Source: a bacterium (GTDB lineage Bacteria > CAIWAD01). Taken from it: a stretch of DNA of 50,020 bases. The notes beneath the pieces are model-generated. The model made no database searches. It saw nothing but the letters and a program-made list of their open reading frames with translations, and had not been told where the DNA came from. Positions 1 to 50,020 of this stretch are shown in pieces (the stretch's first letter is position 1; every line of letters starts with the position of its first letter). The position numbers and the translations under genes are program-made. The stretch lies in NCBI GenBank assembly GCA_030685015.1, contig JAUXWS010000036.1:1-50020 (forward strand). The letters run 5' to 3'.

Positions 1-1
1 G

Positions 2-64
2 CGGGTGTCGCGCCGGGCGGGCGAGCTGTTGCCCCAGGTGGAGAGGTGGCCGGGGAGTGTCTGA
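2..64 (+). CDS. Possible C-terminal end of an upstream gene (partial)
   Basis: Frame 2 from the window edge is open for 20 codons and ends in TGA at 62-64. The predicted tail (ending in ERWPGSV) is too short to identify. A 12-bp hairpin starts 11 bases after the stop, where a terminator would be expected. That is the only support, and it could be chance. Confidence 0.25.
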   Translation, partial: RVSRRAGELLPQVERWPGSV

Positions 65-74
65 GCCTACGAAC

Positions 75-101
75 AGGTGTCCGACCCATGGTCGGACACC
101 T
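75..101 (+). repeat. Perfect 12-bp hairpin (possible terminator or REP-like repeat)
   Basis: Arms AGGTGTCCGACC and GGTCGGACACCT are separated by CAT. There is no T-run on either side, so an intrinsic terminator is not certain. A REP-like palindrome is the alternative. From here to the methyltransferase stop at 238 I see no gene. Confidence 0.5.
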
Positions 102-237
102 CGGCAAATGGTGCCGCCCCTGGAGGATGGTTCAGCGGCAGCGTAAGGTCAGAAGGATCCTGCCCTGGTGTCGCCCCTCTGCTTCACTTCATGGTAAGAG
201 GCCAGGCTTTCCCGCATCGTGCCCATCCACGGCCCAA

Positions 238-1425
238 TCACTCCCGCCGCAGCAGCGCCAGGACCTCCACGTGCTCCGTGCCCGGCATCATGTCCCAGGC
301 GGTGAGGGACTCCAGGCGCCAGGCGGGATCCTGGCTGAGGGTCGCCAGATCGCGGGCGAGGGTGGCGGGATTGCAGGACAGGTAGGCGAGGGCGCGGGGC
401 GGCCTCTGGTGCAGGTGGTCCAGCAGGGCGGGATCCAGCCCCTTGCGCGGAGGATCCACCAGGACCAGGTCCGGCTCGAAGAGTTCCAGGCTGGTCAGGC
501 AGTCCTCCACCCGGCCACGCACCACCTCGATTTCGGCGCGGCCATCGGCGCGGGCCGCCTCCATGAGCGGGATCTGGCTGGCGTGCTCGCCCTCCAGCAG
601 GAAGAGCGGCTCCGTGCGCGTCACCGAGAGGCCGATCGCCCCGCAGCCGCAGTAGAGGTCCGCCACCCGCGGCGGGGCGCCCCCCTCCGCCGCCCGGGCG
701 CGGATCCAGTCCCGCAGGTCGGCCAGGATGAGGCGGAAGACCTCCAGGTTGGCCTGCAGGAAGCAGGTGGCGCTCACGGCCACGGGTGTCTCCAGGAAGA
801 GGCAGGGCACCGACCACTGTCCCTCCAGCAGCTGCGTGTGGGGACCCAGCACGGCGTTGCCCCGCCCCGGATTGAGGTTCTGTGTCACGCAAAGCAGCGC
901 CGGGAAGGCGGCGCGCAGCTCGCGGGCGAGGATGAGCAGTTTCTCCTGCCAGGCGCCCTCGGCCTGGGGCGTGACGAAACAGCAGAGCATGCGCCCGTCG
1001 GGCAGCACGCGCAGCAGCAGGTGGCGCAGGAAGCCCTTGGCGCGGCCCTCGTGGTAGACGGGGAGGCCGAGGCGCCCCACCGCCTCCGCGATGAAGGCGA
1101 TGGGCGGGCCGAGGGCGGGGTGGTGCTCGCGGCAATGACCCAGATCAATCAGCTGATGGCTGCCCGGCCGGTAGATGCCCAGCGCCGCCCGGCGGGCCGC
1201 CTTGTCCCAGCCGAAGACCAGCTTGACCGTGTTGCGGTAGCCCTCCCGCGCCGGGGCGGGCCGCAGCTCCACGCGCTCCAGGTCCAGGCTGGCGCCCGGC
1301 CGTGTCGTGGCGCCCAACTCCCGGCGCAGCAGGCGGGTCTTGGCGGCCAGCTCTTCGTCGTAGGTCACGCCAGCGAAGGGGCCGGCGGCGCAGTGGGGAC
1401 AGGCGGGTGTGGATGCGGGCGTCAT
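238..1425 (-). CDS. RNA m5U methyltransferase, RlmC/RlmD/TrmA family
   Basis: A SAM-dependent uracil-5 methyltransferase of 395 residues acting on rRNA or tRNA. The N-terminus has a CPHC pair and a YRNTVKLVFG segment matching the FRNK-like stretch of RlmC. The C-terminal half has the AdoMet loop DLYCGCGAIGL, the DPPRKG motif, the catalytic-Cys motif LSCNPATLARD and the closing EHVEVLALL typical of the TrmA superfamily. There is no N-terminal TRAM domain, which favours RlmC (23S U747 type) over RlmD, but the target base cannot be fixed. The ATG at 1425 is preferred over the longer open frame because homology starts there; no clear Shine-Dalgarno is seen. It lies downstream of clpX on the same strand, separated by an inverted-repeat element. 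Confidence 0.85.
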   Translation of the reverse strand: MTPASTPACPHCAAGPFAGVTYDEELAAKTRLLRRELGATTRPGASLDLERVELRPAPAREGYRNTVKLVFGWDKAARRAALGIYRPGSHQLIDLGHCREHHPALGPPIAFIAEAVGRLGLPVYHEGRAKGFLRHLLLRVLPDGRMLCCFVTPQAEGAWQEKLLILARELRAAFPALLCVTQNLNPGRGNAVLGPHTQLLEGQWSVPCLFLETPVAVSATCFLQANLEVFRLILADLRDWIRARAAEGGAPPRVADLYCGCGAIGLSVTRTEPLFLLEGEHASQIPLMEAARADGRAEIEVVRGRVEDCLTSLELFEPDLVLVDPPRKGLDPALLDHLHQRPPRALAYLSCNPATLARDLATLSQDPAWRLESLTAWDMMPGTEHVEVLALLRRE

Positions 1426-1488
1426 GGGACCAAGGTAGGGTGAATCAGCGTGGGCGGCGAATGGCGGGCGCGGATGGGCGGTGCATCC

Positions 1489-1672
1489 TGTCACCCCAGC
1501 GGAAGCCGGGGTCCCGTGGGCGGGCCCTTGTCGAGACCTTCGCCACATGGCGGCTGGACATCCATGGACCAGGCGCCGCGCGGCGCCTGGCCCGCATGGT
1601 TCCGCCTTCCAGGGTGCGCGTGGGCATGCACGTGGGATGGCCCATGGGGTCCCAGCTTTCGCTGGGATGACA
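1489..1672. repeat. Miniature element with about 34-bp terminal inverted repeats
   Basis: The left end (1489-1522) and the reverse complement of the right end (1639-1672) align over 34 bases with only a few mismatches. Both start TGTCA(C/T)CCCAGCG. Each end is itself a small hairpin (CCCAGCGAAAGCTGGG and its variant). No ORF fits inside the element. The right end directly abuts the clpX stop codon, so it may also act as a transcription terminator. This is the layout of a REPIN- or MITE-type non-autonomous repeat. Confidence 0.6.
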
Positions 1673-2980
1673 TCAAGCGCGGCGGCGCTCCTGGCGCGGC
1701 TCCATGCTGGGCGTCGTGTTCAACTGCGGCGTGGCCGCCTCCTGGGGCTGGCGCGGGGTGAGGCGCGGACGGCGCTCGCCGCGAATGGAAGCCGGCGTCA
1801 CCAGCACCTCGGCCACGTCCTCGCGCCCGGGCAGGTCGAACATCACGTCCATCAGGCACTGCTCGACGATGCCGCGCAGGGCGCGGGCGCCCGTCTTGCG
1901 CTTTTGGGCGTAGCGCACCACCTCGCGCAGGGCATCCTTGGAGAAGACCAGCTTCTGGTTCTCCATGGCGAAGAGGCGCTCGTACTGGCGGACGATGGCG
2001 TTGCGCGGCTCGGTCAGGATCTGGAGCAGGGCCTCCTCGGACAGCTCGTCCAGCGCCGTGACCACGGGCAGGCGGCCGATCAGCTCGGGGATGAGGCCGT
2101 ACCTGAGCAAGTCCTCGAACTCCACCCGGCGCAGCACCTCGCCCACGCTCTTGCCCTCCAGCGCGCCGGCGCTGGCGCCGAAACCGATCTGGTTGCGGCC
2201 CAGGCGTTGCCGGATGATGGAGTCCAGGTTGTCGAAGGCGCCGCCGCAGATGAAGAGGATGTTCTTCGTGTTGATGTTGATCAGCTTCTGCTCGGGATGC
2301 TTGCGCCCGCCCTCCGGCGGGACGGAGGCGATGGTGCCCTCCAGCATCTTGAGCAGAGCCTGCTGCACGCCTTCGCCCGAGACGTCCCGCGTGATGGAGG
2401 CGCTGCCCTCCTTGCGGGCGATCTTGTCGATCTCGTCGATGTAGACGATGCCCATCTCGGCCGCCTGCACGTCGTAGTTGGCGGCGTGGAGCAGGCGCAC
2501 CAGGATGTTCTCCACGTCCTCGCCCACGTAGCCGGCCTCGGTCAGCACGGTGGCGTCGGCGATGGTGAAGGGCACCTGGAGGAAGTGGGCCAGGGTCTGG
2601 GCGAGAAGGGTCTTGCCCGTGCCAGTGGGGCCGATGAGCAGGATGTTGGTCTTCTGCAGCTCCACGTCGTCGGTGACATCCTGGCTGCGCACCCGCTTGT
2701 AGTGGTTGTAGACCGCCACCGAAAGGGCGCGCTTGGCATCCTCCTGGCCGATCACGTACTCGTCCAGGCGGGCCTTGATCTCCTTGGGGGTGCCGAAGTT
2801 CTCCAGGGCGGGACGCTTGCCGCGGCCCAGGTTGCGTCGGACGATCTGCTGCGAGGCCTCGACGCACTCGTTGCAGATGTTGACGTTGGGACCCTGGATC
2901 ATGATCTGCACTTCGTGGCTGGTCCGCCCGCAGAAGGAGCAGATGGCGATGGGGTCCTTGCGGCGCCGCTCGTCGGACAT
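1673..2980 (-). CDS. clpX: ATP-dependent Clp protease unfoldase ClpX
   Basis: AAA+ unfoldase that recognises and threads substrates into ClpP. The 435 residues are normal for the family. The N-terminal zinc-binding domain has Cys14, Cys17, Cys36 and Cys39 (CSFC, CNEC). Walker A is GPTGTGKT at 117-124 and Walker B is IDEID at 181-185. [10 protein letters not shown] motif, the IGF-type loop (NQIGFGAS) and a C-terminal sensor-2 segment (TGARALRGI) are also visible. The ATG at 2980 is preceded by AAGGA. Its start lies two bases after the clpP stop, so the two are co-transcribed and probably translationally coupled. Confidence 0.98.
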
Positions 2981-2982
2981 GG

Positions 2983-3594
<612 letters not shown>

Positions 3595-3626
3595 TCAGGC
3601 CTCCGCTGGCTTCAGTGGGGACAGGA

Positions 3627-4904
3627 TCAGCCCTGCGCCCCGTCCTCGTCGCTGATCTGGGCATGCTGGCGCAGGAAGCCCATCAGCTTGCGCTCCTGCA
3701 GCTCCCCGAAAAGGCGGTCGAGGGCGTTGGCCCTCTTCAGCTGCAACCGGGCGGCTTTGGGATCCTGCCCGGCCGAGGCGGCCAGGCGGGCGATCTCGGC
3801 GTCCAGCTCCTCGGGCGTCACCTCCAGCTTCTCGGCGCGGATGAGGGCCGTGCTCACCAGGCTCCAGGCCAGGTTGCGCGTCACCTCCTCGCGGTAGCTG
3901 CGGCGCACGATCTCCTCGTCGATGGGGTTGTCCGTGCCCTGGCGCGCCCGCTCGATGATGCTGTCGAGCTGCTGGGCGATCATCTTCTCCGGCACCTCCA
4001 CCGGGTTCCGCTCCATGACGGCGGCGATGAGGCGCTGGTCCACCGTCTGGTCCAGGGCGCGGTCCAGCTGCCGGCGCAGGTCCTCGCGCACCCGCTCCTT
4101 CAGCTCGTCCAGCGTCTCGAAACCGGGCGGCACCTCCTTGGCGAACTCGTCGTCCAGCTCGGCCAGCAGGGGGCGCTTGATCTCGTGGACGAGCACGCGG
4201 TAGTACTCGACCTTGCCCGCCACCTCGGGATCGGGGTCGTCGGCGGGATTGGTGATGTCGAAGAAGCGGGTCTCGCCCAGGTGGACGCCGGACATCTTGC
4301 CGTCGAACTCAGCCCCGTACTGGCCCTTGCCCAGCTCCACCTGGATGCCGCGGTAGAGTCGATCGGGCAGCTCGGTGCCGGCGGGGTCCGTCTCCTGGAT
4401 GTCGCACAGCAGCTGGTCGCCCTCGGCGGCGCCGCCCTCCTCGACCGGAGCCCAGTTGGCGTACTCGTGGCGGAGCTGCTCCAGGGCCTTGGCCAAATCC
4501 TCGTCCTCCACGGCGCGCACCGGCCGCTTGACGGCAAGGTTCTTGAACTCCTTCGGCTCGACGCGGGGGGCCACCTCCACCACGGCGACGTAGGTGAAGT
4601 CCCCGCCCGGCTCGTGGTCCATCTTCTCGATGCTGCCCTGGTCCAGGGGCCGCAGCTGCTGCCCGGCCAGGGCCTCGGGGTAGCTTTCGCCCAGCAGATC
4701 GTTGAGCGCCTCGCCCAGGGCGCGGTCCCCCAGCATGCCCTTGAGCAGGGTGGCCGGCACCTTGCCCGGACGGAAACCCTTGAGCTGCGCGCGCGCGCCC
4801 AGCTCCTTCAGTTTCTTTTCCAGCTGCGCCTCAACCTTGTTGGCGGGAATGGTCACCGTCAGCTCGACCTTGGTCGCTTCCAGCTCTTTGATCGTGACTT
4901 GCAC
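3627..4904 (-). CDS. tig: Trigger factor (ribosome-associated chaperone / prolyl isomerase)
   Basis: Ribosome-bound chaperone of 425 residues, normal length. It has an N-terminal ribosome-binding domain (including the GFRPGKVP signature loop), a central FKBP-type region, and an alpha-helical C-terminal domain rich in charged residues. The start is taken as GTG at 4904: the product then begins VQVTIKELEATKVELTVTI, matching the usual MQV start of the family, and GAGGAG lies just upstream. An ATG further upstream at 5000 would run into the tRNA and is rejected. It is first in the tig-clpP-clpX set, 56 bases after a tRNA-Leu on the same strand. Confidence 0.95.
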   Translation of the reverse strand: MQVTIKELEATKVELTVTIPANKVEAQLEKKLKELGARAQLKGFRPGKVPATLLKGMLGDRALGEALNDLLGESYPEALAGQQLRPLDQGSIEKMDHEPGGDFTYVAVVEVAPRVEPKEFKNLAVKRPVRAVEDEDLAKALEQLRHEYANWAPVEEGGAAEGDQLLCDIQETDPAGTELPDRLYRGIQVELGKGQYGAEFDGKMSGVHLGETRFFDITNPADDPDPEVAGKVEYYRVLVHEIKRPLLAELDDEFAKEVPPGFETLDELKERVREDLRRQLDRALDQTVDQRLIAAVMERNPVEVPEKMIAQQLDSIIERARQGTDNPIDEEIVRRSYREEVTRNLAWSLVSTALIRAEKLEVTPEELDAEIARLAASAGQDPKAARLQLKRANALDRLFGELQERKLMGFLRQHAQISDEDGAQG

Positions 4905-4960
4905 CTGACTCCTCTTGCACTTCGGTCCTGTCGACGGCGGCTCCCCGGTGGCCCGGTGGA

Positions 4961-5043
4961 TGCGGGAAGGGGGATTTGAACCCCCACGCCCAAAGGACAC
5001 AAGAACCTAAATCTTGCGCGTCTGCCAGTTCCGCCATTCCCGC
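4961..5043 (-). tRNA. tRNA-Leu (anticodon UAG)
   Basis: The acceptor stem GCGGGAA pairs with TTCCCGC, with discriminator A. The anticodon stem CAAGA/TCTTG encloses loop TTTAGGT, giving anticodon TAG (reads CUA and probably other CUN codons). A long variable arm marks a class II tRNA. The T-arm is GGGGG-TTCAAAT-CCCCC. CCA is not encoded. The gene lies 56 bases upstream of the trigger factor start on the same strand. Confidence 0.96.
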
Positions 5044-5382
5044 AGTCTGCGGTCTGTTGGAGGCAGAAAGGTAGGAAGAGACCGCCCGCTATGAAAACCG
5101 TGGGCGGGCACCGGATGCCGGGCCCGCCCACCTGGGTCGCTGCGACTCTCCCCCCAGCAGCGGCGCGCCGCGGCATTCCGCCGCTGGCGGCGCCACAGCG
5201 GTCGGCGAAACCGACCGTGGCCGCAGCCGACCCGCGCCGTCGTCCCGGGAGGGCGGGATGGCGGCTGTTCCGGAGGGCGCTCCTTCCACGCCGCGGGCTC
5301 CGCCGGGTCGCCCCCAGTGTGCGGAAGGCCCGGGCGGCGCGCCGTGCGCGCCGTCACAGCAAGGATGTGGAGGATGACAGGA
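5044..5382. other. Intergenic region with hairpins, no gene seen
   Basis: No convincing coding sequence lies between the tRNA and the amidohydrolase. Two hairpins stand out. One is CGGTCGG-CGAAA-CCGACCG at 5199-5217. The other is a GC-rich stem at about 5333-5355 (core GGCGCG/CGCGCC), 28 bases after the amidohydrolase stop on the minus strand. The second is well placed as a terminator but has no T-run. Confidence 0.5.
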
Positions 5383-6252
5383 TCAGCGGCGGCGGAGCAG
5401 GCTGTCCAGCTCGGCCTGCCAGAGCGGCAGGTCCTCGTCGCGCAGCAGGGGGCTGTAATTGCGTTGGCGGATCGTTGCGGCCTCCGACCATTCCGCCACG
5501 AGCAGGGCTTCGTCTGCATGGTCCAGGCCGGCCTGGCGCAGCCCGTCCGCCCCCCACAGGCTGCTGCCTCCCCAGAAGCCCATGCCGTCGTCGAAGCCGA
5601 CCCGGTTGCAGAAAAGGATGGGCGTGGCCTGCATTTTGGCATGGGCGGACAGCAGCGTGTACCAGACGCGCCCGTTCTCGCCGCCGGGACTCTCCATCCA
5701 GCCTGGGGCGCTGGCGGGGCGGGGGGTCAGCCCGCGCAGGGGGCTGGCGGCGGGGGCGAGGAGCAGGCCGGCGCCGTCCTGGACCAGCAGAAGGGGGCCG
5801 GCGGCGTGCCACCAGTCGTTGCAGATCATCAGGCCCAGGCGGCCCAGGGGCGAGTCGAAGGCGCGGAAATGCCGGCCGCGGGCGAAGAAGCGGCCCTCCT
5901 CGAAGAGGCCGTAGGTGGGCAGGAAAACCTTGCGGTGGACATGGAGCAGGCGGCCCTCGGCGAAGAAGGCCTGGGCGTTGTGGACGAGGCCTTCCGCCGT
6001 GCCCTCGACGAAGCCGGCGCAGATGGCCAGCCGGCGGCTGGCCTCGAGCAGGGGCTGGAAGAAGGGGTCGCCGGCGGGCAGGGCCAGCTGGGCGGCCAGG
6101 TCGCGCAAGGCGTAGCCCGTGAGGGACAACTCGGGGAAGAGGAGCAGGTCGGCGCCCCGGCCGGCGGCCTCCTCGGCCCATTCCAGATGACGGCGGAGGT
6201 TGGCCTGAAGGTCGCCCAGCACCGGGTTGAACTGCGCCGCCGCCACGTTCAC
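5383..6252 (-). CDS. Carbon-nitrogen hydrolase (nitrilase superfamily)
   Basis: An amidohydrolase of 289 residues with the full Glu-Lys-Cys triad: Glu in FPELSLTGYALRD, Lys in HRKVFLPTYGLFEEGRFF and Cys in GLMICNDWWH. The sequence resembles the N-terminal glutaminase domain of glutamine-dependent NAD synthetase and omega-amidase/carbamoylputrescine-type enzymes, but no NAD synthetase domain follows. The substrate cannot be assigned. The start is GTG at 6252; the preceding UPF0210 stop is 13 bases upstream, so they are probably co-transcribed. The Shine-Dalgarno is weak. Confidence 0.85.
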   Translation of the reverse strand: MNVAAAQFNPVLGDLQANLRRHLEWAEEAAGRGADLLLFPELSLTGYALRDLAAQLALPAGDPFFQPLLEASRRLAICAGFVEGTAEGLVHNAQAFFAEGRLLHVHRKVFLPTYGLFEEGRFFARGRHFRAFDSPLGRLGLMICNDWWHAAGPLLLVQDGAGLLLAPAASPLRGLTPRPASAPGWMESPGGENGRVWYTLLSAHAKMQATPILFCNRVGFDDGMGFWGGSSLWGADGLRQAGLDHADEALLVAEWSEAATIRQRNYSPLLRDEDLPLWQAELDSLLRRR

Positions 6253-6265
6253 GGGAGTCGGTCCA

Positions 6266-7630
6266 TCAGTTCCTCAGGGCTGTGGTGGGGGCCGGGATGC
6301 GGCCGCCGCGGCGGATGAAGACGCTGCTGTCCTGCGGACGCACCGGCATGATGGGCGCGCTGCCCAACAGGCCGCCCCAGTCCACCACCTCCCCCACCCG
6401 CATGCCGTGGACGGGGATGATGCGCAGGGCCGTCGTCTTGCCGTTGACCATGCCGATGGCCGCCTCGTCCGCCAGGATGGCGGAGAGGGTGGTGGCCGGC
6501 GTGTCGCCCGGCACGGCCAGCATGTCGAGGCCCACGCTGCAGACGCAGGTCATCGCCTCCAGCTTCTCGATGGAAAGGACGCCCTCCGCCGCGGCGCGGA
6601 TCATGTTGGCGTCCTCGCTCACCGGGATGAAGGCGCCGCTCATGCCGCCCACGTAGGAGCTGGCCATCATGCCGCCCTTCTTCACCGCGTCGTTGAGCAG
6701 GGCGAGGGCCGCCGTCGAGCCGTGGGCCCCGATCCGCTCCAGGCCCATCTCCTCGAGGATGGCCCCCACGCTGTCGCCCTCGGCCGGGGTGGGCGCCAGG
6801 CTGATGTCCACCACACCGAAGGGCACGCCCTCCAGCCGGGCCACCTGGCGGCCCATCACCTCACCGGCGCGGGTGATCTTGAAGGCCATGCGCTTGATCG
6901 CCTCGGCCACCTGCACGAAGTCCGCCTCCGGCCCCAGCTCGCGGATGGCGCTGAGCACCACGCCCGGCCCCGAGATGCCCACGTTGAGGGTGATGTCCGG
7001 CTCCGAGATGCCGTGGAAGGCGCCGGCGATGAAGGGGTTGTCCTCCACCGCGTTGCAGAAGGCGACGAGCTTGGCGCAACCGATGCTCTTGGCGTCCTTG
7101 GTCAGTTCCGCGGTGCGCAGGATGATCTCGCCCATCAGGCGCACGGCGTCCATGTTGATGCCGGCCTTGGAGGAGCCGATGTTGACGCTGGAGCAGACGT
7201 GCCGGGTGGAGGCGAGGGCCTCGGGGATGGAGAGGATCAGCTCCTGCTCGCCGGGGGTCATGCCCTTGGAGACGAGGGCGCTGTAGCCGCCCAGGTAGTC
7301 CACGCCGCACTCCTCGGCCGCCTTGTCCAGCACCTTGGCCAGCTCGATGAAGTCCGCCGCCTTCATCTGCTCCCCGGGAATGGAGAGGGGCGTGATGGAG
7401 ACCCGCTTGTTGGCGATGGTGATGCCCCAGCGCTCCTCCACCTCGCGGGCCGCCGCCACGTGGCGGGAGGCCAGGCGCGTGATCTTGTCGTAGATCTTGC
7501 GCTTCATCGTCTCCAGGCTGTCGCTGGCGCAGTCGCGCAGGCTGATGCCCAGGGTGACGGTGCGCACGTTGAAGTGCTCGCGCTCCGTCATCTGGACCGT
7601 CTGCAGGATCTCCTCGTGTGACCAAGCCAT
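6266..7630 (-). CDS. UPF0210/DUF711 (PFL) family protein
   Basis: A 454-residue protein matching the UPF0210/DUF711 family throughout: an N-terminal [13 protein letters not shown] segment, [27 protein letters not shown], and the Gly-rich C-terminal [13 protein letters not shown] ending. The family is conserved across bacteria and archaea and is typically encoded beside a small ACT-domain protein, as here. Its biochemical role is not established. The ATG at 7630 begins two bases after the ACT gene stop. Confidence 0.9.
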
Positions 7631-7632
7631 CC

Positions 7633-8088
7633 CTAAACCCGGTGCATGCTGGTGAAGACGTCCTCGTGCTGGGCCAGCACGCGCACGCCCAACTTCTCCC
7701 CCACTTCGCCCAGCGCCTTCTTGAGGGCGGCGAAGCTGCTGGTCAAGCCGCCGATGTCCACGATGAGGATCATGGTGAACCAGTCCTGGAGGATCTTCTG
7801 GCTGATGTCGATCACGTTGCCATTGAAGTCCGCCAGGCAGCGGGCCACCTCGGCCAGGACGCCGGCCTTGTTCTTGCCGAAGACGGTGACGATGATCTGG
7901 GTGCCGCCGCCCAGGCTGAGATGGCTGGCGCTGAAGCCGGGGGTGCCCACCAGGCCGGGGGCCTCCTCCTGCATGCGGGCCAGGGCGTCGCGCACCACCT
8001 GGCGCACGTTGTCCGGGCTGGCCAGGGGGCCCAGCTCGTCGATGGCCTTGCGCGTCAGCTCGCGGATGGTGGCCTCACTGATCGCCAT
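7633..8088 (-). CDS. ACT-domain regulatory protein (UPF0237-like)
   Basis: A 151-residue protein. Residues about 60-145 form an ACT fold ([27 protein letters not shown], then [18 protein letters not shown]) of the UPF0237 type that usually accompanies UPF0210. An extra N-terminal helical segment of about 55 residues is unusual, since most UPF0237 proteins are only about 90 residues long. ACT domains bind amino acids or other small ligands, so a ligand-sensing partner for UPF0210 is a reasonable inference. The ATG at 8088 overlaps the vertex-protein stop by 14 bases. Confidence 0.88.
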
Positions 8089-8410
8089 GGTCGGGCTCCT
8101 TCATGCCGGGGAAGCTGGGCGGCACCTTGCTGCGGAACTCCCTGGTAGTCTCCAGCTCGTCCACGATGCCGATCACGGCCGCCTCGATGCTGATGTCGCA
8201 GTCGTTCCCCACCGCCATGCGGGCGGCGTGGCCGTAGGCGCAGATGACCAGCTCCCCCGCGCCGGCGCCGATCACGTCCGCCACCACCACGAGGTGCTCG
8301 TTGGTGGCCTTGGCCAGATCCACGGGATGGACAAGGAGGAGGCGCAGGCTGCCCAGGTTGGCGACCCGCTTGGTGGACCAGACGGTTCCCACGACTTTGC
8401 CCAGAAACAT
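8075..8410 (-). CDS. EutN/CcmL-family microcompartment vertex protein
   Basis: A 111-residue pentamer-forming shell protein. The N-terminus MFLGKVVGTVWSTKR, the VVVADVIGAGAGELVICAYG core and the closing EAAVIGIVDELE are the EutN/CcmL/BMC-P signatures. The C-terminal tail of about 20 residues (SKVPPSFPGMKE) is extra. The ATG at 8410 has AAGGAG upstream; the longer open frame upstream has no homology. No BMC hexameric shell protein or encapsulated enzyme is visible in this window, so it is an orphan here. It heads the ACT / UPF0210 / amidohydrolase operon. Confidence 0.88.
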   Translation of the reverse strand: MFLGKVVGTVWSTKRVANLGSLRLLLVHPVDLAKATNEHLVVVADVIGAGAGELVICAYGHAARMAVGNDCDISIEAAVIGIVDELETTREFRSKVPPSFPGMKEPDHGDQ

Positions 8411-8705
8411 GAGCTCTCCTTGCGCTCCCCGGGTTGGCCGCCCAAGCCACGATCCGCGGCGGCAGGCCGGTGCGTGCCCAAGGTAGCAAAGCGGCCATGC
8501 CATGCCTTGAGTCCGCCCGTCCGCGGTGGCCCCCTCTGCCATGCTGCGCGGACAACTCCACCACGTACTCTGGCACGGCGCCAGACACCGCCGTTGGCAT
8601 TCGTCCAAGTGCGCCGACACACAGCTTCCATGGGACGTGCCGTGCCTGGTGGAAGAACGGTGGCGCCCAGGGGGGCGCCACGTGGCGATTTCAGCTGGGC
8701 GGGGG
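8411..8705. other. Intergenic region, no gene seen
   Basis: This stretch separates the microcompartment operon from the upstream secreted-protein operon, both on the minus strand. It should contain the promoter for the vertex-protein operon, but I cannot pick out a good -35/-10 pair. The only clear structure is the hairpin at 8660-8681, listed separately. Confidence 0.4.
8660..8681 (-). terminator. Candidate terminator hairpin
   Basis: A perfect 9-bp stem, GTGGCGCCC and GGGCGCCAC around AGGG, lies 25 bases after the stop of the minus-strand gene that ends at 8706. No strong T-run follows, so its efficiency is uncertain. Confidence 0.5.
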
Positions 8706-9617
8706 CTACTTGCCCTTCTTCTCGAGCCTGGCCAGTTCCTTGCGGGCGGTCTTGTTCTGCTTTTTGATGGTCTTCAGCTCGGTCTTCATGATGCGGGCGA
8801 TGTAGGTGGGCAGGGATTGGGACATTTTGACGGACCCTGCGCCAGCCTGAGCCGAGTAAGTCAGGCGCCGATCGGTGAAAGCGCCGCTCTGCAAATCAAG
8901 GATATAGAAGGCCACATGACATTCACCGAACAAACCCCCTCCGCTCATCTCACCGCCTGACGCCCCCATCGCGGAAGCGGCAGCAGCCAGGGCGATGCCT
9001 TTAAGCATGCCCTTGGCTTCATCGCCTGCGGAGGCAGCCATGTTCTTGCTCAGGCCGAAGTATGAGGGGATCACCACCCAGCGCATGTCCGTATGGTCGG
9101 CGAGGGCCGCCGCCAGCTCGGTCTGCTTCGTCTCAGACACAACCTTGCGGATTTGCTCCATCTGCTTGTCGCGGGTCACTTCAGGTCGTTCATAGTGGTT
9201 TTTAGGTTTCCCCACTGGTGTGTCAACAGTGTTCGCTGCCCTCAATCGGGCAGCGACCAAGTCCAGCGTCAGCTTGGCGAGGACGTCCTGCACATGCGAA
9301 AGGCTGGATGCGAGAACCGGATCCGCCGCCAGCATTCCCGGATCCGCCATGGTCCAGGACAAGCCCAACGCGGCCATCTTGGCGACAATGTCGACCTGGA
9401 AGGCCGAATCAGCCACCGCTTCCATCATATGGTAGCGCTGCACTTCTTCACCCTCCTTGCGGAAGACACGCGCCCCCAGGGGCAGGCAGAGGGCCGGTTG
9501 TTCGGCCCATTCGTGCACCACCGGGCGGAGCTTGACCTTGGCAGTCGCGCCGGCAGTCGCCAGCAACAGGCCTGTCAGGATCAGGGCCAGCGTGCGGGAG
9601 CGGTCAGTTCTTGTCAT
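8706..9617 (-). CDS. Secreted protein of unknown function
   Basis: A 303-residue protein with a Sec signal peptide (about residues 1-26: basic start, then LALILTGLLLATAGATA). The mature part has a mixed alpha/beta region, an Ala/Gly/Ser-rich stretch around 190-215 and a Lys-rich C-terminal helix ending KTARKELARLEKKGK. A segment reading HVAFYILDLQSGAFTDRR looks like a periplasmic lipoprotein strand motif, but I do not recognise the family. The ATG at 9617 has AAGGA upstream. It overlaps the preceding M48-like gene by 14 bases, so the two are an operon and may act together in the envelope. Confidence 0.75.
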   Translation of the reverse strand: MTRTDRSRTLALILTGLLLATAGATAKVKLRPVVHEWAEQPALCLPLGARVFRKEGEEVQRYHMMEAVADSAFQVDIVAKMAALGLSWTMADPGMLAADPVLASSLSHVQDVLAKLTLDLVAARLRAANTVDTPVGKPKNHYERPEVTRDKQMEQIRKVVSETKQTELAAALADHTDMRWVVIPSYFGLSKNMAASAGDEAKGMLKGIALAAAASAMGASGGEMSGGGLFGECHVAFYILDLQSGAFTDRRLTYSAQAGAGSVKMSQSLPTYIARIMKTELKTIKKQNKTARKELARLEKKGK

Positions 9618-10821
9618 TGGGCTTGTCCTTCAGCTTGGATTCCAGTCGGGTGATGGTCAATCTCAGGACGCCCCTGCGCCCAGAGTAGTCGGGATCCGCC
9701 TCCACCTGGCGGTACAGGTCCAGGGCATCGCTCTCACGCTTGAGCAGAACCAGGGCTTCGGCACGGAGCAGGATCAGTTCATACTCCCCAGGATTGAGCT
9801 GGGCGTTGGTCGCCATTTGCCGCTCAAACCGCTCCAGGCTGCCATCCTTCGTGCCGTGAAGCGTCAGGTCGCGCCGGGCCTCCAACAACCCGCACTGCCC
9901 TTCACCCAGCCCACATTCGCGGCCCCGCGCCACCAAGGTGTCCAGCAAAGGGGAAAGCAGGGCCTGCCGGGGACGCTTGACCGCAAGGTCCCGGTCCACG
10001 TGACGGCACAGGTCCTGGACCACGCCGGGGATGAGTCGGCGCTGCAGCTCCAGCAAGGCCGCGGAGCCATCCGCGGAGGGACCCGGCGCCTCCTCCCGGC
10101 CCACTTCCAAATGGGCGTTGACGCATTCCAAGGGGAGGTCGATGCCATCCAGGCGCGCACGGAGGCGGTTCATCGCCGTGGCATCGGCGCCGGCGCGTTG
10201 GAGCAAGTCCCGGCCGAGACTGTCCGCCCGATCCTCCAGCGCTGCCTCGTACATGGGCGCGAGGGTGATGCTGAGTTCAGGCCTGCTGGCGTTTCCGGAA
10301 ACAAGTCGCAGGGCTTTGCGCAAGGGATTATCCCGGGCGGGCCGGGCAATCCGCCGATCCATCAGCATTTGATGACAGGGAAAGTGCCCGTCGAGCGGGT
10401 GCTGCATCAGATGGGCCAGGACCGCCTCAAGTTCGCGCATGTCCCGCATCAGGCAGATGGCCGCGGCATGCAGCAGCATGTCGCCGTTGGGCAGTGAGAC
10501 CAGCCACGGGGCATCGCCCGAGGCCAGTTGGATGCGCAGCTCGGGACGAGGATCGGCGCCGCCCTCGGCGAATGGAAGCAGGCGCAGCAAGGTGGCCGAC
10601 AACAGGCTGTCAACCTGGGCGCGACCCCGCAGCCTCTGCTCGTTCACGTACTCCCAGCTTTGACTCCAAGCCTTCTGCGCGTCCGCGCCCAGGTCAAGAT
10701 CCGGATAGTGCGACCTGACCGTCGGTCTGGAACGGGCCAAGCCGGCAACAGACAGCAGGAGCACGCAACCGACACAGGCCAGGCAGCGGACGAGAACCAG
10801 TCGGAGTGGACGGCTCACCAT
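9604..10821 (-). CDS. M48-like metalloprotease homologue with broken HExxH motif
   Basis: A secreted protein of 405 residues with a signal peptide from the ATG at 10821 (LVLVRCLACVGCVLLLSVAGLA). The central part follows the M48/BepA pattern: SLPNGDMLLHAAAICL, then ELEAVLAHLMQHPLDGH, later EDRADSLGRDLLQRAGAD. The motif that should read HExxH reads HLMQH, so the catalytic Glu is Leu; the downstream Glu-x-x-x-Asp zinc-site helix is kept. The C-terminal 100 residues are helical and TPR-like (LILLRAEALVLLKRESDALDLYRQVEAD). It is probably a non-proteolytic chaperone or scaffold. A TTG start at 10878 is possible but would put 19 residues before the signal peptide. Confidence 0.65.
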   Translation of the reverse strand: MVSRPLRLVLVRCLACVGCVLLLSVAGLARSRPTVRSHYPDLDLGADAQKAWSQSWEYVNEQRLRGRAQVDSLLSATLLRLLPFAEGGADPRPELRIQLASGDAPWLVSLPNGDMLLHAAAICLMRDMRELEAVLAHLMQHPLDGHFPCHQMLMDRRIARPARDNPLRKALRLVSGNASRPELSITLAPMYEAALEDRADSLGRDLLQRAGADATAMNRLRARLDGIDLPLECVNAHLEVGREEAPGPSADGSAALLELQRRLIPGVVQDLCRHVDRDLAVKRPRQALLSPLLDTLVARGRECGLGEGQCGLLEARRDLTLHGTKDGSLERFERQMATNAQLNPGEYELILLRAEALVLLKRESDALDLYRQVEADPDYSGRRGVLRLTITRLESKLKDKPNDKN

Positions 10822-10990
10822 GCGTTGGATGGGAACTGGACTGGGCGTGGCGATGGACGGGCAGACACGCAAATCCAAGCTTTCATGCAGGTCTCACGGA
10901 TCGAAGGAATGGGAAACAAGCCTCATGTGAACGCCAAGTGAAAGAGTGTACAAAGGTAGAGGTTGTATAACAACAAACAGGTCAACATGG

Positions 10991-11014
10991 AAAGCCCGAC
11001 CGGGGCCGGGCTTG
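10991..11014 (-). terminator. Terminator downstream of the XRE regulator
   Basis: On the minus strand the stem AAGCCCG/CGGGCTT with a GC-rich loop is followed by TTTCC, 25 bases after the regulator's stop codon. It is a reasonable intrinsic terminator. Confidence 0.55.
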
Positions 11015-11038
11015 ATTGTCATCGGATGGGCGCGGGAC

Positions 11039-11413
11039 TCAGGCGGCGGAACTCGCCACGCCCTGGTTCTCGGCAACGCGGTGGACGTAGTCGTTCACCA
11101 CGATCAGGTTGTCGATCGGCATGGCCGAGAGATCCTTGAGCAGCTTCTTGATGATGACGCGCTTGACTTCGTTCTTGCGCAGCAGGGTTTGCAGATCCTC
11201 AAGCAGGAGCTGCTCGGGCGTGACGGCAAGGTAGAGCAGGCTGCTGATCAGCTCCGAAATCGTCTCGATACTCTGTCGATACGGCTTGCGTCCCGCCAGC
11301 CACATGGATACTGTTGCTTTGGAGACGCCGCACATCTTCGCCACATGCGCCTTGGTGATACCAAGGTTTGCAAAGATGTACTTCAGGTTCTCGATGAAAA
11401 TGCCGGTTTCCAT
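11039..11413 (-). CDS. XRE-family helix-turn-helix regulator
   Basis: A 124-residue protein with an N-terminal XRE/Cro-type HTH (about residues 10-60: GITKAHVAKMCGVSKATVSMWLAGRKPYRQSIETISELI). The C-terminal half is Leu-rich and helical, probably for dimerisation. The ATG at 11413 is chosen because AAGGGGA lies upstream and the homology starts there; 20 upstream codons are open but unconserved. It is divergent from the sugar-phosphate mutase across an AT-rich 304-base spacer carrying palindromes, so autoregulation and control of the neighbour are plausible. Confidence 0.85.
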   Translation of the reverse strand: METGIFIENLKYIFANLGITKAHVAKMCGVSKATVSMWLAGRKPYRQSIETISELISSLLYLAVTPEQLLLEDLQTLLRKNEVKRVIIKKLLKDLSAMPIDNLIVVNDYVHRVAENQGVASSAA

Positions 11414-11717
11414 TCGCAAATCCCCTTGTCCTTTATATGCATTTCCGGTAGGAGCCCGCGTTGATCCAAACACTCATGAAGTGCATGCCTGCGTTGAACT
11501 TAGAATGAGCGCCGGAGATGCGCAATCCGAGTCAGGCCCTTTTCCTGCGCACCACAATCACGAATTATGATCATAAACACAAGGTCAATAGTTAATCATT
11601 TATCCGTACTCATGATTACTCGTTCACGTCTTTCGCCCTGATTCCCTGGCTCCCGTACCCGTCCACCCCGGCTCGGAACACTTTCATACCTTTTCCCAAC
11701 AAGCCGCAGGAGCATGC
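11414..11717. promoter_or_regulatory. AT-rich divergent regulatory region with palindromes
   Basis: This spacer is strikingly AT-rich for the window. It holds a perfect 12-bp palindrome TTATGATCATAA at 11565-11576 and an inverted repeat TAATCAT/ATGATTA at 11593-11599 and 11612-11618. TTGACC on the minus strand (near 11585) could be a -35 element, but the spacing to a -10 is poor. I infer operators for the XRE regulator. Confidence 0.5.
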
Positions 11718-13061
11718 ATGTCGATCTTCAAGGCCTACGACATCCGCGGTGTGGTGCCGCAGGAACTGGACGAGGAAAGGGCCCGCCTGATTGGCCGCGC
11801 CGCCGGCGATTACTTCGGCGCCAAGCGCTTTCTGGTGGGCAGCGACGACCGGGCCAGCCGCGACGCCATGTTCAACGCCCTGGCCCAGGGTCTATGCGAG
11901 CAGGGCGTCCAGGTGGTTAGTATCGGCAAAGTCTCCACACCAATTCTCTACTACAGTGTGGCGGAACTGGGCTTCGATGCCGGCGTGATGATCACCGCAT
12001 CCCACAACCCGGGCCAGTACAACGGCTTCAAGTTCTGCCGCAAAGGGGCGGCCCCCGTGCCCCAGGAGGAGCTGCAGGAGCTGCGCCGTCGGGTGGAGGC
12101 GCAGGACTTCGCGCCGGGGAAGTCGCCGGCCGGTCCCCCCGAGCAGCTGGATCCCTTTCCCGCCTACCGCGCCTTTTTGCGCCGCCAGGTCAACTTCACC
12201 ACTCCCTACCGCGTGGTGGTGGACGCCGGCAACGCCGTGTGCGGGCTCTTTGCCCGGGAGAACATGGCCGTGACGCCGCTCCAGGTGGATCCCCTCTTCT
12301 TCGAATCGGATCCCAGCTTCCCCAACCACGAGCCCAACCCGCTGCTCGAGGAGAACACGGTGGAGTTGCGCCGCCGCGTGCGCGAGACGGGAGCCGACCT
12401 GGGCATCGGGTTGGACGGGGACGGGGACCGCATGATGCTGGTGGACGAGGAGGGCGCCTTCCTCCAAGGGGATCTCACCACCCTGCTCATCGCCCTGGGC
12501 CTGGCCGAGACCGGCCGGCGGGATTTCGACGTCGTGATCGACTGCCGGGCCAGCCGCGTGGTGGAGGAGCTGCTGCGCGAACGCGGCCTCTCCGTCACCA
12601 AGAGCCGTGTGGGCCACACCTTCATCAAGGCCCTCATGCGCCGCAACCAGAGCCTCTGCGGCGGCGAGCTGTCCGGCCACTACTACTTCCGTGACACGCA
12701 CTACACCGAGAGCACGGACCTGGCCCTCTTCACCATCCTGGCCATGATGGAGCGGCGCAAGGCCACGCTGGCCGAGATCTGGCGTCCGCTGGCCAAGTAT
12801 CCGCAATCCGGCGAGATCAACAGCCGCGTCGTCTCGGTGGCGGACACGCTGGATCGCGTCCGCCGCGCCTTCCACGACGCCCGCTTCAGCGAAATCGACG
12901 GCCTGACCGTGGAGTATGGCGGCTGGTGGTTCAACCTGCGACCCTCCAATACGGAGCCACTGCTCCGCCTCAACCTGGAGGCCTCCTCCCGCGACCAGAT
13001 GGAGGAGATGCGCGACAAGGTGCTGGCCGTGGTGCGGGCCGAAGGCGGCGAAGCGGCCTGA
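11718..13061 (+). CDS. Phosphomannomutase / phosphoglucomutase
   Basis: An alpha-D-phosphohexomutase of 447 residues interconverting hexose 1- and 6-phosphates for glycan precursor synthesis. It has the phosphoserine loop TASHNP at 93-98 (Ser95), the metal loop DGDGDR at 233-238, the sugar-binding loop GGELSGH at 315-321 and the phosphate-binding RPSNTEP near 405. The start MSIFKAYDIRG is typical for ManB/AlgC-type enzymes; substrate preference between Man and Glc cannot be told. CAGGAG lies 6 bases before the ATG. It stands alone on the plus strand, divergent from the XRE regulator. Confidence 0.93.
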   Translation: MSIFKAYDIRGVVPQELDEERARLIGRAAGDYFGAKRFLVGSDDRASRDAMFNALAQGLCEQGVQVVSIGKVSTPILYYSVAELGFDAGVMITASHNPGQYNGFKFCRKGAAPVPQEELQELRRRVEAQDFAPGKSPAGPPEQLDPFPAYRAFLRRQVNFTTPYRVVVDAGNAVCGLFARENMAVTPLQVDPLFFESDPSFPNHEPNPLLEENTVELRRRVRETGADLGIGLDGDGDRMMLVDEEGAFLQGDLTTLLIALGLAETGRRDFDVVIDCRASRVVEELLRERGLSVTKSRVGHTFIKALMRRNQSLCGGELSGHYYFRDTHYTESTDLALFTILAMMERRKATLAEIWRPLAKYPQSGEINSRVVSVADTLDRVRRAFHDARFSEIDGLTVEYGGWWFNLRPSNTEPLLRLNLEASSRDQMEEMRDKVLAVVRAEGGEAA

Positions 13062-13070
13062 GCGCGGCCC

Positions 13071-13094
13071 CGCGCCTTGACCGGTCAGGGCGCG
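13071..13094. terminator. Palindrome between convergent genes
   Basis: CGCGCCTTGACC and GGTCAGGGCGCG form a 24-base near-perfect palindrome (one G-T pair) between the mutase stop and the stop of the minus-strand heme protein, which it overlaps. The position suits a bidirectional terminator, but no T-run is present. Confidence 0.4.
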
Positions 13095-14434
13095 GCGTGC
13101 AGCCTGTGCGGGTCGCCTGTGCCCGGCACCGGGTCGTGGCAGGCGGCGCAGGATTGCCAGGGATCATCCGCCAGACCTTCCCGCAGTTCCCCGCGGGTGT
13201 TGGTGTGCATGCTGGCGCGGCCGTGGCAGGCCTCGCACTGGACGCCCGAGAGATGGGGCGTCTCCTCCTGGCTCAGCCAGCCGCCCTTCTCCAGCCAGCC
13301 CGTCACCAGGCGGCGCCGGGCCAGCGGGTCCTCCGTGCCGTCCTCGCGCGGCGGCAGGGCGAAGGGCCCGGCGTGGGGGCTGGCGCGCCAGGCTTCCCAC
13401 TGCTCCTGGTGGCAAGCGCGGCAGTCCTTCTCGCCCTGATACCAGGCCAGGGCCGCGTTTCCAGGCAATTGGTTGGACGGAATGCCCAGCCGGGCCAGCA
13501 GGACCAGACGCGCCCGCTCGCGCCGGCCGCGCTCCAGGCCCTGTTCGCGCTGGGTGTGCTCCCTGATCTGGTCGGCCACATGCGGATCCTCAATCAGGGA
13601 GTTGTCCACCGGCAGCAGGCTCCAGCTCCGCCGCAGCGCTTGTCCGCGCTTCAACTCCACCTCAAGCAGCCCCAGGTTGCGGCCGCGGTCCCCCACCGAC
13701 ACGACCCACACGCCGCCCATCTCCTGCGGCATGCTTCGCGCCTCGGCTCCCGTCACGAGCAGGACGTCGACCAGCCCGTCCAGCTCCCGCGCCAACACCT
13801 CCGGACCACGGGGATCCAACGCCGCCGCCACGATGAGCAAGTCACAGTGGGGCCGCAGCAGGCGGGCGCGACGCAGCAGGCCGTCATCGACGCGGTCGGC
13901 GGGCAGGCGGTTGGGTCCGTAGCCCGGATCCGCCGTGTCCAGCACGCCCACCGTGATGCCGCCGCGCGTCGCCACCCAGGCCGTGTCCAGCCCCAGGGCG
14001 GGCCGCGCGTTGCGATAAGCGCCGCCCAGCCAGGTGAAGGAGGCGCCGTTCAACATCTCCCGCAGGGCTGGCGCTTTCAGGGCGGCGTCCTGCGGACCAA
14101 GGACCGCCAGGTCGTAGCCGATCCGCCCCATGACGGAGACCAGCTCGCGGGCCGCGCGCAGATGCGGCTCGTCCTCCACGACGTGATGCAGGTTGCCGCC
14201 GTCCATGAGCAGAATCGGCGTGCTTTCCGCCGTGCGCAGCCGCCGCAGCAGGTCGGCGCGGCGGGCCAGCCCGCCCTGGGGCGTGGGTCCGCAGCCGCAG
14301 TCCTCCAGAAAGCCCCGCGTGTCGGCGCTGAGCACGATGCGCAGGCGGCCCTCATTCCCGCGGCAGCCGATCAGCAGAACAAGTCCCATCAGACACAGGG
14401 CGGCGACTCCACGCCAGATGGCCACAGTCCTCAT
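13085..14434 (-). CDS. UshA-like lipoprotein fused to triheme cytochrome c (Cys form)
   Basis: A 449-residue predicted lipoprotein (signal with lipobox LLIGC, lipidated Cys24). Residues about 30-280 follow the 5'-nucleotidase/metallophosphatase fold (SADTRGFLEDCGC, GGLARR, LLMDGGN, then GYDLAVLGPQDA). The usual metal ligands of the DxH, GD and GNHE motifs are replaced, so classical phosphatase activity is unlikely. A Cys46-Gly-Cys48 pair sits where its neighbour has Cys-Gly-Sec. The C-terminal third has three heme c motifs: CRACH (338-342), CEACH (400-404) and CAACH (429-433). The ATG at 14434 has GGGAGG upstream. It is paralogous to the next gene upstream and separated from it by an intrinsic terminator. 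Confidence 0.82.
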   Translation of the reverse strand: MRTVAIWRGVAALCLMGLVLLIGCRGNEGRLRIVLSADTRGFLEDCGCGPTPQGGLARRADLLRRLRTAESTPILLMDGGNLHHVVEDEPHLRAARELVSVMGRIGYDLAVLGPQDAALKAPALREMLNGASFTWLGGAYRNARPALGLDTAWVATRGGITVGVLDTADPGYGPNRLPADRVDDGLLRRARLLRPHCDLLIVAAALDPRGPEVLARELDGLVDVLLVTGAEARSMPQEMGGVWVVSVGDRGRNLGLLEVELKRGQALRRSWSLLPVDNSLIEDPHVADQIREHTQREQGLERGRRERARLVLLARLGIPSNQLPGNAALAWYQGEKDCRACHQEQWEAWRASPHAGPFALPPREDGTEDPLARRRLVTGWLEKGGWLSQEETPHLSGVQCEACHGRASMHTNTRGELREGLADDPWQSCAACHDPVPGTGDPHRLHAAP

Positions 14435-14480
14435 GAGATTCCTCCCTCGTCGCTCCCACCAGTATGACCAAAGCCGCGGC

Positions 14481-14509
14481 AAAAGAAAAGCGGCCCGCAT
14501 GCGGGCCGC
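14481..14509 (-). terminator. Intrinsic terminator of the selenoprotein gene
   Basis: On the minus strand, the perfect palindrome GCGGCCCGCATGCGGGCCGC is followed directly by TTTTCTTTT. It starts about six bases after the selenoprotein stop. This is the clearest Rho-independent terminator in the window. Confidence 0.9.
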
Positions 14510-14515
14510 CGTCCC

Positions 14516-16063
14516 TCAGTCTTTCTTCGGTCCCGCGCCGCCCGGTGGCGGTGGCGGAAACGTGGCGGGCATCGGCTTGACCGCTTCCGCATTGGGCGTC
14601 CCCTTTGGCTTGCCGTCGGGGGTGGTGCCCAGGTTCAGCTTGCCACCCGGGGCCAGGGCGGGAACCGGACTTTGCTTGCTGTCGCCAACCGGTGCCACCA
14701 CCGGTGGGTGCGAGAGTTTCAGGCCGGCCTGGAGGTCGAACTCCGGCTGATGTTGCGGGCCATGACAGCCCAGACAGGTCGTTTCCGGCCTCACCAGCGT
14801 CTCCAGGGCGGCGCCCTTCGTCTTCACGTGCTCGCTGCCCCGACCGTGGCAAGCCTCGCACTGCACATTGTAGAGGTGCGAACTCTCGCGCCGGTCCACG
14901 AAGCCGCCCTCCTCCAGCCAGCCCGTCACCGCGCGCCGCACCTTCTCTTCCTGGTCGCTCTCGCGGTTGCGGATGAGATCGCTGAAAGCGCGTCCGTGCA
15001 CTGTCTGGCGCCAGGAGTTGTACTGCTCCATGTGGCAGTCGCGGCAGTCCTTCTCCCCCGTGTAGGTCAGGCGGCTGCCCGCCCCCGGCATCGTGGCCGG
15101 ATCGATCTTCAGCTCGGCCAGGCGCGCCAGGCGCAGCTTCTCCAGGTTGGCGGCCTTGAGCCGCGTCTGCTCGGCCTGGAAGTCCAGCAGGAGCTGGGCC
15201 ACCTGCGGATCGTTCGGCATCTCGTGGGCCAGGACCACCACCTGGTAGTCGGCATTGACCAGCTGCTTCTCGCGGTTGAAAAGCAGGTCGAAGCGGGCCA
15301 GGTGCCGGCCGCGGTCCCCGCTGTTCCCGATGTGGACCGAGCCTTCCTGCTTGGCGTTCATCCAAGGGGAGTTGACTCCGCCCATGATCATCACGTCCAC
15401 CAGGCCGTTGACCCGGCGGGCCAGGCTGTTGGGATCCTGGTGGCTGGTGAAGGCCACCATGGCCACCACGTCGCAGCGCTTGCGCAGGTCCTGGGCGATG
15501 GCCTCCAGGTTGTCCTGCAGCTCCTCGGTCTTCATGTTGTTGGCCTGCCAGGTGGGATCGATCCACGAGAAGAGGCCGACCTTGATGCCGTCCACCTTCT
15601 TGATCCACACCTCCTGCACGCCCTTGGGCCGCTGGGCGGGGTGGTAGTTGGTCCCGATCCAGGGGAACTCGGCCGCCGCCATCAGGAGATGCCGCGTGCT
15701 GTCCACCAGCGAGAAGTCCTTGGGACCCATCACCGCCACGTCGTACTTCTGGCGGTTCATCATGCGGATGATGAAGCCGGCCTCGGAGGTCGCCTGCTCC
15801 GTCTTCTGGAAACCGTGGATGTTGCCGCCGTCGACCAGCACCATCCGTTGCGCGCCGATCATCGTGCGCAGGCTGTCCACCGCGTATTGACGCCTGGCAA
15901 GACCGCCAAGCTTCTTGTTGTGTCAACCACAGTCCTCGAGGTAGCCCGTGCAATCCGATGTGAAGACCAGGGAGACCTTGTAGCTGTCCCGCGAGGCACA
16001 GCCTCCATTAAGGAATCCCATCAGCAGCAGGAGCACTGCCGCTGCCGGGAAAAGCCGTCGCAT
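14516..16063 (-). CDS. Selenoprotein: UshA-like lipoprotein fused to triheme cytochrome c (UGA = Sec47)
   Basis: Read through the in-frame TGA at 15923-15925, this encodes 515 residues. From the ATG at 16063 (GGAG upstream) come a signal peptide with a likely lipidated Cys22, then TSDCTGYLEDCGU, HNKKLGGLARR and the 5'-nucleotidase-like fold (LVDGGN, YDVAVMGPKDF). Three heme c sites follow: CRDCH (340-344), CEACH (402-406), CLGCH (430-434). A Pro-rich tail of about 70 residues ends the protein. The residue at the TGA aligns with Cys48 of the adjacent paralogue (EDCGC, GGLARR), and homology continues in frame on both sides. A SECIS-like hairpin follows the TGA. Metal ligands of the phosphatase fold are replaced, so I infer a redox enzyme with a Cys-Gly-Sec centre wired to hemes in the envelope. 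A frameshifted pseudogene is unlikely. Confidence 0.88.
15892..15911 (-). promoter_or_regulatory. Bacterial SECIS-like hairpin
   Basis: The stem is GCTTGGC pairing with GCCAGGC (7 bp, one G-U) around loop GGTCTT. It begins 11 bases after the UGA, and the loop begins 18 bases after it. From memory, the E. coli fdhF SECIS also has GGUCU at its apex at the same distance. The loop GGU and the spacing are what SelB recognises in known bacterial elements. Confidence 0.8.
15923..15925 (-). other. In-frame UGA selenocysteine codon
   Basis: TGA at codon 47 of the heme lipoprotein gene, in the context EDCG-U-HNKKLGGLARR. The reading frame stays open for the remaining 468 codons, and the paralogue has TGC (Cys) at this position. 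Confidence 0.85.
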
Positions 16064-16143
16064 GTACACTCCGATCAATGGATACGGTTGAGCGTTTTCA
16101 AGGCGCAATGGTAATGCCTACCCGGCGCACCCGCAACTTATCG

Positions 16144-16791
16144 TCACGTGGCGCCGGCTTCCGCAGGCTGGCCGGGCCAGCGCGGCAGCAGGGCGACCCG
16201 GTCCAGGAAGTCGGCCAGGACAAGGGCCGTCATTCCCCAGACGCGGGCGCCGGCCAGGTGGAACTCCCAGACGGGCGTGCCCCGCAGCAGGGCGGGCCGC
16301 GCCACGGCCAACAGCTCGGCCAGGGGGCTGAACCAGGCCTGCGCCGTCTCCCGGGAGGCGGCGCCCGCCACCGTCCCCGCCTCCAGCCAGCCGACCACCG
16401 GCTGCACCCGATGGCGGGAGACGGGCACGGGCAAGAGGTCCAGGGCACCCAGCAGCGTCACGCGGTCAGGGTCGAGGCCTGTCTCCTCCCGCGCCTCGCG
16501 CAGGGCGGCGGCGCCGGGGTGGCCGTCCCCGGGGTCCATCCGGCCGCCGGGCAGGGCGATCTGTCCGGCATGCTCGTCCAGGTGGTCGGCCCGTCTCACA
16601 AGCAGCAGCTCCACGCCCCGCCGTCCCTCCCGCAAGGCCAACAGCACGGCGGCCGCCCGCTCATCCGGCTGACAGGGCGGCGCCTGCAGGGGGAGGGGAT
16701 CCAGGCGGGCGGCCACCCGGCGGGGATCCAGGCGGCGCAGCGAGTCGGCCTCGTACTCCGGGGCGGCGAAGGGTGTTCCCGCGGGGCTCAC
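16144..16791 (-). CDS. Nudix hydrolase, CoA pyrophosphatase-like
   Basis: A 215-residue Nudix enzyme resembling NudL/CoA diphosphatases: LPGGRMDPGD followed by AALREAREETGLD is the CoA-ase version of the Nudix box (about residues 80-103). A region after the box (LLPVPVSRHRVQPVVGWL) fits the UPF0035 family signature. It probably cleaves CoA or a related nucleotide diphosphate; the substrate is not proven. The start is GTG at 16791, four bases after the relA stop, so it is the third gene of the dnaB-relA operon. Confidence 0.85.
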   Translation of the reverse strand: MSPAGTPFAAPEYEADSLRRLDPRRVAARLDPLPLQAPPCQPDERAAAVLLALREGRRGVELLLVRRADHLDEHAGQIALPGGRMDPGDGHPGAAALREAREETGLDPDRVTLLGALDLLPVPVSRHRVQPVVGWLEAGTVAGAASRETAQAWFSPLAELLAVARPALLRGTPVWEFHLAGARVWGMTALVLADFLDRVALLPRWPGQPAEAGAT

Positions 16792-16795
16792 CGGA

Positions 16796-19012
16796 TCACC
16801 AGTCCGTCCCCTGGTCGTGGCGCTCCACGAGGATCACCTTGGGGATGGCGCGCAGGCGCTTGAGGATCTGTGTCAGGTGGCCCAGGTCCTTCACTTCCAG
16901 GACGTAGCGCCCAATGGCCAAGTCCTCCTGCTGGCGCATGGTGAACTGCATGATGTTGACGTCCATCTTGGAGAGGACCTCGGTGATGTCGCGGATGAGC
17001 TGCCGCCGGTCCTTGGCCACCAGCCGGATGCGCGTGTTGAAGTGGGCGTCCTTCTGGCTGTCCCAGTCCACCTCCACCATGCGGTCGGGGTATTGCAGCA
17101 TCTGGCTGATGTTGGAGCAGTTGCGGCGATGGATCTTCACGCCGCGCCCGGTGACGATGAAGCCGACGATGTCGTCCCCGGGCAGGGGCTGGCAGCAGCG
17201 GGCGAACTGGATCACCATGTTGCCCATGCCCTGGATGCGCACGGCGCTGTCCGTGCCGCGGCTGCCCCGGCGGAAGATGCGCGTGAGCAGACCCTCGGTG
17301 GGCGGCTTCTCCTGCGGGGCGATCTTGCGCATGAGATTGGCCACGGGCAGGTCGCCGGATCCGATCGCCGCCGTCCCCTTCTCCCGCGTGGGGTAGCCCA
17401 GGGCCTGCATGGCGGCTTCCACGTCGGGCGACTTGAAGTTGATCCCGGACTTGTCCAGCTCCCGCCGCAGCACCTCCTCGCCCAGCTCCACCGATTGCTG
17501 CCATTGGCTCTCCTTCAGCCAGCGCTTGATGCGGCCGCGCGCCTTGGTGCTGCGCACGATGCGCAGCCAGTCCAGGCTGGCCGCCGGCGTCTTGGAGGTG
17601 ATGATCTCCACCGTGCTGCCGCTGGCGAGGGCCTGGTCCAGCGGCACGATGCGTCCGTTCTCCTTGGCCCCGATGCAAGTCAGCCCCACGTTGGTGTGCA
17701 CGGCGAAGGCGAAGTCGATGGCCGTGGAGCCGCGCGGCAGCTTGTAGAGATCGCCCTTGGGCGAGAAGATGAAGATCTCGTCCTGGTAGAGGTTGATCTT
17801 GAAGCCCTCGAGGAACTCGCGCGAACTCTCCTCCAGGCTCTCCTCGGCCAGCACCTGCTTGATCCAGGCGAAAAAGCGGTCCAGCTGCTCATCGCTGTCG
17901 CTGCCCTCCTTGTAGATCCAGTGGGCGGCCAGGCCGTACTCGGCGATGCGGTTCATCTCCAGCGTGCGGATCTGCACCTCGAGGGTGCGGCCGCGCGGCC
18001 CCACCACCTTGGTGTGCAGGCTCTGGTAGCCGTTGGTCTTGGGCGTGGCGATGTAGTCGCTGAAGCGCTCGTGGATGGGCATGTACTGGTTGTGGACCAC
18101 GCCCAGGGCGAAGTAGCAGTCCTCCACCTTCTCCACCAGGATGCGCACGGCGAAGAGATCGAGGATCTCCTCGAAGGTCTTCTGCCGCTTGTGGATCTTG
18201 TTCCAGATGGAATAGAAGTGCTTGGGCCGGCCCAGGATGCGGAAGTTCTTGAGGCCGTAGTCGATCAGGCGCTGGCGCAGCGGAGCCACCGCCTCCTCGA
18301 TCACCGCCTCGCGCTCCTCGCGCTTCAGCTCGATCTTCTCCACCAGCTCCTGGTAGAAGGCCGGCTCCAGCACCTTGAGGCAGAGATCCTCCAGCTCCCA
18401 CTTGATGGAACCCATGCCGAAGCGGTTGGCGAGCGGGGCGTAGACCTCCAGCGTCTCGCGGGCGATGCGCTCGGCCTTCTCGGGCTTGAGCCCGTCCATC
18501 GTGCGCATGTTGTGGAGGCGGTCGGCGAACTTGATGAAGATGACGCGGATGTCCTTCGACATGGAGAGGAGCATCTTGCGGTAGTTGACGCTCTGCTGGT
18601 GCTCGAAGGAGCGGAAACTGAGGTCGCCGATCTTGGTGACCCCGTCCACCAGCATGGAGACATGCTCGCCGAAATGCTCGCGCAGGGAGTCGAGGGTGAC
18701 GCCTTTCTCCCCGCAGTCCTCCAGCACGTCGTGCAGCAGGCCGGCGATGATGGTGTCGGGGTCCACCTTGAGATGGGCCAGGATGCGCGCCACCTGGATG
18801 GGGTGGTCGATGTAGGGTTCGCCCGTGAAGCGGCGCTGGCCTTCGTGCATGTGGTAGGCGAAGTCGTAGGCCTCGCGGATGCGCTGAAGCGAGGAGGCGG
18901 GCAGGTACTCGGCGGCGATCCCCGCCACGCGCTCGATCTCGGCGTCGAAGTGGGCGCGGTCCAGCGGCTCGTCCGGCTGGGCAGGATGATGGTCGGCCAG
19001 GCGCGGACTCAT
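16796..19012 (-). CDS. relA: Bifunctional (p)ppGpp synthetase/hydrolase, RelA/SpoT family
   Basis: The 738-residue long Rel protein has all expected domains. The HD hydrolase shows Asp69-His70 in YIDHPIQVA and HD at 94-95 in LLHDVLED, so hydrolysis should be active. The synthetase domain has GRPKHFYSIWNKI (261-273) and TPKTNGYQSLHT (323-334). TGS spans about 412-473 and a C-terminal ACT domain about 660-735. It makes and degrades the stringent alarmone. The ATG at 19012 overlaps the dnaB stop as ATGA, so I chose it over the longer open frame, which is only the shadow of dnaB. Confidence 0.95.
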   Translation of the reverse strand: MSPRLADHHPAQPDEPLDRAHFDAEIERVAGIAAEYLPASSLQRIREAYDFAYHMHEGQRRFTGEPYIDHPIQVARILAHLKVDPDTIIAGLLHDVLEDCGEKGVTLDSLREHFGEHVSMLVDGVTKIGDLSFRSFEHQQSVNYRKMLLSMSKDIRVIFIKFADRLHNMRTMDGLKPEKAERIARETLEVYAPLANRFGMGSIKWELEDLCLKVLEPAFYQELVEKIELKREEREAVIEEAVAPLRQRLIDYGLKNFRILGRPKHFYSIWNKIHKRQKTFEEILDLFAVRILVEKVEDCYFALGVVHNQYMPIHERFSDYIATPKTNGYQSLHTKVVGPRGRTLEVQIRTLEMNRIAEYGLAAHWIYKEGSDSDEQLDRFFAWIKQVLAEESLEESSREFLEGFKINLYQDEIFIFSPKGDLYKLPRGSTAIDFAFAVHTNVGLTCIGAKENGRIVPLDQALASGSTVEIITSKTPAASLDWLRIVRSTKARGRIKRWLKESQWQQSVELGEEVLRRELDKSGINFKSPDVEAAMQALGYPTREKGTAAIGSGDLPVANLMRKIAPQEKPPTEGLLTRIFRRGSRGTDSAVRIQGMGNMVIQFARCCQPLPGDDIVGFIVTGRGVKIHRRNCSNISQMLQYPDRMVEVDWDSQKDAHFNTRIRLVAKDRRQLIRDITEVLSKMDVNIMQFTMRQQEDLAIGRYVLEVKDLGHLTQILKRLRAIPKVILVERHDQGTDW

Positions 19013-20460
19013 GGCTGCTCCGGGGCCGGCTGGCCGGCCGCCCGCGCCCGCCGCTTGGGCAGGTGCAGCTCCACGGGCGGGCCGGCGCCCTCCACGGCGT
19101 GGACGAGGTCCAACTCGCTGAAGAGGCCGATGTCCTTGTTGAAGTGCAACTGCATGATGCCGGTGGGTCCGTTGCGGTGCTTGCCGATGATCACCTCGGC
19201 GCGGCCGGCGGTGGGATTGCCCTGGGAATCCACCTGTTCGTACATCTCCGGCCGGTAGACGAAGAGGACGAGGTCGGCGTCCTGCTCGATCGCCCCCGAG
19301 TCGCGCAGGTCGCTCAGCATGGGGCGCTTGTCCCCGCCGCGCTGCTCCACCTGGCGGCTGAGCTGGGAGAGCGCCATGATCGGCACGCTCAGTTCCTTGG
19401 CCAGGGCCTTGAGCGCCCGCGAGATGGCGGCGATGCCCAGCTGGTGGCTCTCGGCGCGGGGCGGCAGGCTCATCAGCTGCAGGTAGTCCACCACCACCAG
19501 TTTGACCTGGTGCTGGGTGACGGCCCGCCGCGCCTTGGAGCGCAGCTCCGCCACCGAGATGCCCGGCGTCTCGTCGATGAAGATGGGCATGGCCCCCAGC
19601 TCGTCGATGGCCCGGCCCAGGCGCAGGTGGTCGTCCCGGCTCCAGCGCTTGCCCCGGATCTGGCGCGCCTCCAGCCCGCTGATGGTCGAGAGCAGGCGCA
19701 TGGCCAGCTGGTCGGCGGACATCTCGAGGCTGAACATGAGGACGGGGTTGCCGGCGCGCGCCGCCTTGAGCAGGAAATTGAGGGCCAGGGCCGTCTTGCC
19801 CATGGAGGGCCGGGCCGCCAGGATGATCATGTCCGTGCGCTGCCAGCCGCTGGTGAGGTGGTTGAGCACGCTGAAGCCCGTGTCCACGCCCAGCAGGCTC
19901 TGGCCCGCCTCCAGCCGCTCCAGCATCACCACCGTGCGGTCCATCAGCGGGCGCATGGCGATGAAATCCGCCGCGGCGGCGCCCTGGTGCAACTGGAAGA
20001 AATCGCTCTCCGCCTGGTTGAGCAGGTCGGCCGGATCGGCGCCGGGGGAGGCGGCCTCCAGCTGCAGGCGGTCCGTCGTGCGGATGATCTGGCGCAGGAG
20101 GGACTTCTCCCGCACGATGCCGGCGTGGTACTCCACGTTGGCGGCGGATTCGGCCACCATGGCCAGCTGCTGCAGGTAGTCGAGCCCGCCCACCTCGGCC
20201 AGGCAGTCCACCTTGCCCCGGCCGCGCGCCGTCATGCGGCCCAGCTCCTGCTCCACGCTGATGAGGTCGCAGGGGGCGCTCTGGTCGGCCAGGGCCAGCA
20301 TGGCGGCATAGATGTGGCGATGGGCGAGGAAGTGGAAATCGTCCGGCCCGCGTAGGACCTGGACCACCTTGTCCAGGGCGGCGGCGCTGATCAGGATGGA
20401 GGAAAGGACCGATTTCTCGGCGTCCTCGCTGTGCGGCAACTGGCCGGGGGCGCGCTCCAT
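19009..20460 (-). CDS. dnaB: Replicative DNA helicase DnaB
   Basis: The 483-residue hexameric fork helicase has an N-terminal primase-interacting helical domain (SEDAEKSVLSSIL and AHRHIYAAMLAL) and a RecA-like domain. Walker A is ARPSMGKTA (216-224), Walker B is LVVVDYLQLM (321-330), and the LSDLRDSGAIEQDAD motif and a C-terminal Arg-finger region follow. The ATG at 20460 has AGGAG six bases upstream; the 62 codons further upstream lack homology. Its stop overlaps the relA start (ATGA), giving translational coupling between replication and the stringent response. Confidence 0.96.
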   Translation of the reverse strand: MERAPGQLPHSEDAEKSVLSSILISAAALDKVVQVLRGPDDFHFLAHRHIYAAMLALADQSAPCDLISVEQELGRMTARGRGKVDCLAEVGGLDYLQQLAMVAESAANVEYHAGIVREKSLLRQIIRTTDRLQLEAASPGADPADLLNQAESDFFQLHQGAAAADFIAMRPLMDRTVVMLERLEAGQSLLGVDTGFSVLNHLTSGWQRTDMIILAARPSMGKTALALNFLLKAARAGNPVLMFSLEMSADQLAMRLLSTISGLEARQIRGKRWSRDDHLRLGRAIDELGAMPIFIDETPGISVAELRSKARRAVTQHQVKLVVVDYLQLMSLPPRAESHQLGIAAISRALKALAKELSVPIMALSQLSRQVEQRGGDKRPMLSDLRDSGAIEQDADLVLFVYRPEMYEQVDSQGNPTAGRAEVIIGKHRNGPTGIMQLHFNKDIGLFSELDLVHAVEGAGPPVELHLPKRRARAAGQPAPEQP

Positions 20461-20594
20461 CCTGGCTCCTGGTTGAGAGTGGGGCGCCAAGATAGCACCC
20501 TCGCCGGGGAGCTGGCGACCGCGGCAACCCGCCGGTCCTTCTTGCGTTGTTCTGGATGGATTTGGATCTTGGGTCAAGCCAGGAGGAACCACGT

Positions 20595-21587
20595 ATGGAA
20601 CTGGACCCTGCGACCCCTGCCCCGCTTCCATTGCCAGATCCCGCACCCGACCATGGACAAGAGCCTGCGCCCGCCTCCGCCGACCCGCCCAGCCAGGCCT
20701 GGATCCGCGCCGGCTTCGTGGCGGGCGGCCTCTTCTACCTGCTGGGCGCGTGCCTGTTGGCGGCCCTGGCCATGATGCTGCTACGCCTGCCGGAATCGGC
20801 CACCATGCCCTTCGCCCGCTCGGCGGTCTGGATCCTCCTCTCCTATGTTCTGGCCCTTCTGGCGCTGGGCGTGGGCAGCCTGGCCGGCCGCCGCTGGGCG
20901 CGGGATCTCCTCGCCGTTGTCAGCGGCGTCATCTGCGTCAGTGGCGTGCTGGCCGGCGGCCTCATCCTGGCCCAGCCCATGCCCTCCGGCCTGCCCGATG
21001 TGCGCCTGTTCTCGGCAGGGGGGGTGGCCCTGATCCTGGGCGTGGTGCCCGGTCTGCTCTGGGCCTTCTATGCCGGCCGCCGCAGCGGCGACTGGTCGGC
21101 GGCCCGCCACCGGCGGCCGACCTGGACCATGCGCCACACTCTTCCTGAGCTGGCCCTCCTCATCGGCTTCGGCATCGGCGGGTTGTACAATGCCGTCTCC
21201 CTGGGATCACCCGCCTTCATGCAGTTCGCTCGCTTGAGCTGGTCAGGTCCATTGCCTTGGCCGCTCTGGACCGCGCTCAGCGCCGCGGCGGCCCTGCTGC
21301 TGGCCTGGGCCTGGTGGACCCGCCAAGCCTGGGCCTGGCGGGCCAGCCTTCTCTACGTGCTGGTCCTCTTCCCGGCCAACTCGTTCTTCGTCCAGATGCC
21401 GGAGGCGACGGAGTACCTGCGCAGCGTGGGCCACAGCGACGCCGCCGTCGGTCGCCTGCTGGCGGAGGACTACACCCTGCCCGACTTCCGCTGGCAGGGC
21501 TTGGCTGTTCTCCTGCTGGCCCATCTCGCGCTGCTGGCCTGGGTCCGCTGGCGCCGGCCGCAGGCGCGGAGCGAAGCGCCGGCCTGA
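20595..21587 (+). CDS. Polytopic membrane protein of unknown function
   Basis: A 330-residue protein. The first 40 residues are Pro/Ala/Asp-rich and probably cytoplasmic. About eight hydrophobic helices follow (for example FVAGGLFYLLGACLLAALAMMLL, WILLSYVLALLALGVGSLAG and GLAVLLLAHLALLAWVRW). I recognise no family. The ATG at 20595 is fixed by AGGAGG at 20581-20586. It is divergent from dnaB and ends at a strong hairpin shared with the convergent secreted protein. Confidence 0.75.
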   Translation: MELDPATPAPLPLPDPAPDHGQEPAPASADPPSQAWIRAGFVAGGLFYLLGACLLAALAMMLLRLPESATMPFARSAVWILLSYVLALLALGVGSLAGRRWARDLLAVVSGVICVSGVLAGGLILAQPMPSGLPDVRLFSAGGVALILGVVPGLLWAFYAGRRSGDWSAARHRRPTWTMRHTLPELALLIGFGIGGLYNAVSLGSPAFMQFARLSWSGPLPWPLWTALSAAAALLLAWAWWTRQAWAWRASLLYVLVLFPANSFFVQMPEATEYLRSVGHSDAAVGRLLAEDYTLPDFRWQGLAVLLLAHLALLAWVRWRRPQARSEAPA

Positions 21588-21597
21588 CCACCACATG

Positions 21598-21633
21598 AAA
21601 GAGGGGAGGCGGGCCGCGCCCGCCTCCCTCTTC
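21598..21633. terminator. Bidirectional terminator hairpin
   Basis: The arms AAAGAGGGGAGGCGGGC and GCCCGCCTCCCTCTTC pair almost perfectly with one bulged G and a three-base loop. The A-run on the left and TCTTC on the right give short U-tracts in both directions. It lies between convergent stops at 21587 and 21652. Confidence 0.85.
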
Positions 21634-21651
21634 GATGGCTGTCTGCGAAGA

Positions 21652-22533
21652 CTACTTGACCAGGAGCAGCTTCTGCGTGGAGACCGCTCCCCCGGCGCGC
21701 AGCACGGCCAGGTAGGCGCCCGAGGGCAGGTTGCCCGCCTGGAAGCGCAGCTCCTGGGTGCCGGCGGCGACCAGGCCGTTCAGCAGGGTGGCCACTTCAC
21801 GCCCGGACAGGTCGTAGACCTTGAGGCTGGCCGGACCCGTCTCGGCCAGGGTGATGGTCAGCACCGTCTCCGGATTGAAGGGGTTGGGATAGGCGGCGCC
21901 CAGGACGACGGCGCCCGGCAGCTCCTCCGCGCCCACCACACCCCCCGGCTCGCACTGGATGCTGAGCGACAGCATGTCCTCGTTGCGGCCAGTGGAGGAG
22001 GTGAAGTCATCATCAGGGCCGAGCACGACCAGGTGCGCCTCCAGGGCGGGATAGACGCCCTCTTCCAGATGGGCGCAGGCCTCATATCCCACCACGGGGG
22101 TGAGCGGATCACCCGCCGTCTCGTGGACCCAGGCGAAACTGTGCGCGAGGGTCCCGCCCTCGTTCCAACCATTGACGAGCAGATCGTTGGCGAGCCCCAC
22201 GCCATAGAGCTTGACCCAGGCCTCGCTGGGGTCCGGCACCACCACCCGCCCGTCACCCGCCACATCCAGCACCAGGATGCAGAGGGTGCCGGTGCTGCAG
22301 TCGTAGCGCAGGTAGAGTTTCGATAGCACGGCATAGCCCGGCCAGTTGGGGTTGGCGTTGCCGGAGTTGTACATGTCGGCGGCGAAGTCGGTGGCCAGGT
22401 TCCAGTCGGCGGGGTTGCCGTCGACCGTGATGCCCGCCCCGAGGGCCGGCGTGGTGGCTTCGGACTGTGTCGCCAGGATGGCCAGGGCGCCCGGCAGGAT
22501 CAGGCAGGCCAAGGCGGAGTGCTTCCAGTTCAT
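21652..22533 (-). CDS. Secreted CBM9-like protein with type IX sorting domain
   Basis: The 293-residue protein begins with a signal peptide (about 1-26, ALACLILPGALAILATQSEA). Residues 30-200 look like a CBM9/DOMON-type beta-sandwich (ITVDGNPADWNLATDF, SKLYLRYDCSTGTLCILVLDV). The last 85 residues are a Por/T9SS C-terminal domain (AAYPNPFNPETVLTI, LKVYDLSGREVATLL, LPSGAYLAVLRAG, KLLLVK). It is probably exported and retained at or released from the cell surface. The ATG at 22533 has only a modest Shine-Dalgarno. The next gene upstream on this strand is also a sorting-domain protein. Confidence 0.85.
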   Translation of the reverse strand: MNWKHSALACLILPGALAILATQSEATTPALGAGITVDGNPADWNLATDFAADMYNSGNANPNWPGYAVLSKLYLRYDCSTGTLCILVLDVAGDGRVVVPDPSEAWVKLYGVGLANDLLVNGWNEGGTLAHSFAWVHETAGDPLTPVVGYEACAHLEEGVYPALEAHLVVLGPDDDFTSSTGRNEDMLSLSIQCEPGGVVGAEELPGAVVLGAAYPNPFNPETVLTITLAETGPASLKVYDLSGREVATLLNGLVAAGTQELRFQAGNLPSGAYLAVLRAGGAVSTQKLLLVK

Positions 22534-22790
22534 GGGGTTCCCTATACATTTAATGAATGTTTGTCGTCAGGTTCGGGCACAATCACCCCTGCGTTTAGCA
22601 AGCCGCATGCCAGAATTTTGTTAGGCACGCCAATCATTGATTTTCATGCACTTAGCGTGCATCGCCCAGCTTGCAACCAATCCGTTTTCCGACGGATGTG
22701 CCCGATATTGCACACATTCCTGGTGACGCATTGGCCATCTTCATACACTTGAAGTCGAGAAGGAGGTGGAGGCGCGGGAGGAGCGAAACG
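22534..22790. other. AT-richer spacer between two secreted-protein genes
   Basis: No gene is seen. The spacer is clearly less GC-rich than its neighbours and carries a hairpin ATGCAC-TTAGC-GTGCAT at 22646-22662. It should contain the promoter of the CBM9-like gene and the terminator of the beta-helix gene, but neither is clear. Confidence 0.4.
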
Positions 22791-24131
22791 TCAACGAAGC
22801 AGGAGGAGGGGCCGGACCGTGCGACGTTCCCCCGCGTCGAGCACGGCGAGGTAGAGTCCGCTGGCGAGCCGTCCTTCCGCGATGAAGGTGAGGTGGTGGG
22901 AGCCGGCGGGCAGATCCGCCTCAAGCAGCAGGGCCACGCGCTCCCCCGCCAGGTTGTGGATGGAAAGGGTGGCGGGACCGGCCACAGGCAAGGTCCAGCG
23001 CAGCAGGGTGCCCGGATTGAAGGGGTTGGGCTGGGCCGGGGCCAACCAGGGGCCGGCCGGCCGCTGGGGGAGGACGCGGCCATCCACCGAGACGCCATCG
23101 CAGTCCACGGCGAAGGCCCCGGCCACGCCGCAGGCCGTGCTCCAGGCGGGGGAGCCCGGCGAGAGACGCAGGTCCCCCTCCCCCAAGTCGCAGAAGAGGG
23201 GATTCTGGAGAAGGTTGCCGCCCAGATCCAGGCCGCACAGGTCCTCCCCGCCCGCGTTGCCGTGCAGCACGTTGCAGCCCAGGCGCGGTGCGGCCTGGTT
23301 GCACCAGAAGGCGCCTCCCGTGCTGGAGAAAGCGACGACACAGGCCTCGACCAGGGGCGTGCCCTGCAGGAAGTAGAAGCCGGCGCCTGCCTCCGCCCCG
23401 TTGGCGGCCAGGCTGTTGCGCTGGAAGATGACGGGGGATTCCCCTTCCCAGCGGCAACTGACGGCGCCGCCGAAGCGGGCCGAGTTGGCCAGGAAGACGT
23501 TGCCCCGCACCGTGGCGGCCGCCGCCTCGAGGGAGAGCCCGCCACCAAATCCGGCGCCCTGGGCCTGGTTGGCCACGAAGCGGTTGTTTTCCAGCAGCGG
23601 CGCCCCGCCCAGGGCATGGACACCCCCGCCCAGCTCCGCCGTGTTCAGCTCGATGACGTTGTCCAGCAGGCGGGCCGCGCCGCCGTTCAGGCAGACGCCG
23701 CCGCCCAGCACGGCGCTGTTGCCGCGGATGATGTTGCCGCGGATGAGGGGCGAGGCGTTCACGATGCGGATGGCGCCGCCGCAGACGCCACCCTCCGCCG
23801 GGGACGATCCGCTGCTGAGGGTGAAGCCCTCCAGTTCGGCGCCCGGCCCCTCGCCGCCGACAAAGCGCACGATGGCCCCCGGCCCGCCCGGCAGGATGGC
23901 CGTCTGGGTGGCTCCGGCCATGCTTGCCACGCGTACCTGCCGACCCAGGAAGTCCAGCGGCCCGGCATGCTGGCCGGGCGCGGCCAGCACGGTGTCGCCG
24001 TCCTGGCTGGCCAGCAGGGCCTCCTGCAGGGTGGGCCAGTCGCCCGGCACCTGCCAGGTGACGGCCCAGGCGGATGACAACAGCAGGGCCATGCTGAAGA
24101 TGTGAGGCGAAAGCAGACGACCGATGGACAT
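22791..24131 (-). CDS. Secreted right-handed beta-helix protein with type IX sorting domain
   Basis: The 446-residue protein begins with a signal peptide (about 1-23, ending SSAWAVTW). It follows the pattern WPTLQEALLASQDGDTVLAAPG of the Pel/NosD-like beta-helix entry strand. Repeated coils follow (NIIRGNSAVLGGGV, NVIELNTAELGGGV, NRFVANQAQGAGFGGGL), each with an N-x-x-x-x-N and GGG pattern. The last 85 residues are a T9SS sorting domain (QPNPFNPGTLLRWTL, LSIHNLAGERVALLL, LASGLYLAVLDAG). Such helices often bind or cleave polysaccharides, but no catalytic residues can be assigned. The ATG at 24131 has GGAG upstream. Confidence 0.87.
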   Translation of the reverse strand: MSIGRLLSPHIFSMALLLSSAWAVTWQVPGDWPTLQEALLASQDGDTVLAAPGQHAGPLDFLGRQVRVASMAGATQTAILPGGPGAIVRFVGGEGPGAELEGFTLSSGSSPAEGGVCGGAIRIVNASPLIRGNIIRGNSAVLGGGVCLNGGAARLLDNVIELNTAELGGGVHALGGAPLLENNRFVANQAQGAGFGGGLSLEAAAATVRGNVFLANSARFGGAVSCRWEGESPVIFQRNSLAANGAEAGAGFYFLQGTPLVEACVVAFSSTGGAFWCNQAAPRLGCNVLHGNAGGEDLCGLDLGGNLLQNPLFCDLGEGDLRLSPGSPAWSTACGVAGAFAVDCDGVSVDGRVLPQRPAGPWLAPAQPNPFNPGTLLRWTLPVAGPATLSIHNLAGERVALLLEADLPAGSHHLTFIAEGRLASGLYLAVLDAGERRTVRPLLLLR

Positions 24132-24663
24132 GTGGCACTCCAGCCTGGCTGCGGGGAAAAGCGCGGCTCAAAATAGGAAGTGCGCGTGACGGCGGGCACA
24201 AGCTCGGTGTGAGCTCGTCTGACCGATATGTTCAAATCCCAACAGGCAGGACCTCCCCTGCCATGTGACGCTCCGGCCGGGCCAAGTGATTGACGACAAT
24301 TTATTTCCATGACAATCTGCGCCGCTTCGACCCCTCCGCCTCCAGCCATGCGACCCGATCTTGAACAGTTTGGAACGGTTCATTTTGTGAAACGCAGACG
24401 GGAACCCACTCCAAGTACCTGTTTTTCCTGAAACAGGGCAGTGCACCTGCCTGCTGGCATGATGCTTGCGTCCAACCCTGCACGCTCGTCCCGCTCTCCG
24501 GCTTGCCTCCAACAAGCTGCCGATCGGGTTCCGCGCCAAAGCCCCCCCCACGATCACACGCGCACCGGCGCCACGGCACCGGTTCGGGCAGTCGGCCGCT
24601 TGTGGCCGTCCATCGCGTTTGCGGCAGTCGACCTACACCCCCCGCAGCTTCAGGGAGCCCCAC
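24132..24663. other. 532-bp divergent intergenic region
   Basis: This spacer separates the minus-strand beta-helix gene from the plus-strand surface-protein cluster. The short open frames in it have no protein-like pattern. The AT-richer middle (24290-24440) carries a perfect hairpin CCTGTTT-TTCCTG-AAACAGG at 24418-24437 that could be an operator. Promoters for both directions should lie here, but I cannot place them with confidence. Confidence 0.45.
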
Positions 24664-25365
24664 ATGCGTACATACCAACGGCTCTTGCCGTGCCTGCCGG
24701 TGCTGTTTCTTCTGGCATCGGCGGCATGGGGCCAGGCCCTCGTCCGTCTGGTCCTGCCCCCCTGCGCCGAACCGGCCGGCACCGTCTGGCTGGACGTGCG
24801 CGTGGAGCTGGAGCCCGGCCAGACCTTCAAGTCCTATGACATCCGCATTCCTTTCGACCCGGCCCAGGTCACCCTGCAGCGCAACCAGATCCAGCAGGGC
24901 AGCTGGTTCACCGCGGGGGGACCCACCTTCTTCTGGCACGACATCATCGGCAACGAACTCTACGTCAACGGCGCCATCCTGGGGCCGGGCCTGCATGTGA
25001 CAGGCAGTGGCGTCGTCTTCCGCCTGCCCGTGCTGCTGGCCGTGCCCGGCGTGGTGGACCTGCAGGCCACCACCCACCTCCTCTTCGACGTGAACGCCCA
25101 GCTCCTGCCCTCCTTCAGCATCCCGGCGGCCCTCCAGGCCCCCTGCACCTCCTTCAACCTGCGCATCCACTACGAGGAGGAGGGACAACAGGTCCTGCTC
25201 GAATGGGATCCCCAGGGCTGGACCCAGAGCTACCGCGTCTACGGCCGCGACTCGTGGAGCCTCCCCTGGCAGTTGCTGGGCGGCACGGTCGCCACCAATT
25301 GGCCCGAGCCCCTGCCCGGCCTGCGCCGCTTCTACCAGGTACGCGCCCAGTTCGTCGGCCAGTGA
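24664..25365 (+). CDS. Small secreted cohesin-like + FnIII-like protein
   Basis: The 233-residue protein has a signal peptide (about 1-25, LLPCLPVLFLLASAAWGQ). Residues 30-155 are a cohesin-like beta-sandwich (VRVELEPGQTFKSYDIRIPFDPAQVTL). The C-terminal 75 residues are an FnIII-like strand pattern (QQVLLEWDPQGWTQSYRVYGRD, RRFYQVRAQF). There is no dockerin-like segment and no T9SS sorting domain. It closely parallels the protein at 40076 at the far end of the cluster. The ATG at 24664 has AGGGAG upstream; the upstream open frame is rejected because the signal peptide starts here. It is followed after 25 bases by the first large surface protein. Confidence 0.78.
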   Translation: MRTYQRLLPCLPVLFLLASAAWGQALVRLVLPPCAEPAGTVWLDVRVELEPGQTFKSYDIRIPFDPAQVTLQRNQIQQGSWFTAGGPTFFWHDIIGNELYVNGAILGPGLHVTGSGVVFRLPVLLAVPGVVDLQATTHLLFDVNAQLLPSFSIPAALQAPCTSFNLRIHYEEEGQQVLLEWDPQGWTQSYRVYGRDSWSLPWQLLGGTVATNWPEPLPGLRRFYQVRAQFVGQ

Positions 25366-25390
25366 CCCCGCAACCGGAAGGGAGTCCCGC

Positions 25391-27481
25391 ATGACCACCC
25401 GCCCTGCCTTGTCCCTCTGTTTCGGGAATGCGGCCCTGGCCGCCACCCTGCTGTTGGCCGCCACTGCCGGCGCCGAGGGCGAGCGCGCCGCCTACCGCGC
25501 CTTCCTGGGGCCGGATGCCACCCTGGGCCTCTGGTCGGTGTGGGAGGTGGCCCAGAACAGGTACCTCCTCACCCTGAGCCTGGAGCCGGACGAGGCCTCG
25601 CCCCCGCTGCGCCTTTTCAATGCGGAGATCGCCTGGGACGCCCTCAAGCTGGTCCCGGCCGGCCCGCCCCAGCCGGGCACCCTCTTCGAGGGCCAGCCCG
25701 AGCAGTGGTTCGGCCACTACGACACGGGCGCCCGGCGCACCGTCACCTGGACCCTGCTGGGGGACGTGGTCGGCGTGGCGCCCGCCGGACCGGCCCTCCT
25801 CTTCAGCCAGCTCTTCCACGCCGTCGATCCCGCCGGCGGCGCGGCCCTGATCGACCTGGTCTCGCTGACACTGCGGGACCCGGACAACCTGCCCATCAGC
25901 GTGGCGGCCGAGGACGAGGTGCTGCTCACCCTCGACGTGACACCGCCCCAGGATTACCTCTTCGACATCGTCGCCCTTCTCCCCTCCGGCAATCAGCTGT
26001 GGACCGCCCAGACCCTGGTCGCCAGCTCCCTGGCCCCCGGGGACGGCAGCCTGGCCGGCCTGCTGCTGAACGAATCGCCCGCCCTGCCGGCCAACAGCGA
26101 TCCCGCCTGGCAGGCGCCGCCCGCCCCCGCCACCTTCACCCTGTCCAGCGGCGACGGGCTGAAGACGGTGCGCGCCTGGCTGCGCGACGAGTACGGCAAC
26201 CGCCTGGCGCTGGCGGACGACATCACCCTGGACACGCAGGCTCCCTTGTATCACGTGACCCAGCTGGACGCCCGGCCCCGCCACGAGGGCTGCCTCGTCA
26301 CGTGGAACAACCCGGTCGCCCCCGACTTCGACCGTGTGCGCCTCTACCGGCGGGGCTGGTCGGACGACGGCGTGCCGCGCTACCCGGAGTACGACGACAT
26401 CGACCCCATGAGCCCCTACCCCGAATCGGAGGCGGCCGCCCTGGCGGCGGGCTTCGCCCTGGCCTATGAAGGCGGCGGCCAGTCCTGGCTGGACCCCGTC
26501 GTGCCGCGGGACGTCTACCGCTACGTGGCCTTCTGCCTGGACCATGCCGGCAACGTGGGTCCAGGCCACGCCAGCGCCCGCGACCGCAGCACCAACTACA
26601 TCCTGGGCGACACCTGGGTGGCCTGGGACGGCACCGTCTTCGTGCGGGACCTGGTGCGCCTCGCCGGCGGCTACGCCACGGCGGAGGGGGATCTCCTCTA
26701 CGATGCGCACCTGGATTATGGCCCCACCGACGACCATCGCCGCGACGGCATCCCCCTCACCGACAACCTGGTGGGCTTCGATGACCTCATGATCTTCGCC
26801 ATGAACTACGGTCCCTTCGGCCCGGTCCTGGCGATGGCGGGCGCCCCGGACAAGGATCCGGCGCTCCGCGGCGCGGACGGCGGAGCGGAACTGGCGCTGT
26901 GCTGGACGGGATCCCGCCTGGCCCTGGCCCTGGCGGGTGAGGCGGACTGGCTGGGCCTGCATCTGCTCCTGGAATGGGACGCGTCAGGGGCCGCCCCCAC
27001 CGTGGAGGCTGGCGGCGAGGCGCGCATCGTGCAAGGCGGGGCCGGCCGGCTCCTGCTCGACCGCATCCTGCTCCCGGGAGAGGATCCGGCCGCCCTCCTG
27101 GCCGAGCTGGACTTCGGCCCCGCCGGTCCGCCCGCCGGCCTGCGCGTGGCGGAACTGGAGTTGCGCGACGGGGCCAACGCCCCCCTGACCGTGCGCGGTG
27201 GCGGCGGCCCCCGCCCGTCGACCCTCGCATTCCAGGGCGCCTGCCCCAATCCCTTCAACCCGGAGACCCTCCTCCGCTTCACGCTGCCCGCGGCGGCGCC
27301 GGTGGAGATCACTGTCTACAACGCCCTGGGTCAACTGGTGCGCCGCCTGGAGCCGGGCGAACTGGCCGCCGGCGCCCACGCCCTGCGCTTGTCCGGCGAA
27401 GGACTGGCCAGCGGCGTCTACCTGCTGGAGCTGCGGGCCGGCGCCGAGACGCGCCGGCAGCGGGCCCTGCTGCTCCGCTGA
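25391..27481 (+). CDS. Surface protein 1: cohesin-like, FnIII-like, dockerin-like, sorting domain
   Basis: A 696-residue exported protein (signal about 1-28). Modules in order are a cohesin-like sandwich (about 35-190: NAEIAWDALKLVP), an Ig-like segment, and an FnIII-like segment (about 290-395: HVTQLDARPRHEGCLVTWNN). A dockerin-like pair of Ca-loop segments follows (about 400-475: YILGDTWVAWDGTVFVRDLVRLAGGY, then VGFDDLMIFAMNYG), then a second sandwich. The C-terminus is a T9SS-type domain (CPNPFNPETLLRFTL, VYNALGQLVRRL, LASGVYLLELRAG). It is the shortest of four tandem proteins sharing this back half. The ATG at 25391 has AAGGGAG upstream. Confidence 0.82.
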   Translation: MTTRPALSLCFGNAALAATLLLAATAGAEGERAAYRAFLGPDATLGLWSVWEVAQNRYLLTLSLEPDEASPPLRLFNAEIAWDALKLVPAGPPQPGTLFEGQPEQWFGHYDTGARRTVTWTLLGDVVGVAPAGPALLFSQLFHAVDPAGGAALIDLVSLTLRDPDNLPISVAAEDEVLLTLDVTPPQDYLFDIVALLPSGNQLWTAQTLVASSLAPGDGSLAGLLLNESPALPANSDPAWQAPPAPATFTLSSGDGLKTVRAWLRDEYGNRLALADDITLDTQAPLYHVTQLDARPRHEGCLVTWNNPVAPDFDRVRLYRRGWSDDGVPRYPEYDDIDPMSPYPESEAAALAAGFALAYEGGGQSWLDPVVPRDVYRYVAFCLDHAGNVGPGHASARDRSTNYILGDTWVAWDGTVFVRDLVRLAGGYATAEGDLLYDAHLDYGPTDDHRRDGIPLTDNLVGFDDLMIFAMNYGPFGPVLAMAGAPDKDPALRGADGGAELALCWTGSRLALALAGEADWLGLHLLLEWDASGAAPTVEAGGEARIVQGGAGRLLLDRILLPGEDPAALLAELDFGPAGPPAGLRVAELELRDGANAPLTVRGGGGPRPSTLAFQGACPNPFNPETLLRFTLPAAAPVEITVYNALGQLVRRLEPGELAAGAHALRLSGEGLASGVYLLELRAGAETRRQRALLLR

Positions 27482-27580
27482 CACATGACACACGCAAGCG
27501 ACGGATTCACATCACCCACGGGACCCGGCCACGCTTTCACCCCATGCGCCGCCGGATCCGAAACCAGAGAGGGACCCATT

Positions 27581-30500
27581 ATGAGTCGACAGCTTCTGAC
27601 CCTGGGAGTGCTGCTCGGCCTGGCCGGCTCGGCCGGCTGGGCGGCCCCGCAACCGGCCATCCCCTTCGACGGGAGCATGCCGATGACCGTCACGGCCAAG
27701 GGCGCAGCCCCGGCCATCGACGCCTTCGGTGATCCGGGCGATTTCGGCGCCGCGGCTGCCGCTGCTGTGGACTACATCCTCGCGATGCAGGCCGACATCA
27801 CCGAAGACAATGCCGGCAATGGCGATCCGGACGGCGACCCCGACGACGGGGGCTGGGACTGGTATCAGACCGATTTCTTCCACTCGTCCGCGATCAGCGC
27901 CCGCAATCTCTATGGCGTGACCGCCAACGGCATCTTGCGCAGCTACCTGAATGACCCTCGCCCGGAGTGGTTCACGGCCATGCAGGACGCCGCCGACGGC
28001 ATGGTGGCCCGCGGGCCAGCCGACGTGCGGAGCGGCCCGGACGTCTGCTTCCTGGTCGATTTCGCCGCCCTTCCCGGCGTGGCCAACCCGGCCACCTACC
28101 AGGCTGCCGCCGTGGCCATCTGGAACTGGCGGATGGCGACCCACGGCAGCCCGACCGGGCTGGCCGAGGCCATTCGCAACCATCACGCCGGTTATGGCTA
28201 CACCAACGGCGTCATCCCCTGGGACGTCGCCCCCTGGGTCAAGGCCGCCATGAAGCTGGACGGCCTTTATCCCATGGCCGGTTATGATGTGGCGGCGGCC
28301 CAGATTGCGCAAGTCCTATGGCAGGACAGCTTCGACGGAGCGCCTGGATACTACGAGCCCTTTGGCGACAATCAGGGCTATGATCCCAGCTGGGCCAACG
28401 TCGACTTCTACTACTACGCCTTGGGCCTGACCGGCTTGATCGACGCCTTCTGCGCCAGCGGCACCCACCTGGATGAACTGCCGGCCCTGGAGACGGCCCT
28501 GCTGGACTGCCAGTACCCCGGTGGCGCCTTCAGCCATCAATGGGGCGCCCAGGGCGACGACGAGGACTGGCAGACCACGGGCTATGCGCTGGGCAGCCTG
28601 GCAAGCTGCCTGTCCGGCAACGAGGCGGCCATCAACGCCGGCAGCTACTGGCTGGCGGGTGAGCAACACTCGTCCGGCGCCTTCGTCTATGACGACGACA
28701 CCCACTATCCGCACATCGCCGGCGAGTGCGCGGCCGGCATGAGCTGGTCCCTGCCCTACACCGTGACCCAGACCCCGGCCTGGCAGCACATCGCCGAGAA
28801 CGACGACCCGCCCTACGTGGATGAGGCGATCGTCCACTATGCGCTGGAGGGCGGCGCCGAGCCTTTCCGCTCGGTGACGGTCTTCATCGCCTACGACGAC
28901 GCCGTGCTGACTCCCGTCGCCCTCACCTTCGACCCGCTCTGGGTGCCCGACTACGCCTCGATCATGTACAACCTGGGCACCAACCCCATCGAGGCGACGC
29001 TGGCCATCCTGGGACCCACCGGCGGCATCACCGGCCCGCTGGACCTCTTCGACCTCCACTTCGACGGCATCAGCGACGGCGTGGACGACATCGCCACCCT
29101 GGTCCACATCAGCCAGGTGGTGATGCGCAGCCCGGTCAACCAGCCCATCTACGCCGCCGGCGGCGACGACGCCATCATCGTGGTGGACGACCTGGCGCCG
29201 ACTCTGGTTGTGAGCCACCCGACGGAGGACTGCCTCAACGCCGGCTTCTGGGTGACCCTGGACGCCGAAGACAACGTCAACCTGAACCGCATCGACTACG
29301 AGTTCAACAACGACGGCATCAAGCACCCGGCGGTCCCCCCGGACTTCCCGGCGGACAGTTTCTTCGACGTCTTCTTCGTGGACATCTCCCTGCTGGGCGA
29401 GGGGGACCACACCATCAGCTGGGATGTCTGGGACGACGTGGGTTACTCCTTCACGACCGACACCTGGACCTTCCACAAGGACACACAGGCGCCCACCGGC
29501 CCGACCAATCTGCTCGCCATGCCCGGCGACCATGAGGTCCACCTGACCTGGACCGCCGGCTCCAACCTGGACACCTACGAGCTGTGGCGGGCCAAGCGCG
29601 GCAGCGACTACCCCTACCCGGGCGGCCGTCCCCCCGCCACCGCCACCCCCTGGCCCGCGGGCTACACCCTGGTGGATGACGACATCAATGCGGGGGCGAC
29701 CAGCTTCTTCGACGTCTTCCCGGCCGACACCTACGCCGACCGCGGCATCTACGACTACCTGCTGGTCGCGGTGGACTGCGTCAACGCCCCCGCCCTCAGC
29801 AACCAGGCCTCCGCCACCAACTACTTCCTGGGCGACTGGGCGGACCCGGCCGGCTACAGCGAGCCCTATGACGGCTTCGTCTGCATCTACGACCTGAACT
29901 TCCTGGGCACCGAGTACGGCAACGCCTCCGCTCCCGCCAACGAGGAGATGGATGTGGCGCCCACCCATGACTGGAGCCGCTTCGGCCTGCCCGGCCCCGA
30001 CGGCCTGCTCAACTTCGAGGACCTCATCGTCCTCGCCATGAACTACCGGGGCGGCTGCTCCACACCCCTGTTGCAGATCCGCCGCGAAGGCGACGCGGGT
30101 GGACGCGGCCTGGACGCCGCCGGCGCGCTGACCCTGGCCGGCCACGGCGCCGAGCGCCAGCTCCTGCTGGACGGCGCCCTGCTGGGCCTGACCGCCGACC
30201 TGGCGACGGACGCGGAGCTGCTGGCCGCGACCAGCACCCACGGCACGGTCCTCTTCTACCGCACGGCCACGGGCTGGACGGTGGACGTGGTGGGCCTGGC
30301 CGACCTGCTTTCCAGCGACACGGTGGTCAGCCTGCGCTTCGCCGAGGGCGCGCAAGTGAGCCTGGCCGGCGCCGAGGGCCGCGACGAGGCCAACCAGATC
30401 CTGCCCCTGGCGGGAGCGACGAACGCGCCGCCCGTGCAGCCCGCCGTCTTCGCGCTGGAGCAGAACCATCCCAACCCCTTCAACCCCACCACCACCATCC

Positions 30501-30706
30501 GCTACAGCCTGGCGGCGGATGGCGCGGCCCGCCTGGCCATCTACAACAGCCTGGGCCAGCAGGTGGTCCTCTTGCAGGACGGCCCCCAGAGCGCCGGCGT
30601 CCATGAGCTGAGCTTCGACGGCTCGGCCCTGGCCAGCGGCCTCTACATCTACCGCCTCGAGGCCGATGGCCGCGTGGCGCAGCAGAAGATGATCCTGGTG
30701 AAGTGA
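27581..30706 (+). CDS. Surface protein 2: alpha/alpha-toroid domain plus shared surface modules
   Basis: A 1041-residue exported protein (signal about 1-22, LLTLGVLLGLAGSAGWA). Residues about 45-400 look like a terpenoid-cyclase/prenyltransferase-type alpha/alpha toroid (GGWDW, NVDFYYYALGLTGLIDAF, CQYPGGAFSHQWG, DEDWQTTGYALGSL); no DxDD or zinc site is visible, so catalysis is uncertain. Then come a cohesin-like module (about 415-540), an Ig-like module, an FnIII-like module (about 650-770), a dockerin-like segment (YFLGDWADPAG to LNFEDLIVLAMNY), a second sandwich and the sorting domain (HPNPFNPTTTIRYSL, ASGLYIYRLEADG). The ATG at 27581 has GAGGGA upstream; the open frame from 27485 is not preferred. 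Confidence 0.85.
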   Translation: MSRQLLTLGVLLGLAGSAGWAAPQPAIPFDGSMPMTVTAKGAAPAIDAFGDPGDFGAAAAAAVDYILAMQADITEDNAGNGDPDGDPDDGGWDWYQTDFFHSSAISARNLYGVTANGILRSYLNDPRPEWFTAMQDAADGMVARGPADVRSGPDVCFLVDFAALPGVANPATYQAAAVAIWNWRMATHGSPTGLAEAIRNHHAGYGYTNGVIPWDVAPWVKAAMKLDGLYPMAGYDVAAAQIAQVLWQDSFDGAPGYYEPFGDNQGYDPSWANVDFYYYALGLTGLIDAFCASGTHLDELPALETALLDCQYPGGAFSHQWGAQGDDEDWQTTGYALGSLASCLSGNEAAINAGSYWLAGEQHSSGAFVYDDDTHYPHIAGECAAGMSWSLPYTVTQTPAWQHIAENDDPPYVDEAIVHYALEGGAEPFRSVTVFIAYDDAVLTPVALTFDPLWVPDYASIMYNLGTNPIEATLAILGPTGGITGPLDLFDLHFDGISDGVDDIATLVHISQVVMRSPVNQPIYAAGGDDAIIVVDDLAPTLVVSHPTEDCLNAGFWVTLDAEDNVNLNRIDYEFNNDGIKHPAVPPDFPADSFFDVFFVDISLLGEGDHTISWDVWDDVGYSFTTDTWTFHKDTQAPTGPTNLLAMPGDHEVHLTWTAGSNLDTYELWRAKRGSDYPYPGGRPPATATPWPAGYTLVDDDINAGATSFFDVFPADTYADRGIYDYLLVAVDCVNAPALSNQASATNYFLGDWADPAGYSEPYDGFVCIYDLNFLGTEYGNASAPANEEMDVAPTHDWSRFGLPGPDGLLNFEDLIVLAMNYRGGCSTPLLQIRREGDAGGRGLDAAGALTLAGHGAERQLLLDGALLGLTADLATDAELLAATSTHGTVLFYRTATGWTVDVVGLADLLSSDTVVSLRFAEGAQVSLAGAEGRDEANQILPLAGATNAPPVQPAVFALEQNHPNPFNPTTTIRYSLAADGAARLAIYNSLGQQVVLLQDGPQSAGVHELSFDGSALASGLYIYRLEADGRVAQQKMILVK

Positions 30707-30717
30707 ACGAGCGAGGG

Positions 30718-30747
30718 ACCGGCCGGCGCCGCGCGGCGCCGGCCGGT
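30718..30747 (+). terminator. Perfect 30-bp palindrome after surface protein 2
   Basis: ACCGGCCGGCGCCGC is followed immediately by its exact reverse complement, 12 bases after the stop, then TTGTG. As RNA it forms a very stable hairpin. It is probably a terminator or mRNA-end stabiliser, although the following T content is poor. Confidence 0.6.
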
Positions 30748-30809
30748 TGTGTCACCGCGCGGCGCGCATCTGCCACGAGAACGCCGCGCAACAACGGGAG
30801 AACATGATC

Positions 30810-33800
30810 ATGAGAAAGTCCATGGCATTGGGCGTGCTGGCCCTGGTCCTCGCCCAGGGGGCGTTGGCCGCGACCATCAACGTGCCGGCAGACCAGCCCA
30901 CGATCCCGGCCGCCTTCACTGTGGCAGGCGCCGGGGACGTGATCAACGTAGCCGCCGGTACGTACGTCCTGCCGTCAGTCGTCGCCTTCAATGTGCCCAA
31001 TCTCACCCTGCAGGGGGCCGGCACCGCCACGACGATCCAGGTCTCCGGCACGGGCGATCGTATCCAGGTCTATGCCGCCGGCGCCACGATCCAGGATTTG
31101 CAAATCGAGAAAACGGACAAGACCGGCGAGCAGAACATCATCCGTGTCGCCGCCTCCGACTTCACGCTCCAGAACACGGAAATCTGGGGCCAATTCGTCA
31201 TCGGCGACGGCGAGGTCAGCCGCGCCATGGTCTTCAATGCGGGAGGCAACTCCGGCATCCTGATCACTGGAAACACCTTCCGCGACCTGCGGCAACCCGC
31301 TTACATCAGCGGCACGCACACGGGCCTCATCTCCAACAACCACACCTACAACACCAAAGGCTGGGTGCTGGAAGGCGGCAACCTCACCTTCACGAGCAAT
31401 ACCTGGGGCCTGGGCGTCCAGGCCAACGTCTACGACGTCGCCATCCTCAGCAACGTTGGTCCTCTCTATTACACCGACATCGTGGCCATGGCCAACGCCA
31501 ACAACGAGGCGGTGATCGAGGACCAGCGCGTCTCGCCGGCGGTTCTCTCCGTCGTCTATGTCGACGCCACCACCTCCTATGGCAGCGACCTGGGCGGCCG
31601 TTACCATCCCTACAGCACCATCACGCCGGCCCTGGCCCGCGTCGTCGGCGGCGGAACGGTCCACGTGGCAGCGGGCAGTTACATCGAGCCCGGACAACTG
31701 GCTGTGACGAAGAACATGACAGTCCTGGGCGCCTCGGCCGCCACAACCCTGGTCAAGCCCGGTACGGGTACCACCAACGGCGGCAACGTCCAGAGCGAAG
31801 CCTTCATTTATGTCGCCTCCGGGGTGACGGCCACCCTGCAGAACCTGGGCGTGGACTGCCTGGGCCAGACGGTCCACCACGCAGTCCAGACCCGCGGCAA
31901 CCTGACTGTGATGGACTGCGCGATCCAGAACGTGCGCCACGGCCTGTACTACGGGCGCGGCGTCGTCTGCTACAAGGGCACGAGCCTGATCAAGAACACG
32001 ACCTTCGCCAACATCGAGCGCATCGGCGTGCACGTCCGCGGCAACGTGGAGACCCCCAACCCGGTCGTCACCGTTGAAAACTGCACCTACACGGGCAAGG
32101 GCTCCGGCGACTGGCTGGACTACGGTGTGGAGTTCGGCGGTGGTGGCGGCGGCACCGTGACCGGCTGCACCATCACGAACTGCCTGGGTGTGGCCTCCAC
32201 CGACGGCTCCACCTCGGCCGGCGTGCTGGTGACGGACTACTGGGGAACGGGCACCAGCGCCGCGATCTCCAGTTCCACCATCAACGGAAACACCACCGGC
32301 GTAGCCGTCGGGTACAATGCCACCGATGCTTCCGTTTGTTCGATCCACGCCTGCGACCTTTCCGGCAATGCTTACGGCGTCGAGGACACCTCGCCGCTGG
32401 GCACGACGGATGCCACCGGCAACTGGTGGGGCGATGCCACCGGCCCGCACCATGCGACCTTGAACCCGGGCGGTCTGGGTGTGGAAGTGAGCGACCATGT
32501 CCTCTTCGACCCCTGGCTGTCCGGCGCCACCATCGACCAGCGCGTCACGGCGGATTGGATCGCCCTGGACGCCCCGGGCAGCCCGCTGACCACGGACCTG
32601 ACCGTGGCCTGCCTGCCCTCCGCCACCTGGCGCGGCGTCAACGTCAGTCTGAGCTACAACGAGGACCTGCTGGACCGGACCGCCTTCACCTTCAACTTCA
32701 GCCATCCCGACGGTCCGCTGATGTACTGGACCTCGTCCACGTCGGGCAGCTTCACCACCATCGACGTCTCCATCGCCATCCCCGGCGTCACCGCCGGGCA
32801 GACGACCCCGGCGGACCTCTTCACCATCACTTTCGACGGCGCGGCCGCAGGCCTGGCGACGATCCAGCTGAACTCCGCGCTGCTGCGCAACCTGAGCAAC
32901 CAGCCCATCACGCCGATCACGCTGGATGGCGTCGAGACGGTCACCATCGACGGCGGCCTGCCCATCATGACCATCGTCGAGGGCACCGGCCCGGGCCACG
33001 AGTGCCTCAATACGAGCCACGTCTACTATGACTTGTCCGCCAGCGACGACATCGGCCTGGACAAGGTCGAGGTGCAGGTCAACGGCGGCGGCTGGAGCCC
33101 GGTGGCGACGGGCATTGGCGCCACCACCTGGAGCCTGGATGACTACGACGTCGCGGTCGGCACGGACGGCCTCTACACCGTCGAGTTCCGCGCCACCGAC
33201 GGCGTGAACTACTCGGCGATCGCCACCGACCAGTTCATCCGCGACACGATGGCGCCTGACGCTCCGGCCGGCCTGGACGCGCGTCCGGCCTTCCACGCCT
33301 GCGACCTCTACTGGACGGCGGGCGGCGGCAGTCCCACCAGCTACACACTCTATTGGAAGAAGCGCCACGGCGTCGACCCGGACAACCAGTATCCCTATCC
33401 GGGCGGCTTGCCGGCGGCCTGGGATGGCCTGGGCGCCGGGGACGGCAGCACCACCGGCATCGCGCTGGGCGGGACCTACCACTTCGACACCGCCAACACC
33501 TTCGCGACGCGCGGCGTCTACGACTTCGTCCTGGCGGCGGTGGACTGCGCCGACAACGAGACGCGCAGCGCCGTGGCCAGCGCCACCAACTACTTCCTGG
33601 GCGATGTGGCAGGCGCTGGCGGCTACGATGGCGTGGTCCACACGGACGACTTGAACGTGCTGGCCCCCATCTATGGTACCACGCCCTCCACCAATCCCGA
33701 GATGGAGATGAACATCGGCCCCACGGACGACTGGTCGAGCTACGGTCTGCCCGCCACCGTCGAGAACACGGCGCTGGTGAATTTCGAGGACCTCATCATC

Positions 33801-34445
33801 TTCGCCATGAACTTCGGCCCCTCGGGTCCGCAGCTGCCCATCACGGCGGCAACGGGCACCGGTGAGCTGGCGCTGCGCATGCAGCCGGCCGATGAGGGCT
33901 ACCACCTGGTGCTGTCCGGCCAGCTCAAGGGCTTCAGCGCCCGCATCGAGAGCAGCGACGCCCTGCTCGCTGCCACGGCGGACTTCCCCGTCTTCTTCTA
34001 TCGCGACGGCGGGGCCTGGGTCGTGGACGCCGTCTCCCTGTCCGGCAACCTGGTGGACGGCAGCACGGTCGCCCTGCATTTCGCGGGCAAGACCACGCCG
34101 GTGCTGGCCGCCGTGGATGGCCGCGACGCGCGCAACCAGCCGCTGGATGTGGCGACGCTGGGGCTGGAGGCCCTGCTGCCCACCAGCTACGCGCTTGAGC
34201 AGAACTTCCCCAATCCCTTCAACCCCACCACCACCATCCGCTACGCGCTGCCCGAGGCCGCCGACCTGAGGCTGGTCCTCTTCAACGCGCTGGGACAGGA
34301 GGTGATGGTGCTGGCCAGCGGCTCCCGCGAGGCCGGCTTCCACGAGGCGCGGCTGGACGGCAGTGGCCTGGCCAGCGGCGTCTATGTCTACCGCCTCGAG
34401 GCGGGACGCTTCATGGACCAGAAGAAGCTGGTCCTCGTCAAGTAA
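30810..34445 (+). CDS. Surface protein 3: beta-helix plus shared surface modules
   Basis: A 1211-residue exported protein (signal about 1-20, MALGVLALVLAQGALA). The N-terminal 580 residues are right-handed beta-helix with two entry motifs (INVPADQPTIPAAFTVAGAGD and GRYHPYSTITPALARVVGGG), ending in the GNWWGDATGPHH motif common in such proteins. Then come a cohesin-like module (about 605-725: SATWRGVNVSLSYNEDLL), an Ig-like module, an FnIII-like module, a dockerin-like segment (YFLGDVAGAGGYDGVVHTDDL, VNFEDLIIFAMNFG), a second sandwich and the sorting domain in the last 82 residues. GGGAG at 30796-30800 suits the ATG at 30810 (spacing 9) better than the one at 30804. Confidence 0.88.
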   Translation: MRKSMALGVLALVLAQGALAATINVPADQPTIPAAFTVAGAGDVINVAAGTYVLPSVVAFNVPNLTLQGAGTATTIQVSGTGDRIQVYAAGATIQDLQIEKTDKTGEQNIIRVAASDFTLQNTEIWGQFVIGDGEVSRAMVFNAGGNSGILITGNTFRDLRQPAYISGTHTGLISNNHTYNTKGWVLEGGNLTFTSNTWGLGVQANVYDVAILSNVGPLYYTDIVAMANANNEAVIEDQRVSPAVLSVVYVDATTSYGSDLGGRYHPYSTITPALARVVGGGTVHVAAGSYIEPGQLAVTKNMTVLGASAATTLVKPGTGTTNGGNVQSEAFIYVASGVTATLQNLGVDCLGQTVHHAVQTRGNLTVMDCAIQNVRHGLYYGRGVVCYKGTSLIKNTTFANIERIGVHVRGNVETPNPVVTVENCTYTGKGSGDWLDYGVEFGGGGGGTVTGCTITNCLGVASTDGSTSAGVLVTDYWGTGTSAAISSSTINGNTTGVAVGYNATDASVCSIHACDLSGNAYGVEDTSPLGTTDATGNWWGDATGPHHATLNPGGLGVEVSDHVLFDPWLSGATIDQRVTADWIALDAPGSPLTTDLTVACLPSATWRGVNVSLSYNEDLLDRTAFTFNFSHPDGPLMYWTSSTSGSFTTIDVSIAIPGVTAGQTTPADLFTITFDGAAAGLATIQLNSALLRNLSNQPITPITLDGVETVTIDGGLPIMTIVEGTGPGHECLNTSHVYYDLSASDDIGLDKVEVQVNGGGWSPVATGIGATTWSLDDYDVAVGTDGLYTVEFRATDGVNYSAIATDQFIRDTMAPDAPAGLDARPAFHACDLYWTAGGGSPTSYTLYWKKRHGVDPDNQYPYPGGLPAAWDGLGAGDGSTTGIALGGTYHFDTANTFATRGVYDFVLAAVDCADNETRSAVASATNYFLGDVAGAGGYDGVVHTDDLNVLAPIYGTTPSTNPEMEMNIGPTDDWSSYGLPATVENTALVNFEDLIIFAMNFGPSGPQLPITAATGTGELALRMQPADEGYHLVLSGQLKGFSARIESSDALLAATADFPVFFYRDGGAWVVDAVSLSGNLVDGSTVALHFAGKTTPVLAAVDGRDARNQPLDVATLGLEALLPTSYALEQNFPNPFNPTTTIRYALPEAADLRLVLFNALGQEVMVLASGSREAGFHEARLDGSGLASGVYVYRLEAGRFMDQKKLVLVK
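34200..34445 (+). repeat. Sorting-domain repeat, copy 1
   Basis: This 246-base 3' end (from CAGAACTTCCCC to the stop) matches 39739-39984 with three differences by eye. It encodes the T9SS-type C-terminal domain. Upstream and downstream of it the two genes diverge clearly. Confidence 0.95.
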
Positions 34446-34458
34446 CACAGAGGAGGGT

Positions 34459-34490
34459 GGCCGGCCGGAGCCGTGGAGTTCCGGCCGGCC
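34459..34490 (+). terminator. Hairpin after surface protein 3
   Basis: An 11-bp perfect stem GGCCGGCCGGA/TCCGGCCGGCC with a 10-base loop lies 13 bases after the stop. Its GGCCGG core resembles the hairpin after surface protein 2. There is no T-run. Confidence 0.55.
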
Positions 34491-34542
34491 GCGTCACACA
34501 CAGCGTGATTTCGATTACGCTGCAAACACCACTGGAGGATTC

Positions 34543-37500
34543 ATGAACCGAGGGTGCAAAGCTTGCCTGGCCCTCATGACCGTCACCTTGGCTTTCTCAA
34601 GTGCCTTGGCGACGGATCGTCTCGTGCCAGTTCCTTACGCCACCATCCAAGCCGCGATCGATGACGCCGAGGACGGAGACGTGATCATGGTTGGACCCGG
34701 GCAGTACTACGAGACTGCCAGCAACAGAGGCGTCTTCGCAGAGACAGGCCCTTACCAGTTTGGACTGTACATCAACAAAGAAGTGACAATTGTGGGTGTG
34801 GACGACGATGGGGATCCCATCACCAATGCGGAAGACGTGGCAGCGGTGATCACCACCAACTCTACGGCGAATTTCGGTCCCTCCGGCATCTTCGTTCAGG
34901 CCAACAGCGTCACGCTGCAAGGTCTGGAGATCGGCGACAACATCGTCAACAATGTGGTGTCGAGTAACAAGACCATCGAAGTCGTCGGCGACGCCTTCAC
35001 GATGACAGCCTGCAAGATCAATACCTCGGCAGACCAAGGCGCCTTCTACATGGGAGAGTGGGACGCCGCCCACGACATCATCCAGAGCTATCAGATCACC
35101 AACAATGTGTTCCACAACGCATTGGTTTCCATCAACAACGGCGCAGGCGACACGGGACTTCGCAGTGGCCGCATTGTCACGGGAAACGTGTTCACCGGCA
35201 CGATCTATCCTTATGCCATGTGCTTCCGCGGATGGAACGGTGCCAACCCGGCGCAGGGTTGGATCCTTCATCCGGTTGGTGGCGCCATCATCACAGGCAA
35301 TACCTTCGCCAACGCTACGGACCACTATTTCTGGGCCCGCGGCAACACCGGCGGCTATCTTAACGACGAGTTCGACTGGGAGGAGATCTGGACGAGCAAC
35401 ACCTTTGCCCATGGTGCGGTCACCTTGTCCGGTACGTTCAATCCACGCACTTTTTCTGATGCAGGCGGCTACCCTGAGAGCCGGGACATTGCTCCGCGCA
35501 TCCAGGCGGCGATCGACATCGCCGCCAGCGGTGATGTGGTGCGGATTGGGGCTGGGACCTATGAGGAACAGCTCCACATCACCACAGACAACCTGATCAT
35601 TCGAGGAGCTGGTGCGACAAGCACGACGGTTCTCTCGCCTGTTGATCTGGCCCTCGGTTACACCACATCGGCAGCAAACTATCCGATCGTCTTCATCGAC
35701 GGATGCGATGGAACATTGATTGAGGGGTTGACCGTGGATGGTGACGGTCGGGGCAACTCCAACTATCGTTTCCAGGGTGTCGCCTTCTGGAACGCCAGCG
35801 GTGGTCTGACCGACGTACACGTTGTTGATGTCATGGACACACCCTTCAGCGGCGCACAGCACGGCGTTGGCGTATACGCATACAACAACACAGCCGGTCC
35901 CTACGAAGTGACGCTGACGGACGTGAATGTTTCAGGGTACCAGAAGGGCGGCATCGTCCTCAACGGCAACGGCAACCTCACGGCCAACGTCGTCGACTGC
36001 GAGGCAATCGGTGCCGGCGCCACCAATGTGACAGCACAGAACGGTATCCAGTTCTGGGGTACAACGTCTGGCACGATCGATGGCTGCAATGTCGCGGACA
36101 ACATGTACACCGGCACCGGGTGGGCGGCTGCGTGCATCCTTATGATCTCGGCTGGCGACATTAACATCATGGATTCTCAGTTGACCAACGGCATGCCGGC
36201 CGTCTATTGCCAAGACACCAATGCCGATGCGACCGGCCTGACGATCATCAATTCCGATATTAACTCTGGCAACGGATTCTACGCGTCCGTCTTGAGTGGA
36301 ATGTCCCTTCTGAACGATGGCGGGATGCATAGCGAGGCAGCGCCATCTCCATTCGGCGAGAGCAATGTAGCGGGTTCTGCTGCGCGTGGCGTCCTATCCG
36401 TTACGTTGGACGCCTGCGATTTCGGAGGCCAAGGCACCGGCTATGGCCTCTCCGCCTCGAGTTCGATCGCAATGGACCAGATCGACATCACGGCCGGAGC
36501 CTGTTCCATCCACGATTGGGGTTGGGGCGTGGTTGCCTACGGCTCTGGTGGCGAAATCGCCACACATCTCAATGACAACTCCTTCGCGGGAAATGACGGG
36601 TGGTACTATGCAGCCCCCGCCTTGACCAGCGTGCAGGATGCCCAATACAACTGGTGGGGATCGGTCGATCCAGATGATTTCGCCGCCGCTGTTATTGGTG
36701 ATATCGACTTCTCTCCTTGGTTGGGCAGCGGCACAGACACAGAGCCTGGCACACCCGGTTTCCAGGGCGACTTCAGCACTCTGTGGGTCGGCCCCGGCAG
36801 CTCGATCCAGGACGCGATCAACATGGTCTCCGGCAGCACCGTCTACGTCCTGCCCGGCACCTATCCGGGCAGCCTGACCCTGCCCGCCAACCTGAATCTG
36901 GTCGCCACGGGCGGAGCGGCCTTGACGACCATCTCCGGCACCACCGACGTGGTTCTGAATGTCCAGGGCGACAACGTGACCGTGGATGGCTTCACCGTCA
37001 CCAACCCGAATGGGCACTATGGCCTGACTGCGCAAGACAAGAACCTGCTGGCGGTGCGCAATTGCCACTTCAACGACATCGGTACAGGCACAACCAGTGC
37101 TTACGCCTACGGCATGACCATCGTCAGCAACGCCTCTGCCATCAATGGGATCACGGTCGAGGACAACGAGATCAGCATGGTGCATGGACACGCCAATGGC
37201 GGCGGCGGCGGAATCGCGGTAGGTTGGACGAACGCGACGTATGACGCGACCAATGTGGTGATCCAGCAAAATCACATCCATAACATCCGTAGCGCCGACA
37301 ATCTCAAGGGTGCTTACGGCATCATCATGAACATGGGCGGCAGCTCGAATCCCATCTACACTGGTCGCTTGGTCAATCCACAGATCTTGAACAACACCAT
37401 CCACGATCTGGAGGGCTTGTGGGCGCACGGCATAGGCTTGGAAGGCAACACCCCGGGTGCCATCGTCACAGGCAACGCGATCTATGATCTGGTGGACCAC

Positions 37501-39984
37501 AAGGCAGAGCATGATGCTGTGGCGATCATGGTCGAATCCAATGATGACGCCGATGACCTCAACATCCACAACAACCAATTCTACGACACATACTGGGGCG
37601 TGGTGAACATCAGCGGCCCGGTCATGGTCAACGCCTCCGACAATTGGTGGGGATCTCCCAGCGGCCCCTACCACCCGACGCTGAACGTTGATGGGACGGG
37701 CGTCCGCGTGACGGACTACGTCACCTTCGAGCCCTGGATGACCAACACGGGTGACCCCGTTGTCACGATCTACCAGGCCCTTGACAACAGCCTGATCAGC
37801 GTGAACGACAACGGCGCACCCTATCCGGCGACGACAACCCTGCGGCTGAGCACGGGCGCGTCGAGTACCGCTTGGCGGGGCGTGAGCATCGAAGTAGTCT
37901 TCGATCCTTCTGTCCTGACCTTGCAGAGTTACACCGTATTGTTGACTGAGGCCGGCACCTTCGGCCAGGTCATCTCGCCATCGGCCGGCCACCTGCTGGC
38001 AGACTTCAGCATCCTGGGCGGCACGCGATATGCGGCAGCGGACCTCTTCGACCTGGTCTTCAACGCCACCAGCCAGCCTGAAGCTCCCTTCACGACCAGT
38101 TTCCACCTCCGTGAAACGACCTTGGTGCGCGACTTCAACAACCAGCCCTTGGAGTTCACCCTTGACACGGACGAGATCCTCACTATCGACGGCACAGTGC
38201 CCTCCACATTCACGCAGGATCCGACGCTGAGCGCAAGTTACGTGACGGCGGATCCCACCTGGACCTTGCACGGTGTGGACAGCCACCTGCTGGGCCACGT
38301 GGAGCATCGCGTGGACAGCGGGATCTGGACCCTGCAGGGCCCGGCCAGCGTGGATGACGACGACTACACCTGGTCCGTCGACGCCTTTGGCCTGGCGGAC
38401 GGCTACCACACGGTGGATTTCCGCCTCTTCGACAAGGCGGGGAACCAGCATCCGACGGTCCTGGCCAATACCTTTTATCTGGACACGACCGTCCCCACGA
38501 TCTTCGAGATCACCGATGGCCCGGCGCACAACGCCTGCCTGGCTGAGAGTCCATCCTGGACGCTGCACGCCGAGGACGACGTGATGCTGGGAACGATTCT
38601 TGCGCAGGTCGACGGCGGCGGTTACAGCACTGTCGTCACGGTCACGCCGGACAGCCCCACTTGGAGCGGAGTAGTTGGTCCCTTTGTGCTTGCCGATGGC
38701 ATGCACACGGTGGAGTTCCAGCTCTACGACAAGGCTGGCTTCGTACATCCTTCTACCCTGACCAGCACTTTCATCTTGGACACGGCCCTGCCCCAGCCGG
38801 CGACAGCCCTGGATCTGGATCCGGGCCATGGGACCGTGCGGTTGGACTGGGCAGTGGCCAGCGGCCACGATGGCTACAAGATTTACCGGGCCCTGCGTCC
38901 TGGTTATCCTTACCTGGGAGCAGGCGTCACGACGCCGAAGGTTTATGGCGTCGATCCTTTCATGTTGATTGCGACCATCACCGATCCCAGTGCCACGGGT
39001 TACGACGACATTTATTGGGGCGGAGACTACGCGGTCAGCCGCGGCATTTACGACTACGCCGTGGTGGCCTACGATTGCGCCCATGGCGAAGCAGCGGCTG
39101 TGAGCGGCGCCGCCACCAACTACTTCCTGGGCGACTGGGCGAAACAGGCGACCCCGATCATTCCCGACGACTACGATGGGAAAGTCTTCTCCGCGGACAT
39201 GACCGAACTGGCTGGATCCTACGGCACAACCAGTGGCCACCCGGCTTTCGATCCCGAGCACAACGTCGCGCCGACTTCAGGTTATTCGAACTACGGCCTG
39301 CCCCAACCGGACAGCCGCATCAACTTCGAGGACCTGATGATCTTCTCGATGAACTATGGCGAGGGCGGTCCCCAACTGGACTTCGACAGCCGCATTGCTG
39401 GCGGACCAGCCGAGCTGGTGCTGCGAACGGCGTCAAGCGGCCACGAGCTGACCCTGAGCGGCAGCGTCAAGGGCTTCAGTGCCCAAATCACCTGTCCGGG
39501 TACGCTGTTGTCGGCAACGGCCTCCTTCCCAGTCTTCTTCTACCGCGACGGCGGCGAGTGGGTCGTGGACGCCGTCTCCCTTAATGGCCAGATACCTGCC
39601 GGAAGCCAGATCCACCTTAGCTTTGGCGAGGGGAGTAATCCTGAGTTGGTTTCTGCCGAGGGTCGAAACAGCCACAACCAGACGGTGGCGCTGAGCGTCG
39701 TCAACGGCGAGGCCCTGCCGACCGCCTACGCTCTCTCGCAGAATTTCCCCAATCCCTTCAACCCCACCACCACCATCCGCTACGCGCTGCCCGAGGCCGC
39801 CGACGTGAGGCTGGTCCTCTTCAACGCGCTGGGACAGGAGGTGATGGTGCTGGCCAGCGGCTCCCGCGAGGCCGGCTTCCACGAGGCGCGGCTGGACGGC
39901 AGTGGCCTGGCCAGCGGCGTCTACGTCTACCGCCTCGAGGCGGGACGCTTCATGGACCAGAAGAAGCTGGTCCTCGTCAAGTAA
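34543..39984 (+). CDS. Surface protein 4: giant multi-beta-helix protein plus shared surface modules
   Basis: An 1813-residue exported protein (signal about 1-24, LALMTVTLAFSSALA). At least three beta-helix blocks occupy about residues 25-1060, with entry motifs (YATIQAAIDDAEDGDVIMVGPG, then RIQAAIDIAASGDVVRIG, then SIQDAINMVSGSTVYVLPG) and NWWG end motifs (YNWWGSVDP, DNWWGSPSGPYHP). A cohesin-like module (TAWRGVSIEVVFDPSVL), two Ig-like repeats (ADPTWTLHGVDSH, ESPSWTLHAEDDV), an FnIII-like module, a dockerin-like segment (INFEDLMIFSMNYG), a second sandwich and the sorting domain follow. The ATG at 34543 has GGAGG upstream. The first 3 kb are visibly less GC-rich than neighbouring genes, while the 3' end is near-identical to that of surface protein 3. 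Confidence 0.88.
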   Translation: MNRGCKACLALMTVTLAFSSALATDRLVPVPYATIQAAIDDAEDGDVIMVGPGQYYETASNRGVFAETGPYQFGLYINKEVTIVGVDDDGDPITNAEDVAAVITTNSTANFGPSGIFVQANSVTLQGLEIGDNIVNNVVSSNKTIEVVGDAFTMTACKINTSADQGAFYMGEWDAAHDIIQSYQITNNVFHNALVSINNGAGDTGLRSGRIVTGNVFTGTIYPYAMCFRGWNGANPAQGWILHPVGGAIITGNTFANATDHYFWARGNTGGYLNDEFDWEEIWTSNTFAHGAVTLSGTFNPRTFSDAGGYPESRDIAPRIQAAIDIAASGDVVRIGAGTYEEQLHITTDNLIIRGAGATSTTVLSPVDLALGYTTSAANYPIVFIDGCDGTLIEGLTVDGDGRGNSNYRFQGVAFWNASGGLTDVHVVDVMDTPFSGAQHGVGVYAYNNTAGPYEVTLTDVNVSGYQKGGIVLNGNGNLTANVVDCEAIGAGATNVTAQNGIQFWGTTSGTIDGCNVADNMYTGTGWAAACILMISAGDINIMDSQLTNGMPAVYCQDTNADATGLTIINSDINSGNGFYASVLSGMSLLNDGGMHSEAAPSPFGESNVAGSAARGVLSVTLDACDFGGQGTGYGLSASSSIAMDQIDITAGACSIHDWGWGVVAYGSGGEIATHLNDNSFAGNDGWYYAAPALTSVQDAQYNWWGSVDPDDFAAAVIGDIDFSPWLGSGTDTEPGTPGFQGDFSTLWVGPGSSIQDAINMVSGSTVYVLPGTYPGSLTLPANLNLVATGGAALTTISGTTDVVLNVQGDNVTVDGFTVTNPNGHYGLTAQDKNLLAVRNCHFNDIGTGTTSAYAYGMTIVSNASAINGITVEDNEISMVHGHANGGGGGIAVGWTNATYDATNVVIQQNHIHNIRSADNLKGAYGIIMNMGGSSNPIYTGRLVNPQILNNTIHDLEGLWAHGIGLEGNTPGAIVTGNAIYDLVDHKAEHDAVAIMVESNDDADDLNIHNNQFYDTYWGVVNISGPVMVNASDNWWGSPSGPYHPTLNVDGTGVRVTDYVTFEPWMTNTGDPVVTIYQALDNSLISVNDNGAPYPATTTLRLSTGASSTAWRGVSIEVVFDPSVLTLQSYTVLLTEAGTFGQVISPSAGHLLADFSILGGTRYAAADLFDLVFNATSQPEAPFTTSFHLRETTLVRDFNNQPLEFTLDTDEILTIDGTVPSTFTQDPTLSASYVTADPTWTLHGVDSHLLGHVEHRVDSGIWTLQGPASVDDDDYTWSVDAFGLADGYHTVDFRLFDKAGNQHPTVLANTFYLDTTVPTIFEITDGPAHNACLAESPSWTLHAEDDVMLGTILAQVDGGGYSTVVTVTPDSPTWSGVVGPFVLADGMHTVEFQLYDKAGFVHPSTLTSTFILDTALPQPATALDLDPGHGTVRLDWAVASGHDGYKIYRALRPGYPYLGAGVTTPKVYGVDPFMLIATITDPSATGYDDIYWGGDYAVSRGIYDYAVVAYDCAHGEAAAVSGAATNYFLGDWAKQATPIIPDDYDGKVFSADMTELAGSYGTTSGHPAFDPEHNVAPTSGYSNYGLPQPDSRINFEDLMIFSMNYGEGGPQLDFDSRIAGGPAELVLRTASSGHELTLSGSVKGFSAQITCPGTLLSATASFPVFFYRDGGEWVVDAVSLNGQIPAGSQIHLSFGEGSNPELVSAEGRNSHNQTVALSVVNGEALPTAYALSQNFPNPFNPTTTIRYALPEAADVRLVLFNALGQEVMVLASGSREAGFHEARLDGSGLASGVYVYRLEAGRFMDQKKLVLVK
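39739..39984 (+). repeat. Sorting-domain repeat, copy 2
   Basis: The second copy of the 246-base sorting-domain sequence, three differences by eye from 34200-34445 (C/T near the start, CTG versus GTG, and TAT versus TAC). Confidence 0.95.
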
Positions 39985-39996
39985 AGGTTCATGTCC

Positions 39997-40028
39997 AGGC
40001 GGGGGCGGCGCGGGCCGTCCCCGCCTTT
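39997..40028 (+). terminator. Intrinsic terminator after surface protein 4
   Basis: A 13-bp stem AGGCGGGGGCGGC/GCCGTCCCCGCCT with a four-base loop is followed by TT. It lies 12 bases after the stop, ahead of the small cohesin-like gene. Confidence 0.7.
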
Positions 40029-40075
40029 CCACCATGCAACGGCCTGCGGCGACCGACCCGTGGAAGGAGCCCCAC

Positions 40076-40768
40076 ATGCGCGCCTTGATCCTCCTCCTGA
40101 CCGCCCTTCTCCTGGGCCTGCGCCCCGCCCTGGGGCAGTCCCTCCAGCTGCAGGTGGCACCCATCGTGGTGGAGCCCGGCCAGTTGGTCACCGTCGAGCT
40201 TAGGGTGGACGCGGCCGTCTCCGACCTGCGCGGCTACACGCTGGACTTCCACTACAACCGGGACCGCGTCACCATCCAATCCATCCAGCAGGGCGAGGTG
40301 ATGCTGGCCCACACGCCCACCTTTTTCTACTGGGAGGATGCGGGCGCCAACGGCAACAGCGTGCTCACCATCGACCACGCCATCCTGGGCGGCACCGCGG
40401 GCGGCCAGGGGCCCGGCGCCCTCTGCTACATCATCCTCCAGGGCGAGGACTGCGGCATCGAAACCCTGTGGGTGGACAACGCCCTCTTCCGCGACATGGA
40501 CAACGATCCCCTCTACATTACCCTTGGCGCCGGGGTGGAGCACCAGGTCTGCCAGGTGCCACCGCTTTATATCACCAATCTGGGCAGCGGCGTCATGCAG
40601 CTGGACTGGGACCGCGCCCTCAATGCCCTCGAGTACCACCTCTGGCACCGGGAACGCTGGTACCAGCCCTGGGAGTACCTGGCCACCACGACGGACACCT
40701 TCTGGGTGGATCCGGCCACGCCGGGGCCGGCCATGCGCCTCTACCGGCTCAGCCTCCTCCTGCCCTGA
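40076..40768 (+). CDS. Small secreted cohesin-like + FnIII-like protein (second copy)
   Basis: The 230-residue protein has a signal peptide (about 1-21, ILLLTALLLGLRPALGQ). A cohesin-like beta-sandwich covers about 25-155 (VTVELRVDAAVSDLRGYTLDFHYNRDRVTI, TFFYWEDAGANGNSVL). An FnIII-like C-terminal segment follows (GVMQLDWDRALNALEYHLWHRERW). It has the same architecture as the protein at 24664 and likewise lacks dockerin-like and sorting modules. AAGGAG lies seven bases before the ATG at 40076. It closes the surface-protein cluster. Confidence 0.8.
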   Translation: MRALILLLTALLLGLRPALGQSLQLQVAPIVVEPGQLVTVELRVDAAVSDLRGYTLDFHYNRDRVTIQSIQQGEVMLAHTPTFFYWEDAGANGNSVLTIDHAILGGTAGGQGPGALCYIILQGEDCGIETLWVDNALFRDMDNDPLYITLGAGVEHQVCQVPPLYITNLGSGVMQLDWDRALNALEYHLWHRERWYQPWEYLATTTDTFWVDPATPGPAMRLYRLSLLLP

Positions 40769-40886
40769 TCCCGCCTGTCGCGCATCCCTGTGGGTGGGTC
40801 CGCCCGACGCGGACCATCCCCCGCGACTGCCGCAGACAGCCCCCGTCGGCTCCCGCCGGCGGGGGCAATTCTATCCGCCCACGCCC

Positions 40887-40915
40887 TTGACTTCCCCGCT
40901 GCCACCTCTTATCAT
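40887..40915 (+). promoter_or_regulatory. Sigma-70-type promoter of the efflux operon
   Basis: TTGACT (40887-40892), a 17-base spacer and TATCAT (40910-40915) form a good -35/-10 pair. The start of transcription would be near 40922, at the edge of the palindromic operator. Confidence 0.7.
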
Positions 40916-40922
40916 TCAACCG

Positions 40923-40942
40923 CCTTAGTCGGTTGACTAAGG
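40923..40942 (+). promoter_or_regulatory. TetR-type palindromic operator
   Basis: CCTTAGTC-GGTT-GACTAAGG is a perfect inverted repeat with 8-bp arms, located at the predicted transcription start and 22 bases before the tetR start. Binding of the operon's own TetR protein there would block transcription. Confidence 0.75.
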
Positions 40943-40964
40943 CATTTGACCAAGGGAGCGCCCC

Positions 40965-41657
40965 GTGTCCATCATCCCGCCACCCGGCGAGGCCATCCCC
41001 GCCGCCGACCAACTGCCCGAGTCCTGGCGCGAGCCGCCCGCCGACACGCCGGCCGGACGCCTCTTCCAGGCGGCGCGCCTGCGCTTCGCCGCCGACGGCT
41101 TCCACGCCGCCTCCACCCGCGCCATCGCCGAGGCGGCCGGCCTCAACCAGGCCCTTGTCCACTACTACTTCGGCAGCAAGGCCGCCCTCTACCGCCGCGT
41201 CCTCACGGTGGAGCTGCTCAAGGTGCTGCGCCACCAGACGGAGGGCCGCCTGGGGGTCCTGCCCCTCGAGGAGCTGCTCGCCACTTTCCCCGGCCGCCTG
41301 CACGCCTGGTTCCAGGATCACCCCGAGACGGCGCGCCTCCTGCGGCGGGAGATCGGGGCCGAGGGTGGCGTGCTCAGGGAGATTCTGCCCGAGCTGGGGC
41401 CGCACGGTCCCCTCGGCCTGCGCAAGCGCCTCTCGGCGGCGGTGAAGACGGCCGTCACCGATGGCCGGCTGCGGCCGGTGCCGGCCGACCACCTCCTCGT
41501 CCTGCTGCTTTCCATCAGCTACGGCCTGGTGCTGATGGAGCCCCTCTTCCAGGCCGTGCTGGGCACCAACCTGCGGAAGGAGGCCACCCGGCGCGGCCTG
41601 CAGGCCTCGATCGAATCCGTCCTGCGCGGCGGTCTCGCTCCGGAGGTGAAGCCATGA
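40965..41657 (+). CDS. TetR-family repressor of the efflux operon
   Basis: A 230-residue TetR regulator. The N-terminal HTH (about 29-75) reads GRLFQAARLRFAADGFHAASTRAIAEAAGLNQALVHYYFGSKAALY when its parts are joined; the C-terminal helical domain would bind the inducer. The start is GTG at 40965 with AAGGGAG upstream. Gene order matches E. coli cecR (ybiH) heading the ybhGFSR exporter. Its stop overlaps the next start as ATGA. Confidence 0.9.
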   Translation: MSIIPPPGEAIPAADQLPESWREPPADTPAGRLFQAARLRFAADGFHAASTRAIAEAAGLNQALVHYYFGSKAALYRRVLTVELLKVLRHQTEGRLGVLPLEELLATFPGRLHAWFQDHPETARLLRREIGAEGGVLREILPELGPHGPLGLRKRLSAAVKTAVTDGRLRPVPADHLLVLLLSISYGLVLMEPLFQAVLGTNLRKEATRRGLQASIESVLRGGLAPEVKP

Positions 41658-42916
41658 AGGGCCTGCTCATCGTCCTGGCGGCCGTTCTGGCCGCCCAGGC
41701 CCGGGAGATGCCGGCGGACAGCCTGGATCTGGCCTCCTTCCTCCAGCGCGCCTGGCAGACCGCGGAGAGTCCCGTCGCCGCCCGTCATGTCCTCGCGGCC
41801 GCGCTGGATGCCCGCCGCCAGGCCGCCGCCCGGCGCGCCCCGGTGCTCGGCTTCGATCTGGCGACGGGTTGGGTGAGTCGCACCCAGGAGCTGGACATCC
41901 CCGGCCGCTCCATCTCCTTCGGCGACGGTCGCACGGTGGACGCCGCCCTGGCCGCCAGCTGGACCCTCTACGCCGGGGGCGCCCTGCGCGCCGGGGAGGT
42001 GGCGGCGGCGGCCCAGGCCGTGGTCCGCGACCAGGAGTTGATGGCCGACAGCCTGCGTCTGGCCGGCGAACTGCGCGTCGCCTGGCTGGAGGCCATGGTG
42101 GCGCAGGCGGCCTGGGAGGCGACGGCCCTGTCGCTGGGACGCCTGCAGCGTCACCACGAGGAGTTGGGCCGCCGTCGAGCGGCGGGCCTGGGCGGCGAGG
42201 AGGCCGAGCTGCTCGCCGAGAGCCGCCTGCTCACCGTGCGCCAGGAGGAGGAGCGTCGCCGCGGCGCCATGACCGTGGCCCGGCTGGAGCTGGGCTCGCT
42301 CTGCGGCTCCCCCGGGCGGGCCGTGGTGCCGCGGGGCGATCTCGGGCCGTCGTGGCTGGATCCTGGCCTGCCCCCCATCCGTCCCGCCGCGCTGGGTGCC
42401 CTTGACGCCCGCCTCTCGGTGGCCGGCGCCGTGGAGGCGGAGCGCGCCGCCGCTTTGCGCCCGCGCCTGGAGGCCGGCGCCGCCTGGCACCTGGCGCGAC
42501 CCGGCGTGGATCCCATCACCAATGAATGGATGGACTACGGCAGCGCCCAGCTGCGCCTGCGCTGGACCCTGTGGGATCATGGCCTGGGGCGTCTGCGGCG
42601 CAGCGAGGCGGCCTGGGAGCGGCGCGCGCTGGAGCAGCGCCTGGCCGAGGCCGAGCGTCGCCAGGTGGCGCGGCTGGCCGCCGTCCTGGAGCTGAGACGG
42701 AGCGAGGAGCTGGCCCTGGACCAGGCGGCGCGGCGGGTGCAGGTCGAGGAGCGGCGACTGGAGCTGGTGGAGAGCCGTTGGCGGGAAGGGATGGCCACCG
42801 AGCGCGAATGGCTGGACGCCGCGGATGACGCGCGGCAGGCCCGCCTCGAGGAGATCCTGGGCGCGGCCCGCCTGCGCCTGGCGGAGAACCAGCTTCGGCT
42901 GGCCAAGGGAAGGTGA
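41654..42916 (+). CDS. TolC-family outer membrane efflux channel
   Basis: A 420-residue outer membrane factor with a signal peptide (about 1-16, LLIVLAAVLAAQA). Long Ala/Glu/Arg-rich amphipathic helices are interrupted by short barrel segments (FDLATGWVSR, DAALAASWTLYAGG, AQLRLRWTLWDHG), following the TolC/OEP duplicated pattern. It provides the exit duct for the ABC exporter. The ATG at 41654 overlaps the tetR stop. A channel gene inside the operon is an addition compared with E. coli ybhGFSR. Confidence 0.85.
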   Translation: MKGLLIVLAAVLAAQAREMPADSLDLASFLQRAWQTAESPVAARHVLAAALDARRQAAARRAPVLGFDLATGWVSRTQELDIPGRSISFGDGRTVDAALAASWTLYAGGALRAGEVAAAAQAVVRDQELMADSLRLAGELRVAWLEAMVAQAAWEATALSLGRLQRHHEELGRRRAAGLGGEEAELLAESRLLTVRQEEERRRGAMTVARLELGSLCGSPGRAVVPRGDLGPSWLDPGLPPIRPAALGALDARLSVAGAVEAERAAALRPRLEAGAAWHLARPGVDPITNEWMDYGSAQLRLRWTLWDHGLGRLRRSEAAWERRALEQRLAEAERRQVARLAAVLELRRSEELALDQAARRVQVEERRLELVESRWREGMATEREWLDAADDARQARLEEILGAARLRLAENQLRLAKGR

Positions 42917-42920
42917 GGCG

Positions 42921-43841
42921 ATGATGAGCTGTTCACGCTGGACCCATGGGCGATGCCGCCAGGTCCTCCTGACTCTGGGGGCCGGCCTTCTGGCCGTTGG
43001 CTGTGGTGGCAAGGCGGGGGGCGGACGGCCCGCGGGCAGCCTCGAGGCGACGGATCTGCGGTTGGCGCCCTCCCTGGCGGCCCGCGTGCTGGAGGTGCGG
43101 GCGGTGGAGGGCGGGGTGGTGGCCGCCGGCGACACGCTGGTGGTGCTTGACCTTTCCCTGCAGCAGCTGCAGCGGGCCCAAAGCGCGGCCGGCCTGGCCA
43201 CCCTGGCTGCCCGCCTCAAGCGGGCCAATGACGGCGGGCGGGAGGCGGAGACCGCCCTCCAACTGGCGGAGCGGACCCTGGAGCGCGTGACGGCCCTGCA
43301 CGCCGCCGGCAGCGCCACCGACCAGCTGTTGGACGAGACCCGCGCCCAGCGCGACCAGTGGGTGGCGCGGCGCCTGGCCGCGACCCACGAGGGCGAGGCC
43401 CTCGCCGCCGAGCGTCTGGCCCTGGAGGCCACCCTCGCCGTGCAGGACCGTCTCCTGGCCGACGCGGTGCTGACCGCGCCGGGTCCGGGAACGGTGCTGG
43501 AGCGCTACGCCGAACCCGGCGAATGGCTGGCCCCCGGGCAGCCCGCCCTGCTCCTGGCCGACCTCTCGCACTTGGAGCTGCGTTTCTACCTGGGTGCGCC
43601 GGAGCTGGGCCTGGTGCGTCCGGGGCTGGCCCTCCAGCTGGAGGTCGACGCCTTTCCCGGCGAATCCTTCCCCGCCACCGTCTCCTGGGTCTCCTCCGTG
43701 GCGGAATTCACGCCGCGCAACACCCAGACCCGCGAGGCCCGCGCCCAGCTGGTCCACGCCGTGCGCGCCACCGTGGAGAACCCGGCGGGCCGGCTGCTCA
43801 TCGGCATGCCGGCGGAGGTCATCCTGGCGGACACGCCATGA
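42921..43841 (+). CDS. HlyD-family membrane-fusion lipoprotein (YbhG-like adaptor)
   Basis: A 306-residue periplasmic adaptor. A lipobox LLAVGC predicts lipidation at about Cys28. The biotinyl/lipoyl-like half-motifs (VLEVRAVEGGVVAAGDTLVVLD and VLTAPGPGTVLERYAEPGEWLAPGQPALLLAD) flank a coiled-coil hairpin (about 85-180), and a beta-barrel domain follows. ATG at 42921 or 42924 is possible; AGGTGAGG lies upstream. It ends in an ATGA overlap with the first ATPase. Confidence 0.88.
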   Translation: MMSCSRWTHGRCRQVLLTLGAGLLAVGCGGKAGGGRPAGSLEATDLRLAPSLAARVLEVRAVEGGVVAAGDTLVVLDLSLQQLQRAQSAAGLATLAARLKRANDGGREAETALQLAERTLERVTALHAAGSATDQLLDETRAQRDQWVARRLAATHEGEALAAERLALEATLAVQDRLLADAVLTAPGPGTVLERYAEPGEWLAPGQPALLLADLSHLELRFYLGAPELGLVRPGLALQLEVDAFPGESFPATVSWVSSVAEFTPRNTQTREARAQLVHAVRATVENPAGRLLIGMPAEVILADTP

Positions 43842-44758
43842 GTCCGCCAGTCCTGGCCGTCGATTCCCTGCGCCGCGCCTGGGCCGGACGCCCCGCGCTG
43901 GCCAGCCTGTCCCTGGAGCTGGGGGCGGGCGGAACGCTGGGCCTGATCGGTCCCGACGGCGCGGGCAAGACGACGGCCATGCGCATCGTCTGCGGCCTGC
44001 TGCGGCCCGATGGAGGATCGGCGCGCGTGCTGGGACTGGACTGCGCCACCCAGACGGCCCGCATCCGGCCCCTGCTCGGCTACATGCCGCAGCGCTTCAG
44101 TCTCTACCCCGATCTCAGCGTCGACGAGAACCTGCGCTTCTTCGCCGAGCTGCACGGCCTGCCCGCCGCCCTGTGGCGGCGGCGGCGCGAGCGCCTGCTC
44201 GCCTTCGCCCGCCTCGAACCCTTCACCCGGCGCCGGGCCGGCGCCCTCTCGGGCGGCATGAAGCAGAAGCTGGCCCTGGCTTGCACCCTGCTGCACGAAC
44301 CGCGCCTCCTCATCCTGGACGAACCCACCACCGGCGTGGATCCCGTCAGCCGGCAGGAGTTCTGGCACTTGCTGGGCGAGCTGGCCGGGCAGGGCATGGC
44401 CCTGTGGGTGAGCACGCCCGCCATGGACGAGGCGGCGCGCTGCGACCGCATCCAGCTGCTCCATCAAGGCCACGTCCTGGCCGATGGTCCGCCCGCCTCC
44501 GTCGCCTCCGCCGTGCGGCGCCGGCTGCTGGTGGTGGCCGGCGGGGGCGGCCGGCTCATCGAGCGCGGGTTCAGCCGGCTGGAGCTGGGCGATGTGCGCC
44601 GCGTGGGCAACGACCTGCGCCTGGCCTGCGACACCGAGCAACAGGTGGAGGAGGCGAGGCGATTCGCCCAGACGCAGGGTTTGACGGCGCTGCCCAGTCC
44701 CCCCGGGCTTGAGGACGCCTTCTTCGAGCTGACCTCCCAGGGGAGGGAGGCGGCGTGA
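43838..44758 (+). CDS. ABC transporter ATP-binding protein 1 (YbhF N-half-like)
   Basis: A 306-residue NBD. Walker A is GPDGAGKTT (about 39-47), Q-loop YMPQRFSLYPDL, signature LSGGMKQKLAL and Walker B LLILDEPTTG. The H-loop position reads VSTPAMDEA, so the usual His is Pro. A C-terminal extension of about 90 residues follows the NBD. It corresponds to the first half of the fused E. coli YbhF ATPase. It is coupled to the adaptor by ATGA and to the second ATPase by GTGA. Confidence 0.92.
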   Translation: MSPPVLAVDSLRRAWAGRPALASLSLELGAGGTLGLIGPDGAGKTTAMRIVCGLLRPDGGSARVLGLDCATQTARIRPLLGYMPQRFSLYPDLSVDENLRFFAELHGLPAALWRRRRERLLAFARLEPFTRRRAGALSGGMKQKLALACTLLHEPRLLILDEPTTGVDPVSRQEFWHLLGELAGQGMALWVSTPAMDEAARCDRIQLLHQGHVLADGPPASVASAVRRRLLVVAGGGGRLIERGFSRLELGDVRRVGNDLRLACDTEQQVEEARRFAQTQGLTALPSPPGLEDAFFELTSQGREAA

Positions 44759-45522
44759 GCCACCGCCCGGCACCCTGCCTGTCAACCGCGCCCGGCGGGA
44801 GCACGCTGGCCCTCCATGCCAAGGGGCTGACCCGGCGCTTCGGCTCTTTCACGGCGGTGGAGGCGCTGGACCTGGAGGTGGCCCGCGGCGAGATCTTCGG
44901 CTTCCTGGGCGCAAACGGGGCGGGCAAGACGACGGCCATCCGCATGTTCTGCGGCCTGCTCGCCCCCAGCGCCGGCGAGGCCTGGGTGGACAGGCTGCCC
45001 GTGTCCAGCCGGCCGGAGGAGGTCAAGCGGCGCATCGGCTACATGAGTCAGCGCTTCGGTCTTTACGAGGATCTGGCCGTGGGGGAGAACTTGCAGTTCT
45101 ATGGCGGCATCTACGGGCTGCCCCCGGACGATCTGCGCCAGCGGGGCGACGAGCTGCTCGCCCGCCTTGACCTGACGGACTGGCGCACGGCGCGGACGGG
45201 GGCGCTGCCCCTGGGCTTCAAGCAGCGTCTGGCCCTGGGCGTGGCGCTGCTGCATCGGCCACCCATCCTCTTCCTGGACGAACCCACCGGCGGGGTGGAT
45301 CCGGTGGCCCGGCGCCGTTTCTGGGATCTCATCTACGAGGTGGCGGACGAGGGGGCGACCGTCCTCGTCACCACCCATTTCATGGAGGAGGCCGAGTACT
45401 GCGGGCGTGTCTCGATCATGGTGGAGGGGCGGCTGGCCGCCCTGGGCACGCCGGCCGGGCTCAAGGAGCAATGGGGCGCCGCCAGCATGCAGGAGCTTTT
45501 CCTGCGGGTGGTGGCGGCATGA
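44755..45522 (+). CDS. ABC transporter ATP-binding protein 2 (YbhF C-half-like)
   Basis: A 255-residue NBD. Walker A is GANGAGKTT, Q-loop YMSQRFGLYEDL, Walker B ILFLDEPTGG and H-loop TTHFMEEAE with His intact. The signature motif is degenerate, LPLGFKQRL instead of LSGGQ, as in the second half of YbhF. The start is GTG at 44755, overlapping the previous stop. The pair should form a heterodimer with one consensus ATP site. Confidence 0.93.
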   Translation: MSHRPAPCLSTAPGGSTLALHAKGLTRRFGSFTAVEALDLEVARGEIFGFLGANGAGKTTAIRMFCGLLAPSAGEAWVDRLPVSSRPEEVKRRIGYMSQRFGLYEDLAVGENLQFYGGIYGLPPDDLRQRGDELLARLDLTDWRTARTGALPLGFKQRLALGVALLHRPPILFLDEPTGGVDPVARRRFWDLIYEVADEGATVLVTTHFMEEAEYCGRVSIMVEGRLAALGTPAGLKEQWGAASMQELFLRVVAA

Positions 45523-45868
45523 TGGGGCGGCGCGGGGACATGGGTGGCGAGTTCCTTGAGGCCGCCGGGGCCGAGCGACGGCCATGGCCTGGATCGCTGG
45601 CGGCAGGGTCGTCCATCGATGAGGACATGAGGCGCGCGCCAGCCTCGTGCCGAAGCGGCCCTTGTCAAGGGAATGATCCGGTCCAGCAAGAAAGTGGTGG
45701 ATGGACGGGGGGATAGGGGGATCATTTTTCACTTGTCCGAGTGCCCCGGGTGGGTGGGGGGTGGTGGGAGGGAAAACCGCCATTCACTCGAACATGTACG
45801 ACCTGCCACGATCCTTTTCCACCATTCCTTTTCCATGGAAGTGGTGGGGCGCAGCCAGGGAGGCTGCC
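45523..45868 (+). promoter_or_regulatory. 346-bp leader inside the efflux operon, with G-quadruplex motif and hairpin
   Basis: All other neighbours in this operon overlap or nearly touch, but here there is no recognisable gene. The sense strand has a G-tract cluster GGGTGGGTGGGGGGTGGTGG plus GAGGG (45748-45772), which can form a G-quadruplex. A hairpin follows at 45819-45847 (CCACCATTCC with GGAAGTGGTGG, one bulge) just before the ribosome binding site of the first permease. A post-transcriptional control element or a decayed insertion are both possible. Confidence 0.5.
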
Positions 45869-46978
45869 ATGAGGCGGGTCCTCGCCATCGCCGCCAAGGA
45901 GTTCCTCCACATCCTGCGCGACCCGCGCAGCCTGCTGGTGGCCATCCTCATGCCCCTGGCCATGGTCTGGCTCTACGGCACGGCCATCGACATGGAGCTG
46001 CGCCAGCTGCCCATCGCCGTGCTGGATCAGGACGGCGGCCCCGCCGCCCGCTCCCTGGTGGCGGAGATCGGCTCCAGCGGCTTCATTCAGGTCGTGCAAC
46101 ACCTGGAGAAGCGGGATCAGATCGAGGCCGGCTTCCGGCGCGGCCATTTCCTGGCCGCCCTCGTCATCGCGCCGGGCTTCGGGCGCGGCCTGGGTCGCGA
46201 CGGCCAGGGCGAGCTGCAACTGGTGGTGGACGGCGCCGACGGCTCCACCGCCGCCACCGTGGCCGGCTACCTGGAGCAGGCCCTGCGCCTCCACGACCAG
46301 CGGCTGGCCGGCGCGACCGGGCACGCGGTGCCGTCCGGCCTCGCCCTCGAGTCGCGCACCTGGTTCAATCCGCAGCGGGTCAGCGCCTGGTTCATCGTTC
46401 CCGGCCTCGTCGCCATCGTCCTCATCATGATCTGCGCCCTCCTCGCCAGCATCTCCATTGTGCGCGAGCGGGAGACGGGCACCCTCGAGCAGGTGCTGAC
46501 CGCCCCCGTGACCCCCCTCCAGGTCATCCTGGGCAAGATCCAGCCCTACCTCCTCATCGGCGTGCTGAACACGGCTGTCATCTTCGCGGTGGGACGCTGG
46601 GTCTTCCAGGTGCCCATGGCCGGCTCCTGGCTCGCCCTCTGGGGCTACACCCTGCTCTACTTGTGGGTGGCGCTGGGCCTGGGCCTGCTCATCTCCGCCC
46701 TGGCGCGCACGCAGCAGGTGGCCATGATGCTGGCCCTCGTCGTCACCCTGCTCCCCACCCTGCTCCTCTCGGGCTTCATCTTCTCCCACGCCAGCATGCC
46801 CTGGCCCCTGCAACTGGTGGGGCAGCTCATCCCCGCCACCTGGTACCTGCGCATCATCCGCGGCGTGATGCTGGCCGGCGTCAACGCCTGGCCCCTCGAG
46901 GGCTCCATCCTGGGCGCCATGGGCCTGCTGCTCGGCCTGCTGGCCCTGCGCCGTTTCCGCACGCACCTGGACGAGTGA
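45869..46978 (+). CDS. ABC-2 type permease 1 (YbhS-like)
   Basis: A 369-residue permease: one N-terminal membrane helix after MRRVLAIAAKEFLHILRDPRSLLVAI, a large periplasmic domain (about 45-175), then five helices (IVPGLVAIVLIMICALLASISIV, LLIGVLNTAVIFAVGRWVF and others). The motif RERETGTLEQVLTAPVTP is the ABC-2 coupling signature. The ATG at 45869 has GGGAGG upstream. It pairs with the next gene to form the membrane channel. Confidence 0.92.
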   Translation: MRRVLAIAAKEFLHILRDPRSLLVAILMPLAMVWLYGTAIDMELRQLPIAVLDQDGGPAARSLVAEIGSSGFIQVVQHLEKRDQIEAGFRRGHFLAALVIAPGFGRGLGRDGQGELQLVVDGADGSTAATVAGYLEQALRLHDQRLAGATGHAVPSGLALESRTWFNPQRVSAWFIVPGLVAIVLIMICALLASISIVRERETGTLEQVLTAPVTPLQVILGKIQPYLLIGVLNTAVIFAVGRWVFQVPMAGSWLALWGYTLLYLWVALGLGLLISALARTQQVAMMLALVVTLLPTLLLSGFIFSHASMPWPLQLVGQLIPATWYLRIIRGVMLAGVNAWPLEGSILGAMGLLLGLLALRRFRTHLDE

Positions 46979-46986
46979 GGAGGACG

Positions 46987-48096
46987 ATGGACGCGCTGCG
47001 CAGCCTCATCGTGAAGGAGTTCCGTCAGATCTTCCGCGATCCCATGATGGTGCGGCTCATTGTCTTCATGCCCATCATCCAGCTCTTCGTGCTGGGCTAC
47101 GCTGTCAGCTTCGACCTCAAGGGCGTGCGGCTGAGCGTGCTGGACGAGGACGGCAGCGCCTCGTCGCGCCGCCTCGCCGCCGCTGTCCTGCAGACCGAGA
47201 CCTTCCGTCCCGGGCCGGTGGCGGCCCATCCCCGGGAGATCGAGCACCTGCTGGTGACGGGCCGGACCGACATCGCCCTTCATTTGCCCGCCGGCTTCCA
47301 GCGCGACCAGGAGCGCGGCCGGGCCGTCTTGGGACTCACTGTGGACGGACGCAACTCGGCGCAGGCCGGGCAGGCCCTGGCCCAGATCCAGGCCATCCTG
47401 CAGCTGGAAGCCCGGCGGGCGTCCCGGGAAGCGACGGGCCGCGCGCCGGCCGGCGGCATCCGCCTGGCCACGCTCTTCCTCTACAATCCGGAGCTGGTCA
47501 GCCGCTTCCAGATGGTGCCGGCCATCGTCGTCGTGCTGGTCACCGTCATCTCCGCCATGCTGACCAGCATGACCGTGGTGCGCGAGAAGGAGCTGGGCAC
47601 CCTCGAGCAGCTGCTGGTCAGTCCCCTCACGCCACTGCAGCTTGTCCTCGGCAAAACCCTGCCCCTCGCCCTGCTCAGTTTCGGCGAACTGGCCCTGGCC
47701 ACCACCGTGGCCGTCCTCTGGTACCAGCTGCCCCTGGCCGGCTCCGTCCCGCTGCTGGGCGGCGCCTTCCTGCTCTACCTGCTCGTCACGCTGGGGGGCG
47801 GCCTGCTTGCCTCAACCGTCTCCGGGACGCAGCAGCAGGCCATGTTCACCGTCTGGTTCTTCCTCGTCTTCGCCATCCTCCTCAGCGGCTTCTTCTTCCC
47901 GGTGGCCAACATGCCGGAGGCCCTCATCTGGCTCACCTGGCTCAATCCCATGCGCTTCATCATCGAGATCGTGCGCGGCATCTTCCTGAAGGGGAGCGGC
48001 GCCGCCGACCTCTGGCCGCAGCTGGCCATGCTGGCCCTGCACGGCACCGCCTTCTTCAGCCTGGCCATCTGGCGCTTCCGCAAGCGCCTCGCCTGA
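46987..48096 (+). CDS. ABC-2 type permease 2 (YbhR-like)
   Basis: A 369-residue permease with the same topology as its neighbour: an N-terminal helix (MMVRLIVFMPIIQLFVLGYAVSF), a periplasmic domain, then five membrane helices. The coupling signature is REKELGTLEQLLVSPLTPLQ. The ATG at 46987 follows AGGAGG, eight bases after the first permease stop. It is the last gene of the efflux operon. Confidence 0.92.
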   Translation: MDALRSLIVKEFRQIFRDPMMVRLIVFMPIIQLFVLGYAVSFDLKGVRLSVLDEDGSASSRRLAAAVLQTETFRPGPVAAHPREIEHLLVTGRTDIALHLPAGFQRDQERGRAVLGLTVDGRNSAQAGQALAQIQAILQLEARRASREATGRAPAGGIRLATLFLYNPELVSRFQMVPAIVVVLVTVISAMLTSMTVVREKELGTLEQLLVSPLTPLQLVLGKTLPLALLSFGELALATTVAVLWYQLPLAGSVPLLGGAFLLYLLVTLGGGLLASTVSGTQQQAMFTVWFFLVFAILLSGFFFPVANMPEALIWLTWLNPMRFIIEIVRGIFLKGSGAADLWPQLAMLALHGTAFFSLAIWRFRKRLA

Positions 48097-48120
48097 TGCC
48101 CAGCGACCGCCCGCTTCGCC

Positions 48121-48138
48121 CTGGGCTGACCCAGTCTT
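48121..48138 (+). terminator. Weak terminator after the efflux operon
   Basis: CTGGG-CTGA-CCCAG followed by TCTT, 24 bases after the permease stop. The stem is only 5 bp, so it is a weak candidate. Confidence 0.35.
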
Positions 48139-48230
48139 GACGAAGCGCCGGCTCCGTGGCCTCGCCCGCCGGCAGCCAGCCTCGCCGTCCTTGACCCGGA
48201 CGCGCCCAGTCAGATTGGGCTGCAATTGGC

Positions 48231-48237
48231 GTTAGGC
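48231..48237 (+). other. attC-like core site upstream of the toxin-antitoxin pair
   Basis: GTTAGGC in the context TTGGCGTTAGGC resembles the 3' core (GTTRRRY) of an integron attC site. No matching 5' core is found upstream, so it may be a remnant or chance. Confidence 0.35.
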
Positions 48238-48247
48238 ACACAAGCAG

Positions 48248-48276
48248 TTGCAACTCCAGCGCGGTATGAATATATT
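48248..48276 (+). promoter_or_regulatory. Promoter of the toxin-antitoxin pair
   Basis: TTGCAA (48248-48253), a 17-base spacer and TATATT (48271-48276) form a good -35/-10 pair. The 5' leader would be very short, about 11 bases before the antitoxin ATG. Confidence 0.65.
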
Positions 48277-48283
48277 GCATACC
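48263..48283 (+). promoter_or_regulatory. Palindromic operator over the -10 element
   Basis: GGTATG and CATACC, nine bases apart, surround the -10 element of the toxin-antitoxin promoter. Antitoxin binding there would give the usual autorepression. Confidence 0.65.
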
Positions 48284-48293
48284 GGAGGACCAA

Positions 48294-48536
48294 ATGCCAA
48301 AAACCAAGATCGCCATCGCGCTTAATCCCGCAGTTCTCGCCCGTCTCGACGGGCTTGTGATCGAAGCAGGCTTCCCAAGCCGCAGCCAAGCTGTGGAAGC
48401 GGCCATCGAAGAGAAGTTAGAGCGTCTTGAGCGAACACAGCTGGCGCGGGAATGCGCCAAGCTGGACCCGGCCTACGAAAAAGCCATGGCTGAGGAAGGC
48501 CTGAACGAGGATCTGGCAGAATGGCCCACCTACTGA
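48294..48536 (+). CDS. Ribbon-helix-helix antitoxin
   Basis: An 80-residue protein. The N-terminal strand and two helices (KIAIALNPAVLARLDGLVIEAGFPSRSQAVEAAIEEKLERL) are a ribbon-helix-helix DNA-binding fold. The acidic C-terminal half would wrap the toxin. GGAGG lies just before the ATG at 48294. Its stop overlaps the toxin start by 16 bases. Confidence 0.85.
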   Translation: MPKTKIAIALNPAVLARLDGLVIEAGFPSRSQAVEAAIEEKLERLERTQLARECAKLDPAYEKAMAEEGLNEDLAEWPTY

Positions 48537-48859
48537 GAGGTGAGATCCGCTGGGCGGATCTGAATCCCGTGCGAGCCCATGAGCAGGCTGGGTTACGGCC
48601 CGTTCTGATTCTAAGTCATGATGTGTTCAACGAGCGGTCAGGAACGGTAATCGCTGTCGCGCTGACCAGCCAGGTTCAGCGAGCAGGCTTTCCACTCACA
48701 CTGGAGATCGAGGGAATTCCATTACCCAAACCGTCTTGGGTCAAGATCAGTCAGATTCGAACACTTGCCGTTGAGCGAATCGGCGACAGACTGGGTCGAA
48801 TTTCGCCGGAGCAGTTGGCCCGGGTCGTAGAGGGTCTAAATCAGATAATAGGTGCCTAA
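48521..48859 (+). CDS. mazF: MazF/PemK-family endoribonuclease toxin
   Basis: A 112-residue toxin with the MazF/PemK pattern: RGEIRWADLNPVRAHEQAGLRPVLILS at the N-terminus (split here as RGEIRWADLNP and EQAGLRPVLILS), then TVIAVALTSQ, and SWVKISQIRTLAVERIGDRLGRI near the end. Such toxins cleave mRNA at short specific sites. It overlaps the antitoxin, giving translational coupling. Confidence 0.92.
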   Translation: MAHLLRGEIRWADLNPVRAHEQAGLRPVLILSHDVFNERSGTVIAVALTSQVQRAGFPLTLEIEGIPLPKPSWVKISQIRTLAVERIGDRLGRISPEQLARVVEGLNQIIGA

Positions 48860-48883
48860 CAGCGGCTGAAGCCAACGTTGGGC
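48854..48883 (+). repeat. Short attC-like inverted repeat after the toxin gene
   Basis: GCCTAAC and GTTGGGC (7-bp complementary ends with one G-T pair) flank 16 bases, with a GGC/GCC inner pair. The ends fit integron RYYYAAC and GTTRRRY cores, and the toxin stop lies within the left core, as is usual for cassettes. At 30 bases it is shorter than known attC sites. Confidence 0.4.
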
Positions 48884-48973
48884 GGACCTGAGGTAGCAGG
48901 GGCGGGAGCGTGGAGGCCTCTAGCGGTGCAGACCGACGAGACTCCTCAACGGCAATAACAGGGAGAGGACACG

Positions 48974-49681
48974 ATGGATTCAACGAGAACAACGGCACGA
49001 GTCGCAGGATTGCTGTACCTGCTCGTCGTACTCACAGGGATGTTCGTCCTCATTTACGTTCCTGGCAGGTTGTTCGTCCGGGGAGACTCCGCCGCGACGG
49101 CCGGTAACATCTTGGTCCACGAGTCGTTGTTCCGAAGCTACATTGTTGTCGGGCTCGTCTCCGAGTTCCTCTTCATCTCGCTCGTCCTGGCCCTTTACCG
49201 ACTGCTGAAGGGAGTGAACCAGCAGCACGCCGCGCTCATGGTGATGCTGGTGCTCATGACTGCTCCGTTGGCATTCGTGGGCACGGCGAACCAAGTGGCC
49301 ACCCTCGGATTTGTGCGCGGTGCTGAGTCCCTGACGGTGTTCGACAAGCCCCAGCGGGACGCCGTCGCAATGCTGCTCTTCAATGCGGACAAGGAGGGGA
49401 CTCTTGTTGCACAGATCTTCTGGGGGCTGTGGCTCCTTCCCCTCGGGCTGCTTGTGTTCCGGTCAGGCTTTCTTCCTCGCATCTTGGGCGGCTGGCTGGT
49501 CATCAACGGCTTCGCCTATGTAGCCATCAGCCTTACGGGGCTGCTCTTGCCACAACGCGTGGGAATGGTCTCGAAGATCGCCATCCCCGCCCTCCTCGGG
49601 GAGGTGGTGTTCACGCTTTGGCTACTAATCGTAGGTGCAAGAGCGCAGCAGTTGGACGCGGCTGCGCGGTCACCGAGCTGA
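48974..49681 (+). CDS. DUF4386-family membrane protein
   Basis: A 235-residue protein with about six membrane helices (VAGLLYLLVVLTGMFVLIYV, SYIVVGLVSEFLFISLVLAL, AALMVMLVLMTAPLAFVG, FWGLWLLPLGLLVF and others). The start TARVAGLLYLLVVLTGMF and the central NQVATLGFVRG fit DUF4386, a family of unknown function often found in accessory DNA. GGGAGAGG lies upstream of the ATG at 48974. It follows the attC-like repeat. Confidence 0.82.
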   Translation: MDSTRTTARVAGLLYLLVVLTGMFVLIYVPGRLFVRGDSAATAGNILVHESLFRSYIVVGLVSEFLFISLVLALYRLLKGVNQQHAALMVMLVLMTAPLAFVGTANQVATLGFVRGAESLTVFDKPQRDAVAMLLFNADKEGTLVAQIFWGLWLLPLGLLVFRSGFLPRILGGWLVINGFAYVAISLTGLLLPQRVGMVSKIAIPALLGEVVFTLWLLIVGARAQQLDAAARSPS

Positions 49682-49901
49682 AGACCCGAGGCGCTTGTGC
49701 TTGGGGGCTCGCCTGTCACGCTGCTTGCGGAAAGGGCGCGAAGAGCTAGCAGCCTGTCGGGCTTGGGCCTTGGATGGGATTCGCGCCCAAATCGAGGCCG
49801 GTTTTTCGGAATTTTCGATGAGCATACTGGTGGTCTGTTCAAGAAAATTGCGGAAAATCCGGACCGATTGGGGCGATGAAGACCGCCAAGTGGCTAAGAG
49901 C
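49682..49901. other. Spacer before the insertion sequence
   Basis: No convincing gene. The composition turns AT-richer after 49800. The phrase CAGCCTGTCGGGCTTGG near 49750 looks like an insertion-sequence end remnant, but it cannot be paired with another end here. Confidence 0.3.
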
Positions 49902-50020
49902 CTATCCGTGAATAATATTTACGTCTCCCGGCACCATGCGGAAAACAATGATGGCTGCGGCAAGCATGACCAGCGCGATGTAGCTGCGGTCGAGTTTTTC
50001 ATACCGCACCAGAAGCTTTC
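49902..50020 (-). CDS. IS5-family transposase, C-terminal fragment (runs off the window)
   Basis: The minus strand reads 39 codons from the window edge to TAG at 49904-49902: LLVRYEKLDRSYIALVMLAAAIIVFRM. This matches the conserved C-terminal LVRYEK-x(n)-AA-x-I-x-x-R pattern of IS5/IS427-type transposases. The element lies mostly to the right of the window. Its terminal inverted repeat probably starts near 49895 (AAGAGCCTATCCG). Confidence 0.8.
   Translation of the reverse strand, partial: KLLVRYEKLDRSYIALVMLAAAIIVFRMVPGDVNIIHG

Follow-up and report, generated by a model that had tools for sequence, protein, structure and literature searches.

A predicted Cys-Gly-Sec selenoprotein joining a metal-ligand-free UshA-like domain to a triheme cytochrome domain

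Introduction

On the minus strand of the window, the 50,020-nucleotide stretch of bacterial DNA analysed here, an in-frame TGA divides a gene into a short first part and a long second part. This locus raises the question of whether the TGA is a stop or a selenocysteine (Sec) codon and, in the latter case, what a protein might do that carries Sec together with c-type hemes. A first-pass annotation had proposed a Cys-Gly-Sec lipoprotein in which a 5'-nucleotidase-like domain is fused to three c-type hemes, and had described a ribosome site, a terminator and a 7-bp hairpin with an apical GGUCUU after the TGA. It regarded the heme fusion and its function as undescribed, and it named two places where the Sec reading could fail, namely the Sec machinery of the genome (selA, selB, selC and selD) and the codon that homologues carry at the TGA column.

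Results

With TGA translated as U, positions 14516-16063 give a single frame of 515 residues that runs from ATG to a terminal TGA, whereas the ORF list made with table 11 splits it into a 61-residue ORF that ends at 15923 and a 454-residue ORF at 14516-15880. The first-pass annotation had reported exactly this split as well as a frame continuous across TGA 15923-15925, and its ribosome site and terminator were also recovered (Table 1). Its lipoprotein assignment is plausible, with Cys22 invariant across four aligned proteins. The TGA copy has a weak lipobox, however, and the LIGC of the adjacent paralogue at 13085-14434 is the better one. The neighbours of the gene, a NUDIX hydrolase, a phosphomannomutase and, by eye from the ORF list, relA/spoT- and dnaB-like ORFs, say nothing about its substrate.

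Table 1 Features of the locus, in positions of the whole window.
Feature	Position	Strand	Basis
Predicted selenoprotein gene, UshA-like domain + triheme c-type cytochrome domain, 515 residues, Sec47	14516..16063	-	sequence
GGAG ribosome-binding site, 5 nt upstream of ATG	16069..16072	-	sequence
Signal peptide / probable lipoprotein signal, ends at Cys22, weak lipobox LNGGC	15998..16063	-	sequence
UshA / 5'-nucleotidase-type metallophosphatase-fold domain, without metal ligands	15164..15982	-	profile, model, alignment
Cys45-Gly46-Sec47 motif, loop after beta strand 1 (UshA metal-site loop)	15923..15931	-	alignment, model
In-frame TGA, predicted selenocysteine, residue 47	15923..15925	-	column holds TGA/Cys, no other stop
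Putative bacterial SECIS hairpin GCUUGGC-GGUCUU-GCCAGGC, GGUC 18 nt past UGA	15892..15911	-	comparison and folding
Cytochrome c554-like domain, three CXXCH (residues 340, 402, 430)	14744..15064	-	Pfam, alignment
Former heme-2 site, K374-V-R-R-A378 replacing CXXCH	14930..14944	-	alignment
Intrinsic-terminator-like 9-bp stem + T-tract	14489..14510	-	sequence
Tandem paralogue, Cys-Gly-Cys, three CXXCH	13085..14434	-	ORF, profile, alignment

For the codon column, eight family members, Cys and masked-TGA sequences among them, served as the seed of a profile. With this profile we searched all six frames of 123 loci, every stop being masked as X, and noted which codon fills the Sec column. Among the distinct sequences, TGA occupied the column in 36, TGC or TGT in 28 and GCA in one, a true UshA-like protein; three further matches that did not cover the column were left out of this count. 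Neither TAA nor TAG was found there in the masked search of the 123 loci. The TAG or TAA triplets in the frames of three relatives (G128, G130 and G089) lie away from the Sec column, which is Cys in all three. Four relatives, at 70, 69, 49 and 35% protein identity, and dozens of distant homologues have kept the TGA, so chance is excluded. The residues that flank it are conserved on both sides and, as had been noted in the first-pass annotation, align with those of the adjacent paralogue, where the column is Cys.

The source genome (3.61 Mb, 97% complete) holds all of the selA, selB, selC and selD genes named above: a tRNA-Sec with anticodon TCA (59.3 bits), a SelB over its cut-off, and both SelA and SelD. 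A second tRNA-Sec match over the Rfam threshold proved to be tRNA-Ser(CGA). In the SelD gene of this genome, too, a TGA stands in frame, in the context SGG-TGA-AAKLGP (L028, G000:C37:12407-13327). SelB was also found in most of the TGA-bearing relatives that were checked (G002, G003, G069, G029 and G139); G001 has a short C-terminal SelB fragment alone and G004 a partial SelB, both genomes being incomplete.

The hairpin lies where it had been claimed to lie, with its start 11 nt after the UGA and its loop at +18, and its spacing is equal to that of E. coli fdhF, UGA-CACGGCCCAUCGGUUGCA-GGUC (exact match to the annotated fdhF). Its folding energy is -13.9 kcal/mol (z = -2.76 relative to dinucleotide shuffles, of which 3 in 200 were as good). 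The 18-nt core is identical across five genomes in which the proteins are 35-70% identical to the window protein, and it is written in codons that are rare in the window genes (CTT 6%, GGT 7%, CTT 6%, AGG 13% and CGT 6% of their families). At identical residues, the first 12 codons showed more synonymous agreement than the remainder in 10 of 10 genome pairs, with p values of 0.02-0.24 per pair and pairs that are not independent of one another. No compensatory changes were seen in the hairpin among the five genomes, and covariation lends it no support because it hardly varies. An Rfam search at the hairpin returned no match, and Rfam may hold no fitting model. By its position, loop and predicted fold, the hairpin appears to be a bacterial SECIS element.

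Explaining the TGA as a sequencing error, as a pseudogene stop or as an ordinary stop between two genes draws on the two ORFs that table 11 yields, but this has a negligible probability, being already refuted by the TGA/Cys column in distant homologues, by the retention of the TGA in four relatives, the most distant at 35% identity, by conserved residues on either side, and by the structural model, in which beta strand 1 would be cut off from the remaining fold. Just as improbable is a TGA decoded as some other residue under a reassigned code (e.g. Trp or Gly), or one passed by nonspecific readthrough: an in-frame TGA taken alone would permit it, but TGA terminates this gene and others, the homologues have Cys rather than Trp or Gly in the column, the genome encodes the complete Sec machinery and its selD contains a TGA as well, and the conserved SECIS-like hairpin is present. 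Judged from sequence, the gene is almost certainly a genuine selenoprotein gene with Sec incorporated at UGA 15923-15925, and the Cys-Gly-Sec motif of the first-pass annotation is borne out at residues 45-47 by the column, the machinery and the downstream hairpin.

The N-terminal domain was modelled from four sequences with a mean pLDDT of 80.5, and the model matched E. coli UshA with an E value of 2e-20 and a TM-score of 0.73 by query length; the Cys-Gly-Sec loop has a pLDDT below 50 in it. In the model of the whole protein the heme domain was poor and of low confidence. Eight of the nine UshA metal and catalytic residues (D41, H43, D84, N116, H117, D120, H217, H252 and Q254) are replaced and D41 alone is kept, so the window protein is not a 5'-nucleotidase; such activity is disfavoured by the loss of ligands. 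The label "5'-nucleotidase-like" thus holds for the fold and fails for the metal and catalytic residues. The SoxB model TIGR04486 matched with an E value of 2.6e-12, at 45.8 bits against a curated cut-off of 550, and a SoxB thiosulfohydrolase is disfavoured by ligand loss and by this score under the cut-off.

The fold also bears on the role of the motif, since Cys-Gly-Sec might bind a metal or the substrate, as part of a hydrolase-like or SoxB-like (sulfur-oxyanion) enzyme, instead of forming a redox centre. The UshA/SoxB fold would suit this, as would the many relatives that keep D41, D84, H217 and H252 beside the motif. The window protein, however, has D, N, F and G at these positions, and the fusion to c-type hemes suggests electron transfer, so we consider a ligand role unlikely.

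The C-terminal part of the protein matched PF13435 (cytochrome c554) at 48.3 bits against a gathering cut-off of 20.8, and its CXXCH motifs support the three c-type hemes predicted in the first-pass annotation. Among the members examined, heme-bearing relatives outside the window clade have four CXXCH and the window clade has three, the latter count covering the TGA copies of G000-G003 and the Cys copies of G000, G001 and G003, with the G002 Cys copy left out. The motif that was lost is the second one, as the alignment places KVRRA, ARRRL or KLPKY where others have DCLQCH. Its counterpart in the alignment is the second CXXCH of cytochrome c554, which we take to be the site of the five-coordinate heme of that protein. 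No CXXCH occurs in G004 and several other family groups. In G004 (L064, same class), the CGU motif and the identical hairpin core go together with a proline-rich tail in place of the heme domain; since this Sec motif stands without hemes, hemes are not essential to the use of Sec in the clade. Elsewhere in the source genome, L026 (G000:C70 near 18879) carries two polyheme frames, overlapping or adjacent, that contain 20 and 19 CXXCH, as in a cytochrome-rich organism.

A Cys copy adjoins the TGA copy in G001 (L030) and G002 (L062) as well, and it is strongly diverged in G003 (L063). In a quick tree, the window clade, G004 and the Cys tandem copies formed one group of eight rows with an SH-aLRT value of 99; elsewhere in the tree several rows are long-branched and of uncertain order. 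The gene neighbourhoods of six relatives, with an HU-like protein, an RNase T-type exonuclease and an unassigned exported protein, gave no functional link, and in the window clade they revealed no enzyme gene as a conserved neighbour. In relatives from the phylum of G029, the UshA-like selenoprotein gene is followed by a gene for an exported protein of about 300 residues (L126:8024-8896 (-), L128:8018-8953 (-) and L124 about 9700-10575 (+)), a possible partner; the two copies tested had no Pfam match. Viral contigs contained no relative, plasmids gave distant 5'-nucleotidase matches and nothing closer, and the contig search gave one relative, LaPlata_bin-1558, whose sequence matches G001 C119.

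Discussion

On the comparative evidence, SelB and tRNA-Sec(UCA) almost certainly decode UGA 15923-15925 with the aid of the hairpin at 15892-15911. From its signal peptide, the protein would be exported, probably as a lipoprotein, and its CXXCH motifs would bind three c-type hemes covalently. The UshA-fold domain has lost its dinuclear metal site and hydrolytic residues, and the Cys-Gly-Sec pair in the former metal-site loop would probably be the reactive redox centre; the hemes would relay electrons between it and other envelope cytochromes. The reaction would most likely be a reduction of the small-molecule or thiol/disulfide type.

An alternative with a small probability is that the protein is mainly an electron carrier, a scaffold or a metal- or heme-handling factor, in which Cys and Sec serve assembly or protection from peroxide and do not catalyse a reaction of a dedicated substrate. 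The lost metal ligands, the Cys version in tandem and the window clade without a conserved neighbouring enzyme would be in keeping with this role. Against it, the C-x-U/C motif is kept across distant groups, and Sec is costly and usually retained for catalysis.

As a whole, a Sec-decoded, exported, metal-free and heme-wired Cys-Gly-Sec oxidoreductase is the best explanation, and we hold it with considerable confidence. Taken separately, the exported heme-wired redox role is probable and the reductive direction is evenly balanced. More tentatively, and with rather more doubt than belief, we suggest a branch whose metallophosphatase fold has lost the metal centre altogether and now serves as a Cys-Gly-Sec oxidoreductase with direct electron transfer from selenol to three c-type hemes, a chemistry that has been assigned to no known enzyme.

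This securely identified selenoprotein, which a standard gene call splits, comes from a lineage of which few relatives have been sequenced. The window clade pares the family down to a version without metal ligands and with one heme fewer, and with the adjacent Cys paralogue as a natural control it is well suited to testing direct coupling between Cys-Sec and c-type hemes.

Comparison with known systems

The NCBIfam model NF041198 (UshA_like_PCGU) matched both halves of the window protein at 185.3 bits against a cut-off of 275, and in a six-frame search many clear TGA relatives likewise did not rise above this cut-off. Its multiheme region (model positions of about 345-519) was matched over 349-517, with three of the usual four CXXCH. 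In one phylum 74 of 80 genomes match the model, many of them with one TGA and an in-frame C-terminal heme region. At the sequence level, knowledge of the family goes back to 2008, when UshA-like COG0737 selenoproteins with CxU were reported in the GOS survey (PMC2398784); a 2022 review (PMC9312934) and a 2026 review (PMC13188914) list an UshA-like (seleno)protein family. The accessible parts of these three sources give no function for the CxU family. Because of NF041198 and the 2008 CxU report, the selenoprotein and its heme fusion were already known as sequence families. The first-pass annotation was right in its selenocysteine call and too strong in its claim of novelty: the fusion had been modelled and the CxU motif reported, and the part that stands is that no function was found in the available text. 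What sets the window version apart is its three CXXCH and the lack of metal ligands.

Three known proteins or families share parts of this architecture. E. coli UshA has the same fold in its N-terminal domain and its own C-terminal domain where the window protein has the heme domain. The first and third CXXCH of cytochrome c554 (PF13435; 1bvb) align with the heme domain, whereas its second CXXCH is without a counterpart. The UshA-like (seleno)protein family 2 (NF049981) shares the fold, but the window protein matched it weakly, at 57.8 bits against a cut-off of 140, and its motif, according to PMC13188914, is CxxU rather than CxU.

Closest is the NF041198 family, which has, like the window protein, an UshA-type fold, C-G-U/C after beta strand 1 and a C-terminal multiheme region in the same place. 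The two differ in the motif (PCGU in the model name, EDCGU here), in the CXXCH count (four in the relatives, three here) and in the ligands (D-D-H-H commonly, D-N-F-G here). By its UshA fold and C-x-U/C after strand 1, the window protein belongs to the UshA-like CxU (seleno)protein family in the broad sense; with a score below the cut-off and DCGU instead of PCGU, it falls outside the NF041198 equivalog. Within this known family it represents a divergent branch, triheme and metal-free.
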